This document shows, one piece after another, positions 1 through 64,000 of a DNA stretch of 64,000 nucleotides. This DNA comes from Firmicutes bacterium HGW-Firmicutes-2 (GTDB taxonomy: Bacteria > Bacillota > Clostridia > Lachnospirales > Vallitaleaceae). Positions within the stretch are counted from its first letter, which is position 1, and each line of letters opens with the position of its first letter. The notes under the pieces were generated by a model. It was not told where the DNA came from, did no database searches, and saw only the letters and a program-made list of their open reading frames with translations. Made by a program: the position numbers and the translations under genes. Location of the stretch: assembly GCA_002841495.1 (NCBI GenBank), contig PGZV01000019.1, positions 18,935-82,934 on the forward strand. Reading direction: 5' to 3'.

Positions 1-107
<107 letters not shown>

Positions 108-137
108 TTTCTCCTCCTTATAAATTTAAATACAGAT

Positions 138-176
138 ACCCCTTGATTTTATCTTTGAGGAAATAAATCAAGGGGT
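138..176 (-). terminator. Hairpin between broken cadA and lspA
   Basis: A 12-bp perfect inverted repeat (ACCCCTTGATTT and its complement) encloses a 15-nt loop. On the minus strand no clear U-tract follows, so it may be a leaky terminator or a 3'-end stabiliser for the cadA message. Confidence 0.5.
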
Positions 177-193
177 TAATAAATCATGTAGGC

Positions 194-2679
194 TTATATA
201 CTTTTTGTATTCATTATCCTCATTGCATTTAATATTGCGATTATTGCCACACCCATGTCAGCGAATACAGCTTCCCACATAGTTGCAACTCCCACCGCAC
301 CAAGTGCAAGGAATATGGCTTTAACCCCTAATGCAAACACAATGTTTTGCATCACAATTTTCCTAGTCCTTTTTGCTACTTTAATTGCAGTGACAATTTT
401 TGATGGTTCATCCGTCATGATAACTATATCAGCTGCTTCAATTGCAGCATCAGACCCCAAGCCGCCCATTGCCATGCCAATATCAGCTCTCGCAAGTACT
501 GGTGCATCATTGATACCATCTCCAACAAATACAATTTTCCCCTTATGAGATTTCTTAGCATCCAGATCCTCAATTTTTTCTACCTTGTCGGCCGGTAACA
601 ATTCAGTATACACCTTGTCAATTCCAAGTTGGGTTGCTATTTTTTCCCCAACTGCCTTCGAATCACCAGTAAGCATAACAGTATTTCTAACACCTAATGC
701 CTTCAATCCTTTAATCGCATCAGCTGAATCTTCCTTCACTGCGTCAGAGATTACAATATTGCCTGCATATTTCTTGTCTACTGCAACATGTACTATTGTA
801 CCCAGAGTCTCAACTTCCTGATATTTAATGTTTTCTTTATTCATCAGTTTGCTATTTCCGGCAAGAATCTCTTTACCACCAACTTTAGCTAAAATCCCAT
901 GACCTGCAATTTCCTCATAGTCTTCAATTTTAGTGATATCGACATCTTTGTTATAGACTTTCAAAATGGATAGTGCAATTGGATGACTTGAGTGACTTTC
1001 AGCAAATGCTGCATATTCAATCAATTCCTCATTTGTAAAATCAATTTGAGAGTTGATATTCACAACTTCAAATACACCCTTTGTTAGCGTTCCCGTCTTA
1101 TCGAAAACAACTGTTTCCACATTGTTCAACGCTTCAAGATAGTTACTGCCTTTTACTAATATACCTCTCTTCGATGCTCCACCAATCCCTCCGAAGAAGC
1201 CCAATGGTATTGAAATTACTAACGCACAATCGGAGTATAGGAACGCGCAAATTTTGTTATAAATTTTTCTGTAGGAGCTTTCTTACTGCTGGCATTCTGA
1301 ACCAGATCCAAAATTTTAGATACAGTTGAATCACCAAAATCCTTTGTTACCTCTATTGTCAAAACGCCATTTTTATTAATGAATCCGCTCAATGCATCGT
1401 TTCCTGGCTCGAGTTCACGAGGAACAGATTCCCCTGTTAACGCTGCAGTGTCAACCATTGAGTTTCCTTCTATAACCTTGCCATCGAGGGGAACTTTTTC
1501 TCCTGGCTTAACAATAATGATGTCACCTATGTTTACCTCTTCAGGAGATACTTTCCTGATCTCATTGCCAACTTTAAGATTTGCATAGTCAGGACGTATA
1601 TCCATCAAAGCACTTATTGATTTTCTGGAGTGACCTACAGCTATATCCTGAAACAATTCACCTACCAGATAGAACAGCATAACTGCTACACCTTCTGGAT
1701 ACTCTCCAACGAAGAAAGCACCAATGGTAGCAATACTCATTAGAAAATGCTCACTGAATACCTGTCCACGGGCAATACCTTTTATTGCTCTTAAGACAAC
1801 CTCTCCACCAACTATAATATAACTAATAATAAATAAGGTAAGCTCAAGCCAATTTTGGAAATTAAAGATGATTCCCACGGCAAATATTGCTCCACCGACC
1901 ACAAGTCTTATGATTTCTTTTTTGTTGACACCTTCTTCTTCCTCTTCATTATTTTCTTTTATGTTGGCCTTAGATGTATCTTTCTCAAAAACAATCTTTA
2001 CATCCGGTTCGATTTTTTTTACAATGCCTTCAATCTTCTCATTTAATTCAGTGCGGTTTACTTTCGGACTTATTTCCATTGTTAGTTTCTTCGAAACAAA
2101 ATCTACTGCAGCAAACTCCACTCCTTCTAAACCGCTTATTTCTTTTTCCATTTTAGCTGCACAATTCGCGCATCCAAGTCCTTCAAGCATTACTATGCTT
2201 TTGTTCACCTTTTTCTTCTCTGCATCAACTATTTTAACATCCGGCTCAAGTTTACTAACAATGGATGTTACTTCTCCAAGAATTTTACCAAATTCCTTTT
2301 TATCGACCGCTTCAATTGTCAGCTTCTTAGATACAAAATCAACGGTCGCACTATTTACTCCTTCGAGGCTTTGTGTTTGAGCTTCAATCTTTGCAGCACA
2401 ATTCGCGCAGTCAAGTCCTTCAAGTATTAATACTTTTTTATTGCTCTTGTTAACGGATTTTTCTTTCACTACCACATCCGGTTCGTGCTTGTGCACTATG
2501 GTTTCAACTTGCTGTAGTGTATTCTTATACTCTTGCTCTGATTCAGTTTCTAAAGTCAATGTCTTGTTCATGAAGTTCATATAGGCTTTGACTCCATTTA
2601 ATTTATTAACCTCATCTTCAATTTTAGCTGCACAATTTGCACAATCTAAACCTTCTAAAATTACTTCCTTCTTTAACAT
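194..2679 (-). pseudogene. cadA: Cd/Zn/Pb-transporting P1B-type ATPase, inactivated by an internal frameshifting deletion
   Basis: Two collinear halves make up one heavy-metal ATPase. The upstream half (1219-2679) has three HMA metal-binding domains with CxxC pairs near residues 13, 91 and 170, then membrane helices and the TGES actuator motif, and stops shortly after YTPIV. The downstream half (194-1204) carries the DKTGT phosphorylation site, the HP motif and GDGIND. Compared with the intact paralogue at 33348-35462, the segment matching its residues about 322-358 is missing. That segment includes a membrane helix and the first Cys and Pro of the CPC transport motif. Just upstream of 1204 the out-of-frame codons still read CALVISIPLG, the sequence after CP in the paralogue. 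I estimate a loss near 112 nt, which also shifts frame. A short shared TTGT at the joint suggests microhomology-mediated deletion. The N-terminal half could still make a soluble metal-binding fragment, but transport should be lost. Confidence 0.85.
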
Positions 2680-2692
2680 TACTGGCCCTCCT

Positions 2693-3067
2693 TTACTTTC
2701 TTTCTTCTAAAATATGAATTAATCCCTGGTCAAATATTTGCTTTACGTGTTCATCTTCAAGGGAGTAGAATACAATCTTTCCTTCTCTTCTGCTCTTTAC
2801 TAGTTCAGCCTGCTTTAAGACTCTTAGCTGATGTGAAATTGCTGATTGGGTCATATTTAATAAGAATGCAATATCGCAAACGCACATCTCTGCTTCATCT
2901 AACGCCCAGAGTATTTTAATTCTTGTTGAATCCCCAAAGACCTTAAATAGCTCCGCAAGATCATATAGGTTTTCTTCTTGAGGCATTTTTTCTCGAACTT
3001 GATTAACAGTATCCTCATGTATAACATCACAGTCGCATCTTTCAGCTGGTTGAATTTTCCTTGCCAC
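2693..3067 (-). CDS. cadC: CadC-type ArsR/SmtB metal-responsive repressor
   Basis: A 124-residue winged-helix repressor of the ArsR/SmtB family. N-terminal Cys11 and Cys13 plus the C-V-C pair at 62/64 form the CadC-type Cd/Pb/Zn thiolate site. Residues D105, H107, H118 and E121 reproduce the DxHx10HxxE zinc site of the dimer helix, so both classical sites are present. The recognition helix is in the TQSAISHQLRVL region. The start is GTG at 3067, seven bases after a GGAGG ribosome binding site. An overlapping ATG at 3069 is in another frame that only gives a shadow ORF. It stands 13 bp upstream of the broken cadA and is expected to repress its own operon until metal binds. Confidence 0.9.
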   Translation of the reverse strand: MARKIQPAERCDCDVIHEDTVNQVREKMPQEENLYDLAELFKVFGDSTRIKILWALDEAEMCVCDIAFLLNMTQSAISHQLRVLKQAELVKSRREGKIVFYSLEDEHVKQIFDQGLIHILEERK

Positions 3068-3092
3068 ATTACCACCTCCAATATTTCAATTG

Positions 3093-3118
3093 TATACTTG
3101 AACAGTTATTCATATGTT
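3093..3118 (-). promoter_or_regulatory. CadC operator, promoter-proximal copy
   Basis: A 12-2-12 imperfect palindrome with half-sites TATACTTGAACA and TATTCATATGTT around GT matches the SmtB/CzrA/CadC operator design (TGAACA-NN-TGTTCA core). It lies immediately downstream of the -10 box. Confidence 0.75.
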
Positions 3119-3120
3119 TT

Positions 3121-3149
3121 ATTTTACTACCACAATAATAAGATGTCAA
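3121..3149 (-). promoter_or_regulatory. Promoter of the cadC-cadA-lspA operon
   Basis: On the minus strand TTGACA (3144-3149) and TAAAAT (3121-3126) are separated by exactly 17 bp, a near-consensus vegetative promoter reading into cadC. Confidence 0.8.
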
Positions 3150-3151
3150 TA

Positions 3152-3177
3152 GATACTTGAACAGTTATTCAAGTGAA
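3152..3177 (-). promoter_or_regulatory. CadC operator, upstream copy
   Basis: A second copy of the ACTTGAACAGTTATTCA core, here with longer symmetric arms (ACTTGAA/TTCAAGT), lies just upstream of the -35 box. The promoter is therefore bracketed by two operators. Confidence 0.7.
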
Positions 3178-3229
3178 CGAGCAATATATTGTCTATTTAT
3201 ACTTGATGAGGGTTTTAACGATTAAAACA

Positions 3230-3264
3230 CCGCCAGATAAAGGATAATTCTCATCTATTGGCGG
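3230..3264. repeat. Inverted repeat between the cad promoter and the recombinase remnant
   Basis: CCGCCAGATA pairs with TATTGGCGG with one bulge around a 16-nt loop. No U-tract follows on either strand. It may be a degenerate terminator of the recombinase gene whose tail lies next to it. Confidence 0.4.
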
Positions 3265-3277
3265 TTAGTTATATGCA

Positions 3278-3474
3278 TTATATTTCTACATCAATTTCAG
3301 CGCTGGGCCTGAACTCAACAGTCATTATCATCTAAGACTGTTAACTTCTCAATAAGCCGTCTCACCAATAGATCATCATATTCTGCGAGTTGACATGACT
3401 GCGTTTTCAACCAATGCATTTTGCCTCAGTTCACGCAAGCGGTATATCTCATCAGCCACTTCGTTATAGTGTTG
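3278..3474 (-). pseudogene. Decayed C-terminal tail of a large serine recombinase
   Basis: Reading the minus strand in three successive frames gives pieces YNEVADEIYRLRELRQN, then QLAEYDDLLVRRLIEKLTVL, then MTVEFRPSAEIDVEI and a stop. Together they follow the same plan as the tail of the neighbouring ORF (RLRDEKQALQ, ELTEYEEDYVRTLLEKITVY, IVEFKSGIEIQIDE). That plan is the coiled coil plus C-terminal beta region typical of TnpX/Tn5397-type large serine recombinases. Frame changes and internal stops show it is dead. The catalytic serine domain is absent. Two such tails side by side suggest tandem integrase genes, which occur in several clostridial and streptococcal ICEs. Confidence 0.65.
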
Positions 3475-3480
3475 TATCGA

Positions 3481-5076
3481 TTACTCGTCAATTTGGATTT
3501 CAATTCCAGACTTAAATTCCACAATGAAATAGTCATCATAAACCGTTATCTTTTCCAAGAGAGTCCTTACATAATCTTCTTCATATTCAGTCAACTCGCA
3601 AGGCAGATCGTTAAGGAAACGCATCATCTCATCGAGTCGTGTTCTCAGATCCTGTCGGGATGCCTGCTCATTTTGAAGGGCCTGCTTCTCATCACGCAGC
3701 CTTCTAATCTCCATACCAAGCTCATCACCGGTATTCTTAGAATTAACGGTTGCCAATAGCTCAGATGCTTGACCAGTTACCTCACTCTTGATGAGATCCA
3801 GTTCTTTTTCCGTTAAGTCATCATTAAGTGTAAAAACTGCAACCCCCATCAGTTCACCGCCTACTTCTTCAACTGTGAACTCATATTTTGAAACCTTTGC
3901 GTTCAAGCTGTCACGTTCGCTATAGTATTTCATCATCCCCCTTTGTTCCTCGCCTGGCAATCTGCGTTTTTCAATTGCTTTTAGGATTTCCTCTTCGTAT
4001 TTAGTGAGCTCATGCGAAGAGATTTCTTCAGAATCATATGATTTTTCCATGTAGCCATAGTCATTTTCAACATCATAAGTGACGGCTATCAGAGGCATAT
4101 AGAGCTTCATTTGATGAACTCTGTCAGTGTTTTGAATTGTCATACCGAGATTCTCTAGTAGAACATCCTGCAGTTTCATACTCGAACCATAAAAAGTAAT
4201 GTAACCGTTATGGGTCATAGCGCCACATTCATTATTCATTCTTTGCTCGCCATACCTTTTAAAATCAATGTAATCTTCAAGATTTTCATCGTATTCAAAA
4301 TGGCCGGAGTCACATATCATAAATCGCCCATACTCTTCTGCACTTCTAATACCATCAAACAATTGAAATTCATGCATATGATCTAGTAAAGCGTTTATTT
4401 CATACAGGTTTCTTGGTCTGATGTACGCCATTAACTTTTCAAAATATTGAGATTCATGACCACCCATCTCTTTAAAGCGCTTTGAAAAATCATTTAGCCT
4501 GTTTACCTTGGCCGCCATCGATTCATCATTGCTAATGAACTCAATCAACCTATTAGGTAACATATCGCTTTCAAAGGAAAGTTTACATTCTTCGATGTCC
4601 TTAACTTCTAATCGAATCAACGCCTTTTCAATAGAGCTAGAAGGGCACGGCATGTAAATGAACTCCTGATCTCCATGAGCTTCAAAACATAATGTAGCTA
4701 TTTCACTTTGCCAGTAATAACAAGGAAAGTGCCTGCCATCATAAACCTGTTCAGGTTGATTTCTATTTTGATAAAGGACTCCATAAGGTGTTACAACTTT
4801 CATTGGACTGAATTTCATAAGTTCATCAACCACGGCTCTTCCATCGATTGCTTCAAGTTCTTTTGTAGTCGCAGCACCGACCTCATTGAGATATACATCC
4901 CTTCCCACCGCATTCAGATTGCTAAAATCACTGATGACACTATAACAATGGGCATTTGTTGAAACAATTATTCCAAGCTCCTCGCAGATTTTACTAAACT
5001 TTTCTTCTGCAACGGGAAACCAAGCTTCTATAGATTTCTCATCGATGTTGTTTGATTTCTTAATTGTAATGTACAT
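3481..5076 (-). CDS. Chimeric ORF: ICE antirestriction-like protein fused to a serine-recombinase C-terminus
   Basis: I place the start at ATG 5076, which follows GGAGGG by seven bases. The longer reading from 5118 runs back through a terminator hairpin. The 531-residue product appears to have two origins. Residues 1 to about 438 resemble ICE-borne antirestriction/DUF6329-like proteins: an acidic region, a stretch YIDFKRYGEQRMNNECG reminiscent of ArdA repeats, and a C-terminal module with MMKYYSERDSLNAKV and LTEKELDLIKSEVTGQAS. In relatives as I recall them, GQAS is followed by DGWGEGFEQ. Here it is followed by a coiled coil and ELTEYEEDYVRTLLEKITVY, a serine-recombinase tail. The joint, near 3762, looks like a deletion that fused two genes in frame. 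The ORF is open and may be translated, but neither original function is assured. Family naming is from memory. Confidence 0.65.
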   Translation of the reverse strand: MYITIKKSNNIDEKSIEAWFPVAEEKFSKICEELGIIVSTNAHCYSVISDFSNLNAVGRDVYLNEVGAATTKELEAIDGRAVVDELMKFSPMKVVTPYGVLYQNRNQPEQVYDGRHFPCYYWQSEIATLCFEAHGDQEFIYMPCPSSSIEKALIRLEVKDIEECKLSFESDMLPNRLIEFISNDESMAAKVNRLNDFSKRFKEMGGHESQYFEKLMAYIRPRNLYEINALLDHMHEFQLFDGIRSAEEYGRFMICDSGHFEYDENLEDYIDFKRYGEQRMNNECGAMTHNGYITFYGSSMKLQDVLLENLGMTIQNTDRVHQMKLYMPLIAVTYDVENDYGYMEKSYDSEEISSHELTKYEEEILKAIEKRRLPGEEQRGMMKYYSERDSLNAKVSKYEFTVEEVGGELMGVAVFTLNDDLTEKELDLIKSEVTGQASELLATVNSKNTGDELGMEIRRLRDEKQALQNEQASRQDLRTRLDEMMRFLNDLPCELTEYEEDYVRTLLEKITVYDDYFIVEFKSGIEIQIDE

Positions 5077-5107
5077 TTCGTATCCCTCCATTTCATTTTG
5101 TGACAAT

Positions 5108-5147
5108 AAAAAAACCACATCCTACATTTTGATTTTGTAGAAGGTGG
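5108..5147 (-). terminator. Intrinsic terminator between two ICE-type genes
   Basis: A 12-bp stem (11 pairs including one G-U) with a 9-nt loop is followed by seven U residues on the minus strand. It begins two bases after the stop codon at 5149 and ends only 31 nt before the next start at 5076, leaving no room for a promoter in between. Confidence 0.85.
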
Positions 5148-5148
5148 C

Positions 5149-5838
5149 TTAAGTGAACTTTACTTGGAGCGCTGTCGCTCCGTATTTGGCGATGAGTATT
5201 GAATGAATGATTGCTTTAAATGCCTGATCACCTATTAAAAACTTGTCAGCGATTTCATCCATTCTGATATATTCTCTTGCCGTATAGATGGTCTTTGCCA
5301 TTTGATAGATGGCATAGCCATCAGTGTTGATGCCGCTTAAATTCATTTTCTTAAAATCAAAACTATCAGTATAAACATGATCCTTAGCTGCAGACCAGAG
5401 TTTATCATCAGCAGAAAATAGAAATAAAACGGCCAGATGGATTGAACTTCTATTTTCAACTGGAATCTCTTGTAGGCGACAGACAGAACCGAATCTCCCT
5501 CTGTGTGATTGGCTTATGAAAAAATCACCTGCGCAGTTTCTAATCAAATACTCAAGACGACTTTGAAGCCGGTGCGACTTACACTCATGAAAGCAACTTG
5601 AAATGAATCGATCATAGGATGCACCTCTACCATTACTTTTCAGACATCCAATATCTAAATCAAATCTAAATTGCTCTGGTAAGGTTGGCAAGACCTCTTC
5701 TTCTTTTTCTTGTGCATCTATCTTTCCAAATCCGTGTACCACAATTATTCCTCTACCCCTTGGTGAGAAATTTGGAACCAACATCATCAACTGCTCTAGC
5801 TCTTGAAGTTCTGAATCATTCATAAAATACTTTGACAT
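5149..5838 (-). CDS. Conserved ICE-associated protein of unknown function (DUF6075-like C-terminus)
   Basis: The preferred start is ATG 5838, which has GAGGG seven bases upstream. The ATG at 5937 has no ribosome binding site and its extension crosses a terminator hairpin. The 229-residue product has no signal peptide or membrane helix. Its N-terminal part (NDSELQELEQLMMLVPNF) and its C-terminal half (LFLFSADDKLWSAAKDH through MAKTIYTAREY) resemble hypothetical proteins carried by clostridial ICEs. The C-terminal half recalls DUF6075 from memory. No catalytic motif is visible. It stands with the chimeric antirestriction ORF on the same strand, supporting an ICE origin for the block. Confidence 0.55.
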   Translation of the reverse strand: MSKYFMNDSELQELEQLMMLVPNFSPRGRGIIVVHGFGKIDAQEKEEEVLPTLPEQFRFDLDIGCLKSNGRGASYDRFISSCFHECKSHRLQSRLEYLIRNCAGDFFISQSHRGRFGSVCRLQEIPVENRSSIHLAVLFLFSADDKLWSAAKDHVYTDSFDFKKMNLSGINTDGYAIYQMAKTIYTAREYIRMDEIADKFLIGDQAFKAIIHSILIAKYGATALQVKFT

Positions 5839-5870
5839 CTTTTTTCCCTCTCTTTCTGGATTTTGAACAT

Positions 5871-5925
5871 AAAAAAAGAGGCAATGCTCATTGGTCTCTT
5901 CTAATTGACCAGTAAACTTTGCCTC
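5871..5925 (-). terminator. Intrinsic terminator upstream of the ICE-type gene
   Basis: Two stacked stems (GAGGCAA/TTGCCTC outside, TGGTC/GACCA inside, separated by a 7x7 internal loop) are followed by seven U residues on the minus strand. The element sits 32 nt before the start at 5838. It either terminates a lost upstream gene or attenuates this one. Confidence 0.8.
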
Positions 5926-6111
5926 ATAATTATTCATTACTTAAATATTCATTTGTGTTATCAAAACTAATGCAAAACCATCGGTTTTTTCGATTTTAAC
6001 CAATGTCATCTATATTTTAGCCCTTTTTTAGGGGTCAAAAAAGGTCATTTTTTCGTCTGTTTTTTGCCCAAAATTCAGACCAAAACCACTATATGTTGTG
6101 GTCAAACTCTA

Positions 6112-7500
6112 CTATTTATCGCTAGAACCACTACGCGTCATCAGAATTATCGCTTCTACGTGCACACTTTGAGGAAACATGTCGACTGGCTGAACTTGAT
6201 CTACTTTATAACCTTTTTCCGTAAGATACTTAAGGTCTCTAGCTAGTGTTGAGGGGTCACAAGAGACATAGACAATGCGTTTGGGATTGATCTTGACCAT
6301 CGCATCTAGCAGTTCTTCTTCACAGCCTTTTCTTGGTGGGTCCACAACAATAACATCTGCACGCATCTTTAATTCATCATGAAGCCTTGGTATAACTTCT
6401 TCTGCTTTGCCTGTATAAAATTCGACATTGTTTATACCATTAATATCCGCATTATGAAGTGCATCTTCTACTGCCGCTTCAACCACTTCTACACCGATGA
6501 CTTTTTTTGCTTTTTTTGCTAACAATAGGGAAATGCTGCCAATCCCACAAAATACATCCATGACCGTCTCTTCACCGGTTAGTCCTGCAAACTCTATGAC
6601 TTTTGCATAGAGTTTTTCTGTCTGTACCGGATTGACTTGGAAGAAGGACAATGGCGATATGTGGAACTTGACATCATCTATGGTATCTTCAATATGGGTG
6701 TCACCATACACATGAAGCAACTGTTCTCCCATGATGACATTGGTGATTTCTTTGTTGATATTCACACTGATACCGGATATATAATCCAACTTGGTTAGTC
6801 TTGCTATTAGACCTTCTGCTGCTTTTAAGCGTCGACCGTTAATGACCAGTGTGACATGCATAAGCTTTGTGGAATGAGCATGTCTTGTTACAATATGTCT
6901 TAAAAAGCCTTTATGTGTTTCTTCGTTATAGGCGGATATACCGTTTTGTGTCATCCAATCCAAAATAAGGGCTTTGACTTCTTCATTACGCTGATCTTGT
7001 ATATAACAGATGTCCGTTTCTACAATCCTATGACTGCGTTTGGCGTAAAAGCCAATTTTTACACGACCACCTTCTTGCCTAACGGGATATTGGACCTTGT
7101 TACGGTAATAATAGGGCTCATCCATGCCTATTACCGGTTCCACTCGAATATCACTTAATTTCCCTATCCTCTTAATTAATTGGTCGACTTTGTTTTGCTT
7201 AAACTGCAACTGACCCTCATAAGATAAATGCTGGAGTTGACAGCCGCCACACTGGCTTGCTACTTTACATATGGGTATAACTCTATCTGGGGAGGGTACC
7301 TGAATGGACTCAAGCTTCCCAAAACCAAAATTCTTACCGACTTTAACAACCTTAGCAAGAACCGTCTCACCCGGTAAACCGCCATCAATAAACAAAGTAT
7401 AACCTTCCACTTTGCCGATGCCCTCACCGTTCACACCAATATCATCAACCATCATCTCATACACTTCATTTTTTACCACTGGTGCCTTTACTTTCGACAT
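6112..7500 (-). CDS. rlmD: 23S rRNA (uracil-5-)-methyltransferase RlmD/RumA family
   Basis: This SAM-dependent RNA methyltransferase makes 5-methyluridine in 23S rRNA. A TRAM domain covers about residues 1-68. Cys78, Cys84, Cys87 and Cys165 match the 4Fe-4S ligands of RumA, with the CGGCQLQH signature. The Rossmann part carries DVFCGIGSISLL (SAM site), VDPPRKGC, and YVSCDPSTLARDL with the catalytic Cys. The 462-residue length is normal. ATG 7500 follows AGAGGT by seven bases. The 3' end, at the conserved HVE motif, is a known integration hotspot for streptococcal ICEs and prophages (rum/rumA), and the ICE-like debris here begins right behind it. Confidence 0.92.
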   Translation of the reverse strand: MSKVKAPVVKNEVYEMMVDDIGVNGEGIGKVEGYTLFIDGGLPGETVLAKVVKVGKNFGFGKLESIQVPSPDRVIPICKVASQCGGCQLQHLSYEGQLQFKQNKVDQLIKRIGKLSDIRVEPVIGMDEPYYYRNKVQYPVRQEGGRVKIGFYAKRSHRIVETDICYIQDQRNEEVKALILDWMTQNGISAYNEETHKGFLRHIVTRHAHSTKLMHVTLVINGRRLKAAEGLIARLTKLDYISGISVNINKEITNVIMGEQLLHVYGDTHIEDTIDDVKFHISPLSFFQVNPVQTEKLYAKVIEFAGLTGEETVMDVFCGIGSISLLLAKKAKKVIGVEVVEAAVEDALHNADINGINNVEFYTGKAEEVIPRLHDELKMRADVIVVDPPRKGCEEELLDAMVKINPKRIVYVSCDPSTLARDLKYLTEKGYKVDQVQPVDMFPQSVHVEAIILMTRSGSSDK

Positions 7501-7539
7501 TTCATACCTCTATTCATCTATTTAGCTATTCAACTAAAT

Positions 7540-8481
7540 CTAATATCTGGTTCTTCTTAAGTTGCTTTCAAACATCCTCTGATAACCTAACCAATCATCT
7601 TGCTCACTGGAAGCTTTCATTAAGGTTGTAAATGTTTTCATCTTTGCATCCATATTATCAATATAATGCAGAGCTATGGCTTCAATGAGTTCCGGTTTCT
7701 TTGGTGATCCGTACTCCAATTCACCATGATGGGCAATAATCATATGTTTGAGTAGATTGGCAAGGGTTGGGGGGAACTTAGGAATCTCATCAATTTTTTT
7801 ACTTAACCACTCTATCCCTATGATGATATGCCCAACCAACTGACCTTCATCCGTATATTCAATTATCGGAAACTCCGACAATTCTTTAAGCTTACCAATA
7901 TCATGGAACATACAGCCTGAAAATAGGATGCTTTTGTTTAATACCGGATATTGCTTGGTCATAAAATCACAAAGTCTCAACATATATAATGTGTGTTCTA
8001 ATAAACCACCCATATAGGCATGATGTACGGTTTTTGCCGCTGTATGTGCCTTGAAGCTTTTGGCAAAGGCTTTGTCCTCTACAAAGAAATTGGTGGCTAA
8101 TTGTTTCAGCCAAGGATCGTCCATATCCTCAATGTAACCGACAAATTCTCTATACATTTCTTCCACATCATATTCTGTTGCAGGTATATAGTCTTTAGGA
8201 TCATATTCACCTTCTTGGGCTACACGTACACGCTTAATATTATATTGAATACTGCCTTGGAAGCTTACAACAGTGGCATCAACTTTAATATAATCTCCAG
8301 TGCCAAAACTATTAATACCATCGTTTAGATCCCATATCTTACCATCGCCTACACCCGTTTTGTCCTGTAGTCTAACAGAATAATAGCTCTTACCTGCTCT
8401 TGTTTTTAATACTTGTTTTTCTGCACATAAATATATATCGACGATTTGATCGCCTTCATTCACATCTGCCAAATAACGCAT
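7540..8481 (-). CDS. yhaM: 3'-5' exoribonuclease YhaM family (OB fold plus HD domain)
   Basis: At 313 residues it matches Bacillus YhaM (about 314). Residues 1-90 form an OB-fold nucleic-acid-binding domain. Residues about 150-290 form a metal-dependent HD domain with HHAYMGGLLEHT, CMFHDIGK and IIAHHGELEYG supplying the histidine and aspartate ligands. It is expected to trim RNA, and perhaps DNA, 3' ends in the cytoplasm. It is transcribed toward rlmD with a 39-bp gap, so the two may be cotranscribed. Confidence 0.9.
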   Translation of the reverse strand: MRYLADVNEGDQIVDIYLCAEKQVLKTRAGKSYYSVRLQDKTGVGDGKIWDLNDGINSFGTGDYIKVDATVVSFQGSIQYNIKRVRVAQEGEYDPKDYIPATEYDVEEMYREFVGYIEDMDDPWLKQLATNFFVEDKAFAKSFKAHTAAKTVHHAYMGGLLEHTLYMLRLCDFMTKQYPVLNKSILFSGCMFHDIGKLKELSEFPIIEYTDEGQLVGHIIIGIEWLSKKIDEIPKFPPTLANLLKHMIIAHHGELEYGSPKKPELIEAIALHYIDNMDAKMKTFTTLMKASSEQDDWLGYQRMFESNLRRTRY

Positions 8482-8615
8482 ATGTTTCTCCTTTCAATAT
8501 GTAAGGCTGTTTTGCAATCAGCAAAAAGCATTACTTGTTGCCATTATCACATTATAGCTTATTTTCAAGTGAAGTTAAAGAAAAGAATCGGTGGCCATCC
8601 TCCCGTAAGACAAAA

Positions 8616-8640
8616 TGAAGACCCTAAAAAAGGGTCTTCA
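8616..8640 (-). terminator. Terminator of the DUF692-like gene
   Basis: A 10-bp perfect stem (TGAAGACCCT and complement) around a 5-nt loop lies 10 bases after the stop codon and is followed by TTTTG on the minus strand. The A/T flanks would let it work in both directions. Confidence 0.75.
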
Positions 8641-8649
8641 TGATTATCC

Positions 8650-9432
8650 TCAGAATCTTTTCCTAATCTCTATAAGTTGTTTCTTGATTTCTTCCTTGCT
8701 GGTACGCCAAGAGAAGTCCGAACCGGGCCATCCATATTCCAAAGTTACAATCTCAGGCTTGCATTTATACCTAAGCCAATCTAGTAAATCGTAGTCTCTT
8801 GGTGTTAAAGGTGTATGCATATCTATTAAACCTTTGTCTTCAGTCATCTGAGTTCCTACAAAATGGATTTCTTTGACCTTATTTAAGGGGAGTCTTCTTA
8901 GATAATCATGAACATCCATTTTCAGATGATAGGCTGAGACACTAGCATGAGCTGTATCTAATAAAAGGCCTACATCATGTTTTTCACACATCTCGGTTAT
9001 AAAATCCGGATCTACCGCTTCAGGTTTCACGTAGTGAGGATTATAAAATGGATTATAGTCCATGTTTTCAATGATTAGAGGTACTTCTAAGTGCTCTTTG
9101 AAAATCGTAATCCCTTGATCCAAACGTTGCTTTATATCCATAACCGCATGTAAATCCTTATCATATATAGCAAAATGAACAGCTAAATGTGGGGATTCAT
9201 ATTGATTCAAAATATCATTCATATATTGCCAGTCATTATTACGCACCGGATCGACCATACCAATGTGCTCATGCTTGCCAAAACCATGTATCAAAATTGA
9301 TTTTTTCTTTACAATCTCCTCATGCAAACCTATAAAGGGCTGAAAATAGCCCATCTTAATACAATCCACTTCTACTGCGTCTTCTTCTATCAACACCATC
9401 AATTCTTCTGAATAATTACAACCTAGTTTCAT
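8650..9432 (-). CDS. DUF692/MNIO-like TIM-barrel metalloenzyme
   Basis: A 260-residue TIM barrel whose second half follows the pattern of the DUF692 multinuclear non-heme iron oxidase (MNIO) family: HLAVHFAIYDKD, then a Glu in IIENMDYNP, Asp and His in GLLLDTAHASVSA, His in VKEIHFVGT, Asp and His in LIDMHTP, and Glu in VTLEYG. These are plausible metal ligands along the barrel strands. Characterised MNIOs (MbnB, TglH and others) modify Cys or Asp residues of ribosomal peptides. ATG 9432 follows AAGGTGG. The gene has its own candidate promoter and terminator. Immediately upstream, on the same strand, lies a 43-codon peptide gene. A general sugar-phosphate isomerase/AP-endonuclease-2-like role is the main alternative. 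Substrate unknown. Confidence 0.7.
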   Translation of the reverse strand: MKLGCNYSEELMVLIEEDAVEVDCIKMGYFQPFIGLHEEIVKKKSILIHGFGKHEHIGMVDPVRNNDWQYMNDILNQYESPHLAVHFAIYDKDLHAVMDIKQRLDQGITIFKEHLEVPLIIENMDYNPFYNPHYVKPEAVDPDFITEMCEKHDVGLLLDTAHASVSAYHLKMDVHDYLRRLPLNKVKEIHFVGTQMTEDKGLIDMHTPLTPRDYDLLDWLRYKCKPEIVTLEYGWPGSDFSWRTSKEEIKKQLIEIRKRF

Positions 9433-9505
9433 GATCTCGCCACCTTACTATCTATGGTTAAGACGTCAAAAATAAGCTTCTCTGACTTAACCTTTATATA
9501 GCTTT

Positions 9506-9534
9506 ATTGAAACATTAACAAGCGGTTATGTCAA
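9506..9534 (-). promoter_or_regulatory. Candidate promoter of the DUF692-like gene
   Basis: Minus-strand TTGACA (9529-9534) and TTCAAT (9506-9511) are 17 bp apart. The -35 is perfect and the -10 matches at four of six positions. It begins two bases after the preceding terminator stem-loop's U-tract. Confidence 0.5.
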
Positions 9535-9535
9535 A

Positions 9536-9565
9536 TAAAAACAAAAAGTAGCATTTCTGCCACTT
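9536..9565 (-). terminator. Terminator of the 43-codon peptide gene
   Basis: An 8-bp stem (one G-U pair) closed by a GAAA tetraloop (9546-9565) starts one base after the stop codon and is followed by TTTTTGTTTTT on the minus strand. This makes the small gene a self-contained transcription unit. Confidence 0.8.
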
Positions 9566-9566
9566 A

Positions 9567-9698
9567 TCATCTTTTTGATCCATATAGAATTGTACTTAGT
9601 TTACGAACTAGCTTTGAAAATTTGGATAGTTTTTTTGAATGTTTAATTTCTTCTTTATAGAATGAAGGACATCCATTATTCGTCTTAGTTTCGCTCAT
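9567..9698 (-). CDS. Small 43-residue basic peptide with a single Cys; possible RiPP precursor
   Basis: ATG 9698 has GGAG eight bases upstream, a TATAAT-like box further up and a strong terminator directly after the stop, so it has all the parts of a real small gene. The peptide begins MSETKTNNGCPSFYKEE. It then turns strongly basic with hydrophobics spaced like an amphipathic helix (KKLSKFSKLVRKLSTILY). There is one Cys (residue 10) in NGCP, and no signal peptide. Position, 134 bp upstream of an MNIO-like gene on the same strand, suggests a leader/core substrate. It could instead be an amphipathic antimicrobial or membrane peptide, or a small DNA- or RNA-binding protein. I recognise no family. 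Confidence 0.6.
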   Translation of the reverse strand: MSETKTNNGCPSFYKEEIKHSKKLSKFSKLVRKLSTILYGSKR

Positions 9699-9740
9699 GA
9701 TTCACACTCCAATTATCAAGCTCATTGATTCCTAATCCCT

Positions 9741-9764
9741 ATTATACAACCTGTTTTTGAACAG
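9741..9764 (-). promoter_or_regulatory. -10 box and palindrome upstream of the small peptide gene
   Basis: A perfect TATAAT lies at 9741-9746 (minus strand). Directly upstream is the inverted repeat CTGTTCAAAAACAG (9751-9764), placed in the spacer where a repressor or MerR-like regulator would bind. No good -35 is visible, which fits a regulated promoter. Confidence 0.45.
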
Positions 9765-9967
9765 ATTATGAATAGAACGTTAATAAATTAGCGTTTCTCG
9801 TAAACCCCCTAACTTCCTGCCTTTCAAGGCCTTTTGCATTCATGTTAGTACATATTTAAAGATTTCTGACGGCGTGTCATAAAAAAGTTATGTTAGGAAG
9901 CTTTATAATTATGTCATAATCATGTAAAATATAAGAAAGTATATTCATATATTAAAGGTGGTTCCTT

Positions 9968-10441
9968 ATGATTGATCCTAATAAAATGAAGCTGGAAATC
10001 ATCCAAGCAAGTACCCTTGATCTTCTAAGAATCAACATAGCCTTAACAAAGTATGATCATTATAACAAAGCCATTCAATCACCCCAGTCTTTAGAAAAAG
10101 ACACAGGTGAACATTTTGTATACATCGATACAGTTGGGCAAAAATCTTTAGGATATTTAAAGCTCATGAAAACAAGTCAAACCGGTACTTGTTGGCTTCA
10201 AAGCTTTCTTATATTGCCGGACTATATCGGACAAGGCTACGGCCGACAATTCTTCAGTGATTTTTGTAGAGAATATATACAGCCCCGACATTATAACCGA
10301 ATCTATTTGACCTGTCATCTTGAAAATACACCTGCACGTCAGTTTTGGTCCTCACTTGGTTTTCATAAATACAATGACCTTGAAAACGTCATGCCTGTCT
10401 ATGAAAAAGCGGCTTATGACCTCTACTATCTAGATCTATAG
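9968..10441 (+). CDS. GNAT-family N-acetyltransferase
   Basis: A 157-residue acetyl-CoA-dependent transferase. Motif A of the GNAT fold (LPDYIGQGYGRQFF, the Q/R-x-x-G-x-G/A acetyl-CoA loop) is at about residues 84-97. The C-terminal NTPARQFWSSLGF matches motif B. ATG 9968 follows AAAGGTGG. The substrate cannot be inferred. It is divergent from the small peptide gene and 34 bp ahead of mutS2, so it is probably cotranscribed with mutS2. Confidence 0.85.
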   Translation: MIDPNKMKLEIIQASTLDLLRINIALTKYDHYNKAIQSPQSLEKDTGEHFVYIDTVGQKSLGYLKLMKTSQTGTCWLQSFLILPDYIGQGYGRQFFSDFCREYIQPRHYNRIYLTCHLENTPARQFWSSLGFHKYNDLENVMPVYEKAAYDLYYLDL

Positions 10442-10475
10442 CATCATTATATAATACATACTAAAGGAGCACCCC

Positions 10476-12851
10476 ATGAATCAAAAAGCCCTCAAAATAC
10501 TTGAATACGATAAAATTATATTACAACTTAGGCAACTGGCTCAGTCAGAACCCGGCAAAAAAATGGTCGATACCTTAAAACCATACTCCGATCTTGAGAC
10601 CATCATCAGAAAACAAAACGAGACTTCAGAGGCCCTATCTACCGTACTCAAATACGGCTCACTGCCTATTCGTGGTACCCATCTGATCGGTCCTTCCTTA
10701 AAAAGACTGGCCATCGGTGGTAACCTCTCTATTCTTGAGCTGCTTCATATAGGAGATGTACTCCGCGTTGCTTCCCGTCTTAAAAGTTATTTCAGAGAAG
10801 GAGAAGAGATGATCACCACGTTGTCCATTGCCCCTCTTTTCTTGGACATTGAGCCTTTAACACCTTTACTTAGAGAGATTGATCGGTGCATCATTTCGGA
10901 AGATACCATCGCTGATGAAGCCAGTTCACAACTACATCAAATACGTCGCAGCATACAAAATACCCATGCAAAAATCCGTTCCAATCTCAACAGTATCATT
11001 AACAATAATAACCAAAAAACCATGTTACAAGATCCGATCATTACCATCCGAAATGACCGTTTCTGTGTACCGGTCAAAGCAGAATACCGTAGTCAATTCA
11101 AAGGTATGATCCATGACCAGTCTTCTACCGGCTCAACACTTTTTATAGAGCCTATGTCCGTTGTAGAACTGAATAACGGGCTAACTGAATTAGCCCACGA
11201 GGAACAAGAAGAAATCAACCGTATCCTAGCGGAACTGAGTGCACTTGCCGCTATGCATATGGATGCCTTAAAAATCAATTTAGAGGTTATGGCTGAGCTG
11301 GATTTCATTTTTGCCAAAGCTGAATTGGCTTTAAAACAAAATGCCACCTTGCCCAAGTTTAACGACAACAAAGAAATCAACCTAAAAAAAGCAAGACATC
11401 CTCTATTAAGTGATAAAGAGGTGGTACCCATTGACATCTACCTTGGGAAATCTTTTAATACCTTGGTCATTACAGGACCCAATACCGGTGGCAAGACCGT
11501 CACACTTAAGACTCTAGGACTTTTCTCCCTTATGGGTCAAGCCGGCCTCCATATACCTGCTTTTGACGGTTCCAGTCTAACGGTCTTTGATGAAATCTAT
11601 GCAGACATCGGCGATGAACAAAGTATAGAACAATCTCTAAGTACCTTTTCTTCCCATATGGTTAACATCGTGGATATACTTAAAAAAGCTACCATCGATT
11701 CCTTGGTGCTTTTTGATGAGCTTGGTGCCGGTACGGATCCAACGGAAGGTGCCGCACTTGCTATGGCTACTTTGGAAAATCTATTCGCGAGAAGGGTTCT
11801 AACTGTCGCTACCACCCATTACAGTGAACTTAAAGTCTACGCCTTATCTACAGAAGGTGTTGAAAATGCTTCCTGTGAATTTGATGTAACCACCCTTCGA
11901 CCAACTTACCGTTTGCTTATAGGTGTACCGGGAAAAAGTAATGCTTTTGCTATCTCAAAAAGATTGGGTCTGGGCGATGATATTATTGAAGAAGCCAAAG
12001 CCCTGCTACAACAAAAAGAAGTCCGATTTGAAGACCTGATTACAGATCTTGAGATTAATAAGAAGGCCGCCATTGCAGAGAAAGAAAAGGCTGAAAAATA
12101 TAGAAAAGAAACCGAAATCCTAAAACGTCGCTTTGATCTTCAAAAAGAAGCTTTTGAACAAAAAAAACAAGAAATGCTCACGGAAGCAAAAAAAGAAGCC
12201 TATAAAATTACTGAAGCCGCCAAAGAAGAGGCAGATCGACTGATTCGCCATATTAACCGAATCGCTGATAGCGCTCAGATTGATACCAAAGCCTTAGAAG
12301 AAAGCCGCAGTACTTTGCGTCAATCTATGTCTAAGCTAGAAAATGATATGGGCTTACCAAAAGCTAAATCAAAAGGTACCAAAGCAAAAGATATCGCCGT
12401 TGGTGACACGGTTTTTGTTGCTCCATTTAACGGTAATGGTACCGTTTTATCCTTACCAAATAATAAAGGTGAGATTCAGGTTCAGATGGGTATCATGAAG
12501 TCCAACGTCTCCCTAAAAGATGTAACGGTCCTTCAAGAAGACAGTCGCAATACAAAAGAAATAGGTAAAAAAGCATCTACAAAAGGTGTGGCCAACAAAG
12601 CTTATAGCATCTCTACTGAGATTGATCTAAGAGGAGAAATGACCGTTGACGCGCTACAAGCTCTGGATAAATACTTGGATGATGCTTATCTATCTAAGTT
12701 ACCGATGATCACCATCATACACGGAAAAGGGACCGGTGCTCTTCGAACTGCTATTCATAAGCATCTTAAGAAGGTGAAATATGTGGATTCCTTCCGAATT
12801 GGTGCTTATGGCGAAGGAGAATCCGGTGTAACTATTGTAGAATTCAAGTAA
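10476..12851 (+). CDS. mutS2: MutS2 (endonuclease/ribosome-rescue ATPase)
   Basis: At 791 residues it is the length of Bacillus MutS2 (785). It has the MutS core and clamp without the mismatch-reading N-terminal domain, Walker A TGPNTGGKT near residue 332, and Walker B LVLFDELGAGTDP near 410. A long Lys/Glu-rich coiled coil follows (about 510-620), then a KOW-like segment (VGDTVFVAPFNGNG) and a C-terminal Smr domain with DLRGE and HGKGTGALR. MutS2 suppresses recombination in some species and splits collided ribosomes (RqcU) in Bacillus. Start ATG follows AAAGGAG. Confidence 0.95.
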   Translation: MNQKALKILEYDKIILQLRQLAQSEPGKKMVDTLKPYSDLETIIRKQNETSEALSTVLKYGSLPIRGTHLIGPSLKRLAIGGNLSILELLHIGDVLRVASRLKSYFREGEEMITTLSIAPLFLDIEPLTPLLREIDRCIISEDTIADEASSQLHQIRRSIQNTHAKIRSNLNSIINNNNQKTMLQDPIITIRNDRFCVPVKAEYRSQFKGMIHDQSSTGSTLFIEPMSVVELNNGLTELAHEEQEEINRILAELSALAAMHMDALKINLEVMAELDFIFAKAELALKQNATLPKFNDNKEINLKKARHPLLSDKEVVPIDIYLGKSFNTLVITGPNTGGKTVTLKTLGLFSLMGQAGLHIPAFDGSSLTVFDEIYADIGDEQSIEQSLSTFSSHMVNIVDILKKATIDSLVLFDELGAGTDPTEGAALAMATLENLFARRVLTVATTHYSELKVYALSTEGVENASCEFDVTTLRPTYRLLIGVPGKSNAFAISKRLGLGDDIIEEAKALLQQKEVRFEDLITDLEINKKAAIAEKEKAEKYRKETEILKRRFDLQKEAFEQKKQEMLTEAKKEAYKITEAAKEEADRLIRHINRIADSAQIDTKALEESRSTLRQSMSKLENDMGLPKAKSKGTKAKDIAVGDTVFVAPFNGNGTVLSLPNNKGEIQVQMGIMKSNVSLKDVTVLQEDSRNTKEIGKKASTKGVANKAYSISTEIDLRGEMTVDALQALDKYLDDAYLSKLPMITIIHGKGTGALRTAIHKHLKKVKYVDSFRIGAYGEGESGVTIVEFK

Positions 12852-12917
12852 AATGCTTATAATAGTATTAACTCCAGTAACCCATTCCAACCACTTAACA
12901 AGAATTGAGGTGTCCTC

Positions 12918-13601
12918 ATGGAAGCAAAATCAAAAATACTCATTGTTGACGACGACGAAAATATAACCGAACTTATAGCCCTCTATCTAGAAAAAGAAGG
13001 TTACTCAACCAAATCTGTTCACAACGGCAATGACGCAATCCATGTTTTTAAGGCTTTTTCACCTAATTTGGTCATATTGGATCTTATGTTACCTGGTAAG
13101 GATGGCTTTGATGTGTGTAAGGACATACGTCAAGTGAGCAATACACCCATTATTATGCTAACAGCAAAAGGTGAAACTTTTGACAAGATTCTAGGTCTTG
13201 AACTGGGTGCGGATGACTATATGATCAAACCCTTCGATACCAAAGAACTGACTGCAAGGGTTAAGGCTGTTCTTAGACGTTTTACTCCAAAAAGTAATAC
13301 TACCAAACAAATTGCAATGCCCAACCTGACCATCAATCTATCTAATTATACTGTCGTCTATAATGATACAAAGATTGAAATGCCACCAAAAGAATTAGAA
13401 CTTATTTATTTTCTTGCTTCTAACCCAAACCAAGTTTTTACAAGGGAACAGCTCCTTGATCGTATATGGGGTTATGAGTATATTGGTGACACAAGGACCG
13501 TAGATGTTCATATCAAAAGAATTCGTGAAAAAATTAATGAATCAGATGCTTGGGGTATCAAAACCGTTTGGGGCATAGGGTATAAATTCGAGGTGAACTA
13601 A
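12918..13601 (+). CDS. OmpR/PhoB-family response regulator
   Basis: A 227-residue two-domain regulator. The receiver has the acidic pocket (DDD at 11-13), phosphoacceptor Asp55 in LDLMLPGKDG and Lys84 in TAKG. The C-terminal winged helix (about 130-227) has the DNA-contacting region VFTREQLLDRIWG and TRTVDVHIKRIREK. ATG follows GAGGTG. The stop is two bases before the histidine kinase gene, so they form a cognate pair. The signal is not evident. Confidence 0.93.
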   Translation: MEAKSKILIVDDDENITELIALYLEKEGYSTKSVHNGNDAIHVFKAFSPNLVILDLMLPGKDGFDVCKDIRQVSNTPIIMLTAKGETFDKILGLELGADDYMIKPFDTKELTARVKAVLRRFTPKSNTTKQIAMPNLTINLSNYTVVYNDTKIEMPPKELELIYFLASNPNQVFTREQLLDRIWGYEYIGDTRTVDVHIKRIREKINESDAWGIKTVWGIGYKFEVN

Positions 13602-13603
13602 AT

Positions 13604-15025
13604 ATGTTCAAGACATTTACAGGCCGTTTTTTTGCCATCTATGCCATGACCACTTTGGTGATTTTCCTGCTATTATTTGGTGTGCTCACTCAAATCATCT
13701 CTAACTACTTTATTGAAAATCATTACAATATGATGTTAGAAGAAAGCCGAATCTTAAGTGAGCAATTTATAGAAACTTATAAAGCAAGAACTTTAACGGA
13801 CCTTAATTTTACTTATCAATTAATCGCCACCAGTAGGTATATTGATTCTAGAATTATGATTCTGGATGAAAATCATAGGGTTTTTAAAGACACTCAAACC
13901 ACAGGCAAATCTTTGGTCGGTCATAAACTCAACCATCCCATTATCCTTTCTGTCTTTGAAGGTCATCAAATGTCAGAAACCGGTACTTTTGGGGATCTCT
14001 ATGACCAACTGGTACTAACAACGGCCTATCCGATTATTTCCGGTGATCGGATTATGGGTGCTGTTATTATTAATTCTCCCTACCCAACGCTACGAGACAA
14101 TATTAATAACATCTATCAAATGACCCTATTTTCCTTACTGATACTTTTAGCCGCCACCTTTATATCCACATATGTCTACTCAAAAAGTATTACCAATACC
14201 ATCTCAGAGTTAAACGATCGGGTGCAGGCTATTGCTAATGGTGATTTTACAAGTCATATCGTTCTTAGTACCGATAACGAGATTGGACAATTGGCTAACA
14301 ACATCAACCATATGGCCTCTGAACTTGAAAAACTTGAAGATATGCGTAAAGATTTTATTGCCAATATCTCTCATGATTTTAGGTCACCTTTAACTTCCAT
14401 AAAAGGCTTCGTACAAGCCATATTAGATGGCACCATTCCTTTTGAGCGACAAGGCAAATACCTTAATATTGTTCTTGATGAAACGGAACGTCTGACCAAG
14501 CTCACCAACGACATACTCCTACTCACAAAGATGGAGAATAATACTGTACAATTAAATAAGACCCACTATGATCTTCATCAAGATATACGTAAAATTCTTT
14601 TTCAATTTGAACAGAAAATATTGGATAAACGTATTGATTTCACTTTGCTCATCGACCAACAGGAACTTTTTGTATTTGCGGATATGAATCAAATACAACG
14701 TGTATTAACGAATCTCATTGATAACGCTATCAAATTCTGTTCCCCCGGCGACACCATCATCGTTGAAACCACCGTACTATCAGGTAAAGTTGAAGTCAGT
14801 GTTAAAGATTCCGGCCCAGGTATATCCGAAGAAGATATTAAGTACATCTGGGATCGATTTCATAAAGCGGACCGTTCAAGAGGCAAAGACAAAAAAGGCA
14901 TTGGCTTAGGATTGTCTATTGTTAGAGAGATTGTAAAAGCCCATAATGAGTCTATTGATGTATACAGCCAAGAAGGAAAAGGCACAACCTTTGTCTTTAC
15001 CCTACCCTTATCACACCATATATAA
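13604..15025 (+). CDS. Membrane sensor histidine kinase, partner of the preceding regulator
   Basis: 473 residues: transmembrane helix about 8-30, an extracytoplasmic sensor loop of about 140 residues, a second helix about 170-192, then HAMP and HisKA with phosphorylated His257 in NISHDFRSPL. The HATPase domain has the N box NLIDNAIKFC near 370, DSGPGI and GIGLGLSIVRE. It resembles WalK/ResE/PhoR-type kinases without a PAS domain. It should autophosphorylate on His257 and pass the phosphate to Asp55 of the regulator encoded just upstream. Confidence 0.93.
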   Translation: MFKTFTGRFFAIYAMTTLVIFLLLFGVLTQIISNYFIENHYNMMLEESRILSEQFIETYKARTLTDLNFTYQLIATSRYIDSRIMILDENHRVFKDTQTTGKSLVGHKLNHPIILSVFEGHQMSETGTFGDLYDQLVLTTAYPIISGDRIMGAVIINSPYPTLRDNINNIYQMTLFSLLILLAATFISTYVYSKSITNTISELNDRVQAIANGDFTSHIVLSTDNEIGQLANNINHMASELEKLEDMRKDFIANISHDFRSPLTSIKGFVQAILDGTIPFERQGKYLNIVLDETERLTKLTNDILLLTKMENNTVQLNKTHYDLHQDIRKILFQFEQKILDKRIDFTLLIDQQELFVFADMNQIQRVLTNLIDNAIKFCSPGDTIIVETTVLSGKVEVSVKDSGPGISEEDIKYIWDRFHKADRSRGKDKKGIGLGLSIVREIVKAHNESIDVYSQEGKGTTFVFTLPLSHHI

Positions 15026-15066
15026 AGGCGCATTGCATTTTTAAATGCAATACGCCTTTTATTTTC
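15024..15066 (+). terminator. Terminator after the two-component operon, probably bidirectional
   Basis: A 17-bp stem with one mismatch and a 2-nt apex (15024-15059) overlaps the kinase stop codon. A/U tracts on both sides fit termination of both the kinase and the converging PilZ gene. Confidence 0.85.
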
Positions 15067-15068
15067 TT

Positions 15069-15446
15069 TTAACTGCTCTTGTCAATTAACCTTTTCTTCT
15101 GCTTCAGATGACTTTTTATGAGGCCGTCAAGAAATAATATGGTTTCTTTGGTCAAGTTCATAAATTCCAGACCGGCTTCGTATTCGCTACCTGAATATCG
15201 ACACCACTTCACTTCAAGCATAACCTCTCTTTTGTCTCCAGCATTTTCCAGATTGAACATTAAAACATCACCGGTTCCAAGGTCTCTCGTACAGCGAATG
15301 CCTAGACCACTATAAGATATGTCCTCAATGATGATGCGAATCGGTGCAGGGTCTGGTGTCTCTTCTCTATTTGATATGATATGTTTATAGCACAAGATAT
15401 GGTTCTTATAATCGATACGTTGTCTGATTCTTTTGTTTTCTTCCAA
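15069..15446 (-). CDS. PilZ-domain c-di-GMP-binding protein
   Basis: A 125-residue single-domain PilZ protein. The N-terminal RIRQRIDYK supplies the RxxxR c-di-GMP loop and EDISYSGLGI supplies the DxSxxG strand motif. It probably acts as a small soluble c-di-GMP effector on motility or envelope functions, in line with the GGDEF/EAL protein at 48449 and with CheX nearby. It is 18 bp downstream of trmL, so likely the last gene of cheX-trmL-pilZ. Confidence 0.85.
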   Translation of the reverse strand: MEENKRIRQRIDYKNHILCYKHIISNREETPDPAPIRIIIEDISYSGLGIRCTRDLGTGDVLMFNLENAGDKREVMLEVKWCRYSGSEYEAGLEFMNLTKETILFLDGLIKSHLKQKKRLIDKSS

Positions 15447-15464
15447 ATAGTCACCCTCTTAGCT

Positions 15465-15959
15465 TTATAACCAATTATGGTGATGCAATTCACCTTCCAT
15501 TTGCATTTGACCAAAATCATGCTGACGATAGGCTTCATAAAGCACAATGGAAACAGCATTAGATAGATTCAAGGACCTTATGTCATTTGCCATGGGTATG
15601 CGTATACAACTCTCTTGATATTTTAGTAGAATTTCTTCCGGTATACCGGCACTTTCTTTACCAAACATAATAAAAGACCCTTTTTCATAATGAACATCCG
15701 CATAAGTCTGCTTTGCTTTGGTCGTGCCCATATAAATCTTAACACCCGGATGCTTCAGCAGAAATTCTTCAAATGAATCATACATATGCAAATCCAACTT
15801 ATGCCAATAATCTAAACCAGCTCGTTTAACAGACTTTTCATCTAAGGAAAAGCCCAGTGGCCTTATGAGGTGTAGTGAAGCACCTGTTGCTACACAAGTC
15901 CTTCCGATACTGCCTGTATTATGTGGGATTTCAGGTTCTAGTAAAACTATATTCATCAT
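15465..15959 (-). CDS. trmL: tRNA (cytidine/uridine-34-2'-O)-methyltransferase TrmL
   Basis: A 164-residue SPOUT-class methyltransferase with PEIPHNTGSIGRTC at the N-terminus, FGKESAGIPEEIL and IPMANDIRSLNLSNAVSI at the C-terminus forming the knotted SAM site. It 2'-O-methylates the wobble base of tRNA-Leu isoacceptors in relatives. Its start codon overlaps the cheX stop by four bases (ATGA), which implies translational coupling. Confidence 0.93.
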   Translation of the reverse strand: MMNIVLLEPEIPHNTGSIGRTCVATGASLHLIRPLGFSLDEKSVKRAGLDYWHKLDLHMYDSFEEFLLKHPGVKIYMGTTKAKQTYADVHYEKGSFIMFGKESAGIPEEILLKYQESCIRIPMANDIRSLNLSNAVSIVLYEAYRQHDFGQMQMEGELHHHNWL

Positions 15960-16432
15960 TTTGGTTTAATCGCAATGTTCAGTTCAAGCAGTGTGGATCC
16001 GTCTTCTAGCTCAAGGGGAACACAGATTGTCTTAGAATCACTAACTGTAAAGGACATATTACTACCCAGACATAAATTTGGTGGTGTAATATCTACAATT
16101 ATACCCCTAGTTGAAAAAATCGTAGCTGCGTTGCCCAGTACCATGTTAGCAAGTTCCGCTATGGCACTTTTAGCCATATCGTTCAACTCAATAACCGGCA
16201 TACCCATCATCATATGGGATGCAATATTACATGCAATATCCTCTTCAAGAGAAATAATGACTTGTCCTCTGAGCTCTCCTGTTATACCCACTATTACCGT
16301 TAAGACTTTGCCTTCATATTCCGGATTCTTTATATAAGGCTTACCCATTTTTGTATGTATTTGCGATAGGTCCCTTAAAACACTTTGAGCAGCACTGATA
16401 AACGGATTAATTAATTCTACATTGACTGACAC
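15956..16432 (-). CDS. cheX: CheX-type CheY-P phosphatase
   Basis: 158 residues with the CheC/CheX/FliY phosphatase signature E-x-x-N-x-x-x-G in AIAELANMVLGNA, preceded by the symmetric ASHMMMGMPV strand-helix region. A single catalytic helix and this length favour CheX over CheC. It would dephosphorylate CheY-P and implies chemotaxis elsewhere in the genome. Lone cheX paralogues can also act on other receiver proteins. Confidence 0.85.
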   Translation of the reverse strand: MSVNVELINPFISAAQSVLRDLSQIHTKMGKPYIKNPEYEGKVLTVIVGITGELRGQVIISLEEDIACNIASHMMMGMPVIELNDMAKSAIAELANMVLGNAATIFSTRGIIVDITPPNLCLGSNMSFTVSDSKTICVPLELEDGSTLLELNIAIKPK

Positions 16433-16549
16433 ATTGTTCCCTCCTTATTGTCTTTTTTCTTATTGTATCACATAGGGTTATAGGCTATCAATAAGTATTA
16501 AGAAAATAGACTTTATGCTGCATACCACAATCACTAAAGCAGGTTCAAC

Positions 16550-16578
16550 TTGACAAGACACTTATTCTATAATAGAAT
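16550..16578 (+). promoter_or_regulatory. perR promoter with overlapping Fur-family operator
   Basis: TTGACA (16550-16555) and TAGAAT (16573-16578) are 17 bp apart. A perfect 7-1-7 palindrome, ATTCTATAATAGAAT (16564-16578), covers the -10. This is the geometry of PerR/Fur boxes and implies autorepression. Confidence 0.7.
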
Positions 16579-16621
16579 TAACTTATTACTATGAGATAAT
16601 AACTATTACAGGAGTGATGAT

Positions 16622-17038
16622 ATGGATCAAATTACCTCGATGCTTAAAGCAAAGAATCTAAAAGTGACCCCACAAAGATTAGCAATTTTTAATGTTTTAT
16701 GTAATACAGTAGAACATCCAAGTGCTGAGTCTATTTACAATGCTTTACAAGAAACCCATCCAACCATGAGCCTTGCAACCATTTATAAAACTCTAGACAC
16801 TTTGAAAAAAGCCAATCTTATTCAGGAACTCAATGTAGGTGAGGATCGTTTTCGTTATGATGCCATTATCCATAATCATCCTCATATGATTTGCAATCAT
16901 TGTGGTCAAGTGTATGATTTACACACCCGCGTCGTTGATCAGCTTATTGGCCAACTTCAAACTGAAACTGATTTTACGATAGAGTCTGAAAAGATTTTCC
17001 TATACGGAACCTGTCCGGATTGTAAAGTAGCACATTAG
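16622..17038 (+). CDS. perR: PerR-like Fur-family peroxide regulator
   Basis: 138 residues: N-terminal winged helix, then a dimerisation domain. The regulatory-site residues of Bacillus PerR map with constant offset: H32, D80, H86, H88 and D99, where Asp80 (not His/Glu) favours PerR over Fur or Zur. Structural zinc cysteines are C91, C94, C131 and C134. Fe-loaded PerR is inactivated by histidine oxidation in the presence of H2O2. ATG 16622 follows AGGAG. The operator covering its own promoter supports autoregulation. Confidence 0.85.
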   Translation: MDQITSMLKAKNLKVTPQRLAIFNVLCNTVEHPSAESIYNALQETHPTMSLATIYKTLDTLKKANLIQELNVGEDRFRYDAIIHNHPHMICNHCGQVYDLHTRVVDQLIGQLQTETDFTIESEKIFLYGTCPDCKVAH

Positions 17039-17059
17039 AATTTATATTGAGATACTAAA

Positions 17060-17087
17060 CAAGCGCCTAAGCGCTTGCCTATTTTTA
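17060..17087 (+). terminator. perR terminator
   Basis: CAAGCGC-CTAA-GCGCTTG forms a 7-bp stem followed by a U-rich tract (CCTATTTTTATA), 21 bases after the stop codon. Confidence 0.75.
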
Positions 17088-17123
17088 TATAATTTTCGAT
17101 AAGTATAATACTTGATAATAATC

Positions 17124-17196
17124 GTAGATGTAATATACAGGTTTTCCTCGCCTTACACTTCGTACGGTCGTCGGAAAACCTGTATATTACATCTAC
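17124..17196. repeat. 24-bp perfect inverted repeat with a 25-nt loop
   Basis: Arms 17124-17147 and 17173-17196 are perfectly complementary over 24 bases. The loop contains a CGTACGG core. It is far longer than a terminator and has no U-tract, so it is either a mobile-element scar, a cruciform or a structured RNA domain. No ORF is plausible here. Confidence 0.8.
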
Positions 17197-17220
17197 TCGG
17201 TAAAAGGTGGTCATTTCGTC

Positions 17221-17321
17221 AAGAAAAAGCACTGCTCAATCATCCTTCCATTTTACATCCATGTAAAAATGAAGGACGTTCTACATCCGTGTAGAACTGT
17301 GATTGATCAGTGCTTTTTCTT
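17221..17321. repeat. Three-way-junction-like inverted repeat
   Basis: Outer arms 17221-17242 and 17300-17321 pair over 22 bases with one mismatch. Inside are two further hairpins: 17243-17276 (imperfect arms ending in TTTACAT-CC-ATGTAAA) and 17278-17297 (GTTCTACA-TCCG-TGTAGAAC). Nested symmetry of this kind suggests a folded RNA or a miniature inverted-repeat element. The outer arms end in T-rich sequence on both strands, so it could also stop transcription. Confidence 0.75.
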
Positions 17322-17460
17322 TCCTCATTCGGTTTCGCAAATGCATCATTTCGATAGGCTTATATTCGTATACTCCATATGTCGTGTTAAAGCAACCAGT
17401 AATACCAAGTTAACCAACATCGACCATGAAGTTCCTGGAAGCAGACTCTGTGATGAGGCT

Positions 17461-17587
17461 CATAAGAAAGTAACCTCAATCATCATGTCAGTCTTCAAGA
17501 CATGATGCTAATGATGAAAACTTTCTTATGAAATTTGTAAGTCAGTATGGATGCTGACCGTCGACTTTTGGTGCATGGATGCACCAA
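17461..17587. other. Cluster of three hairpins upstream of the dispersed repeat
   Basis: CATAAGAAAGT (17461-17471) pairs with 17520-17530 and encloses CATCATGTC/GACATGATG (17481-17507). Next come GTCAG/CTGAC (17541-17558) and TTGGTGCAT/ATGCACCAA (17568-17587). The 620-bp gap between perR and the aminotransferase gene has no convincing coding sequence and is dominated by such pairs. Confidence 0.6.
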
Positions 17588-17634
17588 CCGGAGACCGTAA
17601 TCATACAGACTGTGGAAGGGTTTTCATGGGACCC
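17577..17634 (+). repeat. 58-nt dispersed repeat, copy A
   Basis: This block recurs at 59877-59934 with six or seven differences in 58 positions, and its last 25 or so bases, from CTGTGGAAGGG to GGGACCC, are identical. Flanking sequences differ, so it is a discrete element. Both copies lie 3' of a plus-strand gene and next to the end of a minus-strand gene. Function unknown. Confidence 0.8.
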
Positions 17635-17659
17635 ACCATTGAAACCTCATTCATCTAAC

Positions 17660-18832
17660 TTAATATTTCTTTATCATCTTTTCAACAAACAAACCAATTC
17701 TCTCAAGTGCGATCTTCAGTTCCTCTACAGAATATGCATAGGAACATCTAATGAACCCTTCACCACATTCTCCAAAAGCCGTTCCCGGTACAACAGCAAC
17801 CTTCTGATCAAACAATAACTGAGTGGCAAATTCTTCAGATGTTAAACCGGTTTTCTGAATGGATGGGAAAACATAGAATGCACCCTCCGGTTCAAAACAA
17901 TCCAGTCCCATTTTTCTAAAGCCTTCAACCATCAATCTTCTTCTCTGATTATACGCACGTCGCATCATTTCTACATCATCATCACAGTTTTTTGCTGCCT
18001 CAAGAGCCGCATATTGACTGGTAGTTGGTGCACTCATAATGGCATACTGATGAATCTTGGTCATCAGACCGATGACTACTTCAGGTCCTAGTACATAACC
18101 CATGCGCCAACCGGTCATGGCATAAGCTTTGGAAAAACCATTGATGATAATCGTACGTTCTCGCATACCCGGAAAAGATGCTATGGAAACATGCTCAAAA
18201 CCATAAGATAACTCTGCATAGATCTCATCAGAAATAACAATCAGGTCATGTTTGATCACAACTTCTACTATGGCTTTTAGATGCTTTTCTTTCATTACCG
18301 CTCCGGTTGGGTTGGTTGGGAAAGAAATCATCAAAACTTTGCTCTTTGGCGTTATTGCTGCTTCAATCTCTTCAGCTGTAATACGGAATTCATTCTCCGC
18401 TTTTAGAGGAATAGAAATAACGTTAGCACCAGCAAGATAAGCACAAGGTTGATAGGAAACAAAGCATGGTTCTGCTATAAGTACATCATCCCCCGGATTA
18501 ATAAGGGCACGAAGAGCTAGATCAATCCCTTCGCTCCCGCCTACCGTTACAAGACATTCGGTCTTATAATCATAGTCTAAGTTAAACCTTCTTTTCTGAT
18601 AATCACATATGGCTTCCCTAAGCTCTAAGAGACCGGAATTAGAAGTGTAAAATGTCTTGCCTTTTTCAAGAGAATAGATACCCTCTTCTCTAATACGCCA
18701 AGGTGTATCAAAGTCCGGTTCACCAACTCCTAGGGATATGGCATCTTTCATTTCTGTTACAATGTCAAAAAACTTGCGGATGCCTGATGGTGGAATTACA
18801 GACGCTCTTTCAGATAGCTTATTTTTCATCAT
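17660..18832 (-). CDS. PLP-dependent class I/II aminotransferase
   Basis: A 390-residue fold-type I aminotransferase. The PLP lysine lies in INGFSKAYAMTGWRMGY. SFPTNPTGAV and SDEIYAELSY hold the cofactor contacts, and FIRCSYA the carboxylate-binding Arg. It is closest to the PatA/AspC/aromatic type. The start overlaps the Lrp-type regulator stop by four bases, so the two are translationally coupled. In clostridia this pair is often seen together, suggesting the Lrp protein senses the amino acid handled by the enzyme. Exact substrate unknown. Confidence 0.88.
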   Translation of the reverse strand: MMKNKLSERASVIPPSGIRKFFDIVTEMKDAISLGVGEPDFDTPWRIREEGIYSLEKGKTFYTSNSGLLELREAICDYQKRRFNLDYDYKTECLVTVGGSEGIDLALRALINPGDDVLIAEPCFVSYQPCAYLAGANVISIPLKAENEFRITAEEIEAAITPKSKVLMISFPTNPTGAVMKEKHLKAIVEVVIKHDLIVISDEIYAELSYGFEHVSIASFPGMRERTIIINGFSKAYAMTGWRMGYVLGPEVVIGLMTKIHQYAIMSAPTTSQYAALEAAKNCDDDVEMMRRAYNQRRRLMVEGFRKMGLDCFEPEGAFYVFPSIQKTGLTSEEFATQLLFDQKVAVVPGTAFGECGEGFIRCSYAYSVEELKIALERIGLFVEKMIKKY

Positions 18833-19311
18833 GGGGTCACCACCATTCTCTCATCTTTTTTCTCATCATCTAATATAATCCCATAATCTTTGTACTTCTT
18901 TAATACAAAATGAGTACCGGTACTTAAGACGGATTCTAAGGGTGCCAGTGTTTGTCCAACAAACAAAGCGACTTCCTTCATAGTTGAGCCTTCAATGATG
19001 ACTGTAAGATCAAAGCCACCGGACATGAGATAAACCGCAGTCACCTCTTTGAATCTGTAAATACGCTCTGCAATCCGGTCGAAACCTTCACCTCTTTGTG
19101 GGGTGACTCTAACTTCAATTAATGCCGTTACTTTTTCGTTGTTAGTACGATCCCAGTTTATGAGTGTATGATAACCACATATGATTTTTTCTTTTTCCAT
19201 TTTGCTTATTTCATCGGCAATATTATCTTCATTGTCACCTAGCATCAAGGCCAAGTCTTTGACTTCTATTTTGCTGTTATTTTGAATAATCTGTAGTATG
19301 TCTTCTCTCAT
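18829..19311 (-). CDS. Lrp/AsnC-family transcriptional regulator
   Basis: 160 residues with an N-terminal winged helix-turn-helix (LALMLGDNEDNIADEISKME) and a C-terminal RAM ligand-binding domain (VTALIEVRVTP, AVYLMSGGFDLTVIIEG). The start follows GGAGGT. It is coupled to the aminotransferase gene and 32 bp downstream of the AIR-synthase-like gene. It probably controls this small amino-acid locus in response to an effector. Confidence 0.88.
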   Translation of the reverse strand: MREDILQIIQNNSKIEVKDLALMLGDNEDNIADEISKMEKEKIICGYHTLINWDRTNNEKVTALIEVRVTPQRGEGFDRIAERIYRFKEVTAVYLMSGGFDLTVIIEGSTMKEVALFVGQTLAPLESVLSTGTHFVLKKYKDYGIILDDEKKDERMVVTP

Positions 19312-19343
19312 CTGTTACCTCCATAATCTTGTTATTAATGCAG

Positions 19344-20330
19344 TTATTTAATTACCTTATATAGTTCGTCTGATTGAGGTGGCTTAAGGGTTTGTCTTAT
19401 TTGATCACTGATAATGAGGCGCTGATTACCGGAAGTAACTTTCCCAATATGCGCACTGTGAATACCGGCCTCTTCTAAGGCTTTAACGAGTCCCGGTCCA
19501 TCCAGTGTACCAATAAGTAATGCACCACTTGAGATAAGCTGGTAAGGATTAATACCATAAAACTCACATATTTCAATAGTCTCTCTTTTTATGGGAATAT
19601 GATCAAGTTGAACTTCAAAACCAACTTTGGCACTTGAAGCCATTTCCCAGAGTGCACCGTATACACCACCTTCTGTTATATCATGCATGGCTTTTACACC
19701 ATGCTTAATGGCGGCCGCGCTATCCTCAACAACAGAAATGAATGATGTGAATTTCTTAGCTTCTTCAATCAGGCTCTGTTTGACCTGACCCCTTAGCTCA
19801 GATTCTTTTTCTAGTGCAATAATGCCGGTACCTTCAATACCTGCCCATTTGGTCATGACCAAATCATCTCCCGGGTCCAAATTACATGACATCGCCAGAC
19901 TGGCATCTGTCGCTCTACCTATACCTGTCACCGATACAATCGGTTGATTCACTGCACCTGTGACCTCTGTATGTCCACCCAGTACTTGTACGTTCAAAGA
20001 TGTACAAACTTCATTCACATCCTGCATAATGATCTTAAGGTCTTCTTCTAGGAAGCCTTTAGGTAAGAGTATCGTAAGTAAGATACCAACAAGTGTAGCC
20101 CCACTAGAAGCTATATCATTGGCTGTAACATGAACAGCCAACTTGCCTATTTCTTTGGTGGTTCCTGTAATCGGATCTGTTGACATAACAATAAGATCCT
20201 CACTGGGGAATTTTAGAACACAACAATCCTCACCAATGCCGGGACCATGAATAACTTCTTCTCTTTTTACGGATAATGGCTTTAAGATGGTTCTTTTTAA
20301 AACCGATTCAGATACTTTTCCAATCTCCAT
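19344..20330 (-). CDS. AIR synthase-related (PurM/HypE superfamily) protein
   Basis: A PurM/HypE/SelD/ThiL-superfamily ATP-binding protein. Signature regions are GPGIGEDCCVL (metal/ATP Asp), the TANDIASSGA motif and HDITEGGVYGALWEMA. I start at ATG 20330 (MEIGKVSESVLK), which matches family N-termini. ATG 20345 adds only five residues. True HypE ends in a conserved Cys that receives the carbamoyl group. This protein ends DELYKVIK, so it is not a hydrogenase maturase. It is an uncharacterised clostridial relative that may cooperate with the neighbouring aminotransferase. Confidence 0.75.
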   Translation of the reverse strand: MEIGKVSESVLKRTILKPLSVKREEVIHGPGIGEDCCVLKFPSEDLIVMSTDPITGTTKEIGKLAVHVTANDIASSGATLVGILLTILLPKGFLEEDLKIIMQDVNEVCTSLNVQVLGGHTEVTGAVNQPIVSVTGIGRATDASLAMSCNLDPGDDLVMTKWAGIEGTGIIALEKESELRGQVKQSLIEEAKKFTSFISVVEDSAAAIKHGVKAMHDITEGGVYGALWEMASSAKVGFEVQLDHIPIKRETIEICEFYGINPYQLISSGALLIGTLDGPGLVKALEEAGIHSAHIGKVTSGNQRLIISDQIRQTLKPPQSDELYKVIK

Positions 20331-20410
20331 ATCTTCATTCCTCATCGTTTCCCATATTGTTTCCTAATTTTATAGTATTATAGCATTATTCCTGACATTA
20401 TAAAAGGAAA

Positions 20411-20436
20411 AAAACCACTTCATATGAAGTGGTTTT
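20411..20436 (-). terminator. Terminator of the SLH gene
   Basis: A perfect 26-base palindrome (AAAACCACTTCAT and its complement) lies 10 bases after the stop codon. On the minus strand it ends in TTTT and runs into TTTTTCC. Symmetry allows function in both directions. Confidence 0.8.
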
Positions 20437-20446
20437 GATATCGCTG

Positions 20447-21019
20447 CTATTGTTTAACCAATAGCGTATCCCATATAATCAAGGCAACTTCGCCTCTCGT
20501 GACGACTTTGCTTGGATTAACATTGGAATTAGCTGGTATGACACCAATGGATTTGGCTCTTTGTATATAATTTTCAGGCCATTTGCCTGTTAGATTCTCT
20601 TGTCTGCCCAGAACATTCACCATGATCGTAACGATTTCTCCGTATGTGATGTTGCCGGCCGGTCTAAAAGTATCTCCCGGATAACCTTGAACAAGCTTTA
20701 GCTTGTTAGCATTGCCTATTACCCCATGTGCCCAATGACTGGTCGGTACATCTGCAAAACTCTTACTTTCTCCGGCCACCTCAACACCTTCATAACCTAA
20801 TATCCGCACTGCTAAGGCCGCTACTTCAGCTCTGACTATGGGGATATCAAGCTTAAGGGATCCATCATCATAACCTCTAAGTATACCTAAGGTTCTTAGT
20901 TGATTGCCTGCATAGCTTTCTTCATTCGTTGCACCATGGACAATTGTCGTTGACATTAATACCACAGCCATCGTTATGATTATCATTTTCTTCAGCATTT
21001 TTTTTATTACATTATTCAT
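20447..21019 (-). CDS. Small secreted SLH-domain protein
   Basis: 190 residues. A signal peptide covers about 1-29 (IIITMAVVLMSTTIVHGA). Three surface-layer-homology repeats follow: around 40-75 (GILRGYDDGSLKLDIPIVRAE), around 87-133 (FADVPTSHWAHGVIG, RPAGNITYGE) and a shorter one around 147-185 (NPSKVVTRGEVALI). There is no other domain, so it is an anchoring module by itself, binding pyruvylated secondary wall polymer. Start follows GAGG. An AACGATATCGTT palindrome lies about 140 bp upstream. Confidence 0.85.
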   Translation of the reverse strand: MNNVIKKMLKKMIIITMAVVLMSTTIVHGATNEESYAGNQLRTLGILRGYDDGSLKLDIPIVRAEVAALAVRILGYEGVEVAGESKSFADVPTSHWAHGVIGNANKLKLVQGYPGDTFRPAGNITYGEIVTIMVNVLGRQENLTGKWPENYIQRAKSIGVIPANSNVNPSKVVTRGEVALIIWDTLLVKQ

Positions 21020-21160
21020 CTATTTACCTCATCTTAGTTGAGACGCATCGTTTTTTGTCTATCCATTGTTTATACAGGTGCTATTATAGCATGAATGATG
21101 CCTCCAAACCATAGTTCACCTACGAATGAAAACATATTGTAACAATGGTTAAAGTCTCAA

Positions 21161-21172
21161 AACGATATCGTT
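21161..21172. promoter_or_regulatory. LacI-type palindrome between the lacI-family and SLH genes
   Basis: AACGATATCGTT is a perfect 12-bp palindrome with the outward AACG/CGTT halves used by LacI-family regulators. It sits 25 bp downstream of the LacI gene and upstream of the SLH gene. Confidence 0.4.
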
Positions 21173-21196
21173 GATCATTTTTATTAGCCACAAACC

Positions 21197-22231
21197 TTAT
21201 CTTAATATAGCCTTTGTCGTCTCTCTGACAATTAATTCAACGGGTAGTTCTTGGGATTTTAGGCCTAACTCGCCGTCAATTTTCTTAATGAGAAGTCTGG
21301 CAACCTCCACACCTTTTTTATAGATATCTTGTCTTATGGTGGTTAATGCCGGAAACGTGTACTCACAAATGCTCAAGTCATCAAATCCTATTATGGATAG
21401 ATCTTCAGGAATCTTCTTTCCAAATTGATGCATGATCTTAATTATGCCAAGTGCCATAATATCTGCAATGGCAAACACCGCTGTGACCTCCATGTGGTCT
21501 TTTAAAAGTCTATGCCCTATGGTTATGCCACCTTTAAAGGAAACCGCCTCAACAATCACTGGGCATGCTGTTGGATCTAACTTGGCTTCTTTAATAGCAC
21601 GCTTGAATCCTATGAAGCGTTTTTCATTTACCTCTGAGACACCAACCTCACTGGTGGCAAAGGCAATATGCTTATGACCAAGGGTCGTTAAATGCTTCGT
21701 TGCAAGATAAGCACCCAACTCATCGTCAATACCCACATTATTAACACCTACCGCTTCATAGTTATAGTTATCAATCAAGACAATCGGAACCGATACCAAC
21801 TTAATCTCTTCCCAAAATCTTGTGTCATAAGTACCAAGTATGGCCAGCCCATCCAGCATCCGCTTGTTTACCAACTCAAGGGCATGATCAATAGAGTGAA
21901 TGCAAGATATGAGTATATCATAGCCAAGCATTCTGGCTTCATATTCAATACCACTAATAATTTCACTATAAAATGGATTGGTTTTCAAAAGGGAACTTGG
22001 CGCACTGTTTTCATAAACCTCCGGTATAAAAATGCCAATAAGATTGGATTTTCCGATAGACAAGCTTCTAGCCGTCATATCCATCTTATAATTCAGCTCC
22101 TTAACAGATGAAAGGACTTTTTGCTTGGTCGCTTCCGTTGTTTTGTTGGATATGTTATTGATAACATTGGATACTGTAGCAACCGATACACCTGCATGTT
22201 TTGCAACGTCTTTCATGGTTATTTTTCCCAT
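21197..22231 (-). CDS. LacI-family transcriptional regulator
   Basis: 344 residues. The N-terminal headpiece MKDVAKHAGVSVATVSNVIN is the LacI helix-turn-helix with the minor-groove hinge helix at about 50-60. A periplasmic-binding-like sensor follows (GIFIPEVYEN to SIIGFDDLSICEY). The start follows GAGGT. No sugar genes adjoin it, so the inducer is unknown. A TAAACGTTTA palindrome in its own leader suggests autoregulation. It could also serve the operators near glgP and malQ. Confidence 0.9.
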   Translation of the reverse strand: MGKITMKDVAKHAGVSVATVSNVINNISNKTTEATKQKVLSSVKELNYKMDMTARSLSIGKSNLIGIFIPEVYENSAPSSLLKTNPFYSEIISGIEYEARMLGYDILISCIHSIDHALELVNKRMLDGLAILGTYDTRFWEEIKLVSVPIVLIDNYNYEAVGVNNVGIDDELGAYLATKHLTTLGHKHIAFATSEVGVSEVNEKRFIGFKRAIKEAKLDPTACPVIVEAVSFKGGITIGHRLLKDHMEVTAVFAIADIMALGIIKIMHQFGKKIPEDLSIIGFDDLSICEYTFPALTTIRQDIYKKGVEVARLLIKKIDGELGLKSQELPVELIVRETTKAILR

Positions 22232-22323
22232 AGTTTACCTCGCTCCTTGTCGTCTCCAAACCCACGCGTTTTCTCTGACATTGTTAATTATAACTTTTTT
22301 AACCATGCTTAGCAATTGGATTT

Positions 22324-22333
22324 TAAACGTTTA
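22324..22333. promoter_or_regulatory. LacI-type operator upstream of the lacI-family gene
   Basis: TAAACGTTTA, a perfect palindrome with the central CG typical of LacI/CcpA sites, lies 93 bp upstream of the start codon. Confidence 0.5.
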
Positions 22334-22421
22334 GTAAATTATTAACTTGACTTCCCCGGAGACAATAAGTCACCTTAAAATCTTCTCTTTTACCGTGCTG
22401 TTAAAAAGTTCACCAAAACTA

Positions 22422-22449
22422 TTGACAAAACTTCTAATTGTGGTAAGAT
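22422..22449 (+). promoter_or_regulatory. Promoter of the tRNA cluster
   Basis: TTGACA (22422-22427) and TAAGAT (22444-22449) are 16 bp apart, about 57 bp before the first tRNA. A CACC..GGTG hairpin with CCTC/GAGG inside lies between them and the tRNA. Confidence 0.6.
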
Positions 22450-22506
22450 ATATCTTGTTCACCTTGAGGACGCTTCCTCTTGGTGATTCAAGTTCATATG
22501 TTATTT

Positions 22507-22579
22507 GGAGGGGTTCCCGAGTGGCCAAAGGGGGCAGACTGTAAATCTGTTGCGATAGCTTCGAAGGTTCGAATCCTTC
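22507..22579 (+). pseudogene. tRNA-Tyr (GTA), missing its 3' acceptor strand
   Basis: The acceptor 5' strand GGAGGGG, a class II body with long variable arm, the GTA anticodon (CTGTAAATC) and a complete T arm (GAAGG-TTCGAAT-CCTTC) are present. The expected CCCCTCC 3' strand is absent: after two bases the sequence continues directly as the D-arm of a tRNA-Leu. As written it cannot form an acceptor stem. Confidence 0.8.
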
Positions 22580-22581
22580 TC

Positions 22582-22655
22582 GGAACTGGCAGACGCACAG
22601 GACTTAAAATCCTGCGACCTATAAAGTCGTACCGGTTCGATTCCGGTCTCCGGCA
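22582..22655 (+). pseudogene. tRNA-Leu (TAA), missing its 5' acceptor strand
   Basis: From GGAACTGGCAGACGC through anticodon TAA (GACTTAAAATC), long variable arm, T arm and the 3' strand CTCCGGC-A the gene is normal. The matching GCCGGAG 5' strand and positions 8-9 are missing, replaced by the truncated tRNA-Tyr. An assembly collapse between two class II tRNAs is an alternative to a true deletion. Confidence 0.8.
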
Positions 22656-22732
22656 TTAATTAACGCTTATTATATTTTTGTAAGACCGAATCATCCTCGT
22701 ATGAAGATGATGCATGAAGTACTTGTACTTCT

Positions 22733-22785
<53 letters not shown>

Positions 22786-22805
<20 letters not shown>

Positions 22806-22947
22806 TTCCGCAGCCTAGACAAGAATCGTTAACACAGGATGAACCATCCACCTACTTCGATTCCGGCTCTGGGCATTCCGCAGCCTAGACAAGAATCGTT
22901 AACACAGGATGAAACATCCACCTACTTCGATTCCGGCTCTGGGCATT
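22786..22947 (+). repeat. Tandem 70-bp repeat containing the 3' end of tRNA-Phe
   Basis: The last 20 bases of tRNA-Phe plus ATT (TTCGATTCCGGCTCTGGGCA and on) recur at 22856 and 22926, exactly 70 bp apart. The 48-bp spacers differ at one position only (GAACCATCC versus GAAACATCC). Each spacer has a GGATG/CATCC hairpin. The pattern is two full units plus the 22-bp start of a third. Repeated tRNA 3' ends are what tRNA-targeting integrases leave behind, but simple slippage amplification is also possible. Confidence 0.9.
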
Positions 22948-22961
22948 ATCAAAAAAATCTC

Positions 22962-23032
22962 GCGGGTGTAGTTTAATGGTAAAACTCCAGCCTTCCAAGC
23001 TGGTTACGGGGGTTCGATTCCCCCTACCCGCT
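22962..23032 (+). tRNA. tRNA-Gly (TCC)
   Basis: 71 nt with acceptor GCGGGTG/TACCCGC (one G-U pair), anticodon TCC in GCCTTCCAAGC and T arm GGGGG-TTCGATT-CCCCC. Confidence 0.95.
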
Positions 23033-23036
23033 CTCT

Positions 23037-23108
23037 GCGCGAATGGCTCAGTGGTAGAGCATCGCCTTGCCAAGGCGAGGGTCGCGAGTTCGAATCTCGT
23101 TTCGCGCT
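23037..23108 (+). tRNA. tRNA-Gly (GCC)
   Basis: 72 nt with acceptor GCGCGAA/TTCGCGC, anticodon GCC in GCCTTGCCAAGGC and T arm CGAG-TTCGAAT-CTCG. It starts four bases after the preceding tRNA. Confidence 0.95.
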
Positions 23109-23112
23109 TCAT

Positions 23113-23150
23113 AAAAACACTCAATTCTAAAACTAGAATTGAGTGTTTTT
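23113..23150 (+). terminator. Terminator of the tRNA cluster
   Basis: A 17-bp perfect stem (AAAAACACTCAATTCTA and complement) with a 4-nt loop is followed by a U run. Confidence 0.9.
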
Positions 23151-23309
23151 TATTAATTTAAGATTTTATCAAATAACTTTTTATGACTCATTAAGTCGTA
23201 TACGATTGAATTGAGCTATTATAAATGTTAAACTTTAGATGAAATATTGAATGCTTCATAAACTACTATTGAACATAATAATATAGATATGAATCCTAAG
23301 GAGACAATG

Positions 23310-24065
23310 ATGCTTACACTCTATTTTTCAGGAACTGGCAATACCCGCTACATTGCTACCAATTTTGCAAAAAAAATGAATCATGAAGCTTATTCTATTG
23401 AAGAAGACCTAGACTTTGTGTCATTGATTACAAGTCATGAAACCATAGCTTTTTGCTATCCCATTTATACTTCCGATGTACCCTATATTATGAAAAGATT
23501 TGTTAATACACATCGACATCTACTGCAAAACAAGAGTCTAATTATATTCTGCACCCAGCTCTTTTTTTCCGGAGATGGAGCGCGCGTCTTTACTGATCTA
23601 TTAAAAGACATAACCTATTCTGTCATTTATGCAGAACATATCAATATGCCTAATAATATCTGTAATTTTCGGATTTTACCATTAGCAAAAGAAAAGAGAA
23701 TTGGTAGATACCTTAATCATGCAGAATCGAAACTGATTAAAATATGTGAGAATATTGAGCAGAGTATTATTATTTTGCGTGGCTTTAATCCTGTGTCAAA
23801 ATGGTTAGGATGGTTTACCCAACGTGCCTATTTCCCAAAAATAGAAGCAAAAGCCATGAAAGATGTTCGTATAAATGCGCAATGTAATTTGTGTGGCACC
23901 TGTACACGCGTATGCCCCATGGATAACCTTGCAATAGAAAACAACCAAATCTCTCAATCCGGCGCATGTACATTATGTTATCGGTGTGTGAATCTATGTC
24001 CTCAAAAGGCAATAACCGTACTGATCCATTCAAAGGTAAAAAAGCAATACAGGTACTGGGTATAA
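23310..24065 (+). CDS. EFR1-type ferredoxin-flavodoxin fusion protein
   Basis: A flavodoxin-like domain (YFSGTGNTRYIA, the FMN phosphate loop) is followed by two 4Fe-4S motifs, CNLCGTCTRVCP and CTLCYRCVNLCP, near the C-terminus. Start chosen at ATG 23310, six bases after AAGGAG. An adjacent ATG at 23307 and one at 23289 are less well spaced. Such proteins move electrons in anaerobes. Its position ahead of ric and the flavodiiron gene suggests it may feed electrons to the latter. The next operator lies between it and ric, so it may be separately controlled. Confidence 0.85.
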   Translation: MLTLYFSGTGNTRYIATNFAKKMNHEAYSIEEDLDFVSLITSHETIAFCYPIYTSDVPYIMKRFVNTHRHLLQNKSLIIFCTQLFFSGDGARVFTDLLKDITYSVIYAEHINMPNNICNFRILPLAKEKRIGRYLNHAESKLIKICENIEQSIIILRGFNPVSKWLGWFTQRAYFPKIEAKAMKDVRINAQCNLCGTCTRVCPMDNLAIENNQISQSGACTLCYRCVNLCPQKAITVLIHSKVKKQYRYWV

Positions 24066-24102
24066 TGATTTTTACTTCTATTTCTTCTATTATTATCTAT
24101 TT

Positions 24103-24118
24103 TGTGATGCATATCACA
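24103..24118. promoter_or_regulatory. CRP/FNR-family operator upstream of ric
   Basis: TGTGATGCATATCACA is a perfect TGTGA-N6-TCACA palindrome. Its centre lies roughly 30 bp upstream of an AT-rich candidate -10 near 24139-24148, the class II activator position. HcpR-type regulators of NO stress use TTGTGA-N6-TCACAA-like sites in several anaerobes. Confidence 0.7.
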
Positions 24119-24189
24119 TTCCTTCCCCTTTTTCAATGATAGTATAAGGACAAGAGAAAACAATAATAAATACTAAGGAGGAACTTAAA

Positions 24190-24867
24190 ATGCAAAGACT
24201 CAACATAGAGCAAACAATCGGTGACAGCGTAACCCTTCATCCGGAACTTGTAAAAGTGTACATGAACTATGGTGTGGATTTCTGCTGTGGTGGTGACAGA
24301 ACCGTAAAAGAAGCAATAGAAAAAGATGCCCATGACATGGAGGCATTAATCATCGAGGCCGATAAAGCCATTGAGAAAGCATCTGAATTCACTGTTGATT
24401 CATCTCATAAAAAGCTTTCGGATTTCTCCACCAGTCAGCTCATTGACAGAATCATTAAAGAGCATCATACTTACCTTAAGGCTGAATTACCCATTATTTC
24501 TGACTTGATGTTTAAGATATTAATGGTACACGGTGATCGTCATCCCGAACTATTTGAGATTCACAAATTATTTGGGGGATTAAAAACCGAATTAGAAGGA
24601 CACCTAGTAAAAGAGGAAGTTCAGCTTTTCCCCAAGCTTATTACAAATGACCCTAATTGCAAAGAACTTATTGAGGAACTTGAAGCAGAACATGACGTAG
24701 CAGGCGACGCACTTCATGAACTTACAGACTTAACCAACCATTTCAAATTACCTGAAGATGCATGCACCACGTATCACATGGTTTACAAAAAACTAAAAGC
24801 TTTGGTAGCAGATATGTACATGCACGTACATACGGAAAATAATGTCTTATTCAAAAGATTTGTATAG
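24190..24867 (+). CDS. ric: RIC/ScdA/YtfE iron-sulfur cluster repair di-iron protein
   Basis: 225 residues. The N-terminal DUF542 domain has the invariant DFCCGG. A hemerythrin-like four-helix domain follows, with ligands in EHHTYLKAE, HGDRHPELFEIH, HLVKEE, EHDVAGDALHEL and HVHTENN. RIC repairs Fe-S clusters damaged by NO or oxidants and can release or reduce NO. ATG follows AAGGAGG. It is 14 bp ahead of the flavodiiron gene, and the two are surely cotranscribed from the palindrome-bearing promoter. Confidence 0.93.
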   Translation: MQRLNIEQTIGDSVTLHPELVKVYMNYGVDFCCGGDRTVKEAIEKDAHDMEALIIEADKAIEKASEFTVDSSHKKLSDFSTSQLIDRIIKEHHTYLKAELPIISDLMFKILMVHGDRHPELFEIHKLFGGLKTELEGHLVKEEVQLFPKLITNDPNCKELIEELEAEHDVAGDALHELTDLTNHFKLPEDACTTYHMVYKKLKALVADMYMHVHTENNVLFKRFV

Positions 24868-24881
24868 AAAGGGGCATGAAC

Positions 24882-26066
24882 ATGTTCAAAATTAATGATC
24901 GCATTACATGGGTTGGTAAAATAGATTGGGATCTCAAGAAATTCCACGGCGAAGAATACTCGACACATAGAGGGTCTTCCTATAATTCTTATTTAATTGA
25001 AGATGAAAAAACTGTACTGATTGATACGGTATGGCAACCTTTTGATGAAGAGTTTATCACGAACCTCAAAAAAGTCATTGACCTTAAAAAAATCGATTAC
25101 ATCATTGCCAACCACGCTGAAGTTGACCATAGTGGTGGTCTACCTGAGTTGTTAAAAGAAATACCGGGCACACCTATTTACTGTACAGCTAATGGCATTA
25201 AGTCACTTAAAGGTCACTATCACGAAGACTGGAATTTTATTCCGGTAAAAACCGGTGATACCTTAGATCTTGGAGAAGGAAAGCTTATTTTTATCGAAGC
25301 ACCAATGCTTCACTGGCCCGATAATATGTTCGAGTATTATACCAAGGACGAAATTCTCTTCAGTAACGATGCTTTCGGACAGCACTATGCTTCTGAGTTT
25401 ATGTACAACGATCTTGTGGATCAAGCTGAACTCTACCAAGAAGCCCTTAAGTATTATGCTAACATATTAACACCTTTTAGCCCTTTGGTCTCAAAAAAAA
25501 TCCATGAAGTCCTTGGATTTAATGTACCTGTAAGCTTGATTTGCCCGGCTCATGGTGTTATCTGGCGTGAAAATCCCACACAAATCGTCGAGAAGTATCT
25601 AGAGTGGGCTGACAATTACCAAGAACATCAAGTAACGGTCATCTACGATACCATGTGGGATGCCACCAAAAAAATGGCTGAAGCCATTGCTGAAGGTGTC
25701 AAATCTGTAGATCCGACACTTAACATCAAGCTTTATAACGTGGGTACAGCCGATAAGAATGATGTGATTTCCGAAGTCTTTAAGGCAAAACTTGTGGTGG
25801 CTGGATCCTCTACGATTAACAAAGGTATTCTATCTGCTATGGCTTCAACCCTTGAAATCATGAAAGGTTTGAATTTCAAAAATAAAAAAGCCGCCGGTTT
25901 TGGCAGCTATGGATGGAGTGGTGAATCGCCTAAGCTTATGAAGAAAGCCCTTGAAGATTGTGGTTTTGATGTTCTTGAAGAAGGCCTTGGTATTCTCTGG
26001 AAGCCGGATGAAAATGCTCTCAAACTATGCCGAGACTATGGCACGCAACTCGCAAATAAATTATAG
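24882..26066 (+). CDS. fprA: Flavodiiron protein (NO/O2 reductase)
   Basis: A metallo-beta-lactamase-like di-iron domain (HAEVDHSGG, LHWPDNMF, FSNDAFGQHY, CPAHGVIWR carry the ligands) is fused to a C-terminal FMN flavodoxin domain (IYDTMWDATKKMAE). There is no rubredoxin extension. It reduces NO to N2O or O2 to water in strict anaerobes. ATG 24882 lies seven bases after AAAGGGG; the ATG at 24876 is only one base from it. Confidence 0.93.
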   Translation: MFKINDRITWVGKIDWDLKKFHGEEYSTHRGSSYNSYLIEDEKTVLIDTVWQPFDEEFITNLKKVIDLKKIDYIIANHAEVDHSGGLPELLKEIPGTPIYCTANGIKSLKGHYHEDWNFIPVKTGDTLDLGEGKLIFIEAPMLHWPDNMFEYYTKDEILFSNDAFGQHYASEFMYNDLVDQAELYQEALKYYANILTPFSPLVSKKIHEVLGFNVPVSLICPAHGVIWRENPTQIVEKYLEWADNYQEHQVTVIYDTMWDATKKMAEAIAEGVKSVDPTLNIKLYNVGTADKNDVISEVFKAKLVVAGSSTINKGILSAMASTLEIMKGLNFKNKKAAGFGSYGWSGESPKLMKKALEDCGFDVLEEGLGILWKPDENALKLCRDYGTQLANKL

Positions 26067-26091
26067 AATACGTACTACATAAACATAATAA

Positions 26092-26146
26092 AATAATCAC
26101 CTGTCCATGGCCATGTATGACTTGCCGGACAAGGTGATTATTTTTT
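26092..26146 (+). terminator. Terminator between the flavodiiron and lipoprotein genes, likely bidirectional
   Basis: A 15-bp stem (AATAATCACCTGTCC) with one bulge and a 20-nt loop is followed by TTTTTT on the plus strand. The minus strand exits through a T-rich run as well. Confidence 0.8.
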
Positions 26147-26147
26147 C

Positions 26148-27233
26148 TTAATCTACAGGGTATAAACTTTGCATCATTTCATGTGATGCATTAAAAATCT
26201 CGTTGGTACGACTGTATAGACGATCCATATCTTCATAACTACCCAAAATACCACCTTCTTGCGTATTGATCCAATTGGTAACGGATTGTACTGTGAATGT
26301 AACGACCGGTGTCTTTTGCTCCTTTAAAACAGCTTCATAAACGCGCCGCATAGGCACTGAAACTGTAAAATCTTCATCCAGCATGCCATCAAATATATTC
26401 GGACTCGATAGCTTCCAAAGACAAATGGTTAGACTCTGACTGATATTCCTTTTATATTCGATTGGTGCCCCAGGATAATCGACAAGGAATTTCTCTGATT
26501 GATAGGCTCTTTCTTTTAATACATCCGGATGTATTGCCAGATAATCTTCAACCGTCGTGGGTTCTATAACCAGTTCTGATAAAATACTCAAATAGGTCTT
26601 GGTCATATCACCTAGGTACTGACCATAATCTTCAAGGTATAACAGATAATCCACAACAGGATAAAATGCACCTTCAGCACTATAAATACCATAGCCTTGA
26701 TCAAAAAGTTTTTTTAAGTGACTCTTGTACACATCATCTTCTACAAGTGATAATAACACTTTCTTTTCATTGCCAATAAAGACATATCCGTTGGTAAAAA
26801 GATCCGTATTTTTCTCATATACATCAAAAAGATAAGTATGTATATCTGTTTGCTCCTCTTCAAAAAGCAGTTCCATTTGACCTACCAGACCAACTTCACC
26901 TCTAACAATCAATTCTGCCAGCATATCGTCTGCTAAAGATGTGTGAGCCTTTCGAATATTTTCATCGATATAAGCCTTAACTTCTTTGATATCCGGACCG
27001 GTAAATAAAAATGCTACAAATCGATCGCGCATCAATTGCTCCTGAGTCAGATCCATATCATCAGGATTTTCATTCTCTGAAACCTCAATATCCGTGTCAA
27101 GAGGTTCTTGTTCCTCTAATTCTTCATCTGTTATCGTTTGTTCTGGTAAATCATCTATATTAACATCATTTTTGTTACAGGATGATGCAAGCAGCAACAT
27201 TCCAAGTAACCCAATGGTTATCCATTTCTTCAT
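26148..27233 (-). CDS. Lipoprotein of unknown function
   Basis: 361 residues with a type II signal peptide (lipobox LLASSC, Cys19), then an acidic low-complexity linker of about 45 residues rich in Glu and Asp (EELEEQEPLDTD). A mostly helical domain of about 290 residues has no motif I recognise. It should be anchored to the outer face of the membrane. ATG follows AGGAGG. It is monocistronic: terminators or gaps flank it on both sides. No function assigned. Confidence 0.75.
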   Translation of the reverse strand: MKKWITIGLLGMLLLASSCNKNDVNIDDLPEQTITDEELEEQEPLDTDIEVSENENPDDMDLTQEQLMRDRFVAFLFTGPDIKEVKAYIDENIRKAHTSLADDMLAELIVRGEVGLVGQMELLFEEEQTDIHTYLFDVYEKNTDLFTNGYVFIGNEKKVLLSLVEDDVYKSHLKKLFDQGYGIYSAEGAFYPVVDYLLYLEDYGQYLGDMTKTYLSILSELVIEPTTVEDYLAIHPDVLKERAYQSEKFLVDYPGAPIEYKRNISQSLTICLWKLSSPNIFDGMLDEDFTVSVPMRRVYEAVLKEQKTPVVTFTVQSVTNWINTQEGGILGSYEDMDRLYSRTNEIFNASHEMMQSLYPVD

Positions 27234-27423
27234 ATGAACCTCCTGATTCCTTATTACAACGACCTCATATTATCATATACATGTTACAATTCGTTTATAA
27301 AAGTCATACGATTAAGTAACATATCATGAACCTTGACCCATATTATATATCATTCAACACAATATTTGTAGTGAGACATATGATTCATGGTCTTTTGAGG
27401 TATAAGAAAAAAGAGGCATGCTT

Positions 27424-28341
27424 TTATAATGCTTTTGTAAAGGCTTTTGCAATACCTGAAGCTACTCTTGCATTGTTGTAAACCAGCTGAATGTTCGTTT
27501 CAAGGCTCTCACCATGGGTTAATTCTTTTACCTTAGCTAAGAGAAAAGGTGTTGAGGCTTTACCCTTAATCCCTTGTTTACTTAATTCATCTAGAGCTTG
27601 TTCAATCGCTGTTGTGATCTGCTCTTTGTCTTCTTCATAGGCTTCCGGTACGGGATTACCAATCACAAAACCGCCACGAATTCTCATGGACCACTTCGCT
27701 TCCATCATAGCCGCAACTTCTTCCGGAGAATCCACGCGAACATCCACATCAAACCCACTATCTCGCAAATAAAAGGCAGGAAGATGATCCGTTTCGTAGC
27801 CAATAACGGTAACACCTTGTGTTTCTAAGTATTCCAGAGTGAGACCGATATCCAGAATGGATTTGATCCCTGCGCATACAACCGCCACATCTGTCTGTGC
27901 CAGTTCCATTAGATCTGCTGATATATCAAACGTTTCAGTCGCGCCTCTATGGACACCACCTATACCGCCTGTTGCAAACACTTTAATGCCAGCCATTTCA
28001 GCAATCATCATGGTGGTTGCGACTGTGGTTGCACCATCTTGTTTTTTAGCTACGACAACCGGCAAATCCCGCCTGCTGCATTTGATCACTTCTAATCCCT
28101 TTTTACCCAGATATTCTATTTCATCTTTGGATAAACCTACTTTTAATTTACCACCGATTATGGCTATGGTTGCCGGAACTGCACCATTTTCCCTAACAAT
28201 CTCCTCAACTTTTAATGCCGTCTCAACGTTTTGCGGATAAGGCATACCATGGGATATGATGGTGGATTCAAGGGCTACTACCGGTTTGTTCATTTCCAGA
28301 GCTTCTTCTATTTCTTTACTGATTTCCAAATATCTATTCAT
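27424..28341 (-). CDS. psuG: Pseudouridine-5'-phosphate glycosidase
   Basis: 305 residues with the IndA/PsuG signatures VALESTIISHGMPYPQN, DGATTVATTM, FATGGIGGVHRGA and STPFLLAKV. It cleaves pseudouridine 5'-phosphate to uracil and ribose 5-phosphate. The start lies three bases after the psuK stop, giving a two-gene pathway for salvage of pseudouridine from RNA turnover. Confidence 0.95.
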   Translation of the reverse strand: MNRYLEISKEIEEALEMNKPVVALESTIISHGMPYPQNVETALKVEEIVRENGAVPATIAIIGGKLKVGLSKDEIEYLGKKGLEVIKCSRRDLPVVVAKKQDGATTVATTMMIAEMAGIKVFATGGIGGVHRGATETFDISADLMELAQTDVAVVCAGIKSILDIGLTLEYLETQGVTVIGYETDHLPAFYLRDSGFDVDVRVDSPEEVAAMMEAKWSMRIRGGFVIGNPVPEAYEEDKEQITTAIEQALDELSKQGIKGKASTPFLLAKVKELTHGESLETNIQLVYNNARVASGIAKAFTKAL

Positions 28342-28344
28342 CTC

Positions 28345-29430
28345 TTAACTCTCCTTTATCATTTGCTTAATATTATCAACAGACAAATTCCTTGCAATGG
28401 TATCTTTGCTCATAACCGTCACACCTGATGCACCCAGACAAAAATCTACAAAGTCCAAACCTTTGAGCTGATGTTGCAAACCAAATACCATAGCCGCAGT
28501 GAAGGCATCTCCGGCACCTGTCACATTGACCACTTCTGATACTTTTGAGCTTCTAAAAAAGCTATGCTCCCCGTCTGTAAAATACACACCTTTTTTACCC
28601 AAAGTAATAAACACCTTCTTAATACCCATATCTAAAAATGCTTGACCTGCCAATTCAATATCCTTATCGGTAAGTATTTTTCTGTCTAGTAACACTTCCG
28701 CTTCTATTAGATTAGGCTTAATACCATAAAAACCATCTAGAACCGCTTTACCTCTAAGTGCTTTCGTCGTTGATACAGTATCAAAAATAAGCTTCGTATT
28801 CTGTAAGTGTCGTACCAAAAAATGAATGCTTGCTTCAGGCAGGTTGGCGTCGATTACGGTATAAGCACTTTTATCAATTTTCATCAACTTGGTTCTTAAA
28901 AAATCTTCATTCAGCCGACTTGTTATGGACATGTCCGATACCGCCGTTACCATATCCCCAAGGTGATCTAAGATATAGAGATACGTGGAGGTGCGTTCAT
29001 TGGCTAGTATAAGACAGTCTTCAATGTCAATACCTCTCTCTACAGCATTATCACGTACCATTAAAGCTTCAGCGTCCCCGCCCATAGCTGTTATCAACCT
29101 TACCGGCACCTCTAACATGGACAGATTTTCAGCAATATTTCTACCCACACCACCCAGAGCATGGTTGATTTTTCCCGGATTGGAATCTGCCATAATCATC
29201 AAACGATCTGATTTGCCTTGATAATCAACATTGGCACCGCCTATAACCGTCACCGGATGTTCGGTATTGGTGATATAGCCTTTGCCTTTGATAAAGCCTT
29301 TTTTCATCAGATTACTAATATGTACCCCAACAGATGCCCGGGTAATACCAAGCATTGCTGCCAGTTTTGCTTGAGAAATCATAGGATCTTTTTCAATGAG
29401 GTTAAATACTTCATGTTCTCTTTCTGTCAT
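28345..29430 (-). CDS. psuK: Pseudouridine kinase with N-terminal helix-turn-helix
   Basis: 361 residues. Residues 1-55 form a winged HTH (SQAKLAAMLGITRASVGVHISNLMKKG). Residues 60-361 form a PfkB-family kinase with GGANVDYQG, LGGVGRNIAENL and the NVTGAGDAFTAAM anion hole. It phosphorylates pseudouridine for PsuG. The HTH suggests the kinase also regulates its own operon. Start follows GGAGACGCT. Confidence 0.9.
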   Translation of the reverse strand: MTEREHEVFNLIEKDPMISQAKLAAMLGITRASVGVHISNLMKKGFIKGKGYITNTEHPVTVIGGANVDYQGKSDRLMIMADSNPGKINHALGGVGRNIAENLSMLEVPVRLITAMGGDAEALMVRDNAVERGIDIEDCLILANERTSTYLYILDHLGDMVTAVSDMSITSRLNEDFLRTKLMKIDKSAYTVIDANLPEASIHFLVRHLQNTKLIFDTVSTTKALRGKAVLDGFYGIKPNLIEAEVLLDRKILTDKDIELAGQAFLDMGIKKVFITLGKKGVYFTDGEHSFFRSSKVSEVVNVTGAGDAFTAAMVFGLQHQLKGLDFVDFCLGASGVTVMSKDTIARNLSVDNIKQMIKES

Positions 29431-29635
29431 AGCGTCTCCTAAACATTTGTTAATATCCCTTACATATGATTAGTTTATCATGTTCGTCACTTTGTGGCAA
29501 GCATCTTAAGACTAAATGCTCATAAATTAAGGCCAATCTAACAATTTATAATTTGCTATTGATATTCCTGTGTTTTTCACATTATAATCTTAGTAGACAT
29601 TAGACTAAAAATTCTAGCATAAAGAGGTGAGCCAC

Positions 29636-30346
29636 TTGCGTTTAATTTTCATTGCCGACAACGCCTATCCTTCCTTAAAAAAACAACTTCAATCATTAGG
29701 CGAGATTATAGAAATCCCAAAGTCCAATCATTTATATCCAGGTGTAGAAAATCATGGTGACCTACATCTTCATATAATAGATCAAATTATATTCATATCT
29801 CGGGAGCTCCCGAATACTATCTATAACCGATTGATTCATCTCGGTCTAGAGGTTCGTATAATTGATGAGAATTTGGACGCTGTTTACCCTAAGTCGGCTT
29901 ATCTGAATGCCTTGTCCTTAAATGATTATTTTCTTCATCCAAAGACTATTACAGCTTATAAGCTAAAAAGGCATATCGAAAGTAGCTCCAGACAATGGGT
30001 TGATATTAAACAAGGTTACGTAAGATGTGTTGCACTCCCCATTGCAGGTCATGCACTCATCACAGCCGATGAAGGTATTCTTAAGTCTTGTAAATCTACA
30101 ACACTAGATGTGTTGAAAATACAGCCAGGTTATATCAAACTTGAACATCATGACTATGGTTTTATTGGCGGAACTGCTGGCCAGATTCAAGATACGCTCT
30201 ATTTTAACGGAGATCTGACCACACATCCGGATCACCAAGCCATAAAAGACTTTATCCAACAACAAGGCTGCAGTATCGTTCAAGTAAAAGGTCTACCACT
30301 CCAAGATATCGGTTCCATTCTCGTATATGAAGGTGAGGATTTATGA
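29636..30346 (+). CDS. DUF6873-like (GME-fold) protein
   Basis: About 236 residues. I prefer TTG 29636, six bases after AGAGGTG; GTG 29627 lies inside that site. Features include DNLDAVYPKSAYLNALSL-like and HALITADEGILK segments and HDYGFIGGTAGQ near the C-terminus, a pattern I associate with clostridial DUF6873 proteins of the guanidino-modifying-enzyme fold. Naming is from memory. Its stop overlaps the start of the radical SAM gene by four bases, so the two are coupled. The reaction is unknown. Confidence 0.6.
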   Translation: MRLIFIADNAYPSLKKQLQSLGEIIEIPKSNHLYPGVENHGDLHLHIIDQIIFISRELPNTIYNRLIHLGLEVRIIDENLDAVYPKSAYLNALSLNDYFLHPKTITAYKLKRHIESSSRQWVDIKQGYVRCVALPIAGHALITADEGILKSCKSTTLDVLKIQPGYIKLEHHDYGFIGGTAGQIQDTLYFNGDLTTHPDHQAIKDFIQQQGCSIVQVKGLPLQDIGSILVYEGEDL

Positions 30347-31386
30347 AAAAACATATGAACATTCCTATTTTTGTACCTCATAATGGCTGTCCTCATGATT
30401 GCATCTTCTGTAATCAGATAAAGATAACCGGTAATAATGCCAGTTTTAATGAACGCCAAGTCCGAAATGAGATTGAAACTTATCTCTCAACTGCAAAGGG
30501 TGTTGCTCATATTGAGATTGCTTTCTTCGGCGGTAGTTTTACAGGTATTCCTATTGAAGAACAAAGGTCATATCTAGAACTGGCGACAGAATATATTCAC
30601 AAATACAATCTGGACGGTATAAGATTATCCACTAGACCTGATATGATTACTAAAGAGATTCTGGACTTTTTAAGTTACTATCCTGTAATCGGTATTGAGT
30701 TAGGTGTCCAATCCATGTCCGAAGAAGTGCTAAAGGCTTCAAAACGTGGTCACACTGCGGATGATGTGGTCAAGGCTTGCAAATTGATTCGGTCTTACCC
30801 TATTGATTTGGGTCTTCAGATGATGCTCGGTTTACCTAGGGACACAGTGGCATCATCACTCTATACAGCTGACCAAATTATTGGATTAGAGCCTGACATG
30901 GTACGTATCTACCCCACTTTGGTTATACAAGATACTGAACTGGCAAGTTTGTATCAACAGGGTCTTTATACCCCTTGGGACCTTGAGACAACCATCGATC
31001 TTTGTCTTGAAATCTTACCAAGATTCGAAGCGGCAGGCATTAAGGTTCTACGTATTGGCCTACAGACGACCCAGGACATTCAATTAGGCAAAGATGTGAT
31101 TGCCGGACCTTTTCATCCTGCCCTTAGACAACTTATTGATGAAAAACGTCTTGTAAACTATATTCTTGATTTCATAAGCGATAGTAAAGCACCCATATGT
31201 ATTGAAGCAAACTCCAAGCTCTATCAAGCCTTGATAGGACATAAAAAAAGACATTTAACAATCTGGTCAAATCATGATCCTGCTATTTCCATTCGCCAAA
31301 ATTCCAATTTGCCAAAACATATCCTTAAGATTGGTAACACCTATCACAACAGCCATAGTCTAACAACTTTATACGAAACAAGATAA
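30343..31386 (+). CDS. Elp3-like radical SAM protein
   Basis: 347 residues. The radical SAM cluster motif is CPHDCIFC (CxxxCxxC, residues 16-23), with GGSFTGI, RPDMIT and GIELGVQSMSEEVL as in the Elp3/YhcC/TIGR01212-like group. Elp3 proper also carries a C-terminal GNAT acetyltransferase; this protein stops short of it. It may modify tRNA or another substrate. Coupled to the DUF6873-like gene by a 4-base overlap. Confidence 0.85.
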   Translation: MKKHMNIPIFVPHNGCPHDCIFCNQIKITGNNASFNERQVRNEIETYLSTAKGVAHIEIAFFGGSFTGIPIEEQRSYLELATEYIHKYNLDGIRLSTRPDMITKEILDFLSYYPVIGIELGVQSMSEEVLKASKRGHTADDVVKACKLIRSYPIDLGLQMMLGLPRDTVASSLYTADQIIGLEPDMVRIYPTLVIQDTELASLYQQGLYTPWDLETTIDLCLEILPRFEAAGIKVLRIGLQTTQDIQLGKDVIAGPFHPALRQLIDEKRLVNYILDFISDSKAPICIEANSKLYQALIGHKKRHLTIWSNHDPAISIRQNSNLPKHILKIGNTYHNSHSLTTLYETR

Positions 31387-31547
31387 CATTCAAGGTACAT
31401 GTATGCCCTTAACCTTATCTAAAACTAAGTTTTACGATTTTTTTTCATAGTTTGTTCATAAACAATTTACAATTCAAAATCAAAGTGCTAGAATTATATG
31501 TAACGACATAATAACGTGTCCATTCATTTATTAATAAGGAGGTAACT

Positions 31548-33269
31548 ATGAAAAGATTTTTAAGTATTATCTTAACTCTATCCCTTTTATTTAGTTTTGC
31601 AGTACCGATTCATGCAGCAGATCCTGTAGAAATCACTGTTTTCCATGTTAACGATGTACATTCACGTGTCATTGAAAATGGAAATTTTGGTTATGCAAAG
31701 ATTGCCACCTTGGCTAACGAAGCAAGAACAGCCGGTGATCATGTTCTCCTCTTAGATGCAGGCGATTCTTTCCATGGTCAGACATTTGCTACCATATCCA
31801 AAGGTGCAAGTATAGCCCGTCTCATGAACCTCATGAAGTTTGATGCTTTGACCGTCGGTAATCATGATTTCAACTATGGACAAGCAAGACTTCTTGAATT
31901 ACAATCTGAAACCAACTTTCCATTACTAGGTGCTAATGTTCTTAAAGCAAACAATGCTTTACTTTTAGATGATTACGTCATCAAAGAGTTTGAAGGTGTA
32001 AAAGTAGCTATTTTTGGACTTGCATCTCCGGAGACCACTTATAAGACACATCCTAATAATGTGGAAGGCCTTACCTTTGAAGATCCTATTGTCACCGCTA
32101 AGCGTATGGTGGACTTATTGACACCATTGGCCGATATTATTATTTGCTTAGGTCACATCGGTAACCAAGGTATGTATACTTCTGAAGCAATCGCTACAGC
32201 TGTCGATGGCATTGACCTTTTTGTAGACGGACACAGCCATTCAATTTATGGTGAAGGTAGCGGCATGGTTGTCAATAATACCTTAATCGTACAAACCAAC
32301 GACTATGCAAAAAATCTCGGAAAAGTTACATTAAGCTATATGGATGGTACTTTAACATCAAGTGCTACCTTATTAACGACAGAAGATGCTGCAACCATCG
32401 TTCCTAATCCTGAAGTATTGGCACTTATTGAAACAGTTAGTGCTGAAAATGCAGTTATAACTTCAGCTGTTGTCGGAACAACAACTATTGACTTACAAGG
32501 CGAAAGAAGTTTTGTTCGAACTGGCGAAACCAACCTTGGTAACTTAATTGCTGAATCTATGCTGGATGTATCCGGTGCTGATTTGGCCATAACCAATGGT
32601 GGTGGTATCCGTGCTTCTATCGCTACTGGTGATGTTACTCAAGGTGATATTATCTCTGTTTTACCTTTTGGTAATTATGTAATTACTAAAAGTGTAACTG
32701 GCGCAGATATTAGATCCATCTTAGAAGTGGGAATTTCTGACTATCCTACTGAAAAAGGTGCATTCCCTCATATAGCCGGTATGACCATCAAGTTTGATTC
32801 TAACCTTCCAGTTGGTGCTAAGCTTACCGAAGTTATGATTGGTGATGAACTTCTAGACGATACAAAAACTTATGTACTTGCAACCAATGATTTCTTAGGC
32901 GCTGGCGGAGATGCTTATACCGCTTTGGCAAACTATCCAATCCTTGGTGAATTTGATGCTCTTGATGAAGTCCTTGTGGCTTATATGAAAGAAAACGGCA
33001 CAGAAAAAGCCGTTGTTACAGGTCGTATCGCAGCCATTGACCCAGTTGTTGTGGTTCCACCAGTTGTTGTGCCTCCAGTGGTTGTACCTCCTGTAGTTAC
33101 ACCTCCAATTGTAGAAGTACCTGTTGTATATATTGTTAAATCCGGAGATGTTTTATGGAGAATTGCTAGAACTTATGGTTTCACTTGGCAAGAATTATCT
33201 GAATTCAATCAGTTGAAGAATCCCAATCTCATCTATCCAGGCAACAAGATTCTTATTCCCAAAAATTAA
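31548..33269 (+). CDS. Secreted 5'-nucleotidase/UshA-family phosphoesterase with C-terminal LysM
   Basis: 573 residues. Signal peptide 1-24 (LSLLFSFAVPIHAA). The N-terminal calcineurin-type metallophosphatase has HVNDVHSR, DAGDSF, GNHDFNYG, GHIGN and DGHSHS. The C-terminal substrate-binding domain has NGGGIRA and GAGGDAYT. A Pro-Val linker made of repeated VVVPP units (about 500-525) leads to a LysM domain (about 528-573, YIVKSGDVLWRIA) that binds peptidoglycan. It probably releases nucleosides and phosphate at the cell wall. ATG follows AAGGAGG. Confidence 0.93.
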   Translation: MKRFLSIILTLSLLFSFAVPIHAADPVEITVFHVNDVHSRVIENGNFGYAKIATLANEARTAGDHVLLLDAGDSFHGQTFATISKGASIARLMNLMKFDALTVGNHDFNYGQARLLELQSETNFPLLGANVLKANNALLLDDYVIKEFEGVKVAIFGLASPETTYKTHPNNVEGLTFEDPIVTAKRMVDLLTPLADIIICLGHIGNQGMYTSEAIATAVDGIDLFVDGHSHSIYGEGSGMVVNNTLIVQTNDYAKNLGKVTLSYMDGTLTSSATLLTTEDAATIVPNPEVLALIETVSAENAVITSAVVGTTTIDLQGERSFVRTGETNLGNLIAESMLDVSGADLAITNGGGIRASIATGDVTQGDIISVLPFGNYVITKSVTGADIRSILEVGISDYPTEKGAFPHIAGMTIKFDSNLPVGAKLTEVMIGDELLDDTKTYVLATNDFLGAGGDAYTALANYPILGEFDALDEVLVAYMKENGTEKAVVTGRIAAIDPVVVVPPVVVPPVVVPPVVTPPIVEVPVVYIVKSGDVLWRIARTYGFTWQELSEFNQLKNPNLIYPGNKILIPKN

Positions 33270-33290
33270 AAATTCAATATTTCCATACTA

Positions 33291-33325
33291 AACGAAGGAC
33301 CGTCAATCATCGACGGTCCTTCGTT
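33291..33325 (+). terminator. Terminator after the nucleotidase gene
   Basis: A 14-bp stem (AACGAAGGACCGTC and complement) with a 7-nt loop, then ATTTT. It stands 21 bases after the stop codon. Confidence 0.8.
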
Positions 33326-33347
33326 ATTTTGCACTATGAAGTTCCAA

Positions 33348-35462
33348 TTAATACTGTTTTGATCCAATTGGGTTTTTTATGATACGCATTGCATTTATAA
33401 TCGCTATAAGTGCAACACCTACATCAGCAAAAACCGCTTCCCACATGGTGGCTAAGCCCCCTGCTCCTAAGACCAATACAATCAATTTGACCCCCATAGC
33501 AAAAGCAATATTCTGCCAAACGATGGCTTTTGTCCTTTTTGCTATAACAATTCCATCAACAAGCTTATAGGGTTCATCTGTCATAAGCACCACATCGGCT
33601 GCTTCTATGGCAGCATCTGAACCAATCCCTCCCATTGCTACACCAACATCAGCTCTTGCAAGAACAGGGGCATCGTTAATACCATCACCTACAAATAAGG
33701 TCTTGCCTTTTTTTTGCTCCTTAATGATGTTTTCAAATACTTCGACTTTTTCATGTGGTAAAAGGCCGGCATAGACTTCATCAATGCCCAATGTAGCTGC
33801 TATTTTATGGGCCACTGCCGGTAGATCACCTGTCAGCATGATGATTCTACTAATACCTTTGGCTCTAAGATCTGTGATGGTCTTCTTACTATCTGATTTT
33901 ATTTCATCGGATATAACCATATAGCCCATATAAACACCCTCTTTTGCAATATGTACTAGAGTGCCAAAGTGGTCCTGAGACGGTGGTTCTATACCATAAT
34001 CAGTCATAAGCTGACGGTTACCTGCGAGAATTTTGTCACCTGACAAAGTGATGCTTATACCTTTACCTGCAATTTCTTCAAAGTGATCGATGCGCTTTGG
34101 ATCTACAATTACGCCATAAGCATCTATTACCGATTTACCAATTGGGTGGTTTGAGTAATATTCAGCATAGGCGCCTAACTTCAGTATTTCATCTTTAGTG
34201 GTGTTTATCGGATATATCTCTGTCACCTTAAAAACGCCTTTTGTAAGAGTGCCTGTTTTATCAAAGACCACTGTTTTTACTTGATTCAATGCTTCTAGAT
34301 AATTGCTACCTTTAATAAGAATACCATGTTTCGAAGCTCCACCAACACCGCCAAAGAAACCAAGTGGAATAGAAATAACCAGAGCACATGGACATGATAC
34401 AACTAAGAAAATCAAGGCTCTATGGATCCAAGTTCTAAAATCCTCACCCTGCATAAGCAGTGGTGGTAAAAAAGCCAACGCAAGGGCCAAGTAAACGACA
34501 ACCGGTGTATAATATTTGGCAAATGTGGTGATGAATTTTTCTGTTTCTGCTTTCTTACTTGTCGCGTTTTCGACCAAGTTCAAAATCTTAGATACTGTAG
34601 ACTCACCAAATTCTTTCGTCACATTAATCTCAATAAAGCCATTGGTATTCACCGATCCTGATAATACCGTATCCCCTTCAGTTGCTTTACGGGGCACAGA
34701 CTCTCCTGTTAAGGCTGATGTATCTAACATAGCCGTCCCCTTAACAAGAATGCCATCAAGGGGAATTCTTTCACCCGCCTTAACCCAAATACGTTCATTC
34801 ACTTTGATCGTATCTGCCATGACTTGACTTAGCTCTGTGTCTTTCATGACCCATGCTACATCCGGTCGTATATCCATAAGACCAGCGATGGATTTTCTAG
34901 ATCTATGAACAGCCATATCTTGAAATCGCTCACCTATTTGATAGAATAACATAACGGTTACAGCTTCTGGGAATTCGGATATTGCAAAAGCCCCGATGGT
35001 GGCTACTGACATTAGAAAATTCTCGTCAAAGACCTTGCCTTTAACAATATTGCGCCCTGCAAGCATGAGGACATCGCCACCAATGGTCAAATAAGCTACT
35101 AAATAGATGATAAGCTCTTCCCTTAATGATAAATCTAATATTAATCCGGCAGCAAAAAACAGTGACCCTACGATGAGTCTTATCCATATAAGCTTATCTT
35201 TCCATGAATCTGTATCTTGTTCAAGCCCTTTAGCTATTTGATCTTTCTTCTTTATGACCGTTATACCATTTTCAATCTGATTCACTTTTTTTTGCAGAAT
35301 CGGTAATAAATCAAGATCAAGGGCTACAGCATCAATCGTAATGGTTTGTGTAGCAAAATTCAGATGTGCTTGATTGATCTCCGAAAGCTTACCTACCTCA
35401 TCTTCAATTTTCATTGCACAACTATGACAGTTTAAACCTTCCAAAATATATTCATGACTCAT
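33348..35462 (-). CDS. cadA: Intact heavy-metal (Zn/Cd/Pb) P1B-type ATPase
   Basis: 704 residues, full length. One N-terminal HMA domain (GLNCHSC, Cys12/Cys15), helices from about 90, TGES at 252-255, the CPC metal site at 357-359, DKTGT at 401-405, HP at 439-440 and GDGIND at 592-597. CPC with this C-terminus (GLATMWEAVFADVGV) places it in the ZntA/CadA group. It exports Zn, Cd or Pb. It has one HMA where the broken paralogue at 194-2679 has three. ATG follows AGGAGG. No repressor gene adjoins it, but an SmtB-type operator lies in its promoter region. Confidence 0.93.
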   Translation of the reverse strand: MSHEYILEGLNCHSCAMKIEDEVGKLSEINQAHLNFATQTITIDAVALDLDLLPILQKKVNQIENGITVIKKKDQIAKGLEQDTDSWKDKLIWIRLIVGSLFFAAGLILDLSLREELIIYLVAYLTIGGDVLMLAGRNIVKGKVFDENFLMSVATIGAFAISEFPEAVTVMLFYQIGERFQDMAVHRSRKSIAGLMDIRPDVAWVMKDTELSQVMADTIKVNERIWVKAGERIPLDGILVKGTAMLDTSALTGESVPRKATEGDTVLSGSVNTNGFIEINVTKEFGESTVSKILNLVENATSKKAETEKFITTFAKYYTPVVVYLALALAFLPPLLMQGEDFRTWIHRALIFLVVSCPCALVISIPLGFFGGVGGASKHGILIKGSNYLEALNQVKTVVFDKTGTLTKGVFKVTEIYPINTTKDEILKLGAYAEYYSNHPIGKSVIDAYGVIVDPKRIDHFEEIAGKGISITLSGDKILAGNRQLMTDYGIEPPSQDHFGTLVHIAKEGVYMGYMVISDEIKSDSKKTITDLRAKGISRIIMLTGDLPAVAHKIAATLGIDEVYAGLLPHEKVEVFENIIKEQKKGKTLFVGDGINDAPVLARADVGVAMGGIGSDAAIEAADVVLMTDEPYKLVDGIVIAKRTKAIVWQNIAFAMGVKLIVLVLGAGGLATMWEAVFADVGVALIAIINAMRIIKNPIGSKQY

Positions 35463-35484
35463 TATAGCCTCCTGTTTTCATATT

Positions 35485-35510
35485 AACATATGTTTACTTG
35501 TTCATATATT
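35485..35510 (-). promoter_or_regulatory. SmtB/CadC-type operator upstream of the intact metal ATPase
   Basis: AACATATGTTTA-CT-TGTTCATATATT has the 12-2-12 layout. The right half equals the classic TGTTCATATATT half-site and the left half matches about 8 of 12. It lies 22 bp upstream of the start codon. Confidence 0.65.
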
Positions 35511-35639
35511 AATATTATACAGCCAAACCTACTGTGCGTCAATGAATATTTATTTGACCCTTTATCCTTTTTTTACATTTGTGGTATAATGAAAACAGAT
35601 ACCAATATGACCCATTTAAAAGCATATAAGGAGGTCCCT

Positions 35640-36341
35640 ATGTCCTATTACAAGAATATCATACATTATTACAATCAATTGTTTCCTTTAGACCAAAATA
35701 AGCTGGACTTTGTTAACACCTCTCACACATCACAGAAAATACTCGATATCGGTTGTGCTACCGGTTCCCTATGCCACGCGCTTTACCACTTAGGTCACGA
35801 GGTTGTGGGTATCGATATTGACAAGAAAATTCTTGATCAAGCCAGAGGACTTGGTGATGATGGCCCTACCTTCCATGCCCTTGACATGCTTAATCTGGAG
35901 CAGCATTTTGATATGGATACCTTTGATCAAATTCTGTGTTTTGACAATACCATTGCCCATTTGCCAAATGAAATGGCTGTTGGTCAGTTCCTTAAAGCTA
36001 TGTCAAAAGTGCTTAAAGATGATGGTGTATTTAAATGCGAAGTCGTCAACTATGATCTCGTCTTAGCTAAAGGCATTTTAGAACTGCCGGTCATTGAAGT
36101 AGATGACCTCATCTTAAAAAGGCACCAATGTCTTGAGCAACAATGTATGGAATGTTACACCGAACTGGTTCACAATGGTGAAGTAGAAATAAACTGTGTC
36201 CCCTTATTTCCTGTTCGATATGAGCAACTTGAGTTTTTATTGATAGAAGCCGGATTTACAAAAATAAAGCTTTTTAGTGATTTTAACCGCAACCAACCTG
36301 AAGGTGAACATATTTACAACATTTTAGAAGCCTGGAAATAA
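35640..36341 (+). CDS. Class I SAM-dependent methyltransferase
   Basis: 233 residues from ATG 35640, which follows AAGGAGGT. The reading upstream to 35490 has no ribosome binding site. Motif I is ILDIGCATGSL, motif II VVGIDID, and ILCFDNTIAHLP gives motif IV. No substrate clue. Its stop is four bases from the stop of the converging kinase gene. Confidence 0.85.
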   Translation: MSYYKNIIHYYNQLFPLDQNKLDFVNTSHTSQKILDIGCATGSLCHALYHLGHEVVGIDIDKKILDQARGLGDDGPTFHALDMLNLEQHFDMDTFDQILCFDNTIAHLPNEMAVGQFLKAMSKVLKDDGVFKCEVVNYDLVLAKGILELPVIEVDDLILKRHQCLEQQCMECYTELVHNGEVEINCVPLFPVRYEQLEFLLIEAGFTKIKLFSDFNRNQPEGEHIYNILEAWK

Positions 36342-36345
36342 TCTT

Positions 36346-37275
36346 CTACAGTTTTGTAACTGTCACCTGTCTTGCTCGATCATATACATCATCCAAATCC
36401 AGTTTAGGATAACCTTCAACGGATATCGTAAGCGCACTACATGCTGTAGCGATAGCAAGACATTCGTCTAAAGGTTTCTTCCTAGATAAGCCATAAATGA
36501 AACCTGCCAACATAGCATCTCCGGCACCCACTGTGCTGATAATGTTGACATCAATGGTACCACCACGATAAGCTTCCTCAGCCGTAACCAGAAGACTGCC
36601 TTTTGAACCCATGGAAACAAGTACATATGTTATTTTGTACATTTGAATGATTTCTCTAGCAGCTTCAATAATCTTCTCATCGTTCTCCAGTTTACGATTT
36701 AGCGCATTTTCAAGCTCATGAATATTTGGCTTAATAAGATAAGGCTCACCTTTTAAGCCTTCTCTTAATATGTCATTGTCCGCATCGATAATGATTTTAA
36801 CCTCTTTACCATAACGCTGGGCAATATTTTTATATGTATCTTTAGACAAACCTTCTGGTATGCTACCACTCATAATAAGGTATTCACTTCTTGGTGCTAT
36901 GGTATCCAGTTTCTCCAAAAATTTTTCATAGTTATTCGAGTCAACTCTTGGCCCGGATTCATTTAAATCCGTCGTTTGGTTCATACCCATTTCAACAATC
37001 TTAATATTGGTCCTTGTATGACCGGGCACCTCTATGTAGTTAACAGCCATTTCATCTTTTTTGAAATACTCAAGAATTTCATGCTGGTTAGAGTGACCGA
37101 GTATGGTCATATTCATCGTCGGTAATGTGAAACCGGACAATATCCGTCCCACATTAATACCTTTACCACCAAGATCTTCTCTAATCTCACCGACTCGGTT
37201 AACTTCACCATATTTAATACTTTGAACATGAATGGTCCTATCTAATGCCGGATTAAGGGTGATCGTTGTTATCAT
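36346..37275 (-). CDS. pfkB: 1-phosphofructokinase-type PfkB sugar kinase
   Basis: 309 residues with TLNPALDRTI at the N-terminus, LGGKGINVGRIL and the ISTVGAGDAMLAGF anion hole. The start and GGKGxN motif are those of the FruK/LacC/PfkB branch rather than ribokinases. No PTS or regulator gene is next to it, so fructose 1-phosphate, tagatose 6-phosphate or fructose 6-phosphate are all possible substrates. ATG follows AGGAGG. Direct repeats of TAGTTGATT occur just upstream. Confidence 0.88.
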   Translation of the reverse strand: MITTITLNPALDRTIHVQSIKYGEVNRVGEIREDLGGKGINVGRILSGFTLPTMNMTILGHSNQHEILEYFKKDEMAVNYIEVPGHTRTNIKIVEMGMNQTTDLNESGPRVDSNNYEKFLEKLDTIAPRSEYLIMSGSIPEGLSKDTYKNIAQRYGKEVKIIIDADNDILREGLKGEPYLIKPNIHELENALNRKLENDEKIIEAAREIIQMYKITYVLVSMGSKGSLLVTAEEAYRGGTIDVNIISTVGAGDAMLAGFIYGLSRKKPLDECLAIATACSALTISVEGYPKLDLDDVYDRARQVTVTKL

Positions 37276-37421
37276 ATCTTACCTCCTGTTATTTTTGGTT
37301 ATAGTTGATTGTAGTTGATTTAAATTGGTTTATAGGTTAAAGTTCATGCTCTACTATCCCGATAAATATACTAAGCCACTTGATATTTTCTTAAAAGTTA
37401 CGCGTTAAAAAGGAGTACTTT

Positions 37422-37778
37422 ATGATCAAAGCATATAAATCCGGATTCATTAAGTTGGATGATGAAAGTGCAAAAAGAAAAGGCAACTACTTAGTCATCG
37501 AGATGACGGTAAAAAGCCTTTCCTTCATTCATCTAATTATCATTAGCCAAGACGGTTTGGTTTTTGCCGAGGCTATTGATTCTATGACTGAGATTACAGG
37601 ATACCATCGATACAGTACCACAACTTCTACTTATATTGGCGCTGGAGAACTCATTCCTCTTAATACTCAAGATAAAAATGGAATGATCGAAGGCTTGACC
37701 ATGCAACTTGGTTTTAATTATCATCTGACTGCACAAGCATTTGGTGAAGGCTTACTTAGACTTTCAGGTCAACTGTGA
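37422..37778 (+). CDS. Hypothetical 118-residue protein
   Basis: ATG follows AAGGAG at good spacing. The product has no signal peptide. A hydrophobic beta-rich core (YLVIEMTVKSLSFIHLIIIS) is followed by a Thr/Ser-rich stretch. I recognise no family. Its last 23 bases overlap the tail of the converging gene at 37756. Confidence 0.55.
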   Translation: MIKAYKSGFIKLDDESAKRKGNYLVIEMTVKSLSFIHLIIISQDGLVFAEAIDSMTEITGYHRYSTTTSTYIGAGELIPLNTQDKNGMIEGLTMQLGFNYHLTAQAFGEGLLRLSGQL

Positions 37779-38097
37779 ACACTTCTTTCATGATTTTGTA
37801 TGCTGCTTCAGCCAGGCCATCCCAATGGGTAACAGCATCATAACCAATGACAAACCAAGCCAACATAGGTGCTTTGTTCTTAAATGGATTAAGAGGTTCA
37901 TACTTGATCTCACCATGACGCCTAATGTCATAATCTTTGCCTAACTTAAATACCATACTGTCCCCATAATAAAATGCAAATACCTTGTTGTTGTATACAA
38001 GTGCAGGAGATGACATCATTTTTCCATGATGAACATCTTCATATTTATGTACCATTTTTTCAGCAATTTGATCATAACTGAGCTTAACTTTTGCCAT
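37756..38097 (-). CDS. Small TfoX-N/YjbR-like protein
   Basis: 113 residues with KMMSSPALVYNNKVFAFYYGDSM split over a beta hairpin and PFKNKAPMLAWFVIG, which resembles the TfoX N-terminal/MmcQ-YjbR type of small alpha-beta fold. Family placement is tentative. ATG follows GGGAGG. Such proteins have no established biochemical role. Confidence 0.6.
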   Translation of the reverse strand: MAKVKLSYDQIAEKMVHKYEDVHHGKMMSSPALVYNNKVFAFYYGDSMVFKLGKDYDIRRHGEIKYEPLNPFKNKAPMLAWFVIGYDAVTHWDGLAEAAYKIMKEVFTVDLKV

Positions 38098-38127
38098 GTT
38101 CAGCCTCCCATATTTTCTTAATCATGC

Positions 38128-39363
38128 CTATAGGTCCTCACCAATCATGTGCAACTGCTTTACGAACTGATTGGCCACCCTACCGGACATACCTCCTTGT
38201 CTTAAGCTCCACTTCTTTGCCTCTACTTCGACCCATGATCGGTCATAGTCTAACTTTTCTTCATCAATCATCTTAAACACCATCTCAAGATATGCTTTTT
38301 GTGACAATGACTCAAATGTAAGAAATAAACCAAAGCGGTCAGATAGCGATGTCATCTCCTGAATGAAGTCTTGAATGTGAATCTCCCCTTCACGGTCTGA
38401 CCGCACTTCTTTAATCAGATGCATCCTATTGGAAGTTACATAAAAGGCTACATTTTTTGTCTCATTTAAGATGCCACCTTCTATAAAAGATTTCAAAAAT
38501 TTATAAGCATCCTCATTAACCTCAAAAGATAAATCATCCATAAAAATGATGAATTTCAGACTTGAGTTCTTAATTTCTTCAATCAAAGCCGGTAGTTGGC
38601 CAAGCTGTCCTTTGTGAAGCTGAATCAACCTTAGCCGCTGATCCTTATACAAATCCACAATTGCTTTTATGGACGAGGATTTGCCGGTACCACTAGCACC
38701 TACTAATAAGGCATGATGATAGAATTTACTTTTCACAAAGGCTTCGGTATTTTTCCTGAGCCTTTCTTTTTGAATATCATAATCATAAATAAGAGACCAT
38801 TTAAGCGGTTCGTATTTTTCTATTGGCATGATTGTATTATCCACGGTCATATAATAAGCTATATGACTTGAAAATCTGCCGGTTCCTTGACTTTTCATCA
38901 GAACCACAAAATCATCACATTGCTGATGGAAAATAGGTTTATCTCTCACAACGGTGAAGAAATCCAAATAACATGTCACTTGACTATGTTGACTCGTTTT
39001 CTCTAACAAAAAAGTTAATAGTCCATGTTGGTTATCGATGTCATGTATGGCTTGAGCCACATCATAATGGACCAACCAATTAATTATCATCAAGTCATTT
39101 TTGATACAAGCATAATCAAACTCAGTCAAACGGTAATGCTCATCAACCAGTTTTGAAATGATTTGATTTTCAGATTCTATCATTAAGAACATGATATGCT
39201 CCATTAGTTTTTTACCACAGCTTACCAAGTCTTTAACCAAATTAAAGTAGGATCTTTGCCGTTCATTATAGTCTTCTTTGGTTATTAGATTATAATAATT
39301 GCATACAATTGAATCTCTCTCAAAACTAGTGTAGATGACCAGATTCTTAAGTTGATGGGACAT
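38128..39363 (-). CDS. DUF815-family AAA+ ATPase
   Basis: 411 residues. Residues 1-180 form an all-helical N-terminal part. Residues about 200-411 form the AAA+ core with Walker A VGASGTGKSSS, Walker B FIIFMDDLSFE, sensor 1 VAFYVTSNR and an SDRFGLFLTF arginine-bearing segment, as in DUF815 proteins. Role unknown. 14 bp downstream of the DUF302 gene, so cotranscribed. Confidence 0.85.
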   Translation of the reverse strand: MSHQLKNLVIYTSFERDSIVCNYYNLITKEDYNERQRSYFNLVKDLVSCGKKLMEHIMFLMIESENQIISKLVDEHYRLTEFDYACIKNDLMIINWLVHYDVAQAIHDIDNQHGLLTFLLEKTSQHSQVTCYLDFFTVVRDKPIFHQQCDDFVVLMKSQGTGRFSSHIAYYMTVDNTIMPIEKYEPLKWSLIYDYDIQKERLRKNTEAFVKSKFYHHALLVGASGTGKSSSIKAIVDLYKDQRLRLIQLHKGQLGQLPALIEEIKNSSLKFIIFMDDLSFEVNEDAYKFLKSFIEGGILNETKNVAFYVTSNRMHLIKEVRSDREGEIHIQDFIQEMTSLSDRFGLFLTFESLSQKAYLEMVFKMIDEEKLDYDRSWVEVEAKKWSLRQGGMSGRVANQFVKQLHMIGEDL

Positions 39364-39377
39364 AGGCTTGGCCTCCT

Positions 39378-39767
39378 TTATTTAACGACATTGCTGATAG
39401 CAAGTATAAGCGCTTCTTCAACTTCTTTTGCAAGTGATTCTAAGGCCGGATTTTCTTGCAGAGCAATTAAGGTTGTTGGCCGTATTAAGCCCAGTACAAG
39501 GTTGCCTTCTTCTTCATAGATGGCCATTTTGCAGGGCAAAAAATAACCGGCACTGATGTCAATATCTAGAACTTTTTTTGCAGCTACCGGATTGCAAACC
39601 TCTAATACAATAAAATCACGATCAAATGTCAATCCTTTTTCCTGTAGTTTATCTTTCATATTCAATTCCCAGAGAATACCGAAACCTTCATTTTTAAGTG
39701 ATGCTTCTAATCTGCTTCGTACTTCTATTTTACTTAAGTTGGTTACAACTTCATATCTAATATCCAT
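39378..39767 (-). CDS. DUF302-family protein
   Basis: 129 residues with the DUF302 pattern: VRSRLEASLKNEGFGIL, then VLEVCNPVAAKKVLDID and a hydrophobic FLPCKMAIYEEEGNLVLGLIRP strand pair, here interrupted only to note key residues Cys-Asn-Pro and Leu-Pro-Cys. It is small, soluble and of unknown activity, often near redox or metal genes. First gene of a pair with the DUF815 ATPase. Confidence 0.8.
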   Translation of the reverse strand: MDIRYEVVTNLSKIEVRSRLEASLKNEGFGILWELNMKDKLQEKGLTFDRDFIVLEVCNPVAAKKVLDIDISAGYFLPCKMAIYEEEGNLVLGLIRPTTLIALQENPALESLAKEVEEALILAISNVVK

Positions 39768-40150
39768 AATACACTTCCCTTCTTAATTCCTATTCCCGGT
39801 TTATATGTTACAAGCTCCTACTTTTTGATAGTCATTCTTATTATAATTATATAACAAACACTTCCATACAACAAGGCGTGTTTGTAATGCAAAATTAATC
39901 TTCTTGATCAAGGTGCTAATTATGTGCGCTATAAACAAGAAAAGAAGCTTCGCTTCGTTATGAGCTCTGCTCATATTTCTGAACGATTCGACAGGAAAGG
40001 TCTTTGACGTATTCTGCCACGCTTTTTGGCTGAATACTAAAGTATGACTCGTAAGTGACCAGCTTTGCTGGACACGCTCCAAGAGAATGAAAAAAGGTAG
40101 CTCGAGCTATGATCTTAAGCGACCTTGCTCTTACTACCTTATAATGGTAA
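39768..40150. other. Non-coding stretch with several short hairpins
   Basis: No convincing gene. Short hairpins with an AGC-NNN-GCT core occur at 39945 (GAAGCTTCGCTTC), 39960 (ATGAGCTCTGCTCAT) and 40039 (CCAGCTTTGCTGG). AAGGTAG/CTACCTT pairs across 40095-40141 just before the HDOD gene's stop. An ORF of 93 codons on the minus strand reads through these hairpins and has no ribosome binding site. Confidence 0.5.
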
Positions 40151-40996
40151 CTAGAAGAATATACCTTCGTCCCCGATTAAATCCGCAACTTCTGACATAA
40201 TCTCTGTTAGTGCAGATTCATCTATGCGAATTAATGCCATGGCATCATCTGAAAATTTGTAATTCAGCCCATCTATGCCTAAATTATACCCCATCATCAT
40301 CATTAAGCCATCCGCGATGTGTATCATTGCTGTCATTTTAGGATTAATAATTGCCTTTTCAGGATTATGATGACAGGCAATAGACTCAATCAGTTCTTGG
40401 GGCAAATTCCACTTTTCAGCAATCCTTGCGCCGACTTCACTATGATTATAGCCCAAGATTTCAGTCTCCACTTCAAGAAATGATTTGTTATGTAACTCAA
40501 CTTCTTGGACAATCAGTTCAAATTGGTCTTTCATGTACGTATCTAAAATAACTTTACCAATATCCCTAAGTAATCCGGCTGTATAGACTTGATCCGGTTT
40601 TGGAAATTTTATTTTTTTCGCGATGGTTCTAGCTGTTATGGCACACACCTGAGATTGACGCCATAACGCTTCTCGTTCTAGTGCATAACCGGGCAATTCT
40701 CTTTCCATAACCTTGCCCACAGTAGAAGCAAATACCATACTTTTAATAGCCTGAAAGCCCAACAAAACGGTGGCCTCAGAAACAGACTTAATATTTCTTG
40801 ACACACCATAATAAGAAGAATTGGCCAAGCGTAATATTTTCGTGGTTAAGCCTTGGTCCTTCATGATTTCACTTTCAAGATCCTTCGCAGTTGACTGGGG
40901 ATCCTCCGTTATCTGGATGATGCGGTTCACTGTTTGAGAAAATACAGGAATCTCATCTACCCGATTGATCAATTCTTCCAGACTCAATTTATTCAT
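40151..40996 (-). CDS. HDOD-domain signalling protein
   Basis: 281 residues made up almost entirely of an HDOD domain (PVFSQTVNRIIQI through SIACHHNPEKA). The catalytic HD pair is degenerate (LLRDIGK rather than HDIGK), as usual for HDOD, so it is a regulatory, non-hydrolytic relative of HD-GYP proteins. Likely linked to c-di-GMP or chemotaxis signalling. ATG follows GAGGAGG. 37 bp downstream of mreB. Confidence 0.88.
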   Translation of the reverse strand: MNKLSLEELINRVDEIPVFSQTVNRIIQITEDPQSTAKDLESEIMKDQGLTTKILRLANSSYYGVSRNIKSVSEATVLLGFQAIKSMVFASTVGKVMERELPGYALEREALWRQSQVCAITARTIAKKIKFPKPDQVYTAGLLRDIGKVILDTYMKDQFELIVQEVELHNKSFLEVETEILGYNHSEVGARIAEKWNLPQELIESIACHHNPEKAIINPKMTAMIHIADGLMMMMGYNLGIDGLNYKFSDDAMALIRIDESALTEIMSEVADLIGDEGIFF

Positions 40997-41033
40997 CTAA
41001 GACCTCCTCATGAGGATTAGCGTTGTAAATGTT

Positions 41034-42020
41034 CTATCTTTTATGACTTGCCAAATATTCAACATATTTACCCGTGCCAATTGCAACACAAGTTAAAGCA
41101 TCCTCAGCAACAATGACATTAATACCGGTCTTGCTCTCAATGAGTTGATCAAGTCCTTGAAGTAAACTGCCGCCACCTGTCATAACAATACCTCTTTCGG
41201 CAATATCCGATGCAAGTTCAGGTGGTGTTTTTTCAAGCACACTATGCACTGCTTCTACAATATTACCTGCTGCTTCTCTAAGTGCTTCTTCTGTTTCATC
41301 TGATGTAACCGTTATTGTTTTTGGTAAACCTGTAATCAAGTTACGACCACGGATATCCATTTGTATAATCTCCGGTCTTTTAAAAGCGGTTCCAATCTTA
41401 ATTTTTATTTCTTCCGCAGTTCGCTCACCTATTAAGAGATTATGCTTTTTCCTCATATATCTAACAATAGCTTCATCAAAAACATCGCCTGCTATCTTAA
41501 TGGACATGCTGACAACGGTTCCTCCAAGAGAAATGACAGCGATATCTGCTGTCCCACCACCAATATCGACCACCATGCTACCACATGCTTTGGATATATC
41601 AATGCCCGCACCTATTGCTGCAGCTATTGGTTCTTCTATGATTTCTACTTTTCTAGCGCCTGCTTGATAAGTTGCATCTTCAACCGCTCTTTTTTCTACT
41701 TCTGTTACACCACTTGGTACACAAACTGTTATACGTGGCTTTCTAAGTTTTCTTCCTACAGCTTTACTTATAAAATACTTCAGCATTTTTTCTGTAACGG
41801 TATAATCCGAGATGACACCTTCTCTAAGTGGCTTAACTGCAATAATATTTCCCGGTGTTCTTCCAAGCATGGTTCTGGCTTCATTTCCTACAGCCAAGAT
41901 TTTATTTGTATCACGATCAAAGGCAACCACTGATGGCTCTCTTAAAACCACCCCTTTGCCTTTTATATAAACCAACACATTTGCGGTACCAAGATCAATG
42001 CCTATATCTGTACTAAACAT
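41034..42020 (-). CDS. mreB: Rod-shape-determining protein MreB/Mbl
   Basis: 328 residues of bacterial actin. ATG 42020 follows GGAAGGGG by seven bases; the upstream ATG at 42068 adds residues unlike the family. The N-terminus [17 protein letters not shown] is closer to Bacillus Mbl than MreB. Phosphate 1 (DLGTAN), phosphate 2 ([12 protein letters not shown]) and adenosine (TGGGSLLQG) motifs are intact. It guides lateral cell-wall synthesis. It is not next to mreC/mreD, so it is probably a second, Mbl-type copy. Confidence 0.92.
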
Positions 42021-42218
42021 ATTTGTTCCCCTTCCATTTATCTCTACTTGAGCTACTCTCAAGTTCAATGACGACGATATCTTCTATATTATAACTAAAA
42101 AAAAGAATTTTTGAAAGCTTTTTTAAATAATATAATTGGTTAAGGCATCAAAACTATAAAGTTGCGTTTAGTTTTGAGCATTTAACCGAACTTATGACAT
42201 GATTTTTCTTAAAGTTTT

Positions 42219-42242
42219 AAGGGACTGCATGAGCAGCCCCTT
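42219..42242 (-). terminator. Hairpin after glgP
   Basis: A 10-bp stem (AAGGGGCTGC/GCAGTCCCTT, one G-U pair) with a 4-nt loop five bases after the glgP stop. The following U-tract is weak. Confidence 0.6.
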
Positions 42243-42247
42243 AATTA

Positions 42248-44713
42248 TTATGCTTTTGTAAGATCAACCGGTGTCTTTTTAAGATGCCAGATTTCTGTTG
42301 CGTATTCTTCAATCGTTCTGTCTGATGAGAATTTACCGGCATTGGCCGTGTTCATCATGACCATCTTTGCCCATTTACCTTGATTCCTATACGCTATGTC
42401 CACGCTTTTTTGAGCTTCAATATAAGCTTCAAAATCTTTTAAGATAAAGTATTGGTCAGCCGGTTCACCACCACCATTTAAGAGAGAATCATAAATCACT
42501 CTAAACATGTCCGGATTCTCAGGTGCATAGAAACCATTAATCAACTGTGTAACAACTCTTCTTATGATCTGATTGGTATTGTACAAATCCCAAGGGTCAT
42601 AACTACGTTCATGTTGAAGTTTTATAACTTCATCAGAGGTCATACCAAAAATGAACGCATTCTCTTTGCCTGCTTCTTCCACAATCTCAATGTTGGCACC
42701 GTCCATGGTGCCAAGGGTTACTGCACCGTTTAGCATGAACTTCATATTTCCTGTTCCGGATGCCTCTTTACTTGCAGTTGAGATCTGTTCGCTCACATCT
42801 GCCGCAGAAAAAATAATCTCAGCATTGGAAACACGATAGTTTTCAATGAAAACCACTTTTATTTTATTATGTATAGTTACATCATGGTTAATAACATTGG
42901 CCACATTGTTGATAAGCTTAATAATCAACTTTGCCCGTTCATAACCCGGTGCCGCTTTTGCACCAAAAATGAATGTTCTTGGTATCATATTACGATCCGG
43001 ATTTTCCCTTAATTCATTGTAAAGATGCATAACATGCAGAATATCCATTAATTGACGTTTATACTCATGAAGACGCTTAACTTGTATATCAAAAATGGAC
43101 CTTGGATCAATCTCTATACCGTTATGCTTCTTCACATATTCTGCCAAACGAACTTTATTCTCATATTTTATATGCATAAATTCTTTTTGGGCTTTTTCAT
43201 CGTCTACAAATGCTTCCAAATGCTTCAAATGTGAAAGATCCGTTGTCCATTCATCACCAATCTTCCTTGTAATCCATTCTGCTAGCTTAGGGTTTCCGTG
43301 GAGCAAGAACCTTCTTTGAGTAATCCCATTGGTCTTATTGTTGAATTTATTCGGATAGAACTCGTAGAATTCTTTCAATTCTTCATTTTTCAAGATTTCA
43401 GTATGAAGTCTCGCAACACCATTAACTGAGAATGCGCCTACAATAGCCATCCACGCCATTCGGATTTGCCCATTTGCAATGATCGCCATTCTACGAATAC
43501 GTTCATTATCTTGTCCATACTTATCCACTAGACTCACCACGAATCTTCTGTTGATTTCCTCAACAATTTGATAGATTCTTGGCAACAATCTACTAAACAA
43601 TTCAATCGGCCATTTTTCAAGGGCTTCTGACATAATCGTATGGTTGGTGTAAGCACATGTTCTTGAAGAAATCGCCCATGCTTCACCCCAAGCAAGACCC
43701 TCATCATCCATAAGTACACGCATTAATTCCGGAATAGCTAAAGATGGATGTGTGTCATTAATATGAAAAGTAACCTTATCCGGTAATTCACGAATATCAC
43801 TATGCTTCTGCTTGAACTTACGAATGACTTGCTGTATGGTCCCTGAAATGAAGAAATACTGTTGTTTCAGTCTTAATTCTTTTCCTTGATAGTGGTTGTC
43901 GTTAGGATAGAGCACTTCAACAATCGATTTCGCCAAATTTTGCTGTTCTACCGCTTTATGATAATCCCCACGGTCAAATGATTCTAAGTCGAAGCTTTGA
44001 ATCGCCTCAGCATCCCATAGTCTTAAAGTATTAACGGTATTATTGTTGTAACCGACGATAGGCAAATCATAGGGGATGGCATTGACCGACTGATAATTCT
44101 CATGAACATAATGTTCCGTCCCGTCATCGCGCCTCTCAACACGAACGTTGCCGCCAAACTTAACCTCCACAGCATACTCAGGTCTTCTCACTTCAAAAGG
44201 ATTTCCGTTCTTCAGCCACTCATCCGGCTTTTCAACTTGATAGCCATCAATGATACGTTGCTCAAAGATACCATATCTGTATCTGATACCACAGCCATAA
44301 GCTGGGTACTCAAGGGTAGCTAGAGAATCTAAAAAGCAAGCAGCCAAACGTCCAAGACCACCATTACCAAGTCCCGCATCCGGTTCTTCATCTTCGATGA
44401 CATTCAGGTCAACGCCCAACTCATCAAGAACTTCCTTAACAATATCATTAACACATAAATTAATCATATTGTTACCGAGTGCTCTACCCATCAAAAACTC
44501 CATGGACAAGTAATAGACGGTCTTAGCATCTACTTGCTCATAGGTCTTATGTGTTTCAATCCATTGATCTATGATGATATCCCTTACAGCATAAGCAACT
44601 GCTTGGAAGACTTCCTGATTGGATGCTTGATCGATGGTCTTTCTAAATTGATTTTTAATATTCTCAAATATAGCTTCCTTGAAAACTGTTTTATTAACAT
44701 TTAATCTGTTCAT
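42248..44713 (-). CDS. glgP: Glycogen/maltodextrin phosphorylase
   Basis: 821 residues, full length. It begins GT35 phosphorylase-like, with EDEEPDAGLGNGGLGRLAAC-type glycine loop near residue 110 and the PLP lysine in EASGTGNMKFMLNG near 650. It releases glucose 1-phosphate from alpha-1,4-glucans. It works with MalQ (53476), which rearranges the short limit dextrins. Two CcpA/LacI-like palindromes stand in its promoter region, so catabolite or sugar control is likely. ATG follows GGAGG. Confidence 0.95.
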   Translation of the reverse strand: MNRLNVNKTVFKEAIFENIKNQFRKTIDQASNQEVFQAVAYAVRDIIIDQWIETHKTYEQVDAKTVYYLSMEFLMGRALGNNMINLCVNDIVKEVLDELGVDLNVIEDEEPDAGLGNGGLGRLAACFLDSLATLEYPAYGCGIRYRYGIFEQRIIDGYQVEKPDEWLKNGNPFEVRRPEYAVEVKFGGNVRVERRDDGTEHYVHENYQSVNAIPYDLPIVGYNNNTVNTLRLWDAEAIQSFDLESFDRGDYHKAVEQQNLAKSIVEVLYPNDNHYQGKELRLKQQYFFISGTIQQVIRKFKQKHSDIRELPDKVTFHINDTHPSLAIPELMRVLMDDEGLAWGEAWAISSRTCAYTNHTIMSEALEKWPIELFSRLLPRIYQIVEEINRRFVVSLVDKYGQDNERIRRMAIIANGQIRMAWMAIVGAFSVNGVARLHTEILKNEELKEFYEFYPNKFNNKTNGITQRRFLLHGNPKLAEWITRKIGDEWTTDLSHLKHLEAFVDDEKAQKEFMHIKYENKVRLAEYVKKHNGIEIDPRSIFDIQVKRLHEYKRQLMDILHVMHLYNELRENPDRNMIPRTFIFGAKAAPGYERAKLIIKLINNVANVINHDVTIHNKIKVVFIENYRVSNAEIIFSAADVSEQISTASKEASGTGNMKFMLNGAVTLGTMDGANIEIVEEAGKENAFIFGMTSDEVIKLQHERSYDPWDLYNTNQIIRRVVTQLINGFYAPENPDMFRVIYDSLLNGGGEPADQYFILKDFEAYIEAQKSVDIAYRNQGKWAKMVMMNTANAGKFSSDRTIEEYATEIWHLKKTPVDLTKA

Positions 44714-44737
44714 ATAACCTCCATTTAAAAAATGAAT

Positions 44738-44751
44738 TGTAAGCGTTTACA
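44738..44751. promoter_or_regulatory. cre-like operator 1 upstream of glgP
   Basis: TGTAAGCGTTTACA fits the catabolite-responsive element consensus TGWAANCGNTNWCA perfectly. It is 24 bp upstream of the start codon, where it would block transcription. Confidence 0.75.
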
Positions 44752-44801
44752 TTTTTCCAAATACTGATACTTCCTAATGATAGCACACTTCATCATTTTC
44801 A

Positions 44802-44815
44802 TGCAAGCGCTTACA
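44802..44815. promoter_or_regulatory. cre-like operator 2 upstream of glgP
   Basis: TGCAAGCGCTTACA is a second near-palindrome, 64 bp centre to centre from the first, about six helical turns, which would allow looping by a LacI-family tetramer or cooperative binding. Confidence 0.65.
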
Positions 44816-45040
44816 CTTCGTTAATTTTTTTACCGCACACCTGATTCCCAATATTTCCACTAAATCCTTTGATTTAAAGACTTTCAAGACTCTTATCCAT
44901 AATTTTATATTAACAAGTAAATATATTTACTAAATATTAACCTATTAAATCTTATGATAATATATTATTTTGTATTTTAATGTGTTTGAATTTTCATAGG
45001 ATCTCTTACAACAAACTTACTTTTCCCATCTCATGACATA

Positions 45041-45106
45041 AAAAACAGCAAGTCTTCATTTCCACTTTCAACCTTTTATTGGTCAAATAAAAATGAACAC
45101 TTACTG
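45041..45106 (-). terminator. ileS terminator
   Basis: 16-base arms 45046-45061 and 45091-45106 pair with one mismatch and one G-U, followed by TTTTTT on the minus strand. The rest of the 44816-45132 gap is AT-rich and shows no gene. Confidence 0.75.
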
Positions 45107-45132
45107 CTTATAATAACTCTTAAATTGTAATT

Positions 45133-48100
45133 CTATCTTCTCACCACTGTCAGATCAACGGACGTACCATTAATATTCCAGTTCTTAAAATACCCTGTAG
45201 CATCTGAACCTTCCAAAACAGAAACCGCCAATGTCTCACTAGCAATCAAATCCACATTGCCTCTAATAACTTGATCGGCCTTCTCACTGTTGGCATAATA
45301 AACATCGATTTGATCGGTTACATCAAAATCCGCTTCCTTACGCATGGTCTGAATCTTACTGATAATCTCTCTGACAAAACCTTCTTCAAGCAATGCATCT
45401 GTCAACTTCGTATCAATAACCACCGTCACATTACTATCTGTCACAGACTCATAACCCTCTTGCTTCGTTGATTCAATCAATAAATCTTCTTCCAACAAGA
45501 CAACCGGATCACCATTCACATCAAAGTTCAAAGCGCCTGTGGTCTTTAACCTGCCCATCGCCTCATTACCATCAACATCAGATAAATAAGCCTTTATTCC
45601 GCCAAGTTGCTTACCATATTTCGGTCCTACCGTTCTAAGTTGAGGTTTAAATAAAAACGTCGTAAAGTCACTCACATCATCTCGCATGACAACTTCTTTT
45701 ACATTAAGCTCTTCTTTTATGATATCTAAATAAGCCGGATCTAACTTCACGTCACCTTCTGACTTGATGTACATCGTCGCTAAAGGCTGACGGTTCTTAA
45801 TAACCGCAGAATTTCTGCAAGCACGTCCTGATACTACAACTTTTAAAACCAAATCCATTTGTGCTTCAACTTCAGGTACTATCCAAGCTTTGTTGGAGAC
45901 AGGAAAATCGCAATAATGAATGCTTTCCGCCGCGTCCGGATTAAGCCCTACAACCAAATTCTGGTAAATATCTTCCGCCATAAATGGTACAAAAGGTGCC
46001 GATAACTCAGCAAGCGTTTTAAGCGTCGTATATAACGTCATATATGCATTAATTTTATCTTGTGGCATGTCTTTGACCCAGAAACGCTCTCTAGATCTTC
46101 TCACATACCAATTGCTTAAATCATCTACAAATGCAGCCAAAGCTCTGGAACTTTCAAATATTTTATAGTTTTCTAAATTGTTATCCACCTCATGAATCAA
46201 AGTGTTGAGCTTGGAAAACAACCATTTATCCATTAATGATAACGCCTCATAATCCAACACATGCTCATTAGGATTGAACTTGTCTATATTGGCGTACAAT
46301 ACATAAAATGCATAAGTGTTCCAGAAAGTACCCATGAATTTTCTCTGACCTTCAATAACGGAAGTTCCATTAAATCTATTGGGTAACCATGGCGCACTGT
46401 TGTTATAAAAATACCAACGAATCGCATCTGCACCATAAGTCTCCAATGCCTCAAAAGGATCAACTGCGTTGCCTTTGGATTTGGACATTTTCTGACCGTT
46501 TTCATCCTGAACATGACCAAGTACAATAACATTCTTATAAGCAGGTTTATCAAAAAGCAAAGTAGAAATAGCAAGTAAAGAGTAGAACCATCCTCTTGTC
46601 TGATCTACTGCTTCACTGATAAAATCAGCCGGAAAATTATCATCAAATATTTCTTTATTCTCGAAAGGATAATGCCATTGCGCAAAAGGCATAGCACCGG
46701 AGTCATACCAGCAATCAATAACCGGATCTACGCGCTTCATTTTTTTCTCACAAATAGGACAATTTATCAGCACCTTATCAATAAAAGGTCTATGTAGCTC
46801 AATATCATCCGGGCAGTTGTCACTTAATGACTTTAATTCGGCAATACTACCTATGGCATGTCGATGACCACAAGAACACTCCCATATATTTAATGGCGTT
46901 CCCCAATAACGGTCACGGCTCAGACCCCAGTCCATGACATTCTCTAACCAATCACCAAATCGCTTCTTACCTATTGCTTCAGGTAACCAGTTAATCTTTG
47001 CATTATTAGATAATAATTGTTCTTTGACCTTCGTCATTTCAATAAACCAAGCGTCTTTTGCATAGTAAATCAGCGGTGTGTCACATCGCCAGCAATGGGG
47101 GTATGAATGCTCATATTCAAGAGCTTTATAGAGCTTACCGGATGTGTCCAAATATTGAATGATGTCTGAATCACACTCTTTTACAAAACGTCCCTTCCAT
47201 GGTGTTACCTGTTCTACAAATTCACCTTTACCATCAACCAATTGAACAAAAGGTAGATTATATTTTTTACCAACTTGTGCATCGTCTTCACCAAAGGCAG
47301 GTGCAATATGAACGATACCTGTACCGTCAGACAACGTTACAAACTTAGCACAGGTTACATAATAGGCTTGATCTGATGGTTTTTCAAAATCAAACAGAGG
47401 CTCGTAGTGAACAAATTCTAAATCTTTACCTAACATGGTTTCAAGAACTTTATAATCTTCACCTAATACCTGCTCACTCAACGCCTCTGCAAGATAATAA
47501 ATCGCATCACCTTGCTTAACTTTAACGTATGATTCTTGAGGGTTCACACATAAGGCAACATTAGACGGTAATGTCCATGGCGTGGTCGTCCATGCTAGAA
47601 AAAAAGCATTGGATTCATCCACGACCTTAAACTTAGCAATTACGGATTCATCTTTAACATCCTTATAGCCTTGAGCTACTTCGTGACTGGACAATGGTGT
47701 TCCACATCTTGGGCAATAAGGTACAATCTTATGCCCTTTATATAGAAGATCTTTTTCCCAAATTTGTTTCAATGACCACCATACAGATTCTATATAATCA
47801 TTTTCATAGGTGACGTAAGGATTTTCCATGTCTGCCCAAAAACCGACCGTACCACTGAAGTCTTCCCACATATTCTTATATTTCCACACGCTATGACGAC
47901 ATTCCTTAATAAAAGGCTCAAGACCATAAGCTTCAATCTGATCTTTACCATCGATACCCAGTGCTTTTTCAACTTCGAGTTCAACCGGAAGACCATGGGT
48001 ATCCCATCCCGCTTTTCTAAGGACCTTGTAGCCTTTCATAGTACGGTATCTTGGAATCATATCCTTAATAACCCGTGTCAGTACATGCCCGATATGCGGC

Positions 48101-48258
48101 TTACCATTTGCCGTTGGAGGCCCATCGTAAAAGGTGTAAGTTGGCCCATCTTTTCTAAGCTCAATACTTTTCTCAAAAATACTGTTCTTATTCCAGTATT
48201 CTAATATTTGCTTCTCTCTTTGGACGAAATTCAAATCCGTCGAAACCTTCTTGTACAC
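45133..48258 (-). CDS. ileS: Isoleucyl-tRNA synthetase, type 2 (eukaryote-like)
   Basis: 1041 residues, longer than type 1 bacterial enzymes (about 930). It has HIGH (GKPHIGHVLTR), KMSKS (GQKMSKSKGNAVDP), an editing domain with TTTPWTLPSN and the CPICEKKMKRVDPVIDCW internal zinc region. The C-terminal zinc finger of type 1 IleRS is absent. Type 2 enzymes tend to tolerate mupirocin. Start is GTG 48258 behind GGAGGT. The 190-bp leader has no T-box signature. Confidence 0.93.
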   Translation of the reverse strand: MYKKVSTDLNFVQREKQILEYWNKNSIFEKSIELRKDGPTYTFYDGPPTANGKPHIGHVLTRVIKDMIPRYRTMKGYKVLRKAGWDTHGLPVELEVEKALGIDGKDQIEAYGLEPFIKECRHSVWKYKNMWEDFSGTVGFWADMENPYVTYENDYIESVWWSLKQIWEKDLLYKGHKIVPYCPRCGTPLSSHEVAQGYKDVKDESVIAKFKVVDESNAFFLAWTTTPWTLPSNVALCVNPQESYVKVKQGDAIYYLAEALSEQVLGEDYKVLETMLGKDLEFVHYEPLFDFEKPSDQAYYVTCAKFVTLSDGTGIVHIAPAFGEDDAQVGKKYNLPFVQLVDGKGEFVEQVTPWKGRFVKECDSDIIQYLDTSGKLYKALEYEHSYPHCWRCDTPLIYYAKDAWFIEMTKVKEQLLSNNAKINWLPEAIGKKRFGDWLENVMDWGLSRDRYWGTPLNIWECSCGHRHAIGSIAELKSLSDNCPDDIELHRPFIDKVLINCPICEKKMKRVDPVIDCWYDSGAMPFAQWHYPFENKEIFDDNFPADFISEAVDQTRGWFYSLLAISTLLFDKPAYKNVIVLGHVQDENGQKMSKSKGNAVDPFEALETYGADAIRWYFYNNSAPWLPNRFNGTSVIEGQRKFMGTFWNTYAFYVLYANIDKFNPNEHVLDYEALSLMDKWLFSKLNTLIHEVDNNLENYKIFESSRALAAFVDDLSNWYVRRSRERFWVKDMPQDKINAYMTLYTTLKTLAELSAPFVPFMAEDIYQNLVVGLNPDAAESIHYCDFPVSNKAWIVPEVEAQMDLVLKVVVSGRACRNSAVIKNRQPLATMYIKSEGDVKLDPAYLDIIKEELNVKEVVMRDDVSDFTTFLFKPQLRTVGPKYGKQLGGIKAYLSDVDGNEAMGRLKTTGALNFDVNGDPVVLLEEDLLIESTKQEGYESVTDSNVTVVIDTKLTDALLEEGFVREIISKIQTMRKEADFDVTDQIDVYYANSEKADQVIRGNVDLIASETLAVSVLEGSDATGYFKNWNINGTSVDLTVVRR

Positions 48259-48364
48259 GTTGTCTACCTCCTATAGTATCTATCTTTTTCACATTTCAAA
48301 CAAATTATAATCCGTAATCAGGCTACCCACAAACCCTCAATAACTTTAATATAATATATAACAA

Positions 48365-48384
48365 AGCCCCACTTAGATAGGGCT
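48365..48384 (-). terminator. Weak hairpin downstream of the sensor GGDEF-EAL gene
   Basis: AGCCC pairs with GGGCT around a short loop, then TTTGTTATAT on the minus strand, 65 bases after the stop. Plausible terminator separating it from ileS. Confidence 0.45.
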
Positions 48385-48448
48385 CAGTCAGGGTATCCTC
48401 AATAAATTATTATAACATACATCCCTTATTTGTAAAGTTTTTTCATGG

Positions 48449-51415
48449 TCACCACTGGATAATTTCAAAGGATTTGTGCATCAACTCGATGGCTTCTATT
48501 GGCGGCAATGGTCTTGATATGAAGTAACCCTGAATCATATCGCATCTTTCATTCCTTAGAAGTTCCATTTCCTCATATGTTTCAACTCCTTCTGCAACCA
48601 CTTCCATTGCATTCACATGAGCAAGTTGAATAATGGTCTTAATCACTTGCTGCTTGCTTTTGCTATTTGTACTGTCTGAAACAAAAGCCTTGTCAATCTT
48701 AAGTATATCAATGGGCAATACACTCAAATAGTTCAAGGATGAATAACCTGTACCAAAATCATCTAAAGAAATTTTGTAACCCTGGTTTCTCAGATCTTTC
48801 AATATATTCGTGGCATAGCCGAGATCCTGAAGTGCTGTCGTCTCTGTAATCTCAAGTTCAACATGCTCAGGACGTATAATCTTCCCTATCATGGCTTCCT
48901 GAATCGTTTCTATAAGCTTAACATCTACAAATTGTTTGGCTGAGAGATTAATGGACACGGTTAACCTGGTATGCCCCATTAAATGCCATTGATTTAATTG
49001 AGTGATTGCTTCATTGATCACCCATTTCCCAATCACGATTATAAGTCCGTTTTCTTCTGACAATGGTATGAAATCATTGGGCGGTATAATACCTTTTTCA
49101 GGATGCATCCACCGGATTAGGGCCTCATATCCAACGATCGTCTCTTCTTTTAAGTCATACTTTGGTTGATAATAAAGCTTGAATTGATGGTTCAACGTCG
49201 CTATTTCCAGTTCTTGCTCAAACCATAATTGCTGTTCCATTTTATTCATTAATGAACTTGTATATAGATGGTATTGATTTTTCCCTTTACTTTTTGCTTC
49301 ATGTAAGGCAAGGTCAGCTTGCTTGAGCAACATATCAAAATCAACATGATTACTCAAAGTTATGGCTATACCGAGGCTTAATGTAACAGAAAAAACAGAG
49401 TCATCAATGACAAATTTATTCTGGAATATTTTGAGTAACTTTTGCGCCTGTCTTTCAACTTCTTCGACATCAACAAATCTTTCTAGCAACACAATAAACT
49501 CATCACCACCATAGCGAACCACTTCATATCTTTCATCCACCTCTTTGCGTATCATGGACGCTACCTTCTTAAGTACTTGGTCCCCCATTTTGTGACCATG
49601 GTAATCATTAATCGTTTTAAAGTTATCAATATCTATAAAGTATATGGCTAATTTATTGTCATCTCTCAATGATTTTTCACCAATGACTTGATTGTAATAG
49701 GTTTTATTAGGTAGATTGGTAAGCTCATCTGTAAAAGCAAGCTTTTTGATTTTTATTTCCGCTTCTTTTTCTTTTGTAATGTTGGTTAAAGAACCGGCCA
49801 ATCTAACCGGATTCCCCTCCGCATCATACTGGGCTTTACCACGTACAGAAATCCATTCCATTTTGCCTTTCTGAAGTTCTATAACCGTTTCATACTCAAT
49901 AACATTATTGTCTTCAACACTCAAATGCTTTTTAATTTTTTCATATAGCTTTATGGCTTCATCGTCAGGCAAACAATTGAATATTTCCGATGAGATAAAT
50001 GAGTTTTGATCAGCTGACAATCCAAATATATCCTTTGCTTGATTGGAAAAATACATTTTTCTGGTCTCAAAGTCATAATCCCATATACCAAACTCAGAGC
50101 CTTTAGCGGCCAAACGATACCGTTCCCTACTTTTTCTTAGTTCTTCTTCTTTTTCCTGTAGTTCCATATATTTTCTAGTGACTTCACTTTCACTCGCCAG
50201 CAACTGTTGATGGGTCGCCTCAAGCTCCATATAACTTGCTTGAAGATCTTTTCTAGCCAACTTACGATCCTTCTCAGCTTTAAGCCGTAACAACAAATTT
50301 GTAAGTGCATAAATCAAAATGACCATCATAATAACTAAGGCTAAAATTATAAATTCTAGTGGATGGCTTTGAATCATTTCTAAGACAGTCGGTCGATTAA
50401 TAAACCGGGCATTTTCTGAAAGATTGGCATGTGCCAGATTAAGCGCTTTGATCTTATGATAGTCATAAATCTCAATTGATTTGAGTTTTTGATTGGTGGA
50501 TAAATCTGCATCTCCTCCATTTATTTGTTCCATCAACATTTCAACTGATCTAAGTATATATTGGTTCTGCTCGATGGTGATTGCGCCGGTAGCACCCTTT
50601 CCTACATACATATCATAAATAGTATAGACAGAACCGTTACCACTCAAATGAATAGATTCAAACAGTTCATCTAACCCATAGACTTCACCGGATATGTCAT
50701 CAAGGCCAGAAAGTAGAATGGCCGCTTCATCTTGTTTCATGTTCACAAGCTGATTGGCATACTGTCGTCCATGACGCTTTGAAAAAACCTGGTATAGCAG
50801 GTTATGACTTTCACCAAACGTTTTTAGTTCCATTAATTTGTCATCTGAAATCATATCTGGTTTGGTAAAGATATTTATTTTTTTAAGATTTGGATTTAGT
50901 TTTTTTGCTGATAGCATCAAAGATGCCAATGGAATTTCTAGTTGAATGCCTGTTATTTCATTAGATGGGATTGCAGCATAAGCTTCTGCCCCTAATCCAA
51001 TATAGACAATTGGTATGTTATCAAAAAAAACTTCATAATTGCTTTCAATAAAGCTACCTGCACCTTGGTTAATAGACAATACGCCATCTATGGATTTATG
51101 ATTGTACTTTGCCTTTAAATAGGCTAGATATGCTTCATTATAGTTTTTAATATCAAATCTAATATCATCCAGATATTCCACATGTAATTGGACATGATCC
51201 GTCATATAGCCGTCCATCGCCTCTTCGATCTGGCGATTCAAGGTGTCATTGCTGCTCATACCCTGATGATAGGTATGGAGTACCAAAATATTAATAACCT
51301 TATTGCCTGTGTCTTCATCGGCCAATATGGGTTTGGTCACACTTATGAGCATCAACAGTATTAGTATGATCATTCTTTTATGAGCACATATAATAAATCG
51401 TTCCAAAATTAACAC
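48449..51415 (-). CDS. Membrane sensor with ABC-type binding domain, PAS, GGDEF and EAL domains
   Basis: 988 residues from GTG 51415, seven bases after AGGAGGG; the ORF runs further up to 51454 but without a ribosome site. An N-terminal signal helix leads to a substrate-binding-protein-like extracellular domain (about 30-340; VLHTYHQGMSSND, IPIVYIGLGAEAY), a membrane helix about 360-382, a coiled coil, PAS/PAC, GGDEF with intact YGGDEF, and EAL with EALIRW, DDFGTGYSSL and KIDKAFV. Both cyclase and phosphodiesterase signatures look intact, so it may make or break c-di-GMP in response to an external ligand. PilZ at 15069 is a possible reader. Confidence 0.9.
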   Translation of the reverse strand: MLILERFIICAHKRMIILILLMLISVTKPILADEDTGNKVINILVLHTYHQGMSSNDTLNRQIEEAMDGYMTDHVQLHVEYLDDIRFDIKNYNEAYLAYLKAKYNHKSIDGVLSINQGAGSFIESNYEVFFDNIPIVYIGLGAEAYAAIPSNEITGIQLEIPLASLMLSAKKLNPNLKKINIFTKPDMISDDKLMELKTFGESHNLLYQVFSKRHGRQYANQLVNMKQDEAAILLSGLDDISGEVYGLDELFESIHLSGNGSVYTIYDMYVGKGATGAITIEQNQYILRSVEMLMEQINGGDADLSTNQKLKSIEIYDYHKIKALNLAHANLSENARFINRPTVLEMIQSHPLEFIILALVIMMVILIYALTNLLLRLKAEKDRKLARKDLQASYMELEATHQQLLASESEVTRKYMELQEKEEELRKSRERYRLAAKGSEFGIWDYDFETRKMYFSNQAKDIFGLSADQNSFISSEIFNCLPDDEAIKLYEKIKKHLSVEDNNVIEYETVIELQKGKMEWISVRGKAQYDAEGNPVRLAGSLTNITKEKEAEIKIKKLAFTDELTNLPNKTYYNQVIGEKSLRDDNKLAIYFIDIDNFKTINDYHGHKMGDQVLKKVASMIRKEVDERYEVVRYGGDEFIVLLERFVDVEEVERQAQKLLKIFQNKFVIDDSVFSVTLSLGIAITLSNHVDFDMLLKQADLALHEAKSKGKNQYHLYTSSLMNKMEQQLWFEQELEIATLNHQFKLYYQPKYDLKEETIVGYEALIRWMHPEKGIIPPNDFIPLSEENGLIIVIGKWVINEAITQLNQWHLMGHTRLTVSINLSAKQFVDVKLIETIQEAMIGKIIRPEHVELEITETTALQDLGYATNILKDLRNQGYKISLDDFGTGYSSLNYLSVLPIDILKIDKAFVSDSTNSKSKQQVIKTIIQLAHVNAMEVVAEGVETYEEMELLRNERCDMIQGYFISRPLPPIEAIELMHKSFEIIQW

Positions 51416-51671
51416 GATTGAACCCTCCTGTACTTGAACAAATCGCCATTTCATTCAAGTTCCGAACATTACATACCTATTCATTATATCATAGACTTCT
51501 ATATATACAATAGCTAAGTCATTCGACCTATTAGCATCTTTTTAAGATGATCTTGAATCATATGATTTATACATCCATTGTAGTTTTTAATAATTTGATA
51601 TAAAATAGAGATATTAAGAACAAATAACAAACATGACGATGTCAGCTTCGCATGTAGAAAGAGGTTTCATA

Positions 51672-53126
51672 ATGCCCCAACAAGATTTATCTCTACTTAC
51701 AGATTTTTACCAACTCACAATGATGCAAGGTTACTTTTTTCAGGAACGTTCCGGTGAAAAGTCAATTTTTGATTTATTTTATAGAAACAATCCTAGTGGA
51801 AGTAGTTTTTCTATTGCTGCCGGCCTTGAGCAGGTCATTGATTATATTCATAATCTCACCTTTTCTGAAGAATCTCTTCACTATTTAGATTCGCTTGGTG
51901 TTTTCGAACCTGCCTTTCTCGATTATTTACGACATTTCAAATTTACAGGAGATATATATGCCGTTTTAGAAGGCACGGTTATATTTCCTAATGAGCCCAT
52001 ATTAAAGGTCATTGCACCTATTTGTGAGGCACAGCTCATAGAGTCCGCCCTTCTTAATATTCTCAACCATCAAAGTCTGATCGCTACCAAATCAGCACGT
52101 ATAAACTGGGCAGCCGGAGACGATATGGTAATAGAGTTTGGTTTAAGACGTGCACAAGGCCCGGACGCGGGTATCTATGGTGCTAGAGCAGCTGTTATTG
52201 GCGGTTGCAGTGCTACTTCAAATGTTTTGGCAGGTAAAATGTTTGATATCCCGGTCAAAGGCACATTGGCCCATAGCTGGGTCATGAATTTTGATAGTGA
52301 ATTAGAGGCCTTTAGATTATATGCAAGTCAGTATAAAACCTCTTGTTTCCTTCTCGTAGACACTTATGACACTTTAAAATCAGGCTTGCCTAATGCCATT
52401 ACGATCTTTAATGAATTACGGGAAAAAGGTACCTTACCTAAACGATACGGCATTCGCCTCGATAGTGGTGACTTAGCCTATTTGTCAAAAAAAGCTAGAG
52501 CCATGTTGGACCAAGCTGGACATGAAGATGCTATTATCAGCGCTTCAAGTGATCTGGATGAATATCTTATTCGTGATCTGAAACTACAAGGTGCAAAAAT
52601 TACCTTATGGGGGGTAGGCACCAATCTTATTACTTCCAGTGATTGCCCTGCTTTTGGTGGCGTATATAAACTATCCGGCCAGATAATCGGTGACGTTGTT
52701 ACCCCTAAAATCAAGCTTTCAGATAACAATGAAAAACTAACAGATCCAGGCAATAAAAAGGTATTAAGAATCTATGATAAGGAAACCGGTAAAATCAAAG
52801 CGGATCTAATAACCCTTGTTCATGAGCACTATGATGAAAATCATCCACTTGTTATTTTTGATCCTATAAGTACCTGGAAAACATCTACTTTGAAGCCAAA
52901 CGCCTATACCATAAGAGAGCTGTTAGTTCCAATATTCTTGAATGGAACCTGTGTCTATGAAAGCCCTTCAACTTTTGAAATCAAAGCTTATTGCCAGTCA
53001 GAACTTGCTACGTTGTGGGATGAATCTAGACGTTTGATTAACCCTCAAATTGTTTTTGTGGACTTATCAGAGGAGCTCTATACCCTTAAACATACGATGA
53101 TTAAAGCTTCAAGAGTAACCTCCTAG
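51672..53126 (+). CDS. pncB: Nicotinate phosphoribosyltransferase
   Basis: 484 residues from ATG 51672, preceded by GAGG at seven bases; upstream ATGs at 51633 lack one. LLTDFYQLTMMQGYF, FGLRRAQGPDAG and GTLAHSWVM are hallmark motifs, the last holding the autophosphorylated His region. It converts nicotinate and PRPP to nicotinate mononucleotide for NAD salvage. Monocistronic. Confidence 0.93.
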   Translation: MPQQDLSLLTDFYQLTMMQGYFFQERSGEKSIFDLFYRNNPSGSSFSIAAGLEQVIDYIHNLTFSEESLHYLDSLGVFEPAFLDYLRHFKFTGDIYAVLEGTVIFPNEPILKVIAPICEAQLIESALLNILNHQSLIATKSARINWAAGDDMVIEFGLRRAQGPDAGIYGARAAVIGGCSATSNVLAGKMFDIPVKGTLAHSWVMNFDSELEAFRLYASQYKTSCFLLVDTYDTLKSGLPNAITIFNELREKGTLPKRYGIRLDSGDLAYLSKKARAMLDQAGHEDAIISASSDLDEYLIRDLKLQGAKITLWGVGTNLITSSDCPAFGGVYKLSGQIIGDVVTPKIKLSDNNEKLTDPGNKKVLRIYDKETGKIKADLITLVHEHYDENHPLVIFDPISTWKTSTLKPNAYTIRELLVPIFLNGTCVYESPSTFEIKAYCQSELATLWDESRRLINPQIVFVDLSEELYTLKHTMIKASRVTS

Positions 53127-53475
53127 TCACACTATTTTTCTTGTTCTATTGTGCTTATAATACAGTTTTAACTGTTACTTTTTTAAAATAATTCAACCGA
53201 TTAACCCCTTGATAATAGGCACTTTCTATTGGTAATTGTCACCATAGATATTAGGGATTTTTGGGTAGTTTTTTCCTTCCTTTTTTCACGATTTCGTGTA
53301 TAATGATTATAAGTAACTGCACAATAGTTTGCATTATTTTTTATTGGATTATTGTGCTTACAATTAAAATGCGGTTAGGCGTACAAAGTTGTGCAAACGG
53401 TTTACCTACAATATATAATTGCACACACGATGATATACTACCCTTAACCACTATGATTAATAGGAGGATTAACCT
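53127..53475 (+). promoter_or_regulatory. pncB-malQ intergenic region with LacI-type operator and malQ promoter
   Basis: 349 bp without a credible gene. A TATAAT lies at about 53413-53418. Upstream of it GCAAACGGTTTACC (53393-53406) is a pseudo-palindrome with central CG that resembles MalR/LacI-family operators. The -35 is poor, consistent with regulation. A nearly matching TTGTGC/TTGCACA pair also flanks the -10. Confidence 0.5.
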
Positions 53476-54993
53476 ATGGGTACAGAACCCGTTAACATCA
53501 TGGAGAAAAATCCAAGAAAGTCCGGCATTATTGCACATCCTACATCTTTTCCCGGACCTTATGGTATTGGTGACTTAGGTAAGAGCGCATATGCTTTTAT
53601 CGATTTTTTAGAGCGTTCAGGACAAAAGCTATGGCAAGTATTGCCTATCGGACCGACTGGTTATGGTGACTCTCCTTATCAATCATTCTCTTCATTTGCC
53701 GGGCAGCCTTTAATTATAAGCCCTGAACGTTTAAATGAAATGGGTTTATTGGAAGATGCGGACCTTGAGAATATTGAGCCATGGGATCCAAACAAAGTAG
53801 ATTTCGGTCCGGTAATCCTATATAAAAACCGTTTGTTACAAAAAGCTTTTGAAAAATTCGACACCTCTGAAGATGAAACACTTCTTAAGAGCTTTAAAAA
53901 CTTCTGCAGTAAGCAAAAGGCTTGGCTTGGTGATTATGCTCTTTTCATGGCTTCCAAAGATTATCATGAAGGCGTGGTTTGGACTAACTGGGATGCTTCC
54001 ATAGCTTTTCCTACCGAAGCAGGCAAGAAGACTTGGACCCGTAAGTTGGCCAAATCCATCAAATATTACAAATTCCTTCAGTTTGTCTTCTTCGACCAGT
54101 GGTTTGCGTTAAAATCTTATGCCAACAAAAAAGGCATTGAGATTATTGGCGATACACCTATTTTTGTTGCTTTTGACAGTGCAGATGTTTGGGCTAATAA
54201 AGAACTCTTTTATTTAGATGAAAAAGGATATCCGACTTCAGTAGCAGGTGTACCACCTGACTACTTCAGTGAAACAGGACAGCTTTGGGGCAATCCTCTT
54301 TATAACTGGGATATTCACAAATCAACAAACTATGCATGGTGGGTAGAAAAAGTAAGGTACACCTTAACACTTGTAGATATACTCAGAATTGATCATTTTA
54401 GAGGTTTTGAAGCTTATTGGGCAGTCCCCTTTGATGCACCGAATGCGATTACAGGCGAGTGGCGTAAAGGCCCATTTAAAGATTTATTCTATGCTTTCCA
54501 AGAAGCACTTGGTCATGATTTACCTATTATCGCCGAAGACTTAGGTGTTATTACTATGGAAGTAGAAGATCTAAGAGATACTTTTAATCTTCCAGGTATG
54601 AAAATCTTACAATTTGGCTTTGAAACTGTTGAAGAAAATGGCTTCTTACCCCATCATTTTGTACCCAGCTCTGTATGCTATACAGGTACCCATGATAATG
54701 ACACAACTCTAGGATGGTACCAAACCATACCTGAAGCCAGTAAGGATAAGATCCGTCGATACTTGAATACGGATGCTTCCCATATTGTTTGGGACATGAT
54801 TCGAGCTTGTTTTGGTTCTGTATCCGTTATGGCCATTGTACCTCTACAGGACGTTATGAACTTAGATTCATCCGCAAGGATGAACGTTCCCGGTGTTGCA
54901 GGCGGAAACTGGCAATGGCGCTATACTGAAGATATGTTGAACCATGATCTTAGTGGTCGACTTAAAGCTATAACAACCTTATACGGCAGATAA
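53476..54993 (+). CDS. malQ: 4-alpha-glucanotransferase (amylomaltase)
   Basis: 505 residues, GH77. HPTSFPGPYGIGDLG at the N-terminus, catalytic nucleophile Asp in RIDHFRGFEAYW, acid/base Glu in IIAEDLGVIT and the third Asp in TGTHDNDT. It disproportionates maltodextrins and complements glycogen phosphorylase encoded at 42248. ATG follows AGGAGG. A LacI-like operator lies upstream. Confidence 0.95.
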   Translation: MGTEPVNIMEKNPRKSGIIAHPTSFPGPYGIGDLGKSAYAFIDFLERSGQKLWQVLPIGPTGYGDSPYQSFSSFAGQPLIISPERLNEMGLLEDADLENIEPWDPNKVDFGPVILYKNRLLQKAFEKFDTSEDETLLKSFKNFCSKQKAWLGDYALFMASKDYHEGVVWTNWDASIAFPTEAGKKTWTRKLAKSIKYYKFLQFVFFDQWFALKSYANKKGIEIIGDTPIFVAFDSADVWANKELFYLDEKGYPTSVAGVPPDYFSETGQLWGNPLYNWDIHKSTNYAWWVEKVRYTLTLVDILRIDHFRGFEAYWAVPFDAPNAITGEWRKGPFKDLFYAFQEALGHDLPIIAEDLGVITMEVEDLRDTFNLPGMKILQFGFETVEENGFLPHHFVPSSVCYTGTHDNDTTLGWYQTIPEASKDKIRRYLNTDASHIVWDMIRACFGSVSVMAIVPLQDVMNLDSSARMNVPGVAGGNWQWRYTEDMLNHDLSGRLKAITTLYGR

Positions 54994-55075
54994 ATCAAAC
55001 GGATTTGTCAAATTGTCTAAGATGGTGGTATAATAATGCAAAGTCTATAATCAATCTACTATGAAAGGTGATTTT

Positions 55076-55807
55076 ATGAGACGCATTCTTATACTACTAT
55101 TTTTTTTCATTTCTTTTACCCTGTCCCTGCCTCTTTTGTTAATCGGTATGCTCATTGGAAAATTCAATCGTTATCTCTCAAGATCCATTGCCGGTTACTA
55201 TACCCGCTACTTAGCTTGGGGTCTTATGGCTTTAGCCGGTGTTCACTTTGTTGCGACAGGTATGGAAAACCTGGACCCAAAGGATCATTATCTATTCGTT
55301 TCCAACCATAGAGGGTTATTAGATACACCTACCCTTGCCCTATATGCCAATAAGACCCTCTCCTTTGTTAGTAAAAAAGAAATGGCTAAGGTTCCCATAC
55401 TCAAGCAATGGATGGATATGCTTGGATGCCTTTTCCTAGATCGAAAGGACAACCGTTCAGCTGTTAAAACCATTTTAAAAGGTATTGAGAACCTTAAATC
55501 TGGAGATAATCTGGCGATATACCCACAAGGCACCAGAAGCCGTCAAGATGAGTTCCTACCCTTTAAACAAGGCAGTTTTAAATTGGCACTAAAATCCGGT
55601 GTTAAAGTGGTCCCCGTTGCCATAAAAGGTACAGATGTTGTCTTGGAGGATAACGGTTTTAATGTAAAACCTGCAAAAGTATATGTCCATTTTTTCGAAC
55701 CTATTGATTTAAATACTTGGGACGAGGATTCAAAAAAGCACTGTGCTACAATCATAGGTGACCAGATTAAAGCTAAATACCAGCTATTTGGCGATTGTAC
55801 CTTATAA
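55076..55807 (+). CDS. plsC: 1-acyl-sn-glycerol-3-phosphate acyltransferase
   Basis: 243 residues from ATG 55076, which follows AAAGGTG; the earlier ATG at 55061 lacks a site. Membrane helix 2-24, then NHRGLLD (HxxxxD catalytic motif), FLDRKDN and YPQGTRS (the E/Q-G-T-R-S glycerophosphate motif, with Gln for the usual Glu). It makes phosphatidic acid. Confidence 0.9.
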   Translation: MRRILILLFFFISFTLSLPLLLIGMLIGKFNRYLSRSIAGYYTRYLAWGLMALAGVHFVATGMENLDPKDHYLFVSNHRGLLDTPTLALYANKTLSFVSKKEMAKVPILKQWMDMLGCLFLDRKDNRSAVKTILKGIENLKSGDNLAIYPQGTRSRQDEFLPFKQGSFKLALKSGVKVVPVAIKGTDVVLEDNGFNVKPAKVYVHFFEPIDLNTWDEDSKKHCATIIGDQIKAKYQLFGDCTL

Positions 55808-55930
55808 AAACCTATTTTTAAGATTATTGCCTTGCATTTTTAAAGTTACATGATAAAATGGATATAGTTTCCCTAAGTAATGAGAAACGAATAAGCATCA
55901 TAAGAAATGAGTGTTCAGGAGGTATTACCC

Positions 55931-56250
55931 ATGGAATGGTGGCAAATCTTAATAATTGTTCTTGCTGTCGTAGCCGTTGTTTTGGCTATCCTATACTTTG
56001 TAGGAAAGAAAATGCAAAAAAAAGCTGACGGTCAGCAAGCAATGATTGATCAACAAAAAATGACCGTAACAATTCTGTACCGGCTTACCTAAAGCTACGT
56101 AAGATGCCTTTAGTAAAAGCCAAGATAGGTCCTAAGATAACAACACTTTTGTGTGATGAAAAAGTCTTCAAAGAATTACCGGTTAAGAAAAATGTTAAAG
56201 TTGATATTGCAGGTATGTACATCATTGGTATCAAGAACTATAAAAAATAG
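55931..56250 (+). pseudogene. Frameshifted small membrane-anchored protein of unknown function
   Basis: ATG 55931 follows AGGAGG and encodes a single helix (WWQILIIVLAVVAVVLAIL) and KKMQKKADGQQAMIDQQKMTV, then stops at 56090. The other frame stays open to 56250 and reads VPAYLKLRKMPLVKAKIGPK, TTLLCDEKVFKELPVKKNVK and GMYIIGIKNYKK. I recall clostridial proteins that join these two parts with about 25-30 more residues between them. The picture is one gene with a small deletion and frameshift near 56070-56085. A sequencing error could mimic the frameshift but not the missing residues. Confidence 0.6.
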
Positions 56251-56255
56251 GAAGA

Positions 56256-56286
56256 CCCCCAACATTTTCACACATTATGTTGGGGG
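56256..56286. terminator. Hairpin between the frameshifted gene and the MFS gene
   Basis: CCCCCAACA pairs perfectly with TGTTGGGGG around a 13-nt loop. T-rich sequence follows on the minus strand (TATTTTTT) and, less clearly, on the plus strand. Confidence 0.7.
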
Positions 56287-56291
56287 CCTTA

Positions 56292-57560
56292 TTATATTCT
56301 AGCACTTATATCTGTAAGATTCGACTTGTACAAATTGGGAAACAACTTTTTATCAATTTTATAATTAACCGTTATAAGTCCAACTGTGGCAAATCCCGTT
56401 ACTGCTATGACAATAAAAGCAATATTGAAGTTGGTATATTGAATAATCAAACCCATAACCCCTTTACCTACTACAGATCCAAGAAAAAAGCCTACATGGA
56501 CAAGACTGTTAACTCTGCCTCTATGCGAGGCCGGAACCCTTCTACTGATAAAAGGCGAAGATCCTAACATGTTCACGATCTCGCCTATGGTAAATAGGAA
56601 AATCATAATAAAGAATACTAAGTATTGAGGTTCATTCATAATGACGAGAAAGCTGAGTGCGTACAAAGAGACACCCATCATCATCTTTTGCATTTCATGA
56701 CTTTTTCCAAGTATTTTGGTAAGTATGGGTGTAAATACTATAACCAAACCACCGTTAAAACTAGCCAAGTATCCAAAATATCTGGCACCATCACTTAGAA
56801 ATAGCCGATTTAGATAAATAGGCAATGTAAATGTCCATTGATCATAAATAAAAGCAACTAAGAAAAAAGTTATAATCTGTATCCAAATTGATTTTCTCTC
56901 CTTAAGAATCGCAAACGTCCGCTTTGTGTCCAGCTCATGACTTTCGTATTCGTTCATTTCTTCTTTACTTAAAGTCTCTTGCTTGATAACAACCACAAAA
57001 ACAACAATCAGTATGGTCGATAAGAAGGTCGTTAGACCATCTATAACAAAAGCCAAACTTAAATAGTTTTCAAAAAGCATGCCGCCAATAGCAGCGCCAA
57101 AGACAAAGCCTAGGTTATGACCCAAATAGGACAAAGAAAATACCTTTTCCCTTTCAGCCGGCTTCGTCACATCTGAAATCAACGCTTCAAAAGCAGGGCC
57201 TTCCATATTGGCGAATAGACCGGCTAAGGAAAAACGTATCAGCATGTCAAACCCCGGCTCAACAAACGCACAACTGATGAAAAAAATAACACTTAATGTA
57301 TCTAGAAAGACAATGAGATACTTCCGATTAAATCGATCTGCTAAGCGGCCACCCAATATGGTTGCCGGTAGATAAACCATACCGATGACAATCGCCACCA
57401 AGGCTGTTTGTGATTCTGTATAACCCATCTTATTTACGAGAATCAAAGTCATCAAAGGCCATATAAATGCACCCATATTTGTGATAATCCTTGCAAAAAA
57501 AATGACATAGGCAGATCTTGACAACCCCTTATATTGCGATACTATACTAAACATTTCCAT
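56292..57560 (-). CDS. MFS transporter
   Basis: 422 residues, 12 predicted helices. The loop 2-3 motif is GGRLADRFNRKYLI (G-x-L-a-D-r-x-G-r-k like) and ISRRVPASHRGRVNS lies in a later loop. It resembles drug/H+ antiporters of the 12-TMS family, but the substrate is unknown. It is 27 bp downstream of the amino-acid permease gene and likely cotranscribed. Confidence 0.85.
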   Translation of the reverse strand: MEMFSIVSQYKGLSRSAYVIFFARIITNMGAFIWPLMTLILVNKMGYTESQTALVAIVIGMVYLPATILGGRLADRFNRKYLIVFLDTLSVIFFISCAFVEPGFDMLIRFSLAGLFANMEGPAFEALISDVTKPAEREKVFSLSYLGHNLGFVFGAAIGGMLFENYLSLAFVIDGLTTFLSTILIVVFVVVIKQETLSKEEMNEYESHELDTKRTFAILKERKSIWIQIITFFLVAFIYDQWTFTLPIYLNRLFLSDGARYFGYLASFNGGLVIVFTPILTKILGKSHEMQKMMMGVSLYALSFLVIMNEPQYLVFFIMIFLFTIGEIVNMLGSSPFISRRVPASHRGRVNSLVHVGFFLGSVVGKGVMGLIIQYTNFNIAFIVIAVTGFATVGLITVNYKIDKKLFPNLYKSNLTDISARI

Positions 57561-57587
57561 AAAACTATACCACCCCCACGAGGCTTT

Positions 57588-58934
57588 CTATTCTACAGAG
57601 GCCTCTTTTCTATAAAATAATAATCCAATAAGAATTACCATAACCGATACAACCAAATACATGCCAATGCTTGGGTTGGTAATACCTCCATAAAGAATAA
57701 TCAAAGAACCGATTGTAGCAAATATTGGTTTGATATAACGACTGAAGAAATTAAGATCTTTGAAGTTCTTGATGTACCACATATATAAGAATATATACAA
57801 ACCGTAGACCAATACGATAGGAATCTCATCCAGGGCAATGTATGCACCAAAGGTTTCATTCAAACTAAAAAACCAGAGTAGGAGATAACCAAAGGATAAA
57901 CAACCTGCAAAAATAGCAGAGTTTATTGGCATATTGGTTTTATTACTAATCTTACTTATAATTTTTGGTACCGGTCCTTGGTTACGAATAGCCAATGAAT
58001 GCGGCACTCTAATACAAGACATAACCAAGCCATTTAAGGTACCTAGACAAGATATGATGACAAATCCAGTTAATATAACAGATGCCGTATTACCAAAAAG
58101 TTGGTTTGTAACGATATTAACTGCGTTATCACCTTGTGATACGATTTCTGATGTTGGAAGTACGCCTGCAATACCTAAGAAATAGAAGATATATACTAAA
58201 AATACAATCAGAGCGCCTAAAGTCAACGCTTTAGGTAAGTTTTTCTTAGAGTCTTTAATCTCTCCGTTAATGGTAATAGCTACAGTCCAACCTTCATATG
58301 CAAAAGCTGTGGCAACAACAGCTGATGCCAACGTTCCGCTACTACTACCAACACTGCTCATAGCATCCGTGAAATTCGTCATCGTAACACCGTTGATGAG
58401 TCCGCTGATCATACCACCAACCGCCACAAGACTTAATGGAATCAGCTTAATCAAAGTGGTGGTAACTTGAAATCGACCTGCAATTATAGGTGCAAAATAA
58501 TTCATTATGTAGGTCAGTAACATATAAGTAATAGCCAGAGCCCAAGTCCCTAAAGCATTCGTAGGATTATCACTTCCAAGTAAAATCATCGTATACAAAG
58601 ACGCAACCCATGCCAAAATTGCTGATAAAGGGGAGAAATATAAGACACCTTTAAACCACCCTACAAGATATCCAAACTTCTTACCATAAGCAACCTCTGA
58701 ATAATCCACAATACCGTTAGATTTTTCTATACGTTGAGCAAACTCAGCAAACACCAAAGCACCAAAAATCATAGAAAAAGCACCTACCGCCCAAGCCACA
58801 AGTGCCAATATAATATTTCCATCGGTTAGAGTCAAAACATCATCCGCTTTAAAGAAGACCCCTGAACCGATAACGACACCTACCACCATCGCAATAGCTG
58901 TCAATAAACCATACTTTTTTTCTAATTGTTCCAT
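57588..58934 (-). CDS. APC-family amino acid permease/exchanger
   Basis: 448 residues from ATG 58934, preceded by GGAGGT. The N-terminal helix carries VVGVVIGSGVFFKADDVL (the APC GSGIF motif). 12 helices. It looks like LAT/SteT-type serine/threonine exchangers. The substrate cannot be told from sequence alone. Confidence 0.88.
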   Translation of the reverse strand: MEQLEKKYGLLTAIAMVVGVVIGSGVFFKADDVLTLTDGNIILALVAWAVGAFSMIFGALVFAEFAQRIEKSNGIVDYSEVAYGKKFGYLVGWFKGVLYFSPLSAILAWVASLYTMILLGSDNPTNALGTWALAITYMLLTYIMNYFAPIIAGRFQVTTTLIKLIPLSLVAVGGMISGLINGVTMTNFTDAMSSVGSSSGTLASAVVATAFAYEGWTVAITINGEIKDSKKNLPKALTLGALIVFLVYIFYFLGIAGVLPTSEIVSQGDNAVNIVTNQLFGNTASVILTGFVIISCLGTLNGLVMSCIRVPHSLAIRNQGPVPKIISKISNKTNMPINSAIFAGCLSFGYLLLWFFSLNETFGAYIALDEIPIVLVYGLYIFLYMWYIKNFKDLNFFSRYIKPIFATIGSLIILYGGITNPSIGMYLVVSVMVILIGLLFYRKEASVE

Positions 58935-59075
58935 ATAAGTACCTCCATTTTTCATATGTAATGAGTATACAATATCTTGGAATCATATACAACTACTTTA
59001 TTTTTTATGATAATAACACTTATTCTCCCTATTTTTTTCATATTTCCTCGTGCCAATAATTTTATAGTTCTGTTT

Positions 59076-59129
59076 ATTGTTAACCTTGTTCTGATTATGG
59101 TTGACAATCTATAGGCTTGACATTATAAT
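59076..59129 (+). promoter_or_regulatory. bioY promoter with BirA-type operator
   Basis: ATTGTTAACC (59076-59085) and GGTTGACAAT (59099-59108) form the BirA operator layout with a 13-bp gap and 9 of 10 paired positions. The right half contains the -35 TTGACA (59101-59106). A perfect TATAAT lies 17 bp on (59124-59129). Biotin-loaded BirA should repress bioY. Confidence 0.85.
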
Positions 59130-59164
59130 GGCATTATCAAACAAAAGAATTAAGGAGAAACTTT

Positions 59165-59737
59165 ATGAAACTTACAACAAGAGACCTCATACTTACATCA
59201 TTATTCACAGCTTTAATGGTTGTTGGCGCACTCATCAAAGTACCAAACCCATTCTTTCCACTTGTACCCATCACCTTCCAACTGTTTTTCTGTGTCTTTG
59301 CCGGCCTGTTACTGGGTTCTAAAAATGCACTTATGTCACAAATCATATACATACTCCTTGGACTAGCCGGTTTACCCGTATTTACCGGTGGTGGTGGTAT
59401 CGGTTATATCCTCAAACCCACATTCGGCTACATCATCGGATTTGCCCTTGCAGCATGGCTAATCGGCATCTTAACCTCCAGACAAAAAAGCATTCGATTT
59501 ATCCCCATATTTGCCATCTCAACCCTCGGTCTGTTAGCCGCCTACTTCGTCGGCAACATATATTTCTATATGATCTATAACCTCTACCTAGTCAAAATTA
59601 TGTCTTTCATAGACGTCTCCATCATGATGCTCCCTTACATGATCAAAGACTTCACCCTAATCGCCATCGCAGCCTATGTAGCCACCTTGGTTATACCAGT
59701 CTTAAAAAAATCCCAACACTCAGAGATTGCTTCTTAA
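59165..59737 (+). CDS. bioY: BioY biotin ECF-transporter S component
   Basis: 190 residues, six helices. The family signature is LVPITFQLFFCVFAGLLLG, followed by LGLAGLPVFTGGGGIGY and the PTFGYIIGF strand. It binds biotin and works with shared EcfAAT energy components elsewhere. ATG follows AAGGAG. The BirA operator upstream supports the assignment independently. Confidence 0.95.
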   Translation: MKLTTRDLILTSLFTALMVVGALIKVPNPFFPLVPITFQLFFCVFAGLLLGSKNALMSQIIYILLGLAGLPVFTGGGGIGYILKPTFGYIIGFALAAWLIGILTSRQKSIRFIPIFAISTLGLLAAYFVGNIYFYMIYNLYLVKIMSFIDVSIMMLPYMIKDFTLIAIAAYVATLVIPVLKKSQHSEIAS

Positions 59738-59876
59738 TCTGGTGACATCACTCTACCAAGGGATTTATAACATATTTAAGGTTCTTTAAAGAAACCTATG
59801 ATATACGCATTTCAATAGGTTTAAAAATCGGCTTGCTCCATATAATGAGCTTAGGGAAACAGATAATATCTTAGCA

Positions 59877-59934
59877 GGACGCACCAACTGGAGGCCGTAG
59901 TCATATACACTGTGGAAGGGTTTTCATGGGACCC
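59877..59934 (+). repeat. 58-nt dispersed repeat, copy B
   Basis: Matches copy A at 17577-17634 except for six or seven scattered substitutions. The identical 3' part runs CTGTGGAAGGG to GGGACCC. Again it sits between convergent genes, directly before the terminator of the minus-strand gene. Confidence 0.8.
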
Positions 59935-59943
59935 CCTTATAAT

Positions 59944-59985
59944 AAAAAAAGGTCTTTAAGCAATAATAATCCGCTTAGAGACCTT
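59944..59985 (-). terminator. degV terminator
   Basis: A 13-bp stem with one mismatch (AAGGTCTCTAAGC/GCTTAAAGACCTT) and then a run of seven U residues on the minus strand. Confidence 0.85.
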
Positions 59986-60017
59986 CTAAAATTCATTAGA
60001 CCATTCTATCTAGCATA

Positions 60018-60980
60018 TCAACTCTTATCCTTCAAACTCCTTATAAGCTTCATCATCTCATTCTTCTTCTCTAAAAGAGCACCCATCTCATTGTAAACCA
60101 ACCCATCATGTCTGTCCCCTTTTTCAAAAAAGTACATAGACAAAGCCCCAAGACCTACATGGGTGCCTACAGATACACCCATCTGCATAATATGAACATC
60201 CCCGGCAAAACCCGTCTCGTTGACTAGCTTTAGCTTCATGTTCTCCGCAACCGTCTGATCTGAAGTATAGCCAATAATGACAAAATCCGTTAACTCCAAA
60301 TCCACTCTACTTGTAAAAGATTCAACATAATGGGCAAAAACCTTCTTACTGCCTCTGACTTTAGCAACAATAGCGCCTTTCCCATTGCGCATGGACATAA
60401 TAGGTTTCACCTTTAAAACCTTGCCAATCATAGCGCTGACATTGGTTAAACGTCCGCTTTTAATTAGATTATCCAGATCATCCACCGATAACAAGTGTTT
60501 TACATTCGTTTTATATGTTTCATTAAAATCAACCAACTCATCAAAAGTAGCGCCTTGCGCTCTTAATAATGCACTTTTTAGGAGCAAATAACCACTACCA
60601 TGACTCATACACTTCGAGTCTACCACATGCATCTTATAGGGTGTCTCACCATACTTTTCCTTGAAATATTCCCATGCCAAAAGTGCCGATTGGTAAGAAC
60701 CACTGGTACCGCTTGACATACAAATGCATAGTATATCCGTGTACCCTTTATCGATGGAAGCTTCTATGATATCAATGTACTCCGTCGGACTTGGCATAGC
60801 TGTTGTTGGCAGGTCTTTCAACGTGCCTAACATATTGTATAAAGCATTTGGTTGGATATCAATTCGGTCTTTGTAACTCTGCCCCTCAATGATGATACTT
60901 AGGGCTGCCATACTGATGTCATATTCTTCCAAAAACGCATCGGATAAATCACAGGTTGAGTCTGCCATTAATTTAATCAT
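60018..60980 (-). CDS. DegV-family fatty-acid-binding protein
   Basis: 320 residues from ATG 60980, which has GGAGG just before it; that site lies inside the longer reading from 60998. DSTCDL at the start and SSGTSGSYQSA near residue 90 are the DegV lipid-carboxylate-binding motifs. These proteins present fatty acids to the FakA kinase. It lies 45 bp downstream of the ABC transporter operon. Confidence 0.9.
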   Translation of the reverse strand: MIKLMADSTCDLSDAFLEEYDISMAALSIIIEGQSYKDRIDIQPNALYNMLGTLKDLPTTAMPSPTEYIDIIEASIDKGYTDILCICMSSGTSGSYQSALLAWEYFKEKYGETPYKMHVVDSKCMSHGSGYLLLKSALLRAQGATFDELVDFNETYKTNVKHLLSVDDLDNLIKSGRLTNVSAMIGKVLKVKPIMSMRNGKGAIVAKVRGSKKVFAHYVESFTSRVDLELTDFVIIGYTSDQTVAENMKLKLVNETGFAGDVHIMQMGVSVGTHVGLGALSMYFFEKGDRHDGLVYNEMGALLEKKNEMMKLIRSLKDKS

Positions 60981-61025
60981 AAGTCCTCCAAAAGACATTA
61001 TATGTCTAAAATCACTTCGACTTTT

Positions 61026-61781
61026 CTATACTATTTTTCTAAGGAAAGCTCTTGCCCTATCAGTCTTTGGTTGATCAAAGAATGCCTTCGGATCGCCTTG
61101 TTCAACAATTACACCTTCATCCATAAAGACAACACGTGTACCGACTTCTCTTGCAAACGCCATTTCATGGGTAACAACGATCATCGTCATACCGTCTTTT
61201 GCTAGTTTCTTCATGACTTCAAGCACTTCTCCAACCAGTTCCGGATCCAAAGCAGAAGTTGGTTCATCAAAAAGCATAATCTTAGGTTTCATAGCCAGCG
61301 CTCTTGCAATCGCAACTCTTTGCTGTTGTCCACCTGAGAGTCTGGATGGGTACTCATCTCTTTTATCGCTAAGACCTACAAGTTCAAGAAGCTCTTCAGC
61401 ATAAGGAATGATATCTTCTTTTGTTTCCTTCTTTACAGTCATAGGGCCGATCGTTACATTTTCAAGCACTGTCATATGCGGAAATAGGTTAAACCTTTGG
61501 AAAACCATGCCAAGTTCAGAGCATATCTCTGCCATCTTGTGTTGAGGTAGTTTCAACTGATTATGACCATTTTCATTAGCATCTATCAGTTCACCGTCTA
61601 CATAGATTTCCCCTGAAGTAATGCGTTCCAAATGATTCAGACATCTAAGTAGTGTACTTTTCCCAGATCCACTAGGGCCTATAATGCATAACACTTCACT
61701 TTTTTCCACATTCAAATCGATACCTTTTAAGACTTCAAGGGATCCAAATGACTTATATATGTTCTTATATTCAATCATCAT
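61026..61781 (-). CDS. glnQ: Polar amino-acid ABC transporter ATPase
   Basis: 251 residues with Walker [11 protein letters not shown] loop, signature [15 protein letters not shown], Walker [14 protein letters not shown] and the switch His in VVTHEM. The GlnQ/ArtP type of about 250 residues. Start follows GGAGGG. Last of three transporter genes. Confidence 0.95.
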
Positions 61782-61793
61782 AATTAATCCCTC

Positions 61794-62435
61794 CTATTCA
61801 TATACTGAATACTTCGCTTCAAGTTTTTGGAAAATAACTGTGAAGATGGTGGTGAAGAATAAATAAATAACCGCTGCAATGGCATAATAAACTGAGTCAC
61901 CATTTGAATTCACCATTATTCTAGATGTTCTAAGCAACTCTGTAATTCCCATTGTAGAAACAAGAGATGAGTCTTTTAAAAGCATAATCGCTTCATTACC
62001 CACCGGTGGTATGAGTCTTCTATAAGATTGGGGTATAATAATCTTAAACATCGCTTGGTAATAGCTGAATCCAAGCGCTTTAGAAGCTTCCATTTGTCCT
62101 TTGTCTATAGATAAAATAGCCGCTCTGATGATTTCAGCTAAGTAAGCAGCCGAGTTCAAACTAAGCGCTATAATACCTGACATAAAAGCATTAAGCTTAA
62201 TACCGATACTTGGTAAGGTAAAGTAGATGACCAATATCTGTAGCAGCAATGGCGTTCCTCTAAATACCCATATGTAAGTCCAACTTATTGTGTTTAATAC
62301 TTTGTTTTTAGAAATACGCGCTAATGCAAAAAACAGCCCGAATATCAAGCCGATGATTATTGCAATTATTGTCAACTGAAGGGTTATAAAGGCTCCCTCA
62401 AAAATCGCCAATAGCTGTTTCTGTGTCACTGCCAT
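61794..62435 (-). CDS. glnP: Polar amino-acid ABC transporter permease
   Basis: 213 residues of the HisMQ/GlnP type with the coupling EAA-loop region MEASKALGFSYYQAMFKIIIPQ, here split by its Gly, and VFRGTPLLLQ near residue 57. Single permease, so probably a homodimer. The gene overlaps nothing and is 12 bp ahead of glnQ. Confidence 0.93.
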   Translation of the reverse strand: MAVTQKQLLAIFEGAFITLQLTIIAIIIGLIFGLFFALARISKNKVLNTISWTYIWVFRGTPLLLQILVIYFTLPSIGIKLNAFMSGIIALSLNSAAYLAEIIRAAILSIDKGQMEASKALGFSYYQAMFKIIIPQSYRRLIPPVGNEAIMLLKDSSLVSTMGITELLRTSRIMVNSNGDSVYYAIAAVIYLFFTTIFTVIFQKLEAKYSVYE

Positions 62436-62520
62436 TACATCACTTCCTCACTTACGATGAATCAAGATCCATCATTATTTTAGTCTATTATATATGTTAC
62501 GCTACGCATTCGTCAAAGAA

Positions 62521-62553
62521 AAAGAAAAAACTCGCTTGTTTAAAGCGAGTTTT
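62521..62553 (-). terminator. Internal terminator between the binding-protein and permease genes
   Basis: An 11-bp stem (AAAACTCGCTT and complement) with a 5-nt loop, then TTTTTTCTTT on the minus strand. A leaky terminator here would give more binding protein than membrane components, as in many ABC operons. Confidence 0.8.
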
Positions 62554-62560
62554 CTATAAT

Positions 62561-63343
62561 CTAACGTAATTCTTCATCTATGTTAGAAACGTAATCGCCA
62601 CCTAACCATTCTTCTGATATCTTAAGCATTGTACCATTACCTTGAAGGACAAGCAAAGCTGCATCTACTTTTTCTTTTAGTTCTGTGTTGCCTTTTTTAA
62701 TACAAACACCAATAGGTTCATTGGTCAACTGAGCAGTTGTAATCACAAAGTCTTCTGAATTCTTTGACACATAATCAATGGCTACAGCATAATCAACAAC
62801 AATGGCATCTAAACGACCTGTTTTCATATCTGCAAAAGTTTGTGTGATATCATCATATTTAGTAATCTCAAAAGGTGTCATTTCCAGTTGCTTTTCAACG
62901 GCGATATCCGCTGTTGTACCAAGTTGAACGCCAACATTCTTACCTTCAAGATCTGCAGGTGTTTGAACAGAGTCATCACCAGGTGCTACAACAATTACCT
63001 GACCGTTAGATAAGTAAGGCTTTGAAAATTCAAATCCTTCAAGACGATCCGGCGTAATACTAACAGATGATATGATGACATCATACTTATCTGAATTTAG
63101 TCCAGAGAAAATGCCTTCCCAAGCTGTTGGAACAAATTCAACTTCAATACCCATTTCAGCTGCTAAAGCTTTAGCAAAATCAATGTCAAAACCTACTAAC
63201 TCATTATCTTCATTTCTAAATTCCATTGGTGGATAAGAATCATCAACCGCAATTGTTAAAACATCCGCTGATTCTTCTTTTGCACATCCAGCTACTACCA
63301 ATACCATTACAAACAACATCATAATACTAACTATCTTTTTCAT
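62561..63343 (-). CDS. Polar amino-acid ABC transporter substrate-binding lipoprotein
   Basis: 260 residues from ATG 63343, which follows AAGGGG. Lipobox VVAGC with Cys20. The family 3 binding fold has VDDSYPPMEFRNE, GFDIDFAKALAAEMG, GLNSDKYDVIISSVS and a C-terminal EEWLGGDYV. It delivers a polar amino acid to GlnPQ. The exact ligand is not decidable. Confidence 0.93.
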   Translation of the reverse strand: MKKIVSIMMLFVMVLVVAGCAKEESADVLTIAVDDSYPPMEFRNEDNELVGFDIDFAKALAAEMGIEVEFVPTAWEGIFSGLNSDKYDVIISSVSITPDRLEGFEFSKPYLSNGQVIVVAPGDDSVQTPADLEGKNVGVQLGTTADIAVEKQLEMTPFEITKYDDITQTFADMKTGRLDAIVVDYAVAIDYVSKNSEDFVITTAQLTNEPIGVCIKKGNTELKEKVDAALLVLQGNGTMLKISEEWLGGDYVSNIDEELR

Positions 63344-63559
63344 TTTATGCCCCTTTTCTTCAGAAAATATCGTGTTATATATCGATATTAACGATCTTGA
63401 TTTGATCAGAACGCTTATAGCATTCTGACACATTATTATGCTCATGTTGCATTAAAACATCACAACACCACAATAAATAAATTTTACTACGAAATTAGCA
63501 TAATTGCAAGTGTTAGATGGGCATCTTTCATATCGTGGCTCATATCATGCATATTATGA

Positions 63560-63934
63560 CTATTTATTTAATTTGTTAAATATGGAAGTACGAACTGTAT
63601 TTTTTGTAAATATAATATTAGAGTCTTCGTTAATCAGTGCTTTACGTATGTACTCAATTTCTTCTTCCGTAAGCTCTACTGTTCTAGATGTTTTTGATCG
63701 AATGACTCTACTGTTTAATTCCTCAACTGCATCAGCTGCATTGCCTCTTTTGCTAAAGTAAAAAACCGCTTTATCCGAATCAAAAGCACCATCATGCTCT
63801 AAATATATATGTTCTATCACGCTTTCTGTTATGCCGGTGCAAGAACTTAATTTTGACAATTCATATTCTCCATTATAGTCAATATAGTAATGATCATCCT
63901 TAAGGGCACTTTCTCTTATCATAAAACCATTCAT
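63560..63934 (-). CDS. Hypothetical 124-residue protein
   Basis: ATG 63934 follows GGAG at nine bases. The product is acidic and soluble, with a possible helix-turn-helix-like segment (ELSKLSSCTGITESVIEHIY) and a Glu-rich helix TVELTEEEIEYIRKALI. I recognise no family. Upstream sequence to the window edge shows only AT-rich promoter-like DNA. Confidence 0.55.
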   Translation of the reverse strand: MNGFMIRESALKDDHYYIDYNGEYELSKLSSCTGITESVIEHIYLEHDGAFDSDKAVFYFSKRGNAADAVEELNSRVIRSKTSRTVELTEEEIEYIRKALINEDSNIIFTKNTVRTSIFNKLNK

Positions 63935-64000
63935 CCTATTTTTCTCCTTAAACTCGTTCTATTATATAGCATCAATTTACCAATATTATATCTTTTTAGT

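Follow-up and report, generated by a model that had tools for sequence, protein, structure and literature searches.

A gene for a 43-amino acid basic peptide stands directly upstream of a gene for a DUF692-fold TIM-barrel enzyme in the stretch of DNA analyzed here (64,000 nucleotides from Firmicutes bacterium HGW-Firmicutes-2, hereafter the window), and the pairing of the two genes is a genuine association that extends beyond a single genus. The pair is best read as a minimal peptide-enzyme unit, with the peptide probably the substrate or small partner of a DUF692-fold enzyme for which no partner protein was recognized nearby. MNIOs, the enzymes of this fold that act in RiPP biosynthesis, install unusual peptide chemistry with O2, usually together with a partner protein.

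Organization of the peptide-enzyme locus

Both open reading frames lie on the minus strand, as the initial annotation had placed them, and the ribosome-binding site, TATAAT element and tetraloop terminator that it had assigned to the peptide gene are all present. The peptide gene (9567..9698, MSETKTNNGCPSFYKEEIKHSKKLSKFSKLVRKLSTILYGSKR) encodes a core of Y14-x-E16-x-x-K19 and a predicted C-terminal amphipathic helix, which is placed at residues 22-39 by a model of low confidence (mean pLDDT 66) that served for the helix alone. It is preceded by a GGAG ribosome-binding site (9707..9710), which in the form GGAGTG is common to the counterparts in other genera, and by a promoter box at 9741..9772 with the -10 element at 9741-9746. 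The conserved pattern of this box, in the genus of the window and in other genera, is TTCA-N5-TGTTnA-N11-TATAAT, and 5' of the -10 it contains a repeat of 11-bp period, TATTCA-N5-TGTTCA. Directly 3' of the peptide stop codon is a terminator hairpin with a GAAA loop (T1, 9546..9565), which is presumably leaky, and this is followed by the 260-amino acid enzyme gene (8650..9432); no promoter-like site of at least 9/12 was found on the minus strand between T1 and the enzyme start. A second terminator (T2, 8615..8641) lies between the enzyme gene and yhaM, which has a promoter-like site of its own (8551..8578, TTAACT-16-TATAAT) and encodes a YhaM-like 3'-5' exoribonuclease with an HD domain and an OB-fold match below the Pfam cut-off (7540..8481). 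The gene for the 23S rRNA m5U methyltransferase RlmD (6112..7500) comes after yhaM whether or not the DUF692 enzyme gene is present. All of these features are on the minus strand, and a GNAT gene and mutS2 are found to the right of the peptide promoter on the plus strand.

The peptide open reading frame is kept in 4/4 genomes of the window genus, the other three versions being 86-98% identical, and six pairwise comparisons give dN/dS values of 0.03-0.22, which are rough as they come from 129 nt; given this conservation and these ratios, the genus peptide is very probably translated and under purifying selection. Within the genus the ribosome-binding site, box and spacing are constant but for single letters, and Cys10 is constant in all four genomes. 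The T1 loop reads GAGA in the remaining three genomes of the genus, with stem pairing kept in 4/4, and the T2 hairpin is also present in these three, with a weaker T-run in genome G001 (alignment by eye). In the window genus the peptide-enzyme pair is bounded by its own promoter and terminator, and the hexamers of the yhaM promoter-like site are invariant in 4/4 genomes. The peptides have no Pfam or PHROGs family, the one PHROGs match being at chance level (E 0.071, peptide of genome G006), and plasmid and phage searches returned no peptide match.

Allowing one mismatch, the 32-nt promoter box occurs at a single site in the window (0.08 expected). The operator-like palindrome CTGTTTTTGAACAG that the initial annotation had described is indeed present at 9751-9764 (0.10 expected), though it is broken in genome G002 and was not seen in other genera. 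The gene mutS2 is followed by genes for a response regulator of the OmpR type and a HAMP histidine kinase (12918-15022, plus strand), and the repeat in the peptide promoter looks like a candidate site for such a regulator; a repeat of the kind TGTTCA-N5-TGTTCA resembles OmpR-family boxes. A WalR/PhoP-like regulon was considered and set aside, since no genome has more than two exact copies of the box and no regulon is shown by it.

In the case of yhaM, it is the constant downstream neighbor of the DUF692 enzyme gene in 11/11 enzyme-bearing genomes of the family, at a distance of 11 nt in genomes G012, G016 and G019 and with overlapping genes in G006. A role for yhaM as conserved partner of the enzyme was rejected, since yhaM and rlmD are equally joined in the enzyme-less genomes (nine with yhaM found, of 11). 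By this evidence, and because T2 and the yhaM promoter-like site lie between the two genes in the window genus, yhaM stands outside the mechanism; the closure of the pair against yhaM in that genus also makes a role of the peptide for the enzyme more likely than one for yhaM-rlmD.

A partner protein is encoded in most MNIO clusters, according to the available text of a survey (PMC12452194). The neighbors tested here by profile, YhaM, RlmD, GNAT, MutS2, the response regulator, the histidine kinase and a PilZ protein, include no known partner, and neither an ArdA-domain protein nor a 262-amino acid open reading frame is a known partner by profile (DUF2063-like or other). The ArdA (antirestriction) domain belongs to a 545-amino acid open reading frame at 3481-5118 on the minus strand (34.6 bits against a cut-off of 27); together with the 262-amino acid frame beside it (5149-5937), which has no Pfam match, it is possibly a mobile-element remnant. 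Further away, at 194-2679 on the minus strand, two adjoining open reading frames with a hydrolase part and an HMA/E1-E2 part apparently represent one heavy-metal P-type ATPase, divided by a frameshift, a true split or an assembly error.

Peptide and enzyme genes pair across three genera

The DUF692 enzyme is found in 11 of the 22 genomes of the family and the peptide gene in nine, in all nine directly upstream of the enzyme, so that the peptide accompanies the enzyme in 9/11 enzyme-bearing genomes and is seen in 0/11 enzyme-less ones. These nine belong to three genera. The initial annotation had named as a check whether the two genes stay neighbors across genomes, and in these genera they do, with the peptide found solely with the enzyme (9/9). 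The best match of the family peptide profile in the 11 enzyme-less genomes has an E-value of 0.085; this profile was trained on the same peptides, and E-values on these are circular. The layout of promoter, Shine-Dalgarno sequence, short basic open reading frame, terminator and enzyme recurs in 8/8 sequences examined, with peptide net charges of +5 to +8 and a distance from peptide stop to enzyme ATG that ranges from 37 nt (G019) to 145 nt. In the two enzyme-bearing genomes without peptide or box, G010 and G014, a tRNA-Thr gene precedes the enzyme gene. Genome G006 has a second enzyme copy (C196; L011, L024), which stands after an unrelated gene and has no peptide or yhaM beside it, as far as the upstream gap shows.

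Direct peptide searches gave nothing convincing beyond the genus, and among eight loci outside it one alone, the region 5' of the G019 enzyme gene, gave a local alignment better than shuffled sequence (score 43, reached by 2% of shuffles); at the other seven 20-76% of shuffles scored as high. The resulting view of the peptide as an orphan of one genus was overturned by the intergenic regions, the promoter box and the terminators. The exact box pattern has 13 sites in the 22 family genomes, nine of which are upstream of the peptide gene in its nine genomes, and the reversed pattern has zero; as the pattern was drawn from these nine sites, the informative part is the scarcity of other sites (four). 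A noncircular comparison, in which the box of the window genus was slid along 250 nt of sequence 5' of each counterpart, with p values from dinucleotide shuffles, gave 24/32 positions for both G006 and G009 (p 0.0005 each), 22/32 for G019 (p 0.0015) and 21/32 for G012 (p 0.0055), and no match upstream of the enzyme in the peptide-less genomes G014 (p 0.07) and G010 (p 0.91). In G009, as in the genus, 42 nt separate the -10 from the ATG.

Beyond the nine genomes of the family, a search of 392 genomes across the order returned 16 peptide matches in 14 genomes (E 6.9e-5 to 0.01), which lie mostly within long open reading frames or across stop codons and are taken as chance. Among the matches listed for relatives outside the family (to E ~0.06) there was no peptide counterpart, and the reading of small open reading frames outside the family covered six loci.

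Peptide counterparts share a Y-x-E-x-x-K core

The short basic open reading frames of the other genera encode 37 amino acids in G019, G012 and G016, 50 in G006 and 45 in G009, the G016 frame being the same as that of G012. Each is preceded by GGAGTG and followed by a hairpin with a T-run and then by the enzyme. Residues common across genera are Y14, E16 and K19, in addition to a basic and mostly amphipathic C-terminus: for the genus peptide and those of G012/G019 the hydrophobic moment is higher than in shuffled sequences (p 0.014-0.033), with no excess in G006 (p 0.11) or G009 (p 0.65). The initial annotation had singled out Cys10 as the candidate modified residue and had itself named its nonconservation as evidence to the contrary; this is what was found, as Cys10 is constant within the genus alone, Cys is elsewhere than position 10 in G012, G016 and G019, and it is absent in G006 and G009 (2/5 peptide types). 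Beyond the genus, therefore, the precursor-like peptide contains no conserved modifiable Cys.

Leave-one-group-out profiles were run over 871 segments of nine loci. With the pair omitted, the G019 peptide ranked first (E 4e-4) and the G012 peptide second (E 0.023) among non-training segments; the genus peptide ranked first at E 0.09 (next 0.11), the G006 peptide third at E 0.033 (behind 0.0024 and 0.014), and the G009 peptide fell outside the top nine. The profiles lend moderate support to G019, weak support to G012, G006 and the genus, and none to G009; with the training sequences left out, the peptides thus show weak sequence homology, and the promoter is a stronger argument than the profiles. 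Between the G012 and G019 peptides dN is 0.12 and dS 0.31, indicating weaker protein constraint.

A DUF692-fold enzyme of the D-x-x-H branch

The initial annotation had described a DUF692-like TIM barrel with the ligand pattern of that family and had raised the sugar-isomerase family as the alternative assignment. The enzyme scores 65.6 bits with Pfam PF05114 (cut-off 25) and 24.3 bits with the xylose-isomerase-like PF01261, under its cut-off of 31.1; the best NCBIfam model, ApyH, gives 77.7/400 bits, and all five matched models stay below their cut-offs. It is therefore a PF05114 member that belongs to none of the matched equivalogs. All ten enzyme relatives tested exceed the PF05114 cut-off, with L042 also exceeding that of PF01261. 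The AlphaFold model (pLDDT 93.9) agrees with this placement, as its first seven fold matches by Z are entries of MbnB (Z 23.0, rmsd 2.7 A over 234 residues), TglH (21.8) and 3BWW (19.8), with the best sugar epimerase-like entry at 18.4, and Foldseek likewise has MbnB, TglH and 3BWW entries on top.

The ligand pattern consists of H49, H86, E122, D159, H162, H190, D204, H206 and E232. Across an alignment of 34 rows that contains the window enzyme, H86, E122, D159, H162, H190, H206 and E232 are invariant and H49 nearly so, and D204 is not invariant. In the available text of PMC10880893, the Fe1/Fe2 ligands of TglH are His71, His107, Glu151, Asp184, His216 and Glu258, and a third iron is also bound by Asn187, Asp229 and His231. 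All of the Fe1/Fe2 ligands are matched here, by H49, H86, E122, D159, H190 and E232, as assigned by conserved order and, in the second half, also by the TglH alignment. The third site differs in that the position of TglH Asn187 is His162 in the window enzyme, while Asp229 and His231 of TglH have their counterparts. This His is found in 34/34 rows and in 12 further noncanonical matches, whereas Asn is found in the 6/6 typical MNIOs fetched, which come from one Bacillota genome and from five plasmid-borne genes, two of the latter without annotation in the stretch. In HvfB, the predicted third-site ligand is N175, and substitutions at that site hinder activity (available text of PMC13419390). A quick tree of 46 rows splits the six Asn-type members from the other forty with an SH-aLRT of 100, and the His type is the sole kind of PF05114 protein in the enzyme-bearing genomes of the family. 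These alignments and the tree mark the enzyme as a D-x-x-H form of the DUF692 fold, on a separate branch.

Enzyme relatives outside the family

More distant relatives of the enzyme occur in other settings. In 8/8 tested Chloroflexota loci (L034, L035, L036, L038, L040, L041, L044 and L045, chosen for a long upstream open reading frame and mostly Anaerolineaceae), the D-x-x-H DUF692 gene comes right after a gene for an ABC_membrane/ABC_tran protein; Chloroflexota loci L037, L042, L043, L048 and L050 have other neighbors. At L118:5996-11747 the DUF692-fold gene comes after a Bmp-type (PnrA-like) ABC importer set and closes an apparent operon; the other genes of this operon encode a Bmp-type binding protein, an ABC ATPase and two more products, which hints at a nucleoside-like substrate. 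The D-x-x-H gene is one to three genes from NeuB in L051 and L054, and a PF05114 match therefore does not always denote a RiPP cluster. Given these unrelated contexts, substrates within the branch may be varied and perhaps include small molecules. An open reading frame antisense to mutS2 in L022 had no profile match.

Discussion

The reading that we favor, tentatively but as a quite possible one, is that of a two-gene peptide-enzyme unit of Vallitaleaceae-type Clostridia, in which a leaky T1 yields an excess of peptide and the enzyme acts on the peptide. The dedicated promoter would drive transcription of the short basic peptide gene, T1 at the stop codon would end most transcripts and leave peptide mRNA in excess, and read-through at T1 would give a smaller amount of the partnerless DUF692-fold metalloenzyme. 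The enzyme would then act on the peptide, which it could recognize or target at the conserved (S/P)(F/L)Y-x-E-x-x-K, and the basic amphipathic helix at the C-terminus may be the functional end of the peptide. The chemistry would in general not be one of Cys. The order of precursor, terminator and enzyme would provide more peptide than enzyme and is a known RiPP arrangement, and a literature search on this order found no paper on it. The analysis shows the two genes and their conserved pairing, the promoter box, the terminators at sequence level, the predicted fold of the enzyme and the conservation of its metal-site residues; from there on we infer read-through, physical contact between the two products and a role of the peptide as substrate (or obligate small partner).

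A less probable but credible alternative is that the peptide is an independent small basic protein, for example one that binds membranes or RNA, which shares locus and promoter with an enzyme acting on a small molecule, in the manner of its sugar-isomerase or endonuclease IV cousins. The importer operon at L118, the eight Chloroflexota ABC loci and the NeuB neighbors at L051 and L054 place relatives of the enzyme in small-molecule contexts, and the His at the third metal site, presumably as in endonuclease IV, and the obligate-anaerobe type species also fit such a role. It is more difficult to reconcile with the occurrence of the peptide solely beside the enzyme (9/9), with the closed unit in the window genus, and with an enzyme fold and profile nearer to MNIOs than to isomerases.

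Unlikely, though a serious rival since the computed hairpin overlaps the stop codon in 7/8 sequences, is a leader-peptide attenuator, in which the short open reading frame senses translation: a ribosome at the stop codon would cover the 5' arm of the terminator and allow read-through to the enzyme (and to yhaM-rlmD where these form one operon), while stalled or absent translation would result in termination. In those seven sequences the hairpin starts 5-15 nt before the stop codon ends, and the short gap to the enzyme ATG (37-145 nt) and the close or overlapping enzyme and yhaM genes of G012, G016, G019 and G006 would suit such a device. In the window genus, however, the stop-overlapping 32-nt hairpin is an extension of a core that begins just past the stop, and the G009 hairpin starts 17 nt after it. 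The genus peptide is moreover under purifying selection at the protein level, and what is kept across genera is Y-x-E-x-x-K and not a run of one regulatory codon. An Rfam search found no element reaching, or near, its cut-off.

Very improbable is the initial proposal of a classical MNIO RiPP system with O2-driven oxidation of Cys10, as DUF692 membership, the precursor-enzyme order and the constancy of Cys10 in 4/4 genus genomes are set against a Cys that is absent or shifted in other peptide types, no partner protein recognized among the profile-tested neighbors, a third-site His and an obligate-anaerobe type species; chemistry at Cys10 is unlikely.

The system that we favor has much in common with the MNIOs (PF05114; MbnB, TglH, HvfB/BufB, ChrH and ApyH), including the TIM-barrel fold, all of the metal ligands of sites 1 and 2, and a small upstream open reading frame, which as a precursor-like gene accompanies the enzyme in 9/11 enzyme-bearing genomes. 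It departs from them in the third-site residue (TglH Asn187 and HvfB N175 versus His162), in having no recognized partner, in its separate branch (SH-aLRT 100) and in the obligate-anaerobe type species. The xylose-isomerase-like/endonuclease IV superfamily (PF01261) has the same barrel, but with a profile score below cut-off and lower fold Z; the D-x-x-H third-metal motif presumably matches the ligands of endonuclease IV. MovX, the MNIO of a methanobactin-like RiPP system of Vibrio, requires no partner protein; it carries a winged-helix domain in addition and has a C-terminal Asn as its site of action, according to the available text of PMC12452194, while the window enzyme is a bare barrel of 260 amino acids. 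In the available portions of PMC12452194, PMC10880893, PMC10214503, PMC13419390 and PMC6647913, the peptide-enzyme pair is not described.

A relative with 90% enzyme identity is Petrocella sp. FN5, and Petrocella belongs to the Vallitaleaceae, Lachnospirales (NCBI taxonomy); its type species is an obligate anaerobe according to the available text of PMC6647913. TglHI and MbnB use O2 (available text of PMC10880893 and PMC13419390), and the chemistry in Petrocella may therefore differ, or traces of O2 may be used. Indeed, the third-metal His together with an obligately anaerobic type species suggests that the reaction may be O2-independent. The full proposition, that in obligate anaerobes a partnerless DUF692-fold enzyme with a D-x-x-H metal site modifies a cationic peptide without O2 and independently of Cys, is doubtful as a whole and is offered as speculation.

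A pair in an anaerobe with a third-site His, no recognized partner and no conserved Cys raises the question of whether this fold can act on peptides free of O2, and the system is small (43 and 260 amino acids) and can be tested by coexpression. If O2-free and Cys-independent modification were true, peptide maturation of this kind would be new to the DUF692 fold. If instead the peptide is not a substrate, a PF05114 match would not imply RiPP chemistry, and this would affect genome mining for MNIOs, which were collected by the PF05114 profile in PMC12452194, as its available text states.
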